Assembly (NCBI GenBank): GCA_017470055.1
Contig: JAFUFD010000087.1
Span: 117,467 to 165,489 of the forward strand
Source: Prevotella sp.
GTDB taxonomy: Bacteria > Bacteroidota > Bacteroidia > Bacteroidales > Bacteroidaceae
DNA length: 48,023 nucleotides
Direction of reading: 5' to 3'
Part shown: positions 1 to 48,023 of the stretch, piece by piece
Position numbering within the stretch: the first letter of the stretch is position 1
Layout: the number at the start of each line of letters is the position of its first letter
Notes under the pieces: generated by a model
Told to the model about the DNA's origin: nothing
Seen by the model: only the letters and a program-made list of their open reading frames with translations
Database searches by the model: none
Position numbers and translations under genes: made by a program

Positions 1-244
1 TCTCTATCCCTATAGGATAGATCGGCATGACCCACATCACATTAACACCCAAAGCACGAATGGAGTCAATACGGTCAGCCACGGCATTCAATGAGTTCTG
101 AGGAGCAAACACACGAGGATTTACTTGATACATGGCAATATCCTCAATTGCTGGAAGTTGGAAATCAGCAGGCTTTTCCTGCTGTGCAGGGCGACATCCC
201 ATAATGACTGCAAGGATACCTACATATAACAATAGTCTTTTCAT
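1..244 (-). CDS. GH13 alpha-amylase-family lipoprotein, N-terminal part (runs off the window)
   Basis: Only the first 81 codons are present; the rest lies left of base 1. The start is the ATG at 244, with a purine-rich AAAAGAAG just before it. Residues 1-17 form a lipoprotein signal ending VIMGC, followed by a polar linker. The visible mature part then has IEDIAMYQVNPRVF and the element VNVMWVMPIYPIG, which match the first strands of a GH13 (beta/alpha)8 barrel. The catalytic residues are outside the window, so activity is inferred from the family. The residues after the cysteine (RPAQQEK) lack the acidic run of the Bacteroidota surface-export signal, so it may face the periplasm. It is last in line after susCDEF, but an intrinsic terminator lies between and no TAnnTTTG box is visible in front of it. 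Confidence 0.85.
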   Translation of the reverse strand, partial: MKRLLLYVGILAVIMGCRPAQQEKPADFQLPAIEDIAMYQVNPRVFAPQNSLNAVADRIDSIRALGVNVMWVMPIYPIGIE

Positions 245-280
245 CTTCTTTTAATTTTTGTTATTGGAAGGAGGTTGGAG

Positions 281-317
281 AAAAAACGGGCGAACATGGG
301 TCGTCATGTTCGCCCGT
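281..317 (-). terminator. Intrinsic terminator after the susF-like gene
   Basis: A perfect 13-bp stem (286-298 with 305-317, arm ACGGGCGAACATG) has a 6-nt loop. On the minus strand it is followed by six T (286-281). It lies 20 bases past the susF-like stop and 37 bases before the next GH13 start, so it should limit read-through into that gene. Confidence 0.9.
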
Positions 318-337
318 AATATCTGAAAATCAGATGT

Positions 338-1822
338 TTACTTCTTAACGAAGATCATAGAACTGGTGATGTCGTTGAGATATACATCATAGGTACCTGC
401 AGGAACATAGATGTTTCCACCACCATTGGTTCCAATCTTATTGATACCCTCAGTAACATTCCAGTCGCCATCGTTGCCAAAGCCCCAGTTGATGCCCCAG
501 TCATGGTTAGCACGATACTTCAGCATACCATCACTCTCCTGGGTGAACTCTGCATACCAGTTGTGAGGAGTTACCTGTTTGAGTTCGAAATCATCACCCC
601 AACCGTTGAACTCACCAATCAGAGAGATATTCTCATACTCTGTTGGAGTCTGGTTGTCGAGTTTCGTCCATGTGTAAGACATGGTACCGAAGTCAAGCGT
701 GATGGTATAGTAAGCGTCACCCTCTGGACATACAATAGCACCAGCGCCACTGTTAGTCAATGAGCCAGATTCAGAGGCATCACCATCGGTCAAAGCACCA
801 TAGCACTTGTCCCAATTGCCAAAGTCATCCAATGCCCAAATCTTCAGGTTATGGTCACCTTCCCACTTGGTGGTGTAACTTACAATTGTCTTTGACTCTG
901 GAGTAAACATACATGTCATGGCACTGGTACTCCATCCCTGAGCAGCACCAACGATATAATACTGTGCGCCAAGAGTGATAGGAGTGATGGTGTATGTTTG
1001 ATCCATCATGTTCAAGGTAATCTTATAGAAGTCACCAGGAGTCTGATCCTCCTTGATACACCATGAGTTAGCACCGCTCCCTTCTGCGTCATTACCATTA
1101 TTGCTGACAATAAACTTGCCTTCAAGATCAGAAGTTCCGTTAGTATATACACCAACTACAGAAGGACTGTCCCAAATACTGCCTAAAGAGAAAGCGGACT
1201 CTGGCATAATCTTAAACCAACTGTCACCACCTACTGCGGGAATCGTAACGGTGAATACAGGATCCTCATAGACATCACCACCACCGTTCACCAACTTATA
1301 GGACTGTCCGCCCCAGTCATTGACACCACCTACAAGATAGTAAGCGTCCTCGATGACGGGTGCCTCTGGAATCGCCTTGATGGTAAAAGGATCAGAGACA
1401 GTGACGATATTCTGTCCACCTACCGTATAGTAGCAGCGGACGACACCAGTCACCTCACGCTCAACAGGGCGTTTGCCATATAGACCCTCAATAAGTTCTG
1501 CGATGTCTGCTTTGGCAACCTCACCATTCTCGCTCAACTCAATTACAGTTTCACCAACGGTCAATGTATAGCCTGCCAAGGTAGCATTAGCATCTGACAC
1601 CGTAGGAGCAACTATTGAGCAAACCTTCACGACATCACCTGTCACATCAGCAAGATTGATGGTGCTGACAGGAGTCACGGCGCCATTGCCAAAGGCAACT
1701 GTCTGAGGCTCCTCCTCTGGAGATGTCATAGGAGGCATCAAGCCCTCTGTGTAGTCTTTGTCGCACGATGTAAGTGCGAACAAAGACATAAGAGCGAACG
1801 TTGCAAAAAATATCTTTTTCAT
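338..1822 (-). CDS. susF: SusF-like outer-membrane starch-binding lipoprotein
   Basis: The protein has 494 residues, against about 485 for B. thetaiotaomicron SusF. The signal peptide ends LTSC with Cys20, followed by DKDYTE, an acidic stretch like the Bacteroidota surface-export signal. After an Ig-like region (about 40-152) come three repeated carbohydrate-binding modules, at about 161-282, 286-386 and 398-494. Their openings are alike (YYLVGGVNDW, YYIVGAAQGW, ISLIGEFNGW), and Trp-rich elements such as HDWGINWG follow. This is the SusE/SusF plan of tandem starch-binding modules with no catalytic domain. It should hold starch at the cell surface next to SusC/SusD. It is the fourth gene of the susCDEF operon, 27 bases after the SusE-like gene, and is followed by a strong terminator. 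The SusF name rests on order and on three rather than two modules. Confidence 0.88.
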   Translation of the reverse strand: MKKIFFATFALMSLFALTSCDKDYTEGLMPPMTSPEEEPQTVAFGNGAVTPVSTINLADVTGDVVKVCSIVAPTVSDANATLAGYTLTVGETVIELSENGEVAKADIAELIEGLYGKRPVEREVTGVVRCYYTVGGQNIVTVSDPFTIKAIPEAPVIEDAYYLVGGVNDWGGQSYKLVNGGGDVYEDPVFTVTIPAVGGDSWFKIMPESAFSLGSIWDSPSVVGVYTNGTSDLEGKFIVSNNGNDAEGSGANSWCIKEDQTPGDFYKITLNMMDQTYTITPITLGAQYYIVGAAQGWSTSAMTCMFTPESKTIVSYTTKWEGDHNLKIWALDDFGNWDKCYGALTDGDASESGSLTNSGAGAIVCPEGDAYYTITLDFGTMSYTWTKLDNQTPTEYENISLIGEFNGWGDDFELKQVTPHNWYAEFTQESDGMLKYRANHDWGINWGFGNDGDWNVTEGINKIGTNGGGNIYVPAGTYDVYLNDITSSMIFVKK

Positions 1823-1849
1823 ATTCTTTCCTTAATTAATGTACAAAAA

Positions 1850-2983
1850 TTATTTCTTAGTCACTACAACCTTATTGTTGCCCTCGTAACTGAGGAAGAG
1901 TTGTACGAAGTAAGTACCATCAGCATCGAGGTCCAAGTCCTTACCACTGTTATAAGTCAGATTGTCAAGAGCCGTAGGATCGTCATTAGCACCACCCCAA
2001 CTCCAAGTCCAGTCGTGGTTTACACGGAACTTCATGGCACCAGCATTCAAGGTGGCTGTTACCTCCCATGCACCAGTCTCCTCGTTGTATTCCATGTCGG
2101 TATCGTTGTCCCAAGAACCATTAACAGTACCAATAATACTGATGACGTCAATCTTCAGCAACTCATAAGTAAGATCTGCCATATTCACATTGACCTTATA
2201 GAAGCCTGGCTCGGTGATCTTAATATTGTCAGCACCTTCTGCCAAAGAACCTTCCTCTTCTCCGACACCCCAGTTAGTGCCAATGTTCCAGTCATCCTTG
2301 TCCTCACGGAACTTGAACTCACTCTTAAGATACATCAGACCAGCATACTCACCAGTGAACAGACCGTTCTCATCTGCGTCACTACGCAATGCATTAGAGG
2401 TTGCCCAACCAGTGTCATCACCAATCTCATAGATAAACTCTGCATACTCTGTCACAGGAGCCATAGGAACAACTGTCAATTTCACAGAGTTAGAGTAAAC
2501 TGCGGGAACACTAAGATCTTCTAACACTGCCTTACAGCGGACATAGATGTCAATGCTGGCAGGAATCTCACTATCGGGATCCCATCCCTTCACTTTGGCA
2601 ATACCATTATTCAGTGCCTTACCTGCCACACCGCCACTAACAGTAGTGAAACTACCAGTGACATCGGCATAAGTTGCAGGGGTAATCTCATTACCCTCAG
2701 CATCCAAAACTGCATCAACCCATGTATCATCTACAGAAACCTGGAAAGAATAAGTTACAGGTACTGTGAAACCATAGTTTGGCTGATTCCATGTGAAATT
2801 CACCGTATTACTTGATGCTAAATCAATTAACTGAGTAGCGTAAGCGGGTGTATTCAACTTAAACTCGGTGGTCATGTTGTCTGTGTCTACGATGGGGTTG
2901 TCATCACGATCACTGTCACATGAGGCGAACAGCAAAGCGGCGACAGCCAAGAACAGACCACTTTTAAAATATTTTGTCTTCAT
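1850..2983 (-). CDS. susE: SusE-like outer-membrane starch-binding lipoprotein
   Basis: The protein has 377 residues, close to B. thetaiotaomicron SusE (about 387). The signal peptide ends FASC with Cys22, and DSDRDDN follows, a strong acidic surface-export signal. Residues 35-172 form an Ig-like SusE N-terminal domain. Two binding modules follow, at about 182-278 and 281-377. The second opens ISIIGTVNGSWD and contains HDWTWSWGG, closely like the last module of the neighbouring SusF-like protein, so the two genes share an origin. There are no catalytic motifs. The likely role is binding starch or maltodextrin at the surface alongside SusD. It sits 33 bases after susD and 27 before the SusF-like gene, with no promoter or terminator between, so it belongs to the susC transcript. 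Confidence 0.87.
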   Translation of the reverse strand: MKTKYFKSGLFLAVAALLFASCDSDRDDNPIVDTDNMTTEFKLNTPAYATQLIDLASSNTVNFTWNQPNYGFTVPVTYSFQVSVDDTWVDAVLDAEGNEITPATYADVTGSFTTVSGGVAGKALNNGIAKVKGWDPDSEIPASIDIYVRCKAVLEDLSVPAVYSNSVKLTVVPMAPVTEYAEFIYEIGDDTGWATSNALRSDADENGLFTGEYAGLMYLKSEFKFREDKDDWNIGTNWGVGEEEGSLAEGADNIKITEPGFYKVNVNMADLTYELLKIDVISIIGTVNGSWDNDTDMEYNEETGAWEVTATLNAGAMKFRVNHDWTWSWGGANDDPTALDNLTYNSGKDLDLDADGTYFVQLFLSYEGNNKVVVTKK

Positions 2984-3016
2984 ACTTTATTCATTTATAG
3001 GATTCAACACATGCTT

Positions 3017-4612
3017 TTAATAACCGGCATTTTGTTCCAAATTTGAATTTGACATAATGTCACTTGACGGTATAGGATAAAGGTTGAAATGAGCATCTAC
3101 AGCATGAGCCGTACCTATATTACTATTCATACCTTTATAAGCCCAAATGTAAGTATCTGAGGTAAGCAAGTTGAAACGCACCAAGTCTGAACGACGATGA
3201 CACTCCCATGCCAACTCACGGGCACGCTCATCAATGATGTCATTAGCAGTTGCAGATGCTAAAGAATTCAGACCTGCACGATTGCGGATCTGGTTGAGAT
3301 ACCACAAACCATCATGACCATTTACATTGACACTAACACCACCAACTACCTGACACTCTGCAAGCATCAAATAAACATCACCGAGACGGAATACAGGGAA
3401 GTCAGTATCTGTGAAGGAATTGGCATCCTCCAGAATTGTACCATCAGCCTTCAGATTGGTGAACTTCAAGAATGAATAACCACCCTGTTCAAACTCACCA
3501 AGGTCAAGAATAGCCTTACCGCCACCTGCCTTCACCTCATAGAACACAGCACGCTGGTCATTATCAGAGAACTTATTGACAAACTCTGGGGTCAGACGGA
3601 AGCCTGCCCATCCTGAGCCACCCAGTCCGAAGTCTGCGGCATAGTCTGCCTGACCACCACATGCGGCATTGATAATATAAGTTGTACCACCATAAGCCTT
3701 AGTGTTCAAGTGATCCTGATAGACACTGAAAATCAATTCATGCCCAACACCCAGCATCTGGTCATTATCCGCACAGAACATCTTATAATAATCACTGGCA
3801 GCCTCAAGGGTGTAACCAAGGTCAATGACTTTCTTGCAATACTCAGCACACTTGTCATACTGAGCAGTACCTGTGTATACTTTTGCATTCAGATAAAGTT
3901 TTGCCAACAGCATATAAGCCAAACCTTTTCCTGCACGGTACTTCTCTGGATTGGCAGGAAGCACCTCTGCAGCACTTTCCAGATCAGTTACCATCCAATC
4001 AAACAAATCTGCGCGAGCAATACGCTCAGGATTTGCACCACCAACCACAGAGGTCTCGTCTACAAAAGGTACATTACCAAAGAGGTCGATGACGTGGTAG
4101 TAACTCAAGCCACGAAGGGCACATGCCTCTGCACGGTATTGCTGCATAGTGGCATCATTTGCATTGCCTGCAGCGTCAATACGACGAATCACCTCATTAC
4201 ACAATGATATCTGATAGAACATACGGGCATAGGCAGCAGTCACAAACACATCGTTTGTACTCCAGCACAATCCATGCAAATCCTTAATGGTCTGGTCATT
4301 CCAGTTCATCACCACCTCATCGGTTGGTAACTCCTGCAAGTTAACCAATGCACGAAGATACTGTCCGAAACCACCATCAATACTCTTAATGTCAGGATCA
4401 CCGCTATCACCGTCAGGTGAACTAACTGACAGAGCAGAGTAACACTTGGCAAGCAATTGATTATAGGTCTCTGTACTCGTCAGCACATTCTCTGGGGTGT
4501 CGAGATTCGGATCAATAGGTGTCACGTCCAAGTCTCCCGTACATGCCGTGAATGACATGGCAGAGGCAATGGCAATCGTGAATATTCCGTTTTTAAACAT
4601 ATTTTTCTTCAT
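3017..4612 (-). CDS. susD: SusD/RagB-family starch-binding lipoprotein
   Basis: The protein has 531 residues, with a lipoprotein signal ending FTAC at Cys24 followed by TGDLDVTPID. The typical SusD layout is visible: an N-terminal helical TPR-like region (for example ALRGLSYYHVIDLFGNVPF), then the C-terminal signature DERARELAWECHRRSDLVRF and a final segment NLYPIPSSDIMSNSNLEQN. SusD proteins form the lid over the SusC transporter and bind the glycan at the surface. Starch as the substrate is inferred from the surrounding GH13, GH97 and GH77 genes and the SusE/F neighbours, not from binding residues. It lies 14 bases after susC and is certainly cotranscribed with it. Confidence 0.93.
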   Translation of the reverse strand: MKKNMFKNGIFTIAIASAMSFTACTGDLDVTPIDPNLDTPENVLTSTETYNQLLAKCYSALSVSSPDGDSGDPDIKSIDGGFGQYLRALVNLQELPTDEVVMNWNDQTIKDLHGLCWSTNDVFVTAAYARMFYQISLCNEVIRRIDAAGNANDATMQQYRAEACALRGLSYYHVIDLFGNVPFVDETSVVGGANPERIARADLFDWMVTDLESAAEVLPANPEKYRAGKGLAYMLLAKLYLNAKVYTGTAQYDKCAEYCKKVIDLGYTLEAASDYYKMFCADNDQMLGVGHELIFSVYQDHLNTKAYGGTTYIINAACGGQADYAADFGLGGSGWAGFRLTPEFVNKFSDNDQRAVFYEVKAGGGKAILDLGEFEQGGYSFLKFTNLKADGTILEDANSFTDTDFPVFRLGDVYLMLAECQVVGGVSVNVNGHDGLWYLNQIRNRAGLNSLASATANDIIDERARELAWECHRRSDLVRFNLLTSDTYIWAYKGMNSNIGTAHAVDAHFNLYPIPSSDIMSNSNLEQNAGY

Positions 4613-4626
4613 AATTCTTCTACTAA

Positions 4627-7611
4627 TTAAAAGTTGAGACTAACACCGAACAAGAACGTACGAGGACGTGGATACATATTATTGTCAATACCACCAGAAA
4701 CCTCAGGATCAAGACCATCATAATCAGTGATGGTGAATACGTTCTGAGCCGTAAAGTGAACGCGAATCCAGTCAGCAATCTCATAGGCAAGAGTAACCTT
4801 GTCGAGTTTGAAGAATGTGGCGTTACGCACATAGTAGTCACTAATGTAACGGGCTGTGCTGAAATTAGAGAATGGAGCAGATGCTACACGGTTGGAGATA
4901 AAGTTATTAGTCCAAAGGTCAGCAATCATCTCACCATCAGATGCTACATTGTTATATACATAGTTGTTGAAATTAGCACGAGCAGATGCAGACAAGGTCC
5001 ACTTCTTGTAATTAACCTCTGTATTGAAGCCTAAAGTAACATCAGGATCGGGTTTGGTATAAACGTAACGGTCATAGTCATTAATGGCTCCATCTGCGTT
5101 ACGGTCTACAAAGACACCGTCGAGAGGTCTTCCATTCTGATCATATACCTGCTGGTATACCCAGAAAGAGTTGATAGGATTGCCCACACTCTGCAATTGC
5201 ACTACATTATCCACACCACCGGAGATACCACCTGTGCGAACACCAATATAAGATGGATCGTCATAAGCGGTCAACTTAGTGATTTCATTCTTGTTATATG
5301 CGAAATTTAATCCAACTTCCCAACGCCAGTCTTTGGTCTGAACAGGAACGGCATTGATGGCAACCTCGAAACCTGTGTTCTCCAAATCACCGACATTCAT
5401 CAACAGCATATCAGTCAAGTTTGTACCTGTGGTAACAGGGATTGTATTCAACAAGTCTGCTGTCTTACGCTTATAGACATCAATACTACCATTAATACGA
5501 TTCTTCAAGAATCCGAAGTCAATACCTAAGTTATAGGTTGTTGTCTCCTCCCACTTCAACTGAGCAGCATATCCCTTTGGTGAGATAGGAACAATAGTCT
5601 GATTACCAAACATATAGTATGAGCCAGCCTGGTTCGTATGATAAGTCGGAATAGAAGGATAGTCACCCTGTCCGATATTCTGCTGACCTGTGATACCCCA
5701 TCCTAAACGAAGTTTCAAGTTAGACAACCAACCTACATTCTTGAGGAAGTTCTCCTCGTTAACACGCCATGCAAGAGCAACGGCAGGGAATACACCCCAC
5801 TTGTTGTTCTGGAAACGAGATGTTCCATCACGACGAATTGTTGCGGTCAACAGGTAACGATCCATGAAAGCGTAGTTCAAACGTCCGAAGAATGATACCA
5901 AGAAACTCTCTGTCTTGAAGAGAGGAGTCGTGGCATACTCCGTGTTATTTCCATCATTAGACTGCTTGTAATCAGTCGTCTTGTTATAGAAATGCTGCCA
6001 AGAATAACCTGCCATTACGTCAAAACGGCTCATGATAGAAGGCAACTCTTTCGCATAGGCAAGATAGAACTCTAATGTCTGGTCACGACGTAACTGGGTA
6101 TATTTCTCATAGAGACCTGCGCCATTCTGCGTCTTATCATGATAAGAGATTTCACTCTGATAGTCACTATAGTTATAACCATTGGAAGTGGAAATATCAA
6201 GACCAAGGTTCAAGTTTGCGCGCAAACCAGGAACATATTTAAACTTATAATCAAACTGGGCATTACCTACGAAACGGCGAACATAGGAAGTCTTATCCTG
6301 CTGATTCAACTGAGCCACTGGGTTCAGAACAGACATGGTGTTAACAGAACCGTTGTTCTCCCAACGAGTGTAATTACCATTATCATCATAGACCGTCTTA
6401 GTAGGAATGTACTTGACTGCGGCACCAATAGCACCCTCATCAGCGAAATTGTTCTGGGTGAATACACCTTTTGCGTTCAAATTAATGGTCAGACGATCAT
6501 CAAGTAATGTTGGAGTCAGATTCAAGCCAACAGTTCCACGATTCATAGATGAGGTCTTCAAGATACCATTGTTATCCAACCATCCAACAGACACACGATA
6601 AGGCATTTTGAAACTCTTGCTACTATTCTGGTAACCACCAGTTACGCTGGCATTAGTCTCATAAGAGAATGCCGTACGATAAATCTCGTCCTGCCAATTC
6701 GTGTTCGGACCAATGATATTACCATCTGCGTCCATCGTTGCTCCAAGGGCAGCCATACCATTCTCGCTGTCGCCATAGTTAGCAACAAAGAAATTATACA
6801 GACCTTTGCTATCCAGCACATCAACTTTCTTAGCGATAGTCTGTACAGTAGCATTCATGTCGACAGTGATTTTAGGCTTGCCAGAAGTACCTTTCTTCGT
6901 GGTAATCACAATCACACCATTAGAAGCACGGCTACCATAAATAGCAGTAGCGGAAGCATCCTTCAAGATAGAGAAACTCTCAATGTCATTGGGGTTGATT
7001 GTTGAAAGCACGTCAGCAGAACCAGAAATACCTGTTGAACTGATGGGCAGTCCGTCAATAACAATCAGAGGGTCGTTACTTGCAGACAGAGAAGAGCCTC
7101 CACGGATACGAATAGTAGAACCAGCACCAGGAGCGCCACCATTAGTCGTAATTGACACACCAGCAGACTTGCCTTGCAAGAGATCAGCAGGAGAGGTCGC
7201 AAAACCCTTACCCAACTGGTCTGCCTCAATAGACTGTACAGATCCTGTTGCGTCACTCTTACGTACGGTACCATAACCAATGACCACCACATTATCCAAG
7301 ATGTTAGCATCTTCTTCAAGAGTGATGTCGAGATTACGTGCTGCCTTCACGGTCTGGGTCTGATAGCCCACATACGACACGCTAATGTCAGCACCTTGAT
7401 TAGCCTTCAAGACGAAGTTTCCGTCGAAGTCGGATACCGTAGCGGTCTGAGTACCTACCACACGTACCGTCGCACCGATAATCGGTTCGCCCTGAGCATC
7501 TTTAACATGACCTTTGACATCAATCTGTGCAAAGGCTCCTGCCGAAAAGAAGAGTCCTAACAGGAGGACAAACATCCTTAACGGAGTTTTAATGTTTACC
7601 TGCTTCATCAT
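4627..7611 (-). CDS. susC: SusC/RagA-family TonB-dependent starch-oligosaccharide transporter
   Basis: The outer-membrane protein has 994 residues. The signal peptide is residues 1-29 (cleavage after AGAFAQ or one residue earlier). A carboxypeptidase-D-regulatory-like domain covers about 31-100. A TonB-box-like VVVIGYG lies near 108-114, and the plug carries the SusC signature DASATAIYGSRASNGVIVIT from residue 218. The rest (about 250-994) is the beta-barrel, ending in the aromatic LFGVSLNF expected of an outer-membrane C terminus. It imports maltooligosaccharides with TonB energy, with SusD as lid. Two in-frame ATGs open the gene (7611 and 7608). It is first in the susCDEF operon, with its -7 box at 7680-7687 and a LacI-type operator at 7742-7757. 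The leader is about 65 nt. Confidence 0.96.
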   Translation of the reverse strand: MMKQVNIKTPLRMFVLLLGLFFSAGAFAQIDVKGHVKDAQGEPIIGATVRVVGTQTATVSDFDGNFVLKANQGADISVSYVGYQTQTVKAARNLDITLEEDANILDNVVVIGYGTVRKSDATGSVQSIEADQLGKGFATSPADLLQGKSAGVSITTNGGAPGAGSTIRIRGGSSLSASNDPLIVIDGLPISSTGISGSADVLSTINPNDIESFSILKDASATAIYGSRASNGVIVITTKKGTSGKPKITVDMNATVQTIAKKVDVLDSKGLYNFFVANYGDSENGMAALGATMDADGNIIGPNTNWQDEIYRTAFSYETNASVTGGYQNSSKSFKMPYRVSVGWLDNNGILKTSSMNRGTVGLNLTPTLLDDRLTINLNAKGVFTQNNFADEGAIGAAVKYIPTKTVYDDNGNYTRWENNGSVNTMSVLNPVAQLNQQDKTSYVRRFVGNAQFDYKFKYVPGLRANLNLGLDISTSNGYNYSDYQSEISYHDKTQNGAGLYEKYTQLRRDQTLEFYLAYAKELPSIMSRFDVMAGYSWQHFYNKTTDYKQSNDGNNTEYATTPLFKTESFLVSFFGRLNYAFMDRYLLTATIRRDGTSRFQNNKWGVFPAVALAWRVNEENFLKNVGWLSNLKLRLGWGITGQQNIGQGDYPSIPTYHTNQAGSYYMFGNQTIVPISPKGYAAQLKWEETTTYNLGIDFGFLKNRINGSIDVYKRKTADLLNTIPVTTGTNLTDMLLMNVGDLENTGFEVAINAVPVQTKDWRWEVGLNFAYNKNEITKLTAYDDPSYIGVRTGGISGGVDNVVQLQSVGNPINSFWVYQQVYDQNGRPLDGVFVDRNADGAINDYDRYVYTKPDPDVTLGFNTEVNYKKWTLSASARANFNNYVYNNVASDGEMIADLWTNNFISNRVASAPFSNFSTARYISDYYVRNATFFKLDKVTLAYEIADWIRVHFTAQNVFTITDYDGLDPEVSGGIDNNMYPRPRTFLFGVSLNF

Positions 7612-7679
7612 TTCATTTTTAGAGTTAGTAATATTATTTTTTGTTCACTTAATCCAAAAGGTTTGATTTGAATCAAGTG

Positions 7680-7687
7680 CAAAGATA
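7680..7687 (-). promoter_or_regulatory. susC promoter, -7 box
   Basis: TATCTTTG on the minus strand matches the Bacteroidota -7 consensus TAnnTTTG. No TTG is found 19-21 bp upstream, so the promoter may need an activator. The palindrome at 7742-7757 begins 54 bp upstream. Confidence 0.8.
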
Positions 7688-7741
7688 AGGTTTGTTCGCA
7701 TTCGTTCATACTTTTTTTGAGTTAAAACCGTATTTCTATAA

Positions 7742-7757
7742 ATGCAAACGTTTGCAT
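7742..7757. promoter_or_regulatory. LacI-family operator between susC and the regulator gene
   Basis: ATGCAAACGTTTGCAT is a perfect 16-bp palindrome with the central CG typical of LacI-family operators. It sits midway between the divergent -7 boxes, 54 bp from that of susC and 55 bp from that of the regulator gene. The same 16 bases recur at 10191-10206. The regulator encoded next door is the natural binder; that is inference. Confidence 0.85.
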
Positions 7758-7812
7758 GCTGTGACGCTTATAAATAAATAAGGTAAATGTGACGTGGAAT
7801 GAACTTTTTCTA

Positions 7813-7820
7813 TACCTTTG
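7813..7820 (+). promoter_or_regulatory. Promoter of the LacI-family regulator and MFS operon, -7 box
   Basis: TACCTTTG matches TAnnTTTG and ends 24 bases before the ATG at 7845. It overlaps a TTG that could be misread as a start codon at 7818. No -33 TTG is seen; the palindrome ends 55 bp upstream. Confidence 0.8.
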
Positions 7821-7844
7821 CAAAAGAATACTAAAAACCGAAAG

Positions 7845-8870
7845 ATGGAAGATCATGCTCCCTTGACGATGAAGGATATAGCCCGTGAGTTTGGCATCAG
7901 TGTTGCCACAGTCTCCCGTGCCCTGAAAGACTCGCCCCGTATCTCTGCGGAGCGTCGTGCCGCTATCCAACAGTATGCCAGAGAGCATAATTTCACCCCT
8001 AACGTCATCGCAGAGTCTTTGCGCCATTCCAAAGTGCAGCCCATGAAGGTGATTGGGGTCATCATTCCTAACTTTGTCCATTACTACTTCGCCTCTGTGC
8101 TGAGTGGCATTGAGGAGGAGGCATCTGCCCGAGGCTACCGTCTGATGGTTGCCACCAGTCAGGAGAGTTATGAGCGGGAGGTGCGCATCTGCCAGTCGTT
8201 CTATGAGAACAAAGTGTGCGGTATCATCGTCTCACAGGCAAAGGACACACAGAAATACGACCACTTCCAGCGATTGATGGATGCTGGTGTTCCGCTGGTA
8301 TTCTATGACCGCATCTGTACGGGAGTGAATGCCAGTCGTGTGGTGGTGGACGACTATATGGGAGCCTTCAATGCCGTGACTCATCTTATCGAGACAGGTT
8401 GCACCCGCATCGCTTTCTATGGCTCCGCTATGACGTTGGAAATCTCCAAGAACAGGTACAATGGCTATAAAGATGCCCTATTGAAGCACGGTCTCCAACC
8501 AGACCCAGAACTGATGCGTTTCTGTGACAACCGTACGGACGCAGAGGCGATTACCCCAGAGATACTCCAAAGTCCTACCCCCCCCAATGGCTTCTTTGCC
8601 GTCAATGATGATACGGCGATAGGTATTCTCTATACCGCAAAGCGCATGGGCTTCAGGGTGCCTGACGACATCTCCATCTGCGGATTCACCAACGGCTACC
8701 GTGCCATTGCTTGCGACCCCATGCTGACAACGGTGGAGCAACGGGGAAAACTAGTGGGCGAGGAGGCTGCGAACATCCTTATCGGACATGTGGAGCGAAC
8801 CATCCCACTCGACAAGGCGGAACGCAGAATCGTAAGAACCAGACTGGTCATAAGAGGAACAACAAGATAA
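7845..8870 (+). CDS. LacI-family transcriptional regulator of the starch/maltose locus
   Basis: The protein has 341 residues. The N-terminal helix-turn-helix is LTMKDIAREFGISVATVSRA (residues 7-26), followed by the hinge helix TPNVIAESLR (51-60) with the Ala and Leu spacing of LacI proteins. A periplasmic-binding-protein-like effector domain starts near 69 (VIGVIIPNF) and includes the late motif DDISICGF. I chose the ATG at 7845 because the upstream in-frame TTG at 7818 lies inside the -7 box. The gene is divergent from susC and is followed after 5 bases by a sugar permease, probably in one transcript. The effector is probably maltose or a maltooligosaccharide, by context only. The equal upstream placement of its likely operator at three promoters suggests activation rather than repression. 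It resembles MalR-type LacI regulators rather than the membrane-bound SusR of B. thetaiotaomicron. Confidence 0.93.
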   Translation: MEDHAPLTMKDIAREFGISVATVSRALKDSPRISAERRAAIQQYAREHNFTPNVIAESLRHSKVQPMKVIGVIIPNFVHYYFASVLSGIEEEASARGYRLMVATSQESYEREVRICQSFYENKVCGIIVSQAKDTQKYDHFQRLMDAGVPLVFYDRICTGVNASRVVVDDYMGAFNAVTHLIETGCTRIAFYGSAMTLEISKNRYNGYKDALLKHGLQPDPELMRFCDNRTDAEAITPEILQSPTPPNGFFAVNDDTAIGILYTAKRMGFRVPDDISICGFTNGYRAIACDPMLTTVEQRGKLVGEEAANILIGHVERTIPLDKAERRIVRTRLVIRGTTR

Positions 8871-8875
8871 GAAAT

Positions 8876-10189
8876 ATGAAACAGAAACCGAATTTACCCT
8901 TTTGGGGACTATGGAACCTTAGTTTTGGATTCTTTGGCGTACAGATAGCCTATGCACTCCAAAGTGCCAACATCTCCCGTATCTTCGCCACTTTAGGCGC
9001 AGACCCCCACAACCTCAGTTATTTCTGGATACTCCCTCCATTGATGGGTATCCTCGTACAACCTATCGTAGGAACGCTAAGCGATAAGACATGGACCCGT
9101 TTCGGTCGCCGTATACCTTATTTATTTATAGGAGCAGCCGTCGCTGTACTGGTTATGTGTCTACTGCCTAACGCTGGCTCGTTAGGACTTGCTGTCAGTG
9201 CTGCGATGGTATTCGGACTGATTGCCCTGATGTTCCTTGACACCAGCATCAATATGGCGATGCAACCTTTTAAGATGCTGGTGGGCGATATGGTGAACGA
9301 GGAGCAGAAAGCAAAGGCATACAGCATCCAGTCGTTCCTGTGCAACGCTGGCTCTGTGGTCGGTTTCCTCTTCCCTTTCATCTTCACATGGATTGGCATT
9401 AGCAATGTGGCACAAAAAGGAGTTGTACCAGACAGTGTCATCTGGTCGTTCTATGTCGGCGCAGCCATTCTGATCCTCTGCGTTCTCTATACCACACTGA
9501 AGGTCAAGGAGTGGAATCCGCAGGAGTATGCGGAGTATAATGGGACTAATGGGTCTGATGGACAGGATGAGAAGGAATCGGCTAACTGGATTACCCTGCT
9601 GCGTAACGCTCCTTCCACTTTCTGGAAAGTGGGACTGGTGCAGTTCTTCTGCTGGGCTGCGTTCCTATATATGTGGAACTACACTACTGGCGCTATTGCC
9701 GAGACGGTATGGAACACCACCGACCCTGCCAGCGAGGACTTCCAGACAGCAGGCAACTGGGTGGGTGTGCTTTTCGCCGTACAGGCAATCGGCTCTGTCG
9801 TTTGGGCTACCGTGCTTCCACAGTTCAAGAACACAAAGATTGCCTATGCCGTCAGCCTTGTCATCGGTGGCATCGGCTTTGTCCTCATTCCCTTTATCCA
9901 CGACGCATACTTGCAGTTCATTCCCTTTATCCTGATCGGTTGCGCATGGGCAGCGATGCTTGCCATGCCTTTCACCTTTGTGACGAATGCCCTGCAAGGC
10001 TACGGACACATGGGGGCTTACCTCGGACTGTTTAACGGTACTATCTGTATACCGCAGATTATCGCTGCCCTATGTGGAGGTCTCGTCCTTACACTGGTAG
10101 GCAGCCACCAGTCTACGATGATGATTGTCGCAGGTGTCCTGCTCGTCATTGGTGCTGCCTGCGTTACCGTCATCCGTGGGAAGCGGTAG
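8876..10189 (+). CDS. MFS/GPH-type sugar permease, probably maltose or maltodextrin
   Basis: The integral inner-membrane protein has 437 residues and about 12 hydrophobic segments. The loop SDKTWTRFGRRIPYLF (residues 69-84) is the signature of the GPH/SLC45-like branch of the major facilitator superfamily. The start is the ATG at 8876, five bases after the regulator stop; an in-frame upstream ATG at 8711 would overlap the regulator and adds only non-family residues. The likely role is proton- or sodium-coupled import of maltose or short maltooligosaccharides made in the periplasm by the GH97, pullulanase and SusA-like enzymes, feeding cytoplasmic MalQ. The substrate is inferred from neighbours. 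The gene is followed by an operator copy (10191-10206) and a terminator (10228-10259). Confidence 0.9.
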   Translation: MKQKPNLPFWGLWNLSFGFFGVQIAYALQSANISRIFATLGADPHNLSYFWILPPLMGILVQPIVGTLSDKTWTRFGRRIPYLFIGAAVAVLVMCLLPNAGSLGLAVSAAMVFGLIALMFLDTSINMAMQPFKMLVGDMVNEEQKAKAYSIQSFLCNAGSVVGFLFPFIFTWIGISNVAQKGVVPDSVIWSFYVGAAILILCVLYTTLKVKEWNPQEYAEYNGTNGSDGQDEKESANWITLLRNAPSTFWKVGLVQFFCWAAFLYMWNYTTGAIAETVWNTTDPASEDFQTAGNWVGVLFAVQAIGSVVWATVLPQFKNTKIAYAVSLVIGGIGFVLIPFIHDAYLQFIPFILIGCAWAAMLAMPFTFVTNALQGYGHMGAYLGLFNGTICIPQIIAALCGGLVLTLVGSHQSTMMIVAGVLLVIGAACVTVIRGKR

Positions 10190-10190
10190 A

Positions 10191-10206
10191 ATGCAAACGT
10201 TTGCAT
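10191..10206. promoter_or_regulatory. Second LacI-family operator, upstream of malQ
   Basis: This is the same perfect palindrome ATGCAAACGTTTGCAT as at 7742-7757. It begins just after the permease stop codon and ends 53 bp before the malQ -7 box, nearly the same spacing as at susC (54) and the regulator gene (55). Confidence 0.85.
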
Positions 10207-10227
10207 TATTTAACTTGTAAAACATGT

Positions 10228-10259
10228 CCCATAGGGTAGTCCCTTATGGGATTTTTTTG
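10228..10259 (+). terminator. Intrinsic terminator after the permease gene
   Basis: CCCATA-GGG pairs with CCC-T-TATGGG (10228-10236 with 10241-10250, one bulged T) over a TAGT loop, and is followed by ATTTTTTT. It ends exactly where the malQ -7 box begins. Confidence 0.8.
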
Positions 10260-10267
10260 TACTTTTG
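10260..10267 (+). promoter_or_regulatory. malQ operon promoter, -7 box
   Basis: TACTTTTG fits TAnnTTTG. The usual -33 region is taken up by the terminator hairpin and has no TTG, so promoter strength probably depends on the regulator bound at 10191-10206. The ATG follows 26 bases later. Confidence 0.7.
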
Positions 10268-10293
10268 GCGGCAGAAACTATAAATATACGATT

Positions 10294-16884
<6,591 letters not shown>

Positions 16885-16895
16885 ACAAGATAGAT

Positions 16896-18824
16896 ATGAT
16901 TATGAGACGAACAATAATTCTATGTTTTCTTTCGTTGCAAATAATAGTGATGAACGCCGCAGTGAAAATAGACAGGATAGACCCCACCGACTGGTTTGTG
17001 GGCATGAAGAACCCTCAGGTACAACTGATGGTCTATGGCAAGAATATCACCGCTGTCAAGGAGGTGACCACCGACTATCCAGGTGTCCGCATCGATAGTG
17101 TGGTACGCCTCGACTCTCCTAACTACCTGTTAGTGTATCTCAACCTGCAAGGAGCACAACCAGGAACCATGACCCTGAGATTCGACAAGATGAAGGTGAC
17201 CTACCAACTCAAGGTAAGAGAGAAGGCAGGTAAGGAGCGGATAGGTTTCACCAATGCCGATGTGCTCTATATGCTCATGCCCGACCGTTTCGCACAAGGT
17301 GCAGGGCATAACCCTCAGGTAAAGGGCATGCGCCCCTACAAAGAGGATCGCACTAAGCCGAGTCTACGGCATGGGGGTGACTTGAATGGCATTCGTGAGC
17401 ACTTGGACTATTTCAGTGAACTGGGCGTGACGGCCTTATGGCTGACACCCGTACTGGAGAACGACTCCCCTGACACAGAGAACGGTTTCTCCACCTATCA
17501 TGGCTATGCTACCACCGACTATTATAAGGTGGACCCGCGTTTTGGTACGAACGAGGACTATCGACGCTTATGCGACGAGGCTCATGCCAAGGGGCTGAAA
17601 GTGGTGATGGATATGATCTTCAACCACTCTGGTTTTGAGCACCCATGGACTAAGGACATGCCCTCGAAAGACTGGCTGAACACGCCTGAGTGGCTAAACG
17701 AGCAACAGAGCGGACGTGATCCGATGACAGGATTCACTGCTAACAGCGATGGGACGGAGCCACAGAAGAGCCAATATCTGCAGACCAGTTACAAACTGAC
17801 TCCCGTAAAGGATCCCTACGCCTCCAAGATAGACTTAAAGGAGACGACAGAGGGATGGTTCGTACCCTCGATGCCTGATCTGAATCAGCACAACCCCCAT
17901 TTGATGCGTTATCTCATCCAGAACAGTATCTGGTGGATAGAGACCGTGGGTATCGACGGCATCCGTATGGATACCTATCCCTATGCTTACGCTGATGCGA
18001 TGGCGCAGTGGATGAAAGAATTGGACGAGGAATATCCTAATTTCAATACGGTAGGTGAGACATGGGTCACAGAGCCTGCCTATACCGCCGCTTGGCAGAA
18101 AGACAGTAAACTGTCGAAAGAGAACAGTTACCTAAAGACGGTCATGGACTTCTCTTTCTTCGACAAACTGAGCCAGGCGAAAAACGAGGAGACGGATGCC
18201 TGGTGGGAGGGGCTCAACCGCCTGTATGGCTCTTTCGTCTACGACTACCTATATCCTAACCCCTCGTCTGTCATGGCCTTCATCGACAACCATGACACAG
18301 ATCGCTTCCTGGGCAACGGACGTGACACACTCGCCCTCAAACAGGCACTCACCCTGTTGCTGACTGTAAAGCGCATTCCGCAAATATATTATGGTACGGA
18401 GATTCTAATGAACGGTACCAAGGAGGTGACCGACGGTAATGTGCGCAAGGATTTCCCTGGTGGATTCCCTGGCGATCAGCATAACGCCTTTACCCAGGAG
18501 GGACGCACCAAGGCAGAGCAGGACATGTTCCGATGGACGAGCCGTCTGCTACATTGGCGACAGGGTAACAATGTGATCATCAAAGGCAGTCAGACGCAGT
18601 TCATTCCCTATCAAGGCATCTACGTCATCGCCCGCCAGTATCAGGGAAAGACTGCACTCACCATCCTCAACGGTACGAGCAAGGCTGCCACCATGGATGT
18701 GAAGCGTTACACTGAGGTCATTGGCGACACCCAACGAGCCAAGGACGTGCTGACAGGACGCTATTATGACCTGTCGAAAGACCTGCAGTTACGCCCCCGC
18801 CAATCGCTGATTTTAGAATTTTAA
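16896..18824 (+). CDS. susA: SusA-like neopullulanase / cyclomaltodextrinase (GH13), periplasmic
   Basis: The protein has 642 residues, against about 617 for B. thetaiotaomicron SusA. A Sec signal (about 1-22, ending VMNAA) has no lipobox, so it should be periplasmic. An N-terminal beta domain typical of cyclomaltodextrinase-type enzymes (PTDWFVGMKNPQVQLMVYG) covers about 24-110. The catalytic barrel has Asp359 (GIRMDTYPY), Glu388 (VGETWV) and Asp467 (FIDNHDTDRF). It hydrolyses alpha-1,4 links in imported maltooligosaccharides, pullulan or cyclodextrins. Two in-frame ATGs (16896 and 16902) are possible. It is the last gene of the malQ operon; no strong terminator follows, and the next gene has its own -7 box 55 bases downstream. 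Confidence 0.93.
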   Translation: MIMRRTIILCFLSLQIIVMNAAVKIDRIDPTDWFVGMKNPQVQLMVYGKNITAVKEVTTDYPGVRIDSVVRLDSPNYLLVYLNLQGAQPGTMTLRFDKMKVTYQLKVREKAGKERIGFTNADVLYMLMPDRFAQGAGHNPQVKGMRPYKEDRTKPSLRHGGDLNGIREHLDYFSELGVTALWLTPVLENDSPDTENGFSTYHGYATTDYYKVDPRFGTNEDYRRLCDEAHAKGLKVVMDMIFNHSGFEHPWTKDMPSKDWLNTPEWLNEQQSGRDPMTGFTANSDGTEPQKSQYLQTSYKLTPVKDPYASKIDLKETTEGWFVPSMPDLNQHNPHLMRYLIQNSIWWIETVGIDGIRMDTYPYAYADAMAQWMKELDEEYPNFNTVGETWVTEPAYTAAWQKDSKLSKENSYLKTVMDFSFFDKLSQAKNEETDAWWEGLNRLYGSFVYDYLYPNPSSVMAFIDNHDTDRFLGNGRDTLALKQALTLLLTVKRIPQIYYGTEILMNGTKEVTDGNVRKDFPGGFPGDQHNAFTQEGRTKAEQDMFRWTSRLLHWRQGNNVIIKGSQTQFIPYQGIYVIARQYQGKTALTILNGTSKAATMDVKRYTEVIGDTQRAKDVLTGRYYDLSKDLQLRPRQSLILEF

Positions 18825-18853
18825 GTATTAATCAAACTTAAAACGTATGATAA

Positions 18854-18887
18854 AAAGGTAGCAGTTACAAAAAAATTGCTACCTTTG
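18854..18887 (+). promoter_or_regulatory. SDR gene promoter with an overlapping inverted repeat
   Basis: A -7 box TACCTTTG lies at 18880-18887, 35 bases before the ATG at 18923. A perfect 10-bp inverted repeat (AAAGGTAGCA at 18854-18863, TGCTACCTTT at 18877-18886) has its right arm inside the -7 box. It may be an operator; it makes a poor terminator because no T-run follows on the plus strand. Confidence 0.65.
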
Positions 18888-18922
18888 CATTTAATATCAT
18901 TTTACTTAAAAATAAAACTAGT

Positions 18923-19723
18923 ATGGCAAATCTATTCTCATTAGAAGGCAAGAATGCCTGGATTACAGGTGCTTCCTACGGTATCGGTTTCAACATTGCC
19001 AAGGCTTTTGTTGCCGCAGGTATCAAGAACATCATCTTTAACGACATCAACGAGGCTGCCTTGGAGCGTGGTCTCAACAACTACAAAGAGGCTGGCATCA
19101 CCAACGTTCATGGCTATGTCTGCGACGTGACGAAAGAGGACGACGTGAAGGCTCTCGTGGAGAAAATCCACGCAGAGGTAGGGCAGATTGACATCCTCGT
19201 CAACAATGCAGGTATCATCAAGCGTATCCCGATGCACGAGATGAAGCGCGCCGAGTTCCAGCAGGTCATCGATGTTGACCTCGTGGCTCCTTATATCGTG
19301 TCATCTGCCGTCATCCCTGAGATGATGGAGCGTCGTGAGGGTAAGATTATCAATATCTGCTCCATGATGTCAGAGTTAGGTCGTGAGACTGTCAGCGCCT
19401 ATGCTGCTGCCAAGGGTGGTCTGAAGATGCTGACCCGTAACATCTGCTCTGAGTATGGTGAGTATAACATCCAGTGTAACGGTATCGGTCCGGGCTACAT
19501 CGCTACCCCGCAGACTGCTCCTCTCCGTGAGCGTCAGCCAGATGGCAGCCGTCATCCGTTCGACTCTTTCATCTGTGCCAAGACTCCCGCAGGTCGCTGG
19601 CTGGAGCCTGAGGAACTGGGTGGTCCCGCCGTATTCCTTGCCTCTCATGCCTCTGACGCCGTCAATGGTCACGTATTGTATGTGGATGGCGGTATCCTCG
19701 CATATATTGGCAAACAGCCCTGA
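18923..19723 (+). CDS. Short-chain dehydrogenase, gluconate 5-dehydrogenase / KduD type
   Basis: The 266-residue cytoplasmic protein has a classical SDR fold: the cofactor loop TGASYGIG (15-22), NNAG (94-97), and catalytic Ser147, Tyr160 and Lys164 (YAAAK). The ending DAVNGHVLYVDGG is typical of the Bacteroidota proteins annotated as gluconate 5-dehydrogenase or 2-dehydro-3-deoxygluconate 5-dehydrogenase. Those act in hexonate or uronate breakdown, in KduD's case usually paired with KduI, which is not nearby. The exact substrate cannot be told from sequence. It stands alone, with its own promoter and a strong terminator 25 bases after the stop, so its place beside the starch genes may be incidental. 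Confidence 0.85.
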   Translation: MANLFSLEGKNAWITGASYGIGFNIAKAFVAAGIKNIIFNDINEAALERGLNNYKEAGITNVHGYVCDVTKEDDVKALVEKIHAEVGQIDILVNNAGIIKRIPMHEMKRAEFQQVIDVDLVAPYIVSSAVIPEMMERREGKIINICSMMSELGRETVSAYAAAKGGLKMLTRNICSEYGEYNIQCNGIGPGYIATPQTAPLRERQPDGSRHPFDSFICAKTPAGRWLEPEELGGPAVFLASHASDAVNGHVLYVDGGILAYIGKQP

Positions 19724-19748
19724 TTTTTCAAGACAGATAATCATCATA

Positions 19749-19780
19749 AGAGGCTTCCCTAAAAGGAAGCCTCTCTTTTT
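19749..19780 (+). terminator. Intrinsic terminator after the SDR gene
   Basis: A 10-bp stem (AGAGGCTTCC at 19749-19758 with GGAAGCCTCT at 19765-19774) and a 6-nt loop are followed by CTTTTT. The same stem recurs after the HU gene at 36164-36191. Confidence 0.9.
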
Positions 19781-19846
19781 AATAAAGATTTTGAACTAGC
19801 AGCACATTAGCCCCTCGGAGACAACATCTTCGAATATCCCATTCCC

Positions 19847-21328
19847 TTAACTCTCCTCTACAGGAACTTCGGGAGCAGTTGGTTTCTCGACTGGCTCCGT
19901 AGGTTCTGCAGGCTCTGGTTTCTTGGGAGCGGGCTGTTCCTTGTGTTTGACAGTGCTGTCGGACTTCGCCTTTGCGGGCGCAGCCCCTGGACGCTGCCAC
20001 TGCTGATGCAGGAAACGGAGATAGGAGCCGTAGGTGTGGCTGCTATATGCCTTGAAGATATTGTTGGCAAAGAGGATGTCCGTGATCTTGTTCTCTGCCA
20101 CGTAGGCGATGATGTCCTTGGTGAAATAACGGGAGTCGATGACATGAACCTCCTCGAAAGAGAAGAACAGGTAGCCTGGCAGCATATTGCCGAAACTGTC
20201 CTTGAGGATGATGACACGACGACCATTATGTGTGGAGGTACGTACCTGCGTCAGTTTGGTATCGCCACCCATCATCGTACAGTAGGCTCCTCCATGCCCG
20301 TCCTTGAACTTAAAGAAAAAGGGTGCCGTGAAAGGCTTTCCCTCACCCGTCACTTGATAGTTCTTGTTGATGTTATAGTTGGTATAGGTCGTGGTATACT
20401 CCACCCCTTTCGGCACGTAATACACGAAGTCCTCTGGGGCATTCTTGATAGAGATATCCTTGGAGTAGCCATACATACTACCCACATAGCCATGTGTCAC
20501 CCTGCGCTCGTAATGGGAAAGGTCCTTGAAGGGTACACCAGCCACACGGGCAAACTCCTGCGCCGCATAATAGCCCCCGAGGGGCGACCAGTGGTGGTCT
20601 GTACGCAGGTAGATATCCTCGTTGGCATGTTTTCCCAAGACCGTATACACATCGACGGGTTTGACTCCAGGGTCGAGGTGTGCCACCACGTTACGGATGG
20701 TAGGCAACTGGCGGTTGGTGCGACTCTTCGCCTTGTCAGGGCAATAGAACTCCACCGCTGTAGGAATCACCATGCAGTAGACATTCACCTTATCACCAAA
20801 CACCTCCTTGTATTTATTCGCTGCCTGCGCATAGCCCACACATCCCTTAGGACCGCCGCCATACGCCATCAAGGCACGTACCTTATCACCTTTGCCCACG
20901 ATAATGATACCCGCATTGGCTATCTTGGCATTCTCGTCGGCATTGATATGGTTCTCGTACTCATCGATGGTCATGCTGTCTTTGGGCTCTTCGCCCTTGG
21001 CTGTCGGCTCTTGGTTGTCTCCTCTCTCCAGTTCCATGTCACCAGCCTGGAACTTCACGTTATCCTCAGAGGGGGCAATGGCAATGAGGTCCTTGATCTG
21101 CATGCTCAGTGTCATGAACATATCACGATAAGGCTCGCTGTCGCTGAACCATGTGGACACATCATTTGTAAACGAGCCGTCGGCAAGTCGCTCCCACGAG
21201 AACTCGGGGAAGGTCGCCAACTCACGTTTCTCCAACTCTGAGACAGTGCTGCGAGGGAACGTGTCGAAGACCACGACGAAGGCGAGGAAGACGATGGCGA
21301 TGACAGCGATATAGAGGTAGTGCTTCAT
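19847..21328 (-). CDS. DHHW-family / AlgJ-AlgX-like protein, long paralogue
   Basis: The protein has 493 residues and an N-terminal membrane segment (about 4-22) that probably anchors it in the inner membrane facing the periplasm. The SGNH-like AlgJ/AlgX fold is marked by RTDHHWSPLGGYYAAQEFA (DHHW at 244-247) and KDSFGN (376-381) with the likely nucleophilic Ser. FTNDVSTWFSDSEPYRD at about 53-69 is the usual N-terminal element of the family. The final 48 residues are a Pro/Glu/Lys-rich tail absent from the neighbour. Such proteins work with an MBOAT acyltransferase to put acetyl groups on exported polysaccharides. It is last in a four-gene operon, six bases after its shorter paralogue. The acceptor glycan is unknown. 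Confidence 0.85.
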   Translation of the reverse strand: MKHYLYIAVIAIVFLAFVVVFDTFPRSTVSELEKRELATFPEFSWERLADGSFTNDVSTWFSDSEPYRDMFMTLSMQIKDLIAIAPSEDNVKFQAGDMELERGDNQEPTAKGEEPKDSMTIDEYENHINADENAKIANAGIIIVGKGDKVRALMAYGGGPKGCVGYAQAANKYKEVFGDKVNVYCMVIPTAVEFYCPDKAKSRTNRQLPTIRNVVAHLDPGVKPVDVYTVLGKHANEDIYLRTDHHWSPLGGYYAAQEFARVAGVPFKDLSHYERRVTHGYVGSMYGYSKDISIKNAPEDFVYYVPKGVEYTTTYTNYNINKNYQVTGEGKPFTAPFFFKFKDGHGGAYCTMMGGDTKLTQVRTSTHNGRRVIILKDSFGNMLPGYLFFSFEEVHVIDSRYFTKDIIAYVAENKITDILFANNIFKAYSSHTYGSYLRFLHQQWQRPGAAPAKAKSDSTVKHKEQPAPKKPEPAEPTEPVEKPTAPEVPVEES

Positions 21329-21334
21329 GACTGC

Positions 21335-22336
21335 TTATTGCTCCAGATAACGGTTATACGACTTATGGGTTGCCGCCGCATAGGCATGTCCCGCATTATT
21401 AGCGAAGAGGATATCCGTGATATCGTTCTTCTGTACGTAATGCACGATATTTTTCGTGAAATAGCGACAGTCGACTACATGGATCTCCTCGAAGGAATGG
21501 AAGAGGTAGGCAGGGATGGCATTGCCATAACTGTCTTTCAGGATCAGGAGGCGACGCCCGTTACGGGTGGAGGTCTTCACCTTGGTGGTATTGGTGTCAC
21601 CATGCATGAAAGTCATATAGGCGGCACTGCTGCCGTCCTCGTAGGTATAGAAAAAGTTACCCTCCTCGGGCTCCTTCTCGCTCACCACCTGACGATGCTT
21701 TCCCAGTTGGTAGCGGATATACGTCGTCTGGTACTCCACATCCGTCGGCACGTAATAGACAAAGTCCTCTGGTGCGTTCTTCACTGCCGCATCACGAGAG
21801 AATCGGTACATTGTCCCCACATAGTCATGGATGACATGCTTCTCATATGTCGAAAGGTCGGCAAAAGGCAGTCCTGCTGTCGAGGCGAACTGCTGTGCCG
21901 CATAGTAGGCGCCCAAGGGAGCCCAGTGGTGATCCGTGCGGGAATAGATGTCCTCGTCGGCATGACTTGCCATCGTGTCAAACAGGTCGATGACCTTCAC
22001 GGAGTCGGAGAGGTGAGCATAGATGTTACGTACTGTGGCACACTGGTCTTTCGTCCACTCCTTCGCCTCCTCGGGGCAGTAGATAGCCACTGCCGTAGGG
22101 ATAATCATACAATACACGTTGACATCCTTTCCGAAGGTACGCATGTATCTGTTGACAGCATCCGCATAGCCCAGTCCACCATCCAATGCGCCACGGAAGG
22201 GCTCAAAGGCACGCACCTTCTCACCACTGCCTACAATGATGATGCCAGAACGGGTCAGACGAGCCTGTTCGGCAAAGACTCCCAAGGGGAGCATCCATAT
22301 CAATAAAAGGTAATATAGTCTTTTGTTCATGTTCAT
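21335..22336 (-). CDS. DHHW-family / AlgJ-like protein, short paralogue
   Basis: The protein has 333 residues with a cleavable signal (about 1-22, LPLGVFA). It shares the core of the downstream gene: SGIIIVGSGEKVRAF, RTDHHWAPLGAYYAAQQFA (DHHW at 135-138), KNAPEDFVYYVP, and LKDSYGN (266-272). It lacks the N-terminal segment and the low-complexity tail of its paralogue. It is probably a periplasmic O-acetyltransferase or acetyl-carrier partner of the MBOAT protein encoded just upstream. The start may be the ATG at 22336 or 22330; it follows the MBOAT stop with only two bases between. The pair looks like a tandem duplication with divergence. Confidence 0.85.
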   Translation of the reverse strand: MNMNKRLYYLLLIWMLPLGVFAEQARLTRSGIIIVGSGEKVRAFEPFRGALDGGLGYADAVNRYMRTFGKDVNVYCMIIPTAVAIYCPEEAKEWTKDQCATVRNIYAHLSDSVKVIDLFDTMASHADEDIYSRTDHHWAPLGAYYAAQQFASTAGLPFADLSTYEKHVIHDYVGTMYRFSRDAAVKNAPEDFVYYVPTDVEYQTTYIRYQLGKHRQVVSEKEPEEGNFFYTYEDGSSAAYMTFMHGDTNTTKVKTSTRNGRRLLILKDSYGNAIPAYLFHSFEEIHVVDCRYFTKNIVHYVQKNDITDILFANNAGHAYAAATHKSYNRYLEQ

Positions 22337-22338
22337 CT

Positions 22339-23781
22339 TTAGAATCTTGTGTAAATAAACGCATTATTGGTGGCTCCTACCAACAGGGCGGTACTGAGTA
22401 TCAGGATCGCTACTGAAAGGATGATGCGTGTGGTCGAGACCACGACGGACTTCATGGAGGAGTCGCCCAGCAAGCGGTCTGTCCACTCCCCGACGGTCGT
22501 ACGAATCGGCAGACAGAAGAAGATGGCAACCACCCAGAGCCAGAAGTTATCCAGCAGGGCACTCTCGTCGACGAAATCGAAGTGGGAGGCGCCATTGCCG
22601 AAGAACGACTGGAAGAACACCACCATCTGATGGAAGTCGTCAAAATAGAAGATGCCCCAGCCTGCGATGACCAGCAACATGCTATAGATATGCAGGAACA
22701 CGGCGGGAATCCTCTCATGGACTCGCAACAACGTGTATTTCTCCATCATCACGATCAGTCCGAAGTAGACACCCCAAATGATGAAGTTCCAACTGGCACC
22801 ATGCCACATACCTGTCAGGAACCATACCACGAGGATGTTCACTGCCTGATGGCGGCGATTACCGCCCAAGGGGATATAGACATAGTCACGGAAGAAACTA
22901 CCTAACGAGATATGCCACCTGCGCCAAAAGTCCGTGATGGAGTTACAGCAATAGGGATGGCGGAAGTTCTCGTTGAAATGGAAGCCCAGACAACGTCCCA
23001 GTCCTATCGCCATATCGGAGTAACCTGAGAAGTCGAAGTATATCTGCAGGGTGAAGGCGACAATACCTATCCATGCTCCTGCCGTCGTCAGCGAGTTGAG
23101 TCCGTTGACCAGAAACTGGTCGGAGATCTCCGACAACTGGTTAGCGATGATGACCTTCTTACCCAATCCCAACAGGAAGCGGTAGATGCCATTGGCAAAA
23201 TCCTCCACTGTCACCTTGCGATGGTGTATCTCCTTTGCCACGGTGCCGTAGCGCACGATAGGTCCCGCAATGAGTTGCGGGAACATGGAGATATACAATA
23301 GGAGGTCGACGAAGCGACGCTGTACTGGTGACTCCTTCCGATAGACATCTATCAGGTAGGAGATAGATTGGAAGGTATAGAAACTGATACCTATCGGCAG
23401 GGCTATCGTCGGCACAGCGACCTCTATGCCGAGGTCACAGAGTTGTTGGGCAAGGAAACCCAAGTATTTGAAAGTACCCAAGATAGCGATATTGGCTATC
23501 AAGCCAATGACAAGGGCGAGTAGACGGTGCCGCTCCTCCCTGTTGATCCACAGTCCTACGAGGTAGTTGACCAATACACAGAAGAGCATGAGGAACACAT
23601 AGACGGGTTCTCCCCACGCATAGAAAATCAGAGAGAAGCAAACCAGTACCAGGTTCTTGGCACGGTTGCTGCGCGTCCCCTCGCCAGAGAGCATTTGGCG
23701 GTCAACCCATGTCGCCACGAGGTAACTCAACAGGAACGCTGGGAGGAAGACGAAGAGGAAAAACAAATTCGAGAATACCAT
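22339..23781 (-). CDS. MBOAT-family O-acyltransferase, AlgI-like
   Basis: The polytopic membrane protein has 480 residues. Family marks are TFQSISYLIDVYRKE (136-150), the block FWRRWHISLGSFFRDYVYIP (285-304, with His290) and GMWHGASWNFIIWG (324-337, with the conserved His327). AlgI-type proteins move an acetyl group across the inner membrane for transfer to an exported polysaccharide by periplasmic AlgJ/AlgX-like partners, and two such partners follow directly. It sits nine bases after the SGNH hydrolase gene. No glycan polymerase is nearby, so the acceptor (capsule, exopolysaccharide or another wall polymer) is open. Confidence 0.93.
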   Translation of the reverse strand: MVFSNLFFLFVFLPAFLLSYLVATWVDRQMLSGEGTRSNRAKNLVLVCFSLIFYAWGEPVYVFLMLFCVLVNYLVGLWINREERHRLLALVIGLIANIAILGTFKYLGFLAQQLCDLGIEVAVPTIALPIGISFYTFQSISYLIDVYRKESPVQRRFVDLLLYISMFPQLIAGPIVRYGTVAKEIHHRKVTVEDFANGIYRFLLGLGKKVIIANQLSEISDQFLVNGLNSLTTAGAWIGIVAFTLQIYFDFSGYSDMAIGLGRCLGFHFNENFRHPYCCNSITDFWRRWHISLGSFFRDYVYIPLGGNRRHQAVNILVVWFLTGMWHGASWNFIIWGVYFGLIVMMEKYTLLRVHERIPAVFLHIYSMLLVIAGWGIFYFDDFHQMVVFFQSFFGNGASHFDFVDESALLDNFWLWVVAIFFCLPIRTTVGEWTDRLLGDSSMKSVVVSTTRIILSVAILILSTALLVGATNNAFIYTRF

Positions 23782-23790
23782 GATGCTGTC

Positions 23791-24588
23791 TTATTGCTGC
23801 ACGATAGCCTTAACTTGTTCGTAGATATATTTCCCCAGCACTTTCGCTCCCTTGGCAGTGGTATGCACACCGTCTTTGGAGAAGCCCGCTGGTATGATGT
23901 CAGGACCATAGAACACATCGAAGGCTTCTGTCAATGGGATATAAGCCTGTCGCATCTCCATGGCGCACCCAGCGATATAGTTGCCTACCACAACTTGGTC
24001 GTCCACACTATTCTTGTTGTTCTGGGGAGGGGTGACGAGAATAATCCTCGCCTCAGGGAATGCCGTCCTCAATAATTCCATGTCATAGCACACACACTGG
24101 GTCAGTTGCGTGAGTTCTGAGGGTTTGTAATGGGCGATGCTCTTCACAGGCGGGAGATAGATGTCACTGGACCTCAGGCGCAGACAGTCAGGACGCTTGT
24201 CGGAAAACCACAGGTCGTTGGTGCCTGCCATGATGATAATGAGATCGGGGGCAACTTGCTTTCCTGCCTCCACCGCCTCTTTCAGACGGTTGACCTGATT
24301 GTAGATGACGTTATTGTCGCTGATGACTCCCACATTCTCCTTCGTGTCATAGACGGTCTGAGGAGTATGTGTCCATGTCGCCCCACTACGGGCATAACTA
24401 CGACACGACTTGGGTTTCGCCAAATCCTTAAACCATTTGTTCCACCCTTGGGGCTTGTCGCAGGCGTCACCACCAAGGAACGTGTTGGAGTCGCCCAACA
24501 AGACGATATGGTAGGGCAACTGTGCAGAAGCAGTCAGACACAGGGAGAAAGCCAACCACAATAGTATTCCTATTCTTTTCATTATCAA
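23791..24588 (-). CDS. Secreted SGNH/GDSL-family hydrolase
   Basis: The protein has 265 residues with a signal peptide (about 1-22, LCLTASAQ). The SGNH blocks are visible: LLGDSN with Ser34, the GTND block at 122-125, and DGVH with Asp239 and His242. This predicts a periplasmic or surface esterase or an acetyltransferase-like enzyme on sugar O-acetyl groups. As first gene of the MBOAT-DHHW-DHHW operon it probably edits or transfers the acetyl groups that those proteins handle. Its promoter at 24610-24640 fits the full Bacteroidota consensus. Starts at 24588 (MIMKR) and 24582 (MKR) are both possible. Confidence 0.88.
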   Translation of the reverse strand: MIMKRIGILLWLAFSLCLTASAQLPYHIVLLGDSNTFLGGDACDKPQGWNKWFKDLAKPKSCRSYARSGATWTHTPQTVYDTKENVGVISDNNVIYNQVNRLKEAVEAGKQVAPDLIIIMAGTNDLWFSDKRPDCLRLRSSDIYLPPVKSIAHYKPSELTQLTQCVCYDMELLRTAFPEARIILVTPPQNNKNSVDDQVVVGNYIAGCAMEMRQAYIPLTEAFDVFYGPDIIPAGFSKDGVHTTAKGAKVLGKYIYEQVKAIVQQ

Positions 24589-24609
24589 TACAATACTTTA
24601 TCTGGGGTG

Positions 24610-24640
24610 CAAAGGTACAAATAAGTAAGAGAAGAACAAA
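24610..24640 (-). promoter_or_regulatory. Promoter of the O-acetylation operon
   Basis: On the minus strand, TTTG (24640-24637), a 19-bp spacer and TACCTTTG (24617-24610) make a full -33/-7 promoter. The first ATG follows 21 bases later at 24588. Confidence 0.85.
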
Positions 24641-24655
24641 ATAATAACAGGATTT

Positions 24656-25477
24656 TTATCGCTCATTATCCAACTCCCGCTCCAACTGGTCAGTGCGATG
24701 CTGGAACTCGCGATAGGCGTTCGACAGGTCGCTCTTGGTGATATCAATTGTCGTATTCACGGGTCGCCAAGGGTCTCTGAGCGTATGCTGGAAGAGCCAC
24801 TCGTAAGTCTTGCTGGTATAGAAATAGCGTGCCAAGGCACCATGCGAGGCACCAGACAACCAGTCGTAACGCAGTCTGCTGGTGATTCCTAAGGTCTTCA
24901 TACCCGTCACCACCTTCTGTGACTCATGGACGGACACCGCACGGTCGGCAGTGCCATGGACGATCCACAGGGGCAGTTCACCCAGTCCACGATAGTCTTT
25001 CAGCGTACTACCCCCACAGAGGGCGATCGCTGCGGCAATCTTCTCAGGATAGGTGCCTGCGAAGTCGAGGGTGCCATATCCGCCCAGACTCATGCCCAGC
25101 ACATAGACTCTTGACTCGTCGAAGACGTAGTTTCTCTTCATCCACTCCAAGATTTCATTCAACTTATGGGGATTCCACCATCCACCAGGATTCTGGGGAG
25201 CCACGATTAAGGCAGGTATCATGAGTCCTATCTTCACAGCGTCGATGCTGCCATAGCGCAACACCCTGTTAAGGTCGTGCCCGCAGAGACTTGCCCCATG
25301 CAGGAAGATGATCAGGGGTGTTGTCTCTTGGGTATAATAATACTCTTCCGGGGTATATACCCAGAAGTTATAATTGCCCTTGATGACATTCTTCTTTGCC
25401 GACAGCAGGTCGTACTGGGCATGAAGATGGACGAGGGAAGAGGTCAGAAGGAAGAGTATGATGAAAAATTTTCTCAT
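24656..25477 (-). CDS. Secreted alpha/beta-hydrolase esterase, copy A
   Basis: The protein has 273 residues with a signal peptide (about 1-20). It has an alpha/beta-hydrolase fold of the LpqC/PHB-depolymerase-like esterase group: oxyanion region FLHGASL, nucleophile Ser130 in GMSLGGYG, Asp178 in GTAD and His212 in ASHG. It probably removes acyl groups from sugars or small esters in the periplasm; the substrate is not determined. The start overlaps the stop of the PQQ-propeller gene by four bases (ATGA), so it is the third gene of the rlpA operon. It is strikingly similar to the gene at 27615-28415, mainly differing near the termini. Confidence 0.85.
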   Translation of the reverse strand: MRKFFIILFLLTSSLVHLHAQYDLLSAKKNVIKGNYNFWVYTPEEYYYTQETTPLIIFLHGASLCGHDLNRVLRYGSIDAVKIGLMIPALIVAPQNPGGWWNPHKLNEILEWMKRNYVFDESRVYVLGMSLGGYGTLDFAGTYPEKIAAAIALCGGSTLKDYRGLGELPLWIVHGTADRAVSVHESQKVVTGMKTLGITSRLRYDWLSGASHGALARYFYTSKTYEWLFQHTLRDPWRPVNTTIDITKSDLSNAYREFQHRTDQLERELDNER

Positions 25478-27036
25478 TGGATGACGAATTTATAGATTTT
25501 AGTACCACGACAGCCTACCACCGCCGTATTGCCGATGGCGATAGGTGACGACTCGAAGTTAAAGCCGATGGTCTTCTTGCATACTATCTCACCCGTCTTA
25601 CCACGGATGATGCGGATGATACCAGAGGCATCGCCAGCGAAGACAAACAACTCGTTTTTCTCATTATAGAAGGGGATGGGCGATGACCAAGCGAACTGTC
25701 CGTAGGGGACGGTATACAGGATCTTTCCATCTTTCGTGCTGAAGGCGGTCAACTCTCCTGCGGACTTTGCGGCACCGTTGCGACAGATATTGGCGAAGAT
25801 GATGTCCTTACAGTCGCCATCACCCAGCAGCGGGCTGGCATACATGCCACCGTCGAGGGTCTTTCCTGGCAGGTTGATACGACGACAAGGGATATTCTGC
25901 TCCCATATCCGTTGCCCGTTCAGTCCGTTCAGTTTGATGAAATGGCAGATGCCCGCATCACCTTGCTTGTCGACCTCACAGGCGGTATATAGGTAAGGTA
26001 CGCCGCCTTCCTCCCTGCACACCATCGTACCATCGGAGTCATCGTGGTTGTCGTAATACCACACAGGCTTCAACGTGTTGAGGTTGATACAGATGACATT
26101 CCCCTTGTTATCCGAGAAATAGCCGTAGTTGCGATAGACGCACAGACTCGACTCGATGCCAGGTGCCATACCATTCACACGGTAGCGCATCACACTGATA
26201 CGGCGCAAGGCACCTTGGCTGCGCTCATATTTGTATACACTGCCGTTTTCACCACACCAAAACAGATAGCCACCTGCCACAATGGCATTAGAGTCGAAGG
26301 CGTTCCATCCTCGCCATGCCTTAGGGTCAGGACCAAAGAAAAAGGTGCGCTGGTGCTTCAGAAGGTCGAAAGCCTGATGCCCGAAAGGTCCTGGCTGACG
26401 GGGCACACCTTGTCCGACATACAGGTTATAGTATTCCGGGTCGAGCGACATGGTGCCTTTCACCACATTGCCTAAGTCCAAAGGCTCACGTGATGCCTTG
26501 CCCGTCTGGTAGTTGATGAAATACGCCTTGCCGCAGAGGGAGCCTACCATAATCTCCTCGTTGCCGAAATCAGGAGTCAGTCCTGGTGACTGTCTCTTGA
26601 ACATCTCCATTTGCTCTTTGCTCCATTTCGCATAAAGCGGCTGTCCCGTCCAGCCAGAGCCCCCTCCCCATGTCCCGAAACGGGTGTGGGTGGTGTCGTA
26701 GGCGGTAGTAAACTCCCAAGCAATCTCCACATCATGGGGAGTGCCCTTCACACGTCCTCCGAAACTGGCGTTACGCAGCAGGTTCTTGCGAAACACGAAG
26801 ACACCATCGCTTTTCTCGTAACGGTCGTCCAAGTCCTTCAAGGGAGTAGCCACCGAGTCCTCGTCCTCCACGACATACTTCACCTGCTCGACAGAGGCGT
26901 AAGCCGTATCGGGGAGGAATAATTGCTCGATGGAGACTTCTGTCTCTGTAGAGTCAACAGCCTCCGCCTCTTGGGTTTTATGTCCTGTACATCCTGCTAT
27001 TACTAGTAGGCAAGTGGCAATAAATATCTGTTTCAT
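25474..27036 (-). CDS. PQQ-like beta-propeller lipoprotein
   Basis: The protein has 520 residues. The start is the ATG at 27036 (MKQIFIATC), because the in-frame extension upstream overlaps the RlpA-like gene. A lipoprotein signal ends VIAGC at Cys16. From about residue 90 there are repeated propeller blades with PQQ-like features such as GKAYFINYQTG, GSVYKYE, GNVICINLNTLKPVW and GKTGEIVCKKTIGF. No catalytic motif is visible, so a binding, sensing or scaffold role in the envelope is likely; a BamB-like role cannot be claimed. It overlaps both neighbours by ATGA (27036/27033 and 25477/25474), placing it between RlpA and an esterase in one translationally coupled operon. Confidence 0.8.
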   Translation of the reverse strand: MKQIFIATCLLVIAGCTGHKTQEAEAVDSTETEVSIEQLFLPDTAYASVEQVKYVVEDEDSVATPLKDLDDRYEKSDGVFVFRKNLLRNASFGGRVKGTPHDVEIAWEFTTAYDTTHTRFGTWGGGSGWTGQPLYAKWSKEQMEMFKRQSPGLTPDFGNEEIMVGSLCGKAYFINYQTGKASREPLDLGNVVKGTMSLDPEYYNLYVGQGVPRQPGPFGHQAFDLLKHQRTFFFGPDPKAWRGWNAFDSNAIVAGGYLFWCGENGSVYKYERSQGALRRISVMRYRVNGMAPGIESSLCVYRNYGYFSDNKGNVICINLNTLKPVWYYDNHDDSDGTMVCREEGGVPYLYTACEVDKQGDAGICHFIKLNGLNGQRIWEQNIPCRRINLPGKTLDGGMYASPLLGDGDCKDIIFANICRNGAAKSAGELTAFSTKDGKILYTVPYGQFAWSSPIPFYNEKNELFVFAGDASGIIRIIRGKTGEIVCKKTIGFNFESSPIAIGNTAVVGCRGTKIYKFVIQ

Positions 27037-27515
27037 GGATGTTGTTTTCGGTTCGTAATTATGGAGTCCTGCCATTGCGGGATGACAGACTCGCCTTTCG
27101 TCGCCTCCAGTTCTATCTCAGGAATCTCCACAGGCTCAGGAGCGTATGGTATCTCCGTCGGCTTCTTATAGACAGAAACCTCCACCACGGCGACACCTTG
27201 TGAGAGGATACCTAACTCACGGGCGGCACGGATTGAGAGGTCGATGATACGTCCTTTTACGTAGGGACCACGGTCGATGACCTTCACCACCACCTCTTTG
27301 CCGTTGGCTGGGTTCTTCACCAAGAGGAGCGTTCCGAATTTATGTGTCTTATGGGCACATACCAGACTATCGTTATACAACTTTTCCCCGCTTGCTGTTT
27401 TCCTGCCGTCCCACTTACGGGTATAGAAGGTTGCCTTGCCTCTCTGCTGGGCTTTCGTCGTCATACTGCCACTAGTCAATAGGAGGAGTAAAATGAAGAA
27501 TATACGATATGTCAT
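27033..27515 (-). CDS. rlpA: RlpA-like double-psi beta-barrel protein
   Basis: The protein has 160 residues from the ATG at 27515; the upstream in-frame ATG at 27563 lies above the promoter box. The signal peptide is about 1-22. The RlpA domain spans about 25-116: GKATFYTRKWDGRKTASGE, FGTLLLVKNPANGKEVVVKV, DRGPYVKGRIIDLS. The Glu of ASGE and the Asp of DRGP match the catalytic pair of RlpA lytic transglycosylases, which cut peptidoglycan strands lacking stem peptides. No SPOR domain follows; the C-terminal tail is Pro/Glu-rich. It is the first gene of the rlpA, propeller lipoprotein, esterase operon. Confidence 0.88.
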   Translation of the reverse strand: MTYRIFFILLLLLTSGSMTTKAQQRGKATFYTRKWDGRKTASGEKLYNDSLVCAHKTHKFGTLLLVKNPANGKEVVVKVIDRGPYVKGRIIDLSIRAARELGILSQGVAVVEVSVYKKPTEIPYAPEPVEIPEIELEATKGESVIPQWQDSIITNRKQHP

Positions 27516-27540
27516 AGGCTCATGAATTGGTTCCAAAAGG

Positions 27541-27548
27541 CAAAGGTA
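27541..27548 (-). promoter_or_regulatory. rlpA operon promoter, -7 box
   Basis: TACCTTTG on the minus strand lies 25 bases before the rlpA ATG. No correctly spaced TTG is present; a 30-bp imperfect palindrome occupies the upstream DNA. Confidence 0.7.
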
Positions 27549-27585
27549 AACAAAAAATTGCAAAACACCTTGGTATTTTGCAATT
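27549..27585 (-). terminator. Terminator of esterase copy B, possibly also an operator for rlpA
   Basis: Arms 27556-27569 and 27572-27585 (AATTGCAAAACACC and GGTATTTTGCAATT) pair at 13 of 14 positions around two bases. On the minus strand the hairpin is followed by TTTTGTTT. It lies 30 bases past the stop of the upstream esterase and just before the rlpA -7 box. Confidence 0.65.
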
Positions 27586-27614
27586 TAGCGCAATTGTTAG
27601 CAAATTTTCAATAT

Positions 27615-28415
27615 TCAGTGTATTGGCAATTCACTCTGACGCTTTTTGATTCTCTTATAGGCGGAGGCTTTCTCCTCTGGGGTAATCTGGACGTTGGTAT
27701 CTACGGGGCGACGAGGCTCTACGAGGGTATGCTGAAACAGCCAGTCGTAGGTGTCGGTCAGGTAGAAATAACGGGCAAGGTCGCCATGGGAGGCACCTTG
27801 TATCCACTCATAGCGCAACCGCTCATCGGCTCCTATTTTCTTCATGCTGTCAACGACTTTCTGGGACTCCTCGATCTTCACCGCCTTATCAGCAGTGCCA
27901 TGGATAATCCAAAGGGGCAACTGCCCCAGTCCCTGATAGTTACGCAGGGTGCTGCCTCCACATAGGGCGATGGCGGCGGCGATCTTGTCCGGGTAGGTGC
28001 CTGCGAAGTCGAGGGTGCCATAACCGCCCAGACTCATGCCCAGCACATAGACTCGCTGAGGATTGAAGACATAGTTTTTCCGCATCCACTCCAAGATGTC
28101 GTTCAACTTATGGACATCCCAGTGTCCCTTCGGATTTTGCGGGGCGACGATGATGGCGGGAATGTCCAGCCCCATCTTCACCGCATCCAAAGGTCCATAG
28201 CGCAACACCTTGTTAAGGCCGGTGCCACGCAGACTGGCACCATGCAGGAAGATAATCAGCGGAGTGGTCTGCTGATACTGCCGATAGTCCTTGGGGGTAT
28301 AGACCCAGAAGGGATAGCCGTCTGAGTGTACCGCCTTCCTCGAGGTCAGGTTGTCGTCCTGTGCCTGCAAACCTGTGAAGAGGGCAAGAAGGATGATGAG
28401 TAGTCTGGTACGCAT
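27615..28415 (-). CDS. Secreted alpha/beta-hydrolase esterase, copy B
   Basis: The protein has 266 residues with a signal peptide (about 1-18, LFTGLQAQ). The catalytic layout is that of copy A: Ser128 in GMSLGGYG, Asp176 in GTAD, His210 in ASHG. Long runs are identical between the two copies, for example YVLGMSLGGYGTLDFAGTYP and IAAAIALCGGSTL, so this is a fairly recent duplication. It is probably a periplasmic carbohydrate or small-molecule esterase. It has its own promoter (-7 at 28424-28431) only nine bases upstream, giving an almost leaderless message, and a terminator before rlpA. It is divergent from the AsmA-like gene. Confidence 0.85.
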   Translation of the reverse strand: MRTRLLIILLALFTGLQAQDDNLTSRKAVHSDGYPFWVYTPKDYRQYQQTTPLIIFLHGASLRGTGLNKVLRYGPLDAVKMGLDIPAIIVAPQNPKGHWDVHKLNDILEWMRKNYVFNPQRVYVLGMSLGGYGTLDFAGTYPDKIAAAIALCGGSTLRNYQGLGQLPLWIIHGTADKAVKIEESQKVVDSMKKIGADERLRYEWIQGASHGDLARYFYLTDTYDWLFQHTLVEPRRPVDTNVQITPEEKASAYKRIKKRQSELPIH

Positions 28416-28423
28416 TTACTCAG

Positions 28424-28431
28424 CAAAAGTA
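28424..28431 (-). promoter_or_regulatory. Promoter of esterase copy B, -7 box
   Basis: TACTTTTG on the minus strand ends nine bases before the ATG at 28415, so the predicted leader is only a few nucleotides. Confidence 0.65.
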
Positions 28432-28485
28432 AGGATTTATTTTGAGAAAATGGCAAAAAAGCATGGGGAATCCAGGAGAATTATG

Positions 28486-28493
28486 TATTTTTG
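28486..28493 (+). promoter_or_regulatory. Promoter of the AsmA-like gene, -7 box
   Basis: TATTTTTG fits TAnnTTTG and ends five bases before the ATG at 28498, predicting transcription from about the start codon (leaderless). No -33 TTG is visible. Confidence 0.55.
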
Positions 28494-28497
28494 CGAC

Positions 28498-30438
28498 ATG
28501 AAGAGCATCATCCTTAAAATTATTGCCATCGCAGGTGGCATCCTCGTCACCTTATTATTAATAGCAAGTGCGGGGGTGGTTCTCCTGAACACGGACTCTT
28601 TCCAGAACAAACTCCTGAGAAAGACTACGGCGATGCTGTCGGAGAAACTAAGCACAAAGGTGGAGATAGACAGTATCCATATTGGTTTCTTCGACGATGA
28701 CATCCGTCTCTTCAGACTGGAGATAGAGGACTTGCAACGACGGAAGATGCTGGAGATCAAACAGTTGTGCGTGGAAATCCAACTCTTCGACCTGCTTCGT
28801 CAAGAGGTGAACATCGACAAGATTACCCTTAGTGGCATCAAGGCGAATATCTACAAGCCCAAGCCAGACAGTGCCGCCAACTACCAGTTTGTGCTGGACG
28901 CTTTCAAGAAGGAGAAGAAGGAGTCAACGAAGGTGGTCACAGAGAAGAAGGAGAAAACGAAACTTGCCGTCGACCTCAACCATGTGCTCATCGAGGATGT
29001 GGCGGTGACCTATAACGATAACCATTTCTCCTTCGTTCAACTGCTGTATAAGAAAGGACTAATGGGAAATCAGGAGGCGGAAATCCGCGACCTGCACACC
29101 TCATGGGTGCATGTCAAAAAGAAAGACTCCACTCGTGTGGATAACCAACTGACGCTGGGTGTCGTCAGGGTCACTGGCGATCTGCAGGAGCAACAGGTGG
29201 AGATAGACGGTCTGCAATTCCAGACGGACAACCATCTGCCCCATAAGCGCACTGGCAAGCCCCACCGAGGCTGGTTTGACGCAGACCACCTGAAAGTCGT
29301 TGCTCACCTGAAGGCGACTCTTAACCATGCTGACAAAGACAGTATCGTCGGAATGCTGACGGAGTGTGAGGTGGAAGACCTTACCTCGAAATTTCATATC
29401 ACCGACCTGCATTGTGGATTCCGCCAACAGGGTGAGCATGTCCACCTCAGTAATGTCACGGTAGGTATGGAAAATACCAAACTGACCTTTGTCGGTGGCG
29501 ATATCCAAATGCCCAGTAAGAAACAGGGAAGACCCTTCCTCTTCAGCACCACTGTGATCACAGGGACGACGCTGCTCACGGATATCTCCCACCCCTTCGC
29601 CCCAGTATTGAAAGACTTTAGACTCCCCCTCTGGCTCAGCACGAAGTTCAGTGGCACGGATAGTAGTCTCGTCTTCCGTGATGTCGTCGTCAAGACCACC
29701 GACAATAATTTGACCGTCAAGGCATCAGGCGGTATCGATGGACTCAAGGACAAATACAAACTCAACGTCCATTTCAATGTCCATCAGATGGTGGCAAAGG
29801 GAAACTCCAAGGCACGTATCATCAATCAGTTTCCTGTCAAGAAATTCATGATGAAACAATTGCATGCCCTCGGAACCCTTTATTACACTGGCTCTTTCAA
29901 TGTGCTGTGGAGGAAAGAGCAGTTCCGTGGTACCCTGGGTACGGCATGTGGTAAGATGGCGTTCGCCTTCCAACTGGATGAGAACAACAAATATCTTACG
30001 GGTAATGTCCGTAGCGATGCTTTCGAACTGGGCAGGGCGATGGACTATCCCGATATCGGCGCCATCGCCTGTCGCGCAGGTCTCAAAATCGATATTTCGA
30101 AACCTCGTACGGCGAAGATGCGTCGTATCAAGGGTGGAAAACTGCCTATTGGAAATGTCGATGCCCTCGTCTATAAGGCAAAATACAAGTTCGTCACCGT
30201 GACGGACATCGCTGCCCATATCGTCAGCGACGGTGCTGTTGCCAAGGGACATATCAATATGAAGGGGAAACTCGCTGATGCCCTATGCTCCTTCTCGTTC
30301 ACCAATACCGATGAGATGAGGAAGACGAAGATAAAACCTGGTGTCCGCCTCAACCTCTTTGGAAAGAAGGACAAAGGCAAAAAGGAGGAGAAAAAGAAAG
30401 ACAAAGACAAGGACAAAAAGAACAAGAAACAGAAATAA
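28498..30438 (+). CDS. AsmA-family inner-membrane-anchored protein
   Basis: The protein has 646 residues from the ATG at 28498; longer in-frame starts overlap the divergent esterase. One N-terminal membrane segment (about 5-27) is followed by an AsmA/TamB-like N-terminal region (NTDSFQNKLLRKTTAMLSEK, LEIKQLCVEIQLFDLLRQEV, ITLSGIKANIYKPKP) and a long beta-rich periplasmic part. The C terminus is a lysine-rich tail of about 30 residues. AsmA-like proteins are thought to carry phospholipid between the membranes or aid outer-membrane assembly; no specific substrate can be inferred. It is a single-gene unit, divergent from esterase B and convergent with secDF, with a shared terminator after it. 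Confidence 0.8.
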   Translation: MKSIILKIIAIAGGILVTLLLIASAGVVLLNTDSFQNKLLRKTTAMLSEKLSTKVEIDSIHIGFFDDDIRLFRLEIEDLQRRKMLEIKQLCVEIQLFDLLRQEVNIDKITLSGIKANIYKPKPDSAANYQFVLDAFKKEKKESTKVVTEKKEKTKLAVDLNHVLIEDVAVTYNDNHFSFVQLLYKKGLMGNQEAEIRDLHTSWVHVKKKDSTRVDNQLTLGVVRVTGDLQEQQVEIDGLQFQTDNHLPHKRTGKPHRGWFDADHLKVVAHLKATLNHADKDSIVGMLTECEVEDLTSKFHITDLHCGFRQQGEHVHLSNVTVGMENTKLTFVGGDIQMPSKKQGRPFLFSTTVITGTTLLTDISHPFAPVLKDFRLPLWLSTKFSGTDSSLVFRDVVVKTTDNNLTVKASGGIDGLKDKYKLNVHFNVHQMVAKGNSKARIINQFPVKKFMMKQLHALGTLYYTGSFNVLWRKEQFRGTLGTACGKMAFAFQLDENNKYLTGNVRSDAFELGRAMDYPDIGAIACRAGLKIDISKPRTAKMRRIKGGKLPIGNVDALVYKAKYKFVTVTDIAAHIVSDGAVAKGHINMKGKLADALCSFSFTNTDEMRKTKIKPGVRLNLFGKKDKGKKEEKKKDKDKDKKNKKQK

Positions 30439-30443
30439 AGAAA

Positions 30444-30475
30444 GCAGCCTGCTTCCAGTGTTGGAGGCAGGCTGC
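30444..30475. terminator. Hairpin terminator shared by the AsmA-like gene and secDF
   Basis: A 14-bp stem with one G-U pair (30444-30457 with 30462-30475) and a GTGT loop lies between convergent genes. The T-rich side is on the minus strand (TTTCTTTATTT), so it serves secDF best. Confidence 0.8.
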
Positions 30476-30496
30476 CTTATATATAATAAGGTGTGA

Positions 30497-33400
30497 TTAC
30501 TTCTCTTCGATGTCATTCTCACGGATGGTACGACCCATCACGAGGAATGCCGTAGGAGCAGCGATGAAGATAGACGACAGGGTACCGAAGATAACACCCA
30601 GGATCATGGCGAATGAGAAACTGCGGATGCTGTCACCACCGAGGATGAAGATACACAGCAATACGATCAACGTCGTCACTGAGGTGTTGATGGTACGAGC
30701 CAGCGTCTGGTTCAGAGAACTGTTGAACAGGCTCTGACGGTCGCGCTTCGCATACAGGTTGAAGTTCTCACGGACACGGTCGAATACTACCACCTTATCG
30801 TTGATAGAGTAACCGATCACAGTCAGAATAGCACCGATAAACGTCTGGTCAATCTCCAATGACATCGGAACCCAGCCCCACAATACACTGTAGAAACCGA
30901 TAACGATGAGGGCATCCAGTGCCAAGGCAACAATAGAGCCTACAGAGTAAGCCACGTTGCGGAAGCGGACGAGGATGTAGATGAAGATAGCCACCAAGGC
31001 GATAATGACGGAGATGATAGCACCGTAAGTGATATCCTTAGCCACGGAAGGACCTACCTTTGAAGAACTGATGATAGAACCACCCTGACGGATGTCTGGG
31101 TTCTTGAAGGCATCAACATTAGTCTGGTTCACCAGTCCTGCCTTCTTTAAGGCATTGTAGAGGATAGTTTCTGCCTTATCGTCAACCTGTGGGTTATTAG
31201 ACTCGATATCCCAGTTGGTAGAGATACGAACGGTCTTACCATCAGTACCGAGGGCGATGACACTGGTATTAGCCTCCTTGCCTGCATTCTCACCAATGGT
31301 GTTGATGAAGGCACCAGCGAGGGTCGTACGTACCTGTTCTACGGGGACTTCCTTATCGAGAGTCACCACATAGTTACGGCCACCTGTGAAGTCGATGCTC
31401 CGGCTCAGACCACGAACGGCGAAGGATACACAGAACAGGATAGCAGCGACACCCCAGATGGTATATGACTTCTTGTACATACCCATGAAGTTGAACTTCG
31501 TGTTCTGCATCATGTTACGAGAATATGCGGTAGAGAAGGTAAGGTTCTGCCACTTGTCCTTCTTCATCTTGGCATCGTAGATCAGACGGGTCATGAAGAC
31601 GGCGGTGAAGAACGATACACAGATACCGATCATCAAGGTGGTAGCGAAGCCACGGATAGGACCAGTACCGAAGACATACAGAATGATACCCGTGATCAAC
31701 GATGTGAAGTTAGAGTCGAAGATAGCGGAGAAAGCGTTCGAGTAACCGAGGTTCAGCGACTCCTTGACACTATGTCCCTTGCGGAGTTCCTCCTTCGTAC
31801 GCTCATAGATCAGCACGTTAGCATCCACAGCGGTACCCAGTGTCAGTACGATACCAGCGATACCCGGCATAGTCAACGCTGCTTGGAACGAGGTCAGAAT
31901 ACCGAGGGTGAAGAACAGGTTGAACAACAGGGCGCAGTTGGCAAGCATACCAGGGATGAAGCCATACAGCATCACCATATAGATCATCAGCAGCACGAAG
32001 GCTACGACGAAGGAGATGACACCCTGCTTGATAGACTGGGCACCAAGTGACGGTCCAACAACCTCCTCCTGCACGATGCGGGTAGGAGCCGGCATCTTAC
32101 CAGAGTTCAGCGTGTTGGCAAGGTCCTTGGTATCCTCAATAGTGAAGTTACCCGTGATAGAGGAGTTACCGCCATCAATCTGGGTGAGGATACGAGGTGC
32201 GCTATAGACAGCATCATCGAGCACGATGGCAACGCCACGACCGATGTTCTGCTTGGTGATCTGACTCCAGCGGCGAGCACCGTCAGAATTCATCTGCATA
32301 GAAACAGAGGGATGACCCATCTGGTCGAACTCGTCCTTGGCATTGGTAATCACGTCACCCTCTAATGGAGCACGTCCGTTAGGCTCCGTAATCTTCAGCG
32401 CATAGAGTGCAAAAATGTCGCCACGGGTGTTCTCACCACCAAAGTCCTCTGCCTTGGCACCCCAACGGAGTTTGCACTCTGCGGGAAGTATCTGACGAGC
32501 AATATCGGAATAGATAACCTTGTTGACATCAGCAGTATCACGGGCATTAGCATAACCCACGATGGCAAGCCCCTGAGGCTGTGGCTGGAAGACTGCGAAC
32601 AACGGATTCAGTTTCAGTGCCTCAGCCTTTGCCTTGGCATCCACTGCCTTGTCGTTCTTCTTGGCAAGTTTTGCAGCAAGGTCGTTAGCGTTAGCAGTCG
32701 CTGTGGTGTCAGCGGCAGCAACAGAGTCTGTCACAACCTCCTCTGCCTCACCGCCAGTAGCAGCATACTTCTGGTTCAACTGAGAGAGCAACGGGGCAAT
32801 CTCCTGTGAGTTATAGGTCTCCCAGAACTCAAGGTTGGCACTTCCCTGCAACAGTTTACGAACACGCTCGGGCTCCTTGATACCAGGCATCTCGACCATG
32901 ATACGACCACTCTGTCCCTCCAGTTTCTGGATGTTGGGCTGTACGACACCAAACTTATCGATACGGTTACGGACTACGTTGAAAGAGTTGTCAACAGCAG
33001 ACTGCACCTCGGCACGGAGCGCGCGCTCCACCTCTGCGTCAGTGCTGTTGGTGCTGACCTTGCCCTTCATCTGCTGGGTAGCAAAGACGGCTGCCAAGGG
33101 GCGACCGTTGGAGTTCTGCTTCCAGTACTTGATAAACAGGGAGATGAAGTCGCTCTGACTCGTCTCCTCCTCTTTCTTCGCCTCTTCCATCGACTTCTTG
33201 TAGGCAGCATCTGACTTGTGGTCAGCAAGTACATCGACAACATCGGGTACTGAAACCTCCAAGATCACGTTCATACCACCCTTCAAGTCAAGTCCAAGAC
33301 CAATCTCCATCTCACGGCACTGCTTGAAAGAATAAATTCCGCAGTACACTTTCTCGTTCATGATAGAGTCGAGGTACTCCTGACCGGCCTCTTCGCCCAT

Positions 33401-33511
33401 TGCCGCTGCCTTGTTCTCATGATAGCGGGTCACGAACGAGAAGGAAAGGTAGAAGCAGCACACGAGTATCAGAACGACTGCAATAAACTTTACAATTCCT
33501 TTGTTTTGCAT
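30497..33511 (-). CDS. secDF: Fused protein-export membrane protein SecD-SecF
   Basis: The protein has 1004 residues joining SecD and SecF, the usual Bacteroidota arrangement. The SecD part has an N-terminal membrane segment, GLDLKGGMNVILEV (residues 73-86), a long periplasmic domain (about 90-490) and its membrane block with GTAVDANVLIYER. The SecF part begins near 660 and has IDFTGGRNYVVTL and a second membrane block with GYSINDKVVVFDRVREN. It uses the proton motive force to help SecYEG complete export. A Thr/Ala-rich insert in the SecD periplasmic domain (about 265-285) is low complexity. It is transcribed alone from the box at 33559-33566. Confidence 0.97.
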   Translation of the reverse strand: MQNKGIVKFIAVVLILVCCFYLSFSFVTRYHENKAAAMGEEAGQEYLDSIMNEKVYCGIYSFKQCREMEIGLGLDLKGGMNVILEVSVPDVVDVLADHKSDAAYKKSMEEAKKEEETSQSDFISLFIKYWKQNSNGRPLAAVFATQQMKGKVSTNSTDAEVERALRAEVQSAVDNSFNVVRNRIDKFGVVQPNIQKLEGQSGRIMVEMPGIKEPERVRKLLQGSANLEFWETYNSQEIAPLLSQLNQKYAATGGEAEEVVTDSVAAADTTATANANDLAAKLAKKNDKAVDAKAKAEALKLNPLFAVFQPQPQGLAIVGYANARDTADVNKVIYSDIARQILPAECKLRWGAKAEDFGGENTRGDIFALYALKITEPNGRAPLEGDVITNAKDEFDQMGHPSVSMQMNSDGARRWSQITKQNIGRGVAIVLDDAVYSAPRILTQIDGGNSSITGNFTIEDTKDLANTLNSGKMPAPTRIVQEEVVGPSLGAQSIKQGVISFVVAFVLLMIYMVMLYGFIPGMLANCALLFNLFFTLGILTSFQAALTMPGIAGIVLTLGTAVDANVLIYERTKEELRKGHSVKESLNLGYSNAFSAIFDSNFTSLITGIILYVFGTGPIRGFATTLMIGICVSFFTAVFMTRLIYDAKMKKDKWQNLTFSTAYSRNMMQNTKFNFMGMYKKSYTIWGVAAILFCVSFAVRGLSRSIDFTGGRNYVVTLDKEVPVEQVRTTLAGAFINTIGENAGKEANTSVIALGTDGKTVRISTNWDIESNNPQVDDKAETILYNALKKAGLVNQTNVDAFKNPDIRQGGSIISSSKVGPSVAKDITYGAIISVIIALVAIFIYILVRFRNVAYSVGSIVALALDALIVIGFYSVLWGWVPMSLEIDQTFIGAILTVIGYSINDKVVVFDRVRENFNLYAKRDRQSLFNSSLNQTLARTINTSVTTLIVLLCIFILGGDSIRSFSFAMILGVIFGTLSSIFIAAPTAFLVMGRTIRENDIEEK

Positions 33512-33558
33512 TTTGTTTGTTATATTATTTTAATTTATGATTTCGCTATTTTAGCCTG

Positions 33559-33566
33559 CAAATATA
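33559..33566 (-). promoter_or_regulatory. secDF promoter, -7 box
   Basis: TATATTTG on the minus strand is 47 bases before the ATG at 33511. An inverted repeat lies upstream (TACCGAAATT ... AATTTCGTA, about 33583-33609). Confidence 0.7.
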
Positions 33567-33615
33567 CGTATTTTTCTTCACTTACCGAAATTTATCCGAG
33601 AATTTCGTATTTTTT

Positions 33616-34713
33616 TCAGTCTTTTCCACCTATTTTAAGCCAACAAACGATAGGATAATGGTCGCTGGCATCTATTTTACTGTCTATCTTACAGTTGTAT
33701 GCCTCGACATCCTTGGAATGGAAAATATGGTCGATACGGAAGTAGAATCCTTTCTGATTATATGACAAACCGAGACCCGTACCCGTCTCCACAAAACAGT
33801 CTGTCAGCACTTTAGCAATGCGATAGCGGGAATATGAAATGGGGGTGTCGTTGAAATCACCACAAAGGATGGTAGGATATTGCCGATGCTCCTCCACATA
33901 ACGGCATACCGCATCCACCTGTGGAGCCCTTTTTGAAGAGGATTCCGCCAAAATGACAAGAAGTTTCTTAGACTCCATGCGAGCGGTGTCTCCCCTCATG
34001 TCGCCTTTGATAATCTCCTGGTACACCTGACGGTCTTCCTTTGACAGATGAGTACCCTCAAAGTGATTGTTGATGACCAACAAAGTGTCCTTGCCTACCT
34101 GCAGATACCAAGCGACACTACCATTACTGGTGGACTTATAGGGAATCCGTTCCTTGCGTATAATGGGGAAACGGGTATGGATGCCTACGCCATTGATACT
34201 TAGGTCACTATGAATAAAATGGACTGTGTCGTTATAGGCGAATTTCTTCTCGTAATGTTGGAAACAGTAGCGTCGCCAAGTGTCCACATCCTCTTGTAGG
34301 CAGACAATGTCAGGATTCTCCTCAAACAGGTAGTCACGGATCTTCTCAAACCCCTGCTCATACTTATAGTTCCCTCCATACTCACAGACATTGTAACTAA
34401 TGAGTTTGATGGCTCCTTCAGGGGGTGTAGACGACTTGAGATGAAGGGGCATATATATACTAATAGGTATAAACGCAAGGAGATAGCCCAAGACGGGAAT
34501 CCAGATCATACGAAACTTGAAGATGAGCCAGAAGAACAGGAAGAGCATGTTTGCCAACAAGAAGAGCGGGAATGTCATACCCACACAGGACAGCACAGGA
34601 TGGTCGATAGGATTCAACTGGTCGGAAAAACCTACCAGACACATCACGATGACGGTGGCGATATTCGCCCCTGCAATCATCTGGGTCGTGATTTTTTTCA
34701 GTTGCTTAATCAA
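33616..34713 (-). CDS. Membrane-anchored endonuclease/exonuclease/phosphatase-family protein
   Basis: The protein has 365 residues. Three hydrophobic segments (about 12-30, 42-66 and 69-90) precede an EEP domain on the far side of the membrane. Metal and active-site motifs are visible: Asn108 in ISYNV, Glu141 in CLQED, GDFNDTP (285-291), RIDH (about 326-329) and SDH (350-352). The family hydrolyses phosphodiester or phosphoester bonds in DNA, RNA or lipids; the substrate is unknown, and its membrane setting could suit a lipid or extracellular nucleic acid. Its ATG overlaps the rhomboid stop by four bases, so the two are coupled. Confidence 0.88.
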   Translation of the reverse strand: MIKQLKKITTQMIAGANIATVIVMCLVGFSDQLNPIDHPVLSCVGMTFPLFLLANMLFLFFWLIFKFRMIWIPVLGYLLAFIPISIYMPLHLKSSTPPEGAIKLISYNVCEYGGNYKYEQGFEKIRDYLFEENPDIVCLQEDVDTWRRYCFQHYEKKFAYNDTVHFIHSDLSINGVGIHTRFPIIRKERIPYKSTSNGSVAWYLQVGKDTLLVINNHFEGTHLSKEDRQVYQEIIKGDMRGDTARMESKKLLVILAESSSKRAPQVDAVCRYVEEHRQYPTILCGDFNDTPISYSRYRIAKVLTDCFVETGTGLGLSYNQKGFYFRIDHIFHSKDVEAYNCKIDSKIDASDHYPIVCWLKIGGKD

Positions 34714-35630
34714 CTCTCCTGACTTTGATCGAACAACTTCTTCTTCTCCTCCTTCGTCAGACTATCATAGCCACTCTTGCGTATCTTGTCAAGGATGGCG
34801 TCTATCTCCTCTTGATTCTTACGCTTGGGCTTCTGAGACGGCTCCGTTTTCTCTGGCTCGTCAGTCCGACGACGCTGCTGACGTGAGGAATGCTGCTGAC
34901 GCTCGTCAAAGCGACGCTTCATATTATCGAAGAACTCCTGTCCTCGGCTGCGTCCGAAGCCAGCACCCGAATCGGGGTGCTTCCTCCAGTAACGAATCAT
35001 GATAAAGCCGAAAAGCATACCTCCTAAGTGTGCCGTATGGGCAACACCATCGCCTGGTCCGCTGAGCGCGGAGAACAGTTCAATAGCAATGTAGCCGATG
35101 ACCAGCCACTTCGCTTTAATGGGGAAGGGGAACGGAATGATGAACAGCCGTTCATTGGGGAAGATCATACCAAAGGCTAACAGGATGGCATAGACGGCAC
35201 CTGAGGCACCTATGGTCGTCCACAGGTTCAAGTAATCGGCTGTCAGCATCAGGGTTCCATTCAGATTGACATGCTCATAGGCGGCAAGTCCCTCTGCCAT
35301 ATAATTGACATACTGGGCTATCTCCTGTACCAGACCTGCCCCAATGCCGCATGAAATGTAATAAAAAAGGAATTTCTTCGGCCCCCATACTCTCTCTATC
35401 ACCGCTCCGAACATCCAGAGCGCAAACATGTTAAAGAAGATGTGGGTGAAACCACCATGCAGGAACATGTAGGTGACAAACTGGTAGAGATGGAAGTCTT
35501 TCGCCATGAAAAAGTGAAGACCCAACAGAGAGGTCAGGTCAATGCCACGCAATTCCATCACCCATGTTGCTACAAACGCCAGAAAATTGACGATGAGCAG
35601 ATTCTTCGTCATTGTCGGTATGTTGTTCAT
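34710..35630 (-). CDS. Rhomboid-family intramembrane serine protease
   Basis: The protein has 306 residues with six or seven membrane segments in the first 215. Rhomboid marks are HGGFTHIFFNMFALW (58-72), the catalytic serine Ser143 in GASGA, and His201 in AHLGG. A charged cytoplasmic region follows (about 216-306), ending in a short conserved module IDAILDKIRKSGYDSLTKEE seen in Bacteroidota rhomboids. It cuts membrane proteins within the bilayer; substrates are unknown. It is the first gene of a two-gene unit with the EEP protein. The start may be 35630 or the in-frame ATG six codons later. Confidence 0.93.
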   Translation of the reverse strand: MNNIPTMTKNLLIVNFLAFVATWVMELRGIDLTSLLGLHFFMAKDFHLYQFVTYMFLHGGFTHIFFNMFALWMFGAVIERVWGPKKFLFYYISCGIGAGLVQEIAQYVNYMAEGLAAYEHVNLNGTLMLTADYLNLWTTIGASGAVYAILLAFGMIFPNERLFIIPFPFPIKAKWLVIGYIAIELFSALSGPGDGVAHTAHLGGMLFGFIMIRYWRKHPDSGAGFGRSRGQEFFDNMKRRFDERQQHSSRQQRRRTDEPEKTEPSQKPKRKNQEEIDAILDKIRKSGYDSLTKEEKKKLFDQSQES

Positions 35631-35684
35631 CCTAATGCTTTGCTGTCAAACGATTTATAATGTTTTATTGTCTTATTGTGTGCG

Positions 35685-35692
35685 CAAAATTA
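35685..35692 (-). promoter_or_regulatory. Rhomboid operon promoter, -7 box
   Basis: TAATTTTG on the minus strand lies 54 bases before the ATG at 35630. A TTTG occurs upstream at a spacing slightly longer than usual. Confidence 0.6.
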
Positions 35693-35774
35693 CGAAAAAT
35701 ATCTGTTTTTAGGCACAAAATAGGGGTCAGATACACTTTTTTTCAAAAAAAATCTCATTTTTTTCCTATTTTTG

Positions 35775-35805
35775 TTTGTTTTCTAAATACTTTATTCTAT
35801 ATTTG
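35775..35805 (+). promoter_or_regulatory. HU gene promoter (full consensus)
   Basis: TTTG (35775-35778), a 19-bp spacer and TATATTTG (35798-35805) fit the Bacteroidota promoter in full. The predicted leader is about 60 nt and AT-rich. This suits a highly expressed gene. Confidence 0.85.
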
Positions 35806-35868
35806 CGACAGATTTCAGAGATTAAACCGATTTAAACTATTAATATTTATCTTTTAAAAACAACAATT

Positions 35869-36144
35869 ATGAACAAGACAGAATTAATCGAGAAGATCGC
35901 AGCCTCTGCAAAACTGACTAAGGCTGATTCTAAGAAGGCATTGGACGCAACTATCGCAGCAATCTCTGCCGCTCTGAAGAAGGGTGACAAGGTTCAACTC
36001 GTTGGTTTCGGTACATTCTCAGTAGCAAAGAAGCCTGCTCGTGAGGGTATCAACCCTGCTACCAAGCAGAAGATTAAGATTGCTGCTAAGAAGGTTGCTA
36101 AGTTCAAGGCTGGTGCAGAACTTGCAAAGGCTGTGAACAAGTAA
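35869..36144 (+). CDS. HU-family DNA-binding protein
   Basis: The 91-residue protein has the full HU/IHF fold: MNKTELIEKIAASAKLTKAD helices, the hallmark VQLVGFGTFSVAKK, and a beta-arm with GINPATKQKIKI, including the Asn-Pro-Ala-Thr tip that inserts Pro into DNA. It bends and compacts DNA. It is transcribed alone from a consensus promoter and closed by a strong terminator. The codon choice is strongly biased (for example many AAG and GCT), as expected for an abundant protein. Confidence 0.96.
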   Translation: MNKTELIEKIAASAKLTKADSKKALDATIAAISAALKKGDKVQLVGFGTFSVAKKPAREGINPATKQKIKIAAKKVAKFKAGAELAKAVNK

Positions 36145-36163
36145 TTTTTGTCAAGAAAAATTC

Positions 36164-36196
36164 AAGAGGCTTCCCGAACAGGAAGCCTCTTTTTTA
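36164..36196 (+). terminator. Intrinsic terminator after the HU gene
   Basis: An 11-bp stem (AAGAGGCTTCC at 36164-36174 with GGAAGCCTCTT at 36181-36191) with a 6-nt loop is followed by T. It also lies just past the stop of convergent RNase R. The stem is the same as at 19749-19774. Confidence 0.9.
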
Positions 36197-36198
36197 TA

Positions 36199-38340
36199 TT
36201 AATTCTCTGCTAACGAAAAGTCGAGTTGGCGCTTCTCGATATTCGCACGAGCCACCTTGATGCGGATGGGGTCACCCAACTGATACTTATGGTGACGGCG
36301 ACGACCCACAAGGCAGTAGTTCCTCTCATCGAAGTCGTAGTAGTCATCGTCGAGGTCACGCATAGGCACCATACCCTCACAATGGTTCTCGTCAATCTCA
36401 CAATAGATACCATACGACTGGATGCCGCTGATATGGGCATCATAGGTCTCACCCAACTTATCAGCCATGAACTCCACCATCTTGTATTTGATAGAGTCAC
36501 GCTCTGCCTGCTGTGCCACTAATTCCATATCGGAACAATGCTCACAGAGTTCCTCGTATTTCTGCTGGTTAGCACTTCTTGCCCCATCTTGGTACTTCGT
36601 CAGCAGACGGTGCACCATCGTATCGGGATAGCGACGGATAGGAGAGGTGAAATGGGTATAGTAGTCGAAGGCAAGTCCATAGTGCCCGATGTTATGCGTG
36701 GAGTACTTCGCCTTCATCATGGCACGCAGTGCCACTGTCTCGATGAGTTTCTGCTCTTTCTTGCCCTGACAACCGTCCATCAAGGCATTGAGACTCTTGG
36801 AGATAGCACCTCTCGTACCAGAAGTCTTCATCTTATAGCCAAACTTCACCACGAATTCACGCAACGTCTCCAACTTCGTGGGATCAGGCTGGTCGTGGAT
36901 ACGATAGGGCAGCGTCTTTGCCTTGGTGCCCTTCTTCACCTTGCCCACGCTCTCTGCGACAAACTTATTGGCAAGGAGCATGAACTCCTCGATGAGTTGG
37001 GTGGCATCTGTCGATTTCTTGAAATAGGCACGGGTAGGCTTTCCGTCCTTGTCGATATCAAAATGCAACTCCTCCCGATCGAACTTCACGGCGCCTCCTT
37101 TGAAGCGACGCTCACGCAGTTTCTTGGCGAGCCGATCGAGGATACGGAGTTCTCCCTGGTAGTCACCGTCCTTACCCATCAGTATCTCCTGCACTTCCTC
37201 ATAGGCATAGCGGCGGTTACTCTTGATGACCGTATGGGCTATACGTCCTTTCTTGATATTTGCCTCCTCGTCGAGGGTAACGATGACGGAGTAGGTCAGT
37301 TTCTCCTCGTCAGGACGCAGGGAGCAGATGAAGTTGCAAAGTCGCTCAGGCAGCATCGGAATCGTACGGTCGACGAGGTAGATACTCGTGGCACGCTTCA
37401 CTGCCTCCTTGTCGATGACGCTACCTTCCTTCACGTAATGTGACACATCGGCGATATGCACACCGACCTCCCAAAAGCCCTTTCCTACTGGACGAATGGA
37501 TAATGCGTCATCAAAGTCCTTAGCGTCCTTCGGGTCGATGGTACAGGTGAAGATATCACGGAAGTCCTCCCTGCGCTTGATCTCCTGCTCTGTGATACCT
37601 GGTTCAATCTTCTCCGCAGCATCCTCTACGGCTTTCGGGTATTTATAGGGTAGTCCATACTGGGCGAGAATGGCATGCATCTCTACATTGTTGTCACCTT
37701 CCTTACCAAGAACGTCAATCACCTCACCCACGATATTCTTCGATTCCTTCGAGGGCCACTGCGTGATCTTGACAACAGCCTTGTCACCAGTCTTTCCGCC
37801 CTTTAGTTTCTTCTTAGGAATCAGAATATCATGTACGAAGATGTTTCCCTCGGTAACGAGGAAGGCAAAGTCTTTCTCCACTTTCAACTTACCCACAGCC
37901 TGATCCATCTTATGCGACAGGATTTCGACCACCATTGCCTCCTTGATATGTTTCTCACGACGAGCCATCATCGCTACCCGCACACGGTCGCCATTAAGGG
38001 CAAACATAGAGTTACGCTCTGAGACAAAGATGGGCTTACCACCATCATCGGGTTGGAAGGAGTTCTTGCCATTCGCCTTACGGATAAACGTACCTTCCTG
38101 CACCTGTGTCTTCAGGTTCAGACGGTAGGAGTTATCGGATGCCTTGGTAAGATAGTCGTCCCATGCCATTTCATCCATGATGTCGATAGCGAGCATTTTG
38201 GCTGGATGGGTGTCGAGTTTCAGGGCACGGAATATCTGCTTGAATGAGAATATCTCATTGGGATTCTCTTGGAAGAAGGTTTGCAGCATCTCTACGAGTT
38301 GCTTTTTCGTCAGTCTTTTTCCACCTTTCTTTTTACTCAT
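36199..38340 (-). CDS. rnr: Ribonuclease R
   Basis: The protein has 713 residues from the ATG at 38340 (MSKKKGG); the upstream in-frame extension crosses the promoter box. A winged-helix-like N terminus (about 10-70) is followed by cold-shock domains (about 80-220), the RNB exonuclease domain with DPKDAKDFDDALS (catalytic Asp at 269, 275, 277 and 278), and a C-terminal S1 domain (629-713, GIQSYGIYCEI). It degrades structured RNA 3' to 5', important for mRNA and rRNA turnover. It is a single-gene unit convergent with the HU gene and divergent from the SDR/PAP2 pair. Confidence 0.96.
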   Translation of the reverse strand: MSKKKGGKRLTKKQLVEMLQTFFQENPNEIFSFKQIFRALKLDTHPAKMLAIDIMDEMAWDDYLTKASDNSYRLNLKTQVQEGTFIRKANGKNSFQPDDGGKPIFVSERNSMFALNGDRVRVAMMARREKHIKEAMVVEILSHKMDQAVGKLKVEKDFAFLVTEGNIFVHDILIPKKKLKGGKTGDKAVVKITQWPSKESKNIVGEVIDVLGKEGDNNVEMHAILAQYGLPYKYPKAVEDAAEKIEPGITEQEIKRREDFRDIFTCTIDPKDAKDFDDALSIRPVGKGFWEVGVHIADVSHYVKEGSVIDKEAVKRATSIYLVDRTIPMLPERLCNFICSLRPDEEKLTYSVIVTLDEEANIKKGRIAHTVIKSNRRYAYEEVQEILMGKDGDYQGELRILDRLAKKLRERRFKGGAVKFDREELHFDIDKDGKPTRAYFKKSTDATQLIEEFMLLANKFVAESVGKVKKGTKAKTLPYRIHDQPDPTKLETLREFVVKFGYKMKTSGTRGAISKSLNALMDGCQGKKEQKLIETVALRAMMKAKYSTHNIGHYGLAFDYYTHFTSPIRRYPDTMVHRLLTKYQDGARSANQQKYEELCEHCSDMELVAQQAERDSIKYKMVEFMADKLGETYDAHISGIQSYGIYCEIDENHCEGMVPMRDLDDDYYDFDERNYCLVGRRRHHKYQLGDPIRIKVARANIEKRQLDFSLAEN

Positions 38341-38368
38341 TGTTTCGTAGTTTTTAGTTTCTTTGATG

Positions 38369-38376
38369 CAAAGATA
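38369..38376 (-). promoter_or_regulatory. rnr promoter, -7 box
   Basis: TATCTTTG on the minus strand is 28 bases before the ATG at 38340. No spaced TTG is found. Confidence 0.7.
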
Positions 38377-38398
38377 CAAAATTATTGAGAATATTTTG

Positions 38399-38406
38399 TA
38401 CCTTTG
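38399..38406 (+). promoter_or_regulatory. Promoter of the extended-SDR / PAP2 pair, -7 box
   Basis: TACCTTTG lies 20 bases before the ATG at 38427 and 22 bp from the divergent rnr box. Confidence 0.7.
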
Positions 38407-38426
38407 TGCCCAAATTTACAATAATT

Positions 38427-39434
38427 ATGAGAATACTCATCACAGGTGCCAGCGGTTTCATAGGCTCTTTTTTGGTGGAGGAAGCCCTTAAAAGGGGCTT
38501 TGAGACATGGGCGGCAATCCGCAAGTCAAGTTCCAAGGCTTACTTGCAGGATGAGCGTATCCACCTTATTGAACTCGATTTCTCGTCACAGGCACAGTTG
38601 GAGTCACAACTAAAAGGACACCAGTTCGACTATGTGGTACATGCCGCAGGAGCCACCAAATGTCTGCATAAGGAGGACTTCTTCCGTATCAACACCGAAG
38701 GTACCCAGCATCTGGTCAATGCTTTGCTGATACTTCAGATGCCACTTAAGCGTTTCGTCTATATCAGCAGTCTGAGTATCATGGGTGCCATCCGTGAGCA
38801 ACAGCCCTATGAGGAGATACGTGAGAACGATGAGGCAAAACCCAACACCGCCTATGGAGAGAGTAAATTGAAAGCAGAGGAATGGCTACAGAGCCTCACT
38901 CCCTCGCACTCCCACCCTTTCCCCTACATCATCCTTCGCCCTACTGGTGTCTATGGCCCCCGTGAACGTGACTATTTCCTACAGATACAGAGCATCAAAC
39001 GCCATGTCGACTTTGCCGTTGGCTATCAACAGCAAGATATTACCTTTGTCTATGTCACCGATGTCGTACAGGCGATTTTTCTCGCCTTGGAGAAAGGAGA
39101 GACAGGACGAAAGTATTTCCTCTCTGACGGAGAGGTCTACCAGTCGGTAACATTCAGCAATCTGGTACATGAGGCATTGGGACGACCATGGTGGATACGC
39201 ATCACCGCACCTATCTGGCTGTTGCGTATCGTTACCCGCATTGGCGACTGGTGGGGCAAAAAGACAGGAAAGATGTCGGCACTGAACAACGATAAGTTCA
39301 ATATCCTCCGCCAGCGCAACTGGCGTTGCGACATTACCCCTGCACGTGAGGAATTGGGCTATGAGCCACAGGTAAGACTTGCCGAGGGTGTCCGTCGCAG
39401 TATTCAATGGTATCAAGAAAATCACTGGTTATGA
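38427..39434 (+). CDS. NAD(P)-dependent epimerase/dehydratase-family protein (extended SDR)
   Basis: The protein has 335 residues from the ATG at 38427 (MRILITGASGFIG), after the -7 box. It is an extended short-chain dehydrogenase with the cofactor loop TGASGFIG (6-13), Ser114/Ser115 in YISSLS and Tyr143-x3-Lys147 (YGESK). Its stop overlaps the next ATG by four bases, coupling it to a PAP2-type membrane enzyme. Annotation as a nucleotide-sugar epimerase would be routine. As I recall, however, the B. thetaiotaomicron 3-ketosphinganine reductase (BT_0972) is an epimerase-like SDR of this kind, and the PAP2_3 partner fits phosphosphingolipid work. Sphingolipid synthesis is therefore an alternative, not a demonstrated function. 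Confidence 0.82.
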   Translation: MRILITGASGFIGSFLVEEALKRGFETWAAIRKSSSKAYLQDERIHLIELDFSSQAQLESQLKGHQFDYVVHAAGATKCLHKEDFFRINTEGTQHLVNALLILQMPLKRFVYISSLSIMGAIREQQPYEEIRENDEAKPNTAYGESKLKAEEWLQSLTPSHSHPFPYIILRPTGVYGPRERDYFLQIQSIKRHVDFAVGYQQQDITFVYVTDVVQAIFLALEKGETGRKYFLSDGEVYQSVTFSNLVHEALGRPWWIRITAPIWLLRIVTRIGDWWGKKTGKMSALNNDKFNILRQRNWRCDITPAREELGYEPQVRLAEGVRRSIQWYQENHWL

Positions 39435-40363
39435 GAAGTCTCTGGGCTGTCGAGAAAATCATCTTTGCATATATCGCCTTTACCGTTTTATTAATGGTCT
39501 GCTTTTGGGACAAGCAGGTGAACATCGCCCAGATGTTGGTGATGCGTTTGGAAATGGTGCTTATCATTCTGGCGATGTGGATGCTCTATTGCTGGCGACC
39601 TTGTAAACTGACACGCCTCTTGCGGGTAACGGCTTTGATGCTGACACTGTCGTGGTTCTACCCCGACACCTACGAGGTGAACCGGGTATTGCCTAACCTT
39701 GACCACCTCTTTGCGGGATGGGAGCAGCAACTCTTTGGATGCCAGCCCTCCCTGCTTTTCTCACAGGTGTGCCCTTGGGGATGGTTCTCTGAGTTGATGT
39801 GCTTAGGCTATGTCAGTTACTTTCCTTTGATGGTGACGATCCTGCTCTTTTATTTCTTTAAGCGTTATGAGGAGTTCGGCATGGCTTCCTTTGTGCTGAT
39901 TACCTCCTTTTTCATCTACTACACCATCTTCGCCATCCTCCCTGTCACGGGGCCACAGTTCTATTATCTTGCCGTGGGCACTGACAAGATTGCAGCAGGT
40001 ATCTTTCCTAATCTGACCGATTATTTCCTGACACATAGTGAGCGCATGGCTGCGCCAGGATGGAGCGATGGTTTCTGGTATCACATGCTGGACATCACCC
40101 ATGATGCGGGAGAACGCCCTACGGCAGCCTTCCCCAGCAGCCATGTGGGAGTGACTACTGTTATCATGCTACTTGCTGCCCACACCCGCAACAAGACACT
40201 TTTCTTCACTATGCTTCCGTTCTTTGTTCTGATGTGTTTTTCCACTGTCTATATCTACGCACACTATGCCATCGATGCCATTGCAGGGCTACTGACTGGT
40301 AGCGTAATCTATGTGGTACTCCGCTATAGGGCAAAAAAAAATGGAACTCCGCTGAGTTCCTAA
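39431..40363 (+). CDS. PAP2-superfamily membrane enzyme, PAP2_3 / Aur1-like
   Basis: The protein has 310 residues with about six membrane segments. The PAP2 phosphotransferase motifs are FPSSHVG (234-240) and AHYAIDAIAG with His278 and Asp282. The arrangement, with GERPTAAFPSSH and YIYAHYAIDA, is that of the PAP2_3 subgroup, which includes the inositol-phosphorylceramide synthase Aur1, rather than simple phosphatidate phosphatases. It probably hydrolyses or transfers a phospho-head group on a membrane lipid. The ATG overlaps the preceding stop (ATGA). The last codons contain a nine-A tract (40333-40341) and one arm of a hairpin that acts as a terminator on the opposite strand. Confidence 0.85.
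   Translation: MRSLWAVEKIIFAYIAFTVLLMVCFWDKQVNIAQMLVMRLEMVLIILAMWMLYCWRPCKLTRLLRVTALMLTLSWFYPDTYEVNRVLPNLDHLFAGWEQQLFGCQPSLLFSQVCPWGWFSELMCLGYVSYFPLMVTILLFYFFKRYEEFGMASFVLITSFFIYYTIFAILPVTGPQFYYLAVGTDKIAAGIFPNLTDYFLTHSERMAAPGWSDGFWYHMLDITHDAGERPTAAFPSSHVGVTTVIMLLAAHTRNKTLFFTMLPFFVLMCFSTVYIYAHYAIDAIAGLLTGSVIYVVLRYRAKKNGTPLSS
40333..40360 (-). terminator. Strong minus-strand terminator within the 3' end of the PAP2 gene
   Basis: GGAACTC (40343-40349) pairs with GAGTTCC (40354-40360). On the minus strand this is followed by A and nine T (40341-40333). No annotated minus-strand gene lies upstream; it would end the candidate RNA starting near 40403. On the plus strand the hairpin is followed only by TAAAATCTTT. 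Confidence 0.75.
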
Positions 40364-40403
40364 AATCTTTGTTAACCTTAAATCTAATACTATGAAAAAC
40401 ACA
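40333..40403 (-). ncRNA. Candidate small RNA, antisense to the PAP2 3' end
   Basis: A full promoter on the minus strand, TTG (40436-40434), 19 bp, TATCTTTG (40414-40407), points left and lies about 45 bases before the hairpin with nine T. The predicted RNA is about 70 nt: an A/U-rich 5' part and a terminator stem. Its last 31 bases are complementary to the end of the PAP2 message. No convincing ORF fits inside. Expression is inferred. Confidence 0.5.
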
Positions 40404-40406
40404 TTG

Positions 40407-40436
40407 CAAAGATACGAACATTCTGAAAATCTGCAA
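40407..40436 (-). promoter_or_regulatory. Minus-strand promoter upstream of the candidate small RNA
   Basis: TTG, a 19-bp spacer and TATCTTTG match both Bacteroidota promoter elements at the preferred spacing, with no protein gene following on that strand. Confidence 0.65.
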
Positions 40437-40516
40437 GTTCTGAGTGAGAAATTTTTCTGTGTCCGCACACTTTCTTGACATAAATCAACCAAAAGGAACG
40501 AATTTCAACGAAAAAA

Positions 40517-40548
40517 TTTGGTTAGTTGCAAATTAATTCCTACCTTTG
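40517..40548 (+). promoter_or_regulatory. greA promoter (full consensus)
   Basis: TTTG (40517-40520), a 20-bp spacer and TACCTTTG (40541-40548). Transcription should begin near 40553, giving a leader of about 90 nt. Confidence 0.85.
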
Positions 40549-40579
40549 CAACCGATAACTAATACAAAATAGCAAGTGG

Positions 40580-40618
40580 GGATTTCGACATATCTGCGTC
40601 GGAATTCTTTATTTTTTT
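40580..40618 (+). terminator. Intrinsic terminator inside the greA leader (possible attenuator)
   Basis: GGATTTCGAC (40580-40589) pairs with GTCGGAATTC (40598-40607), ten pairs including two wobbles, over an 8-nt loop, and TTTATTTTTTT follows at once. It lies downstream of the greA promoter and 23 bases before the greA ATG, so some transcripts would stop as a leader RNA of about 65 nt. Confidence 0.75.
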
Positions 40619-40641
40619 GAACAAATAAAAATTAGATAAGT

Positions 40642-41109
40642 ATGGCTTATATGTCACAAGAAGGCTACGACAAGTTAGTAGCCGAACTACAACGCTTGGA
40701 GAGTGTGGAGCGTCCTAAGGCTTCCGCAGCCATAGCAGAGGCTCGCGACAAAGGCGACCTGAGTGAGAATAGTGAATACGATGCCGCTAAGGAGGCACAG
40801 GCACATCTGGAGGACAAGATCAACCAGTTGAAGGTGACTATCTCAGAGGCAAAGATTGTAGACACCTCCCGTTTGAGCACAGACTCTGTACAGATTCTGA
40901 CGAAGGTGGAGATGACCAACCTCACGACCAAGGCGAAGATGTCGTACACCATCGTCAGTGAGAATGAGGCAGACCTCCGTGCGGGTAAGATTTCCATCAA
41001 GACCCCTATCGCCCAAGGGCTATTGGGCAAGAAGGTTGGTGACGAGGTGGAGATTCAAATTCCACGTGGCACTATCAAACTCCGCATAGAGAATATCAGC
41101 ATCGCTTAG
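40642..41109 (+). CDS. greA: Transcription elongation factor GreA
   Basis: The 155-residue protein is of typical GreA length. The N-terminal coiled coil (about 1-75) carries the tip ARDKGDLSENSEYDAAKEAQ (34-53) with the acidic residues that enter the RNA polymerase secondary channel. The C-terminal FKBP-like domain contains SYTIVSENEADLRAGKIS and GLLGKKVGDEVEI. It rescues backtracked RNA polymerase by stimulating transcript cleavage. It is preceded by a consensus promoter and a leader terminator, and followed after 28 bases by a HIT-family gene with no promoter of its own, so the two are cotranscribed. Confidence 0.97.
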   Translation: MAYMSQEGYDKLVAELQRLESVERPKASAAIAEARDKGDLSENSEYDAAKEAQAHLEDKINQLKVTISEAKIVDTSRLSTDSVQILTKVEMTNLTTKAKMSYTIVSENEADLRAGKISIKTPIAQGLLGKKVGDEVEIQIPRGTIKLRIENISIA

Positions 41110-41137
41110 TTCTGTTCATCGTTAAAAATTCATCGTT

Positions 41138-41530
41138 ATGGATATTTTCAGTAAAATCGCAGCGGGTGAGATTCCCAGTTACAAATGTGCAGAAACACCA
41201 GAATTCTATGCGTTTCTGGATATCAACCCGTTAGTAAAGGGTCACACCCTGGTGATTCCTCGTCGGGAGGTTGACTATTTCTTCGATATGGACGATGACG
41301 AGTTGGCTCGCTACCAGCAATTTGCGAAGCGGGTCGCTATCGCTATCAAGAAAGCATTCCCCTGTCGGAAAGTGGCACAGGTGGTATTAGGATTGGAAGT
41401 TGCCCATGCACACATTCACCTGATTCCCATGCAGAGCGAGGCTGATGCCGATTTCCGCAAAGAGAAACTGAAACTCACAGAGGAAGGGTTTAGGGAGATT
41501 GCCGAGAAGATACAAAAAGCGTTTGAGTAA
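41138..41530 (+). CDS. HIT-family (histidine-triad) protein
   Basis: The 130-residue cytoplasmic protein has the histidine triad HAHIHL (His90, His92, His94) and the upstream family elements IFSKIAAGEIPSYK and NPLVKGHTLVIPRREV. HIT proteins of this group hydrolyse adenosine phosphoramidates or related nucleotides; the true substrate is unknown. It is cotranscribed with greA. The end of the gene forms one arm of a terminator, with the stop codon TAA in the loop. Confidence 0.92.
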   Translation: MDIFSKIAAGEIPSYKCAETPEFYAFLDINPLVKGHTLVIPRREVDYFFDMDDDELARYQQFAKRVAIAIKKAFPCRKVAQVVLGLEVAHAHIHLIPMQSEADADFRKEKLKLTEEGFREIAEKIQKAFE

Positions 41531-41550
41531 CCTCAAACGCTTTCCTTTTT
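41516..41550. terminator. Bidirectional terminator between the HIT gene and manC
   Basis: A perfect 12-bp stem (AAAGCGTTTGAG at 41516-41527 with 41532-41543) and a TAAC loop are followed by CCTTTTT on the plus strand and TTGTAT on the minus strand. It serves convergent genes and overlaps the end of the HIT gene. Confidence 0.88.
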
Positions 41551-42655
41551 ATACGTAATCCTCCCCATATTTCATTCGTACCTCATTCACATATTTTCGT
41601 ACGAGTGCTGAGGAGTCACCTTTCTTACAAATCAGCAGCACGTTATCATTCTCTGCCACGATATAACCATCAAGTCCGTTGATGACTCCCAACCTGCCTT
41701 TCGGCAGTTTGATAACGTTATTGTGTGAGTCCTCCAGCATCACTTCCGAGTCAACCACCACATTGTCACCCTCGCCCCTGCTCAAATACTCATAGAGCGC
41801 ATGCCATGTTCCTAAGTCTGCCCATCCGAAATCGCAGTTCATGACACATACATTTTCCCCATGTTCCAAAACGCCTTGGTCTATAGATAAATTGGGATAT
41901 GAGGGATAGTTCTCATTGACAAATGCCATCTCTTCCTCGATGGTGATGTCCAGACGATTGTTGTCAAAGCGGTTCAGCACTTCTGGGAACAACTGACGGA
42001 AACACTGGTTCAAGTAATGGGCATTGGCAAGGATAATACCTGTGTTCCAAAGGAACTCTCCACTATCCATAAACATCTGAGCGAAGTCACGTTCCGGTTT
42101 TTCTACAAACGACTTCACGGTATATATTTTGGCAATCTTTGCACGTTCAGGTATGATAATATCACCTTTTTGGATATAACCGTAACCTGGTTCCGGACGG
42201 GAAGGCTGTACACCCAGTGTCAGCAGGTTGTTATGTCGTGAGACGAAATAGAACGCCTCTTCAAGATTCATGTAGAAAGCCTCTTCGTTTAGCACCAGTT
42301 GGTCGCTGGGAGTGATGATGACATTGGCATCCGTATCCCTTCTACATACTCGCATGTTAGCCCATGCGACACTGGGAGCCGTCCCCCTATTCACGGGCTC
42401 TATCATCAGATTCTCCTCATGCAGGTCAGGAAGTTGCTCTCTGACGATAGGAGCATACTCCTTGTTGGTGCAGATGAACACATTCCTTTTGGGTAAGATT
42501 TTGGCAAAACGGTCGAAAGTCTGTTGCAACTGCGTACGCCCCATGCCAAAGAAGTCGATAAATTGCTTGGGCTTCTCATCTCTGCTGCAGGGCCATAGGC
42601 GCTTACCCTTTCCACCAGCGAGAATAATACAATAGTTGTCCTTAATAATTTCCAT
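41549..42655 (-). CDS. manC: Mannose-1-phosphate guanylyltransferase
   Basis: The 368-residue cytoplasmic nucleotidyltransferase has the signature CIILAGGKGKRLWPCSRDEKPKQF (residues 9-32, start AGGKGKRLWP), followed by IEPVNRGTAPSVAWA, ITPSDQLV, FVEKPERD and GEFLWNTGI. It makes GDP-mannose from mannose 1-phosphate and GTP for surface glycans, including GDP-fucose made from it. It lacks the C-terminal isomerase domain of fused ManC/AlgA proteins. It is a single-gene unit ending at a bidirectional terminator. Confidence 0.93.
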   Translation of the reverse strand: MEIIKDNYCIILAGGKGKRLWPCSRDEKPKQFIDFFGMGRTQLQQTFDRFAKILPKRNVFICTNKEYAPIVREQLPDLHEENLMIEPVNRGTAPSVAWANMRVCRRDTDANVIITPSDQLVLNEEAFYMNLEEAFYFVSRHNNLLTLGVQPSRPEPGYGYIQKGDIIIPERAKIAKIYTVKSFVEKPERDFAQMFMDSGEFLWNTGIILANAHYLNQCFRQLFPEVLNRFDNNRLDITIEEEMAFVNENYPSYPNLSIDQGVLEHGENVCVMNCDFGWADLGTWHALYEYLSRGEGDNVVVDSEVMLEDSHNNVIKLPKGRLGVINGLDGYIVAENDNVLLICKKGDSSALVRKYVNEVRMKYGEDYV

Positions 42656-42684
42656 AAGAATTAGATTTAGTCTTTATTTTGCTA

Positions 42685-42715
42685 CGAAGATACGAAAAAT
42701 ACTCATATCCTCCAA
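42685..42715 (-). promoter_or_regulatory. manC promoter
   Basis: On the minus strand TTG (42715-42713), a 20-bp spacer and TATCTTCG (42692-42685, one mismatch to TAnnTTTG), 29 bases before the ATG. Confidence 0.6.
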
Positions 42716-42762
42716 GGAAAAGATAGAAAAATCAAGAAAAAATAAAAATTTTCAATCATCAA

Positions 42763-42794
42763 TTGTCAATTCTCAATTATTATTTGTATCTTTG
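42763..42794 (+). promoter_or_regulatory. tRNA-Leu(CAA) promoter
   Basis: TTG (42763-42765), a 21-bp spacer and TATCTTTG (42787-42794). The leader contains a small hairpin (CCGAAAT at 42799-42805 with ATTTCGG at 42812-42818) and a second TATTTTTG box at 42826-42833 nearer the tRNA. Confidence 0.7.
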
Positions 42795-42846
42795 CAGCCG
42801 AAATTTAAAGATTTCGGTTTTGCACTATTTTTGCATTTGCTTTTGA

Positions 42847-42928
42847 GCCCAGATGGCGGAATCGGTAGACGCGCTGGTCTCAAACACCAGTGGGGCAACC
42901 CATCCCGGTTCGAGCCCGGGTCTGGGTA
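42847..42928 (+). tRNA. tRNA-Leu, anticodon CAA
   Basis: It folds as a class II tRNA: acceptor GCCCAGA with TCTGGGT, anticodon loop CTCAAAC (anticodon CAA, reads UUG), a long variable arm TGGGGCAACCCA, and T arm CCCGG-TTCGAGC-CCGGG. The discriminator base is A (42928), as usual for Leu. CCA is not encoded. Confidence 0.95.
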
Positions 42929-42945
42929 CTAGGTTCAAAAAGCAT

Positions 42946-42983
42946 CCCTTGCAAGAGCACTCTTGCAAGGGCTTTTTTATTTT
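42946..42983 (+). terminator. Intrinsic terminator after tRNA-Leu(CAA)
   Basis: A perfect 12-bp inverted repeat (CCCTTGCAAGAG at 42946-42957 with 42960-42971) is followed by CTTTTTTATTTT. Confidence 0.92.
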
Positions 42984-43028
42984 AAATCCTCGTCACCAGA
43001 AAGATTTGTACTGATTCATGTCGACAAT

Positions 43029-44576
43029 CTATATCCCTCTCTCCGCCCAGTCGCCTCGATCAAGACTGCGATAGCCGATAGCCTCGGCGATATGGTGACT
43101 CTGCACATTTTCTGAGTTCTCAAGGTCAGCGATGGTTCGCGCCACTTTGAGAATACGACTATAGGCACGAGCAGAGAGTTTCAGGCGCTGCATTGCCATA
43201 CGAAGCATCTCCATCGACCGTTCGTCAGGCTCAGCATATTCATGCAGCATCTTCTCTGTCATCATTGCATTGGAATGGATACCTGGGTGTCGTCTGAAAC
43301 GCTCCTCTTGAATCTTACGTGCTCGGATAACTCGCTCACGAATAGCCTCACTATTCTCTCCTGGTTGCATCTTAGAGAGTTCTGTAAAGGGTACGGCTTG
43401 TATCTCACAATGGATATCGATACGATCGAGCAAGGGACCACTAATTTTGTTCATATACCTTTGTATCTGACCAGGGGTACAAGCACAGTGATGGGTTGGG
43501 TCACCATAGTAGCCGCAGGGACAAGGATTCATCGAGGCAATAAGCATAAAAGAACAGGGGTATTCCACATTGTACTTAGCGCGGCTAATCGTTATTCTAC
43601 GGTCTTCCAGAGGTTGACGAAGAACTTCAAGGACACTACGTGACAATTCTGGCATCTCGTCAAGAAAAAGCACACCATTATGTGCCAATGAGATCTCTCC
43701 AGGCTGGGGATTATTGCCCCCTCCCACTAGTGCCACTTGTGAGATGGTATGATGAGGGGCTCGGAAGGGACGTTGGGAAATGAGACTTGTATCACGCGAC
43801 AATTTACCTGCTACGCTATGGATTTGGGTGGTCTCCAGACTCTCACTCAAGGATAAAGGCGGTAAAATGCTTGGCAATCTTTTGGCAAGCATAGACTTAC
43901 CAGATCCTGGAGGACCTATCATAATGAGATTGTGTCCACCAGCAGCCGCTACTTCTAAGGCGCGCTTGACACTCTCTTGTCCTCGTACATCAGAGAAATC
44001 GAGTTCAAAGACATCCTGTTGCTCATAGAACTCCTTGCGTGTGTCTATTTTCGTCGGTTCTCCTCTAGAACTACCGTTAAAGAAACGGACGACATCCATC
44101 AGCGTTTCCATACCATAGACCTCCACATTATTTACTACAGCAGCCTCCCGGATATTCTGGATGGGAACGATGAGCCCTTTGAAATGCTCTGCACGTGCTT
44201 TAATGGCAATGGGAAGTGCGCCACGCACAGGTTGCAACCTACCATCCAGTCCCAGTTCTCCTACCATCATATACTCTTTGAGGTGGTCACTCTCAACCTT
44301 GCCGTTAGCCGCTAAGATGCCAATGGCAAGTGGGAGATCATAGCCACTTCCTTCCTTTTTGATGTCTGCAGGAGAAAGATTCACAGTGATATCCATCACA
44401 GGCATCTTTAAACCATTATTCAAAAGAGCCGCCTTGATACGGTCGTAACTCTCTTTCACAGCAGTATCCGCAAGACCCGTCAGATGAAACTGAACGCCTC
44501 GCGACATACTTATCTCCACTTTTACCGTATTGACTTCCAGTCCATTGACGGCAGCACAAAATGTATTTACCAGCAT
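43029..44576 (-). CDS. comM: YifB/ComM-family Mg-chelatase-like AAA+ ATPase
   Basis: The protein has 515 residues from the ATG at 44576 (MLVNTFCAAVNGLEV), the usual family start; a longer in-frame ORF crosses the promoter. An N-terminal Lon-like fold (about 1-165, with GLADTAVKESYDRI) precedes the AAA+ core: Walker A GPPGSGKS (221-228), Walker B GVLFLDEMPE, and the Mg-chelatase signature MNPCPCGYYGD with its Cys pair. A C-terminal helical lid follows. ComM is a hexameric helicase that extends branch migration during natural transformation. It stands alone and is divergent from the BASS-type transporter gene. Confidence 0.93.
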   Translation of the reverse strand: MLVNTFCAAVNGLEVNTVKVEISMSRGVQFHLTGLADTAVKESYDRIKAALLNNGLKMPVMDITVNLSPADIKKEGSGYDLPLAIGILAANGKVESDHLKEYMMVGELGLDGRLQPVRGALPIAIKARAEHFKGLIVPIQNIREAAVVNNVEVYGMETLMDVVRFFNGSSRGEPTKIDTRKEFYEQQDVFELDFSDVRGQESVKRALEVAAAGGHNLIMIGPPGSGKSMLAKRLPSILPPLSLSESLETTQIHSVAGKLSRDTSLISQRPFRAPHHTISQVALVGGGNNPQPGEISLAHNGVLFLDEMPELSRSVLEVLRQPLEDRRITISRAKYNVEYPCSFMLIASMNPCPCGYYGDPTHHCACTPGQIQRYMNKISGPLLDRIDIHCEIQAVPFTELSKMQPGENSEAIRERVIRARKIQEERFRRHPGIHSNAMMTEKMLHEYAEPDERSMEMLRMAMQRLKLSARAYSRILKVARTIADLENSENVQSHHIAEAIGYRSLDRGDWAERGI

Positions 44577-44624
44577 ATTGCAATGAATAATCTTGTTGAA
44601 TAATTGATTCAAAAGATTCTGGTA

Positions 44625-44632
44625 CAAAGGTA
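44625..44632 (-). promoter_or_regulatory. comM promoter, -7 box
   Basis: TACCTTTG on the minus strand is 48 bases before the ATG at 44576 and 22 bp from the divergent box at 44655. Confidence 0.7.
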
Positions 44633-44654
44633 ATAATATTTTTAAATAATTCAC

Positions 44655-44662
44655 TATCTTTG
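44655..44662 (+). promoter_or_regulatory. Promoter of the BASS transporter and HAD genes, -7 box
   Basis: TATCTTTG lies 21 bases before the ATG at 44684. It overlaps an in-frame TTG at 44660 that should not be taken as a start. Confidence 0.7.
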
Positions 44663-44683
44663 CACAAAAATTTGAGAAAAAGC

Positions 44684-45670
44684 ATGGGATTGATACGATT
44701 TTTGAAAGACTGGACACTGCCTACGGCGATTGCCGTAGGAACGGTGAGTTACCTGACTTTCTATTATATTCCACAATTGGACGCACTTGGCGATAGGTTG
44801 AGCCCCGTGTTCGATGTCATCTTCCCACTCTTCGTCTTCCTGACACTCTTCGTGACCTTCTGTAAGGTAGATTTCCACCAGATGCGACCGCATCGTTGGC
44901 ATGTAGGGATTCTGGTGGCACAACTGCTGCTGGTGGGTGTCACGATTCTCGTTATCATCGCAGGACCACAGGCAGGAGGTGACGGTCTGGACATACAAGG
45001 GATGAGCAGCAATAGCGAAAAACTGCTCTGGGAAGCATTACTGACCTGTATTATCGGTCCTTCGGCATCGGCAGCACCTGTGGTGGCGGGAAAACTAGGA
45101 GGAAACATCTCGACCATGACGACCTACACGCTGATCTCGGCGCTTACCTCGGCACTGATGATTCCCTTGGTGTTCCCCATGCTGGAACCAGCAGCCAACG
45201 TGGCTTTTATAGAGGCATTTCTTTTAATCTTGCAGAAGGTGTCAACCGTACTACTATTACCCTTGTTGTTAGGATGGGTGATGCAGCACTATGTGAAAGG
45301 TGTGTGTCAGCGTATCACCGCCATGCCTAATCTGAGTTTCTACTGTTGGGCAATCTCCCTGTCCATCACCACGGGTATTACGGTAAAGAATATAATGCAT
45401 AGCAATGCCTCGTTATGGTTATTAGCAATGATAGCCTTGACCACCTTGATGCTATGTTTCGTACAGTTTGCTATTGGCAGACTGATTGGTAGGCATCTGG
45501 GTGAGGAAATCAATAGCGGACAGGCTTTGTTTCAGAAGAATACAGCATTGAGTATCTGGGTGGCGTATATGTATCTGAATCCTGTTGCCTCGATAGGTGC
45601 AGGGTGTTATGTACTCTGGCAGAATATCATCAATTCAATTGAACTATATGAGGTAAAGGTAAGCAATTAG
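44684..45670 (+). CDS. Bile acid:sodium symporter (BASS)-like membrane transporter
   Basis: The protein has 328 residues with about nine or ten membrane segments. The layout and the C-terminal block GQALFQKNTALSIWVAYMYL are like BASS/SBF-family transporters of Bacteroidota; GPSASAAPVV in the middle may form a substrate or ion site. The substrate is unknown; bile acid, an organic anion or pantoate-like acids are only family possibilities. The start is the ATG at 44684, downstream of the -7 box. The stop codon is directly followed by the ATG of the HAD gene, so the two form an operon. Confidence 0.8.
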   Translation: MGLIRFLKDWTLPTAIAVGTVSYLTFYYIPQLDALGDRLSPVFDVIFPLFVFLTLFVTFCKVDFHQMRPHRWHVGILVAQLLLVGVTILVIIAGPQAGGDGLDIQGMSSNSEKLLWEALLTCIIGPSASAAPVVAGKLGGNISTMTTYTLISALTSALMIPLVFPMLEPAANVAFIEAFLLILQKVSTVLLLPLLLGWVMQHYVKGVCQRITAMPNLSFYCWAISLSITTGITVKNIMHSNASLWLLAMIALTTLMLCFVQFAIGRLIGRHLGEEINSGQALFQKNTALSIWVAYMYLNPVASIGAGCYVLWQNIINSIELYEVKVSN

Positions 45671-46360
45671 ATGGACGAGATAAAAGTTATCGTATTTGAC
45701 GCAGATGATACGCTGTGGGACTGCCAGTCATGGTTTGATGAGGTGGAACAGCGATGCTGTGACTTGTTAAAGCCATGGGCGACGGCACGGGAGGTAAGTG
45801 AAGGACTGTTTGCTACAGAGCATCAAAACTTGCCCCTGACAGGTTATGGCACGAAAGCATTCACACTCTCACTCATCGAAAACGCCATACGGCTGAGCAA
45901 AGGACAACTGACCAGTAATGATGTTATGCGCCTCATCGATATGGGTAAGGAACTGCTGCGATTCCCCACGAAACCATTGCCTGAGGTGCAAGAAACCTTG
46001 GAGGCGCTGTCTGAGTCTCGTCGTTTCCAACTGGTGGTGTTCACCAAAGGAGAACTGATGGATCAAGAGGACAAACTTAGACGGTCAGGGCTAGAACGGT
46101 ATTTCTCACACATGGAAACAGTATCCAACAAGACGGAACGGGAATACCGACAACTGTGCGAGAACCTGGACGTGGCTCCAGAGCAGACGCTGATGGTGGG
46201 CAACTCTTTTCGCAGTGATATCGCCCCAGCCCTCACTGCAGGAGCATGGGCGGCACATATTCCCTATCATGTGGTGTGGGAACTGGAGAAGTCGGAGGAA
46301 TATCCACACGAACGGCTTCACAAGATCGCCCATTTCAACGAGATATTATCTTTGGTATAA
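45671..46360 (+). CDS. HAD-superfamily hydrolase
   Basis: The 229-residue cytoplasmic protein has HAD motif I VIVFDADDT with nucleophile Asp10 and Asp12, motif II VVFTKG (about 122-127), and motif IV VGNSFRSDIAPAL. A helical cap lies between motifs I and II (about 18-95). It is a phosphatase for a small metabolite that cannot be named from sequence. It begins on the base after the BASS-type transporter stop. A -7-like TATCTTTG (46347-46354) within its last codons may serve dapL. Confidence 0.9.
   Translation: MDEIKVIVFDADDTLWDCQSWFDEVEQRCCDLLKPWATAREVSEGLFATEHQNLPLTGYGTKAFTLSLIENAIRLSKGQLTSNDVMRLIDMGKELLRFPTKPLPEVQETLEALSESRRFQLVVFTKGELMDQEDKLRRSGLERYFSHMETVSNKTEREYRQLCENLDVAPEQTLMVGNSFRSDIAPALTAGAWAAHIPYHVVWELEKSEEYPHERLHKIAHFNEILSLV
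46347..46354 (+). promoter_or_regulatory. Possible dapL promoter, -7 box within the HAD gene
   Basis: TATCTTTG lies 48 bases before the dapL ATG, inside the last HAD codons. No -33 TTG is seen, and the coding constraint could explain the match. Confidence 0.35.
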
Positions 46361-46402
46361 CAACACTATCACAATAATAACAACAACAAAACACAAAAGA
46401 CT

Positions 46403-47635
46403 ATGGCACTGATTAATGAACATTTCCTAAAACTGCCAAACAACTACTTGTTTGCAGACATTGCCAAGAAAGTGAACGCTTTCAAGGCGACACATGCGAA
46501 AGCGGACATCATCTCATTGGGTATTGGTGACGTGACACAACCTTTGTGTCCTGCTGTTATCGAAACACTGCACAAGGCAACTGACGAGATGGCACAGCAG
46601 GCAACTTTCCGAGGATACGGTCCGGAACAGGGCTATGACTTTCTTAGGGAAGCCATTTTGAAGAACGACTTTCTACCACGCGGCATTCACCTCGACATCA
46701 GCGAGATATTCATCAACGACGGAGCGAAGAGCGATACGGGGAATATACAGGAACTGGTACGCTGGGATAATTCCATTGCGGTAGGCGACCCAATCTATCC
46801 TGTGTATATCGACTCCAATGTGATGATTGGGCGTGCTGGGGTACAAGAGGGTGGACGATGGTCGAACGTGATTTACATGCCCTGTACAGCAGAGAACAAC
46901 TTTATCCCGCAAATCCCTGACCGTAGGGTAGATATCATATATCTCTGTTATCCCAACAATCCTACAGGCACTGTCATCTCAAAAGAAGAACTGAGGAAAT
47001 GGGTAAGTTACGCATTGAAGAACGACGCATTGATATTCTATGACGCAGCCTACGAGGCATATATACAGAATGACTCAGTACCTCATTCTATCTATGAGAT
47101 AAGAGGGGCCAGAAAATGTGCCATCGAGTTCCATAGTTATTCTAAAACTGCAGGATTCACTGGTATACGCTGCGGTTATACCATTGTACCGAAAGAGGTA
47201 ACGGCATCGACACTGAAAGGGGAACGCATCCCTTTGAATCACCTATGGAACCGTAGACAATGTACTAAGTTCAATGGTACCAGTTACCTCAGTCAGCGTG
47301 CTGCTGAGGCAATATATACACCAGAAGGTAAGAAACAAGTGAAGGCGACCATTGACTTTTATATGAAGAATGCGCATGAGATGAAGCGAGCCCTGACGAG
47401 CCTTGGATTAAAGGTCTATGGTGGAGAACATGCTCCTTATCTCTGGGTGAAGACTCCTCATGAGACTCCCTCATGGCAGTTCTTCGAGGAGATGCTATAT
47501 GGTGCACATGTGGTATGTACCCCTGGTGTGGGCTTTGGTCCCAGCGGCGAAGGCTATATCCGACTCACTGCTTTCGGGCAACAGGAAAAGACACAGGAGG
47601 CATTGCATCGGATAGAGAATTGGCTAAGCAGATAA
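46403..47635 (+). CDS. dapL: LL-diaminopimelate aminotransferase
   Basis: The 410-residue PLP enzyme is the usual DapL length. It opens with INEHFLKLPNNYLFADIAKK and ISLGIGDVTQPL, hallmarks of DapL. Other family marks are GYGPEQGYDFLREAI, YPNNPTGT (183-190), YDAAYEAYI and the PLP lysine Lys248 in SYSKTAGFTG. It converts tetrahydrodipicolinate to LL-diaminopimelate in one step for lysine and peptidoglycan synthesis, bypassing the acylated route. dapF, often next to it in Bacteroidota, is not in this window. It ends 20 bases before a terminator shared with the convergent tRNA gene. Confidence 0.96.
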   Translation: MALINEHFLKLPNNYLFADIAKKVNAFKATHAKADIISLGIGDVTQPLCPAVIETLHKATDEMAQQATFRGYGPEQGYDFLREAILKNDFLPRGIHLDISEIFINDGAKSDTGNIQELVRWDNSIAVGDPIYPVYIDSNVMIGRAGVQEGGRWSNVIYMPCTAENNFIPQIPDRRVDIIYLCYPNNPTGTVISKEELRKWVSYALKNDALIFYDAAYEAYIQNDSVPHSIYEIRGARKCAIEFHSYSKTAGFTGIRCGYTIVPKEVTASTLKGERIPLNHLWNRRQCTKFNGTSYLSQRAAEAIYTPEGKKQVKATIDFYMKNAHEMKRALTSLGLKVYGGEHAPYLWVKTPHETPSWQFFEEMLYGAHVVCTPGVGFGPSGEGYIRLTAFGQQEKTQEALHRIENWLSR

Positions 47636-47655
47636 CTCTTGCTCCCATATAACAC

Positions 47656-47690
47656 AAAAGAGCCTTAGGCTATTGCCCAAGGCTCTTTTT
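47656..47690. terminator. Bidirectional terminator between dapL and tRNA-Leu(UAA)
   Basis: AAAAGAGCCTT (47656-47666) pairs with AAGGCTCTTTT (47679-47689); an inner GGC/GCC extends the hairpin. T-runs occur on both strands. Confidence 0.88.
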
Positions 47691-47696
47691 CCTCTG

Positions 47697-47781
47697 TGCC
47701 GCGAGCGGGACTCGAACCCGCACAGCCATTACTGGCCAAGGGATTTTAAGTCCCTCGTGTCTACCATTCCACCATCGCGGC
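47697..47781 (-). tRNA. tRNA-Leu, anticodon UAA
   Basis: On the minus strand it folds as a class II tRNA: acceptor GCCGCGA with TCGCGGC, anticodon stem AGGGA/TCCCT around CTTAAAA (anticodon TAA, reads UUA), a long variable arm, T arm GCGGG-TTCGAGT-CCCGC, and discriminator A (complement of 47697). CCA is not encoded. Confidence 0.95.
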
Positions 47782-47806
47782 AGCAGACATTTGCAGTTAG
47801 CGGGGG

Positions 47807-47838
47807 CAAAATTACGAAAAAACGAAGGAATTGCCAAA
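47807..47838 (-). promoter_or_regulatory. tRNA-Leu(UAA) promoter
   Basis: On the minus strand TTTG (47838-47835), a 20-bp spacer and TAATTTTG (47814-47807), 26 bases before the mature 5' end. Confidence 0.8.
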
Positions 47839-47920
47839 TAATTTCCTGCTTTTTTAGTCATCACTCTGAGAAAACGGTGATGATATAGAGTCAACCAGCA
47901 AGTGCAATTTGCCTGCAAAG

Positions 47921-48023
47921 TTAGGCATAATGTTTGAAAAAGACCTCATTTGGTGTGAGGAAATTTAGTTTTTCCCTCGGTCTTCTGTTGATTTTTGCCT
48001 GTATGGACGCAATTCTCTTGTCA
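47921..48023 (-). mobile_element. IS30-family transposase, C-terminal end (runs off the window)
   Basis: Only the last 33 codons are visible. They include INRRPREKLNFLTPNEVFF, the C-terminal end characteristic of IS30-family DDE transposases. The stop is at 47921-47923. The outer end of the element should lie in 47882-47920, where TTTGCCTGCAAA forms a small palindrome; the true terminal repeat cannot be set without the other end. It lies 140 bases from tRNA-Leu(UAA). Whether the gene is intact cannot be told. Confidence 0.8.

What the first reader, a model, noticed from the sequence alone, without database searches (positions are those of the whole stretch)
7680..10267. One palindromic operator placed 53-55 bp upstream of three sus/mal promoters, suggesting activation by a LacI-family protein
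The perfect palindrome ATGCAAACGTTTGCAT occurs at 7742-7757 and 10191-10206. The gaps from its edge to the -7 box are 54 bp (susC), 55 bp (regulator gene) and 53 bp (malQ). The site would centre near -74, and none of the three promoters has a -33 TTG. LacI proteins usually repress from sites overlapping the promoter; constant upstream spacing on weak promoters looks like activation, with one site serving two divergent promoters at once. The starch genes of B. thetaiotaomicron are described as controlled by membrane-bound SusR, so this would be a different design.
Basis: partly seen in the sequence, partly recalled or inferred. Interest (0 to 1): 0.8.

Follow-up and report, generated by a model that had tools for sequence, protein, structure and literature searches.

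The report
LacI-type activator with fixed promoter spacing
In Prevotella and related gut and rumen bacteria, a sugar-sensing protein of the LacI family, best known for switching genes off, appears to switch starch-use genes on from a DNA site kept at an almost exact distance in front of each promoter.

Summary
Confirmed and strengthened. ATGCAAACGTTTGCAT occurs twice in the window, 54, 55 and 53 bp from the -7 boxes of susC, the LacI-family regulator and malQ. In 115 loci with this regulator, 111 have a site 52-56 bp before the regulator's own -7 box, and 106 of 109 with divergent susC have one for susC; shifted windows give 0-2 of 115. Spacers are unrelated in sequence (median identity 0.32, shuffled 0.30; 59 promoters). 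In 201 family genomes, spaced sites occur in 33 of 35 with the regulator and 4 of 166 without. In other families of the order the gap to the divergent (mostly susC) box clusters at 41-43, 52-55, 64-66, 76-77 and 85-88, period near 11 bp, partly because operators form arrays of 12-bp pitch. The -33 TTG is depleted. Best reading: the protein activates by helix-face-dependent contact with RNA polymerase from about -74, on susC, itself plus its importer, malQ and amylases. Binding and the sign of control are inferred; GalR-like contact repression is the main rival.

The parts
7742..7757 (.). operator 1, shared by the divergent susC and regulator promoters
   Evidence: exact palindrome; site at 52-56 bp before the regulator's box in 111 of 115 loci
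10191..10206 (.). operator 2, upstream of malQ, directly after the MFS stop codon
   Evidence: exact palindrome; 19 of 205 spaced promoters lead to malQ
7680..7687 (-). -7 box TATCTTTG of susC, 54 bp from operator 1
   Evidence: sequence, gap
7813..7820 (+). -7 box TACCTTTG of the regulator-MFS operon, 55 bp from operator 1
   Evidence: sequence, gap
10260..10267 (+). -7 box TACTTTTG of the malQ operon, 53 bp from operator 2
   Evidence: sequence, gap
7725..7727 (-). A/T triplet between operator and susC promoter (candidate alpha-CTD contact)
   Evidence: register from 147 non-redundant promoters: 97, 100 and 97% A/T at offsets 16-18 from the core edge; role inferred
7772..7774 (+). A/T triplet between operator and regulator promoter
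   Evidence: same register; role inferred
10219..10222 (+). A tract between operator 2 and malQ promoter, close to the same register (the third base of the register is C here)
   Evidence: sequence, register; role inferred
7845..8870 (+). LacI-family regulator, 341 aa, presumed to bind the operators
   Evidence: PF00356 and PF13377 over cut-off; best-scoring solved sequences are CcpA; model mean pLDDT 89
8876..10189 (+). MFS sugar transporter, directly downstream of the regulator
   Evidence: PF07690; a match follows lacI on the same strand in all 34 family loci
4627..7611 (-). susC-like TonB-dependent receptor, first gene of the divergent sus operon
   Evidence: PF07715, PF00593
3017..4612 (-). 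susD-like starch-binding protein
   Evidence: PF07980
1850..2983 (-). SusE/SusF-like outer membrane protein
   Evidence: PF14292, PF16411
10294..12738 (+). malQ-like 4-alpha-glucanotransferase (GH77, CBM20)
   Evidence: PF02446, PF00686
12725..15010 (+). GH97 enzyme, SusB-like
   Evidence: PF10566
15007..16884 (+). pullulanase-like enzyme
   Evidence: PF21653, PF00128
16896..18824 (+). GH13 cyclomaltodextrinase or neopullulanase
   Evidence: PF00128, PF09087, PF10438
10226..10256 (+). terminator-like hairpin with T run inside the 53-bp spacer of operator 2
   Evidence: fold of 10207-10262: -16.3 kcal/mol, z -2.6

Best explanation
The 7845-8870 protein is a LacI-family transcriptional activator of starch use. 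A dimer binds the CG-centred palindrome centred about 74 bp before the start site and touches RNA polymerase, most likely the alpha-CTD resting on the A/T triplet between operator and promoter (class I geometry). This helps polymerase fire from promoters that have a -7 box but a poor -33 element. One operator serves susC and the regulator-MFS operon at once, so the activator also raises its own level and that of the importer that would feed its ligand into the cell (positive feedback). Shown by sequence: the sites, the spacing and its conservation, target genes, co-occurrence with the regulator, -33 depletion and the A/T triplet. Inferred: that this protein binds the site, that binding activates, that alpha-CTD is the target, and that a maltodextrin is the signal.
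For: Spacing: 111 of 115 regulator promoters and 106 of 109 divergent susC promoters have a site at 52-56 bp; the same scan with the gap window shifted by -50 to +60 bp finds 0-2 of 115. Taking, without any preset distance, the nearest box within about 100 bp of each exact core site on each strand in these loci, 249 of 264 lie at 52-55 bp. In the 80 named loci 185 of 191 distances up to 160 bp are at 54-57 from the 12-base core, in the 34 family loci 67 of 96. Spacers are unrelated: median identity 0.32, shuffled 0.30, 33 of 1711 pairs above 0.6 (59 promoters). Co-occurrence: 33 of 35 genomes with, 4 of 166 without. Targets of 205 spaced promoters: 99 susC, 83 lacI, 19 malQ, 1 GH97, 3 other. 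TTG at -23/-22 from the box 5 of 147 against 25 of 122 (P=9e-6), at -24 to -21 8 against 28 (P=5e-5); A/T triplet 97-100%. In 4 loci susC and lacI have separate operators, each at its own distance. Outside the family 32 gaps, one per locus, show period 11.1 bp (R=0.839; 0 of 20000 uniform draws; without the 51-56 group n=19, R=0.877, 0 of 20000).
Against: No binding, start-site or expression data. GalR from an upstream operator both activates and represses by contact (PMC4693257, passages), so spacing alone does not fix the sign. The lattice is not wholly independent evidence: many distant loci carry overlapping operators at 12-bp pitch, and 22 of 32 promoters have a site (up to 4 mismatches) at 52-55; off it lie gaps of 34, 17 and 15. 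Of 74 distant homologues 26 have no such site and of the 48 with one only 32 have a box at 30-100 bp. Outside the family the regulator's own promoter has no consistent activating distance (52-56 in 2 loci), and in 4 loci the site is 16-19 bp from it, which looks repressive. 4 of 115 regulator promoters (one cut by a contig end) and 3 of 109 susC promoters lack a spaced site. In distant loci -33 TTG is present in 6 of 33 site-promoter pairs (4 promoters) and the A/T triplet is looser (0.8-0.9 in the 52-55 group). Some further spaced sites have no gene close behind (L280, L283, L285, L286).
Confidence: 0.82

Rival explanations
1. Contact repression: the protein sits at the same distance but holds RNA polymerase at the promoter and blocks escape, as GalR does at gal P1; the sugar releases it.
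For: LacI-family default of sugar-induced release (recalled); GalR bound at OE inhibits P1 and activates P2 by contact (passages). A fixed distance would be needed here too.
Against: In the window's family the promoters mostly lack the -33 TTG, as expected of activator-dependent ones. One geometry holds at different promoters, while at gal the same operator has opposite effects on two promoters.
Confidence: 0.1
2. Plain repression by DNA looping between operators 1 and 2 (2449 bp apart) or by roadblock.
For: Two identical operators in the window; LacI precedent (recalled).
Against: Looping does not need a fixed distance to the -7 box; L156 and L194 show a single exact core site in the 17 kb held (weaker second sites not scanned there); the sites lie upstream of the promoters, not in the transcribed path.
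Confidence: 0.03
3. The palindrome is bound by another protein, not the neighbouring LacI protein.
For: No binding test; a paralogue in the same genome has a similar site.
Against: CG-centred palindrome typical of the family (for even palindromes); 33 of 35 against 4 of 166 genomes. The paralogue's sites differ (ACGTAAACGTTTGCG) and have other distances.
Confidence: 0.05

Closest known systems
GalR at the E. coli gal promoters (PMC4693257, passages)
   Same: LacI/GalR protein acting from an upstream operator by contact, modelled on alpha-CTD, with activation of one promoter (P2)
   Different: There two promoters get opposite effects from one operator; here one geometry serves a set of starch genes on Bacteroidota -7 promoters
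MdxR of Enterococcus faecium (PMC3737153, title, part of the abstract and one passage)
   Same: LacI-family protein needed for full expression of maltodextrin genes
   Different: Another phylum and promoter type; 'promoter' and 'binding site' do not occur in the text; orthology not tested
CcpA of Bacilli (best-scoring solved sequences)
   Same: LacI-family protein with CG-centred sites; activates some genes from upstream cre sites (recalled)
   Different: Global catabolite regulator with HPr-Ser-P co-effector (recalled); here a starch regulator with one main geometry
SusR of Bacteroides thetaiotaomicron (PMC3878776, passages)
   Same: Activates sus genes; binds maltose
   Different: Membrane protein with periplasmic sensor; [quoted passage not shown]
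LacI, MFS and GH65 genes in sus loci of B. fragilis and B. uniformis (PMC11633381, passages)
   Same: Same gene set as in L058 (LacI, MFS, then GH65) and, by likeness of the N-terminal letters, L059 and L061
   Different: Noted there as predicted genes; no operator, spacing or mode of action in the passages seen
LacI-family regulon survey (PMC4052901, passages)
   Same: Even palindromes; overlapping sites about 13 bp apart
   Different: In the passages seen, distances were measured to translation starts and between sites; Bacteroides was a single group there

Membership tests
LacI/GalR transcription factors | N-terminal LacI helix-turn-helix and periplasmic-binding-like sugar domain | tested here: met
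   PF00356 52.3 bits (cut-off 27), PF13377 108.3 bits (cut-off 26.5); profile match to CcpA, PurR and LacI chains
LacI/GalR transcription factors | even palindrome with central CG and conserved leucine in the hinge | tested here: met
   ATGCAAACGTTTGCAT; L59 invariant in 16 aligned regulators; that L59 is the hinge leucine is recalled; binding itself not shown
LacI/GalR transcription factors | sugar effector changes DNA binding | not testable with these tools
   needs purified protein
classical LacI-type repressor (mode of action) | operator overlaps promoter or start site | tested here: not met
   sites 52-56 bp from the -7 box in 111 of 115 and 106 of 109 promoters; shifted windows 0-2 of 115. 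In some other families the own promoter is overlapped
class I activator (mode of action) | upstream site at fixed, helix-phased distance | tested here: met
   249 of 264 nearest boxes at 52-55; period 11.1 bp outside the family, with the array caveat
class I activator (mode of action) | contact with RNA polymerase alpha-CTD | not testable with these tools
   only the A/T triplet between site and promoter
class I activator (mode of action) | expression falls when the regulator is lost | not testable with these tools
   no expression data held
SusR family | membrane protein with periplasmic maltose sensor | tested here: not met
   profile aligns to CcpA over positions 3-317 of 338, leaving no room for a membrane sensor; no direct comparison with SusR was made; SusR description
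CcpA orthology | HPr-Ser46-P co-effector binding | not tested
   closest by sequence profile only

The most novel reading that the evidence does not exclude
Across the Bacteroidales an old lineage of LacI-family proteins works as true activators of susCD-type starch loci on -33-poor promoters, by helix-phased contact with polymerase from about -63, -74, -85, -97 or -107, with operators often multiplied in arrays of 12-bp pitch. Autoregulation shifted between repressive (site 16-19 bp from the own -7 box) and activating (54 bp) layouts, giving in the window's family a self-amplifying switch that includes the importer.
Probability: 0.5. Interest if true: 0.82.

Novelty: new variant of a known kind. 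Interest (0 to 1): 0.72.

Why it matters
Starch is a main food of gut and rumen bacteria, and the described activator of its use in this phylum is the membrane protein SusR. A second design, a LacI-family activator at a fixed distance, would change how such LacI-type genes are annotated (activator, not repressor), gives a simple rule (site, 53-55 bp, TAnnTTTG) to read its regulon, and offers a testable view of how activators work on the unusual sigma factor and -7 promoters of Bacteroidota.

Tried and rejected
General rule for all LacI-family proteins: not supported. 34 loci of other LacI proteins (32 fetched, plus L071 and L072) gave no CG-palindrome peak at 52-55 (0 of 6 box distances at 7 of 8 pairs; 0 of 20 at 6 of 7 pairs in non-coding DNA), while the orthologues gave 53 of 71 in the same scan.

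Chance or common descent as cause of the spacing: rejected by unrelated spacers, by phylum-wide matches outside the family (43 matches in 36 genomes, 2 of them at 54-57 from the core where 5.5 are expected if uniform, and 11 at 43-46, P=0.02), and by the 9-39 bp range in the same 201 genomes, which gave 26 scattered matches.

Helical lattice as fully independent evidence: softened, because arrays of overlapping operators with 12-bp pitch explain part of it. For the two loci with two values the one nearer 53 was kept.

Limits of counts: 'spaced' promoters were chosen with a core-to-box gap of 52-58, so the gap sd of 0.63 bp (against 35.3 bp for box to ATG) is within that limit; searches are free of it or shifted. 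One search used ATG-started ORFs of 150 codons or more with boxes 8-250 bp before them; after removal of near copies 147 of 205 spaced and 122 of 142 other promoters were kept. The site matrix was made from the same loci. The 34 and 80 loci may overlap in species. Of 96 distances in the 34 family loci 29 lie outside 54-57, 15 of them at 96-122, not explained. Of nine places further from the regulator that I looked at, five gave a gene (three amylases, one GH77, one TonB receptor) and four none within 300 bp. The weak Rfam hit is elsewhere in its locus. A fold search did not complete, and the structure model was used only for its confidence values.
Full report
WHAT IS THERE. The window holds a starch locus: susC, susD, a susE-like gene and a fourth gene without a Pfam match to the left; a LacI-family regulator, an MFS transporter, GH77 malQ, GH97, a pullulanase-like gene and a GH13 gene to the right. 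The palindrome ATGCAAACGTTTGCAT occurs exactly twice, at 7742-7757 and 10191-10206, and nowhere else in the window with up to 3 mismatches. Its edges lie 54 bp from the susC -7 box, 55 bp from the regulator's and 53 bp from malQ's. With the degenerate core, 0 of 300 shuffled windows held two sites. The window is G000:C7:117467-165489 of a genome in 125 contigs. The 80 named relatives shown (of at least 561) are, by their record titles, mostly uncultured Prevotella or Prevotellaceae, many from ruminants, with regulators 97 to 76% identical.

THE SPACING IS THE CONSERVED PART. I took 34 orthologous loci besides the window's from 201 genomes of the family (35 genomes have the regulator at E up to 1e-80) and the 80 named loci; with the window that makes 115. 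111 have a site 52-56 bp before a -7 box in front of the regulator gene, and of 109 with divergent susC 106 have one for susC; in 99 it is one shared palindrome, in 4 there are two separate ones, each at its own distance. The same scan with the distance window moved by -50 to +60 bp gives 0 to 2 of 115. With no distance preset, the nearest box to each exact core site lies at 52-55 bp in 249 of 264 cases. The spacers are otherwise unrelated: median identity 0.32 against 0.30 for shuffled ones, 59 promoters. Box-to-ATG distances of the same kind of promoter run from 14 to 245 bp. Selection therefore seems to hold the distance itself.

REGULON AND CO-OCCURRENCE. Of 205 spaced promoters with an ORF behind them, 99 lead to susC, 83 to the regulator, 19 to malQ, 1 to GH97, 3 to others. 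Further from the regulator (11 kb or more away, or on another contig) the same spacing precedes a SusG-like alpha-amylase (L281), a GH77 enzyme (L282), two other amylases (L284, and L073 of the window's own genome) and a TonB receptor (L287); four further sites had no gene within 300 bp. In the family sample 33 of 35 genomes with the regulator have a spaced site, against 4 of 166 without; of 131 matches, 92 of 105 in genomes with the regulator are at 54-57 from the core and 6 of 26 in the others. Phylum-wide, outside the family, 2 of 43 matches are at 54-57, with a weak excess of 11 at 43-46.

PROMOTER ANATOMY. Spaced promoters have fewer TTG at the -33 place than other TAnnTTTG promoters in the same loci (offset -23/-22: 5 of 147 against 25 of 122, P=9e-6; -24 to -21: 8 against 28, P=5e-5; neighbouring windows P 0.1 or more). 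Bases 16-18 after the core are A or T in 97-100%, near -50 from the start; other promoters are A/T-rich there too but less strictly (at most 0.84). This would suit alpha-CTD binding next to the activator; that step is inference, and outside the family the triplet is looser.

HELICAL STEPS. Outside the family the order holds weaker relatives (73 of 247 genomes at E up to 1e-70, two of them of the family). Of 74 distinct homologues, 48 have a site within one mismatch of GCAAWCGWTTGC; 32 of these have a divergent-side box at 30-100 bp (28 with susC), with 34 distances at 41-43, 52-55, 64-66, 76-77, 85-88 and one at 34; two shorter ones (15, 17) lie outside the range. A Rayleigh scan, one value per locus, gives R=0.839 at 11.1 bp, reached by 0 of 20000 uniform draws; without the 51-56 group n=19 and R=0.877. 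Against over-reading: these loci often carry overlapping operators at 12-bp pitch, and 22 of 32 promoters have one (up to 4 mismatches) at 52-55, so part of the lattice is the array's own pitch. Boxes are 20 times denser at 30-100 bp than at 150-400 bp (0.48 and 0.02 per bp).

A SECOND LACI PROTEIN AS CONTRAST. A paralogue in the same genome (G000:C95, 36% identical) and six genus relatives have their own palindrome 16-17 bp from their own -7 box, which overlaps the -33 region and looks repressive, and 43-44 bp from a divergent box (7 of 7 loci; 13 further homologues showed no such site). Three distant homologues of our regulator (L322-L324) combine 16-17 bp to the own gene with 53-54 bp to susC. 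So distance may encode the sign of control.

MECHANISM AND RIVALS. The best reading is class I-like activation, with positive feedback through the regulator-MFS operon. The serious rival is contact repression as by GalR at gal P1; GalR shows that one LacI-type protein can do both from an upstream operator (PMC4693257, passages). I favour activation because the promoters of the family are -33-poor and one geometry serves the targets. Only an expression test settles the sign.

WHAT IS KNOWN. A LacI-family protein that activates maltodextrin genes is known in Enterococcus faecium (PMC3737153, title, part of abstract, one passage). SusR is the described activator in B. thetaiotaomicron (PMC3878776, passages). 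LacI genes with MFS and GH65 in sus loci without SusR were noted for two Bacteroides species (PMC11633381, passages); L058 has that gene set. In ten literature searches, of which I saw listings and passages of some papers, I saw no report of this spacing or of activation by this protein; the library lacks most subscription papers, so this is weak evidence of novelty. I file it as a new variant of a known kind.

Noticed in passing
L071:10224-10311 (+); the same segment in L308, L309, L310, L311, L270, L271, L313, L320: Candidate new small RNA of about 90 bases: a 35-base segment without any change, once each in 9 of 201 family genomes, followed by a terminator-like hairpin whose stem changes but stays paired (6 of 7 by folding; others by eye). 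In 7 it is divergent from the paralogous lacI gene with that operator 43-44 bp from a -7 box; L320 has no such operator or gene close by, L313 is cut by a contig end. No Rfam match at it in the three loci searched.
   Followed up: partly
L071:9090-10130 (-) and relatives L288-L293: Paralogous LacI protein with palindrome 16-17 bp from its own -7 box and 43-44 bp from a divergent box in 7 of 7 genus loci; 13 more distant homologues showed no such site.
   Followed up: partly
L325, L332, L333, L336, L356, L379 and others: Arrays of overlapping LacI-type operators at 12-bp pitch in front of the divergent, mostly susC, genes in families other than that of the window.
   Followed up: partly
window 10226-10256: Terminator-like hairpin with T run lies inside the 53-bp spacer between operator 2 and the malQ -7 box.
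   Followed up: partly
G000:C48:5236-5281 (L307): One more palindrome GTGCAAACGTTTGCGC with a box 24 bp from its 16-base edge and no clear gene behind it, on a 9.1-kb contig.
   Followed up: partly
L185:495-506: In Segatella baroniae B14 a second site lies 7.4 kb away with a box at 53 bp; its target was not identified.
   Followed up: no
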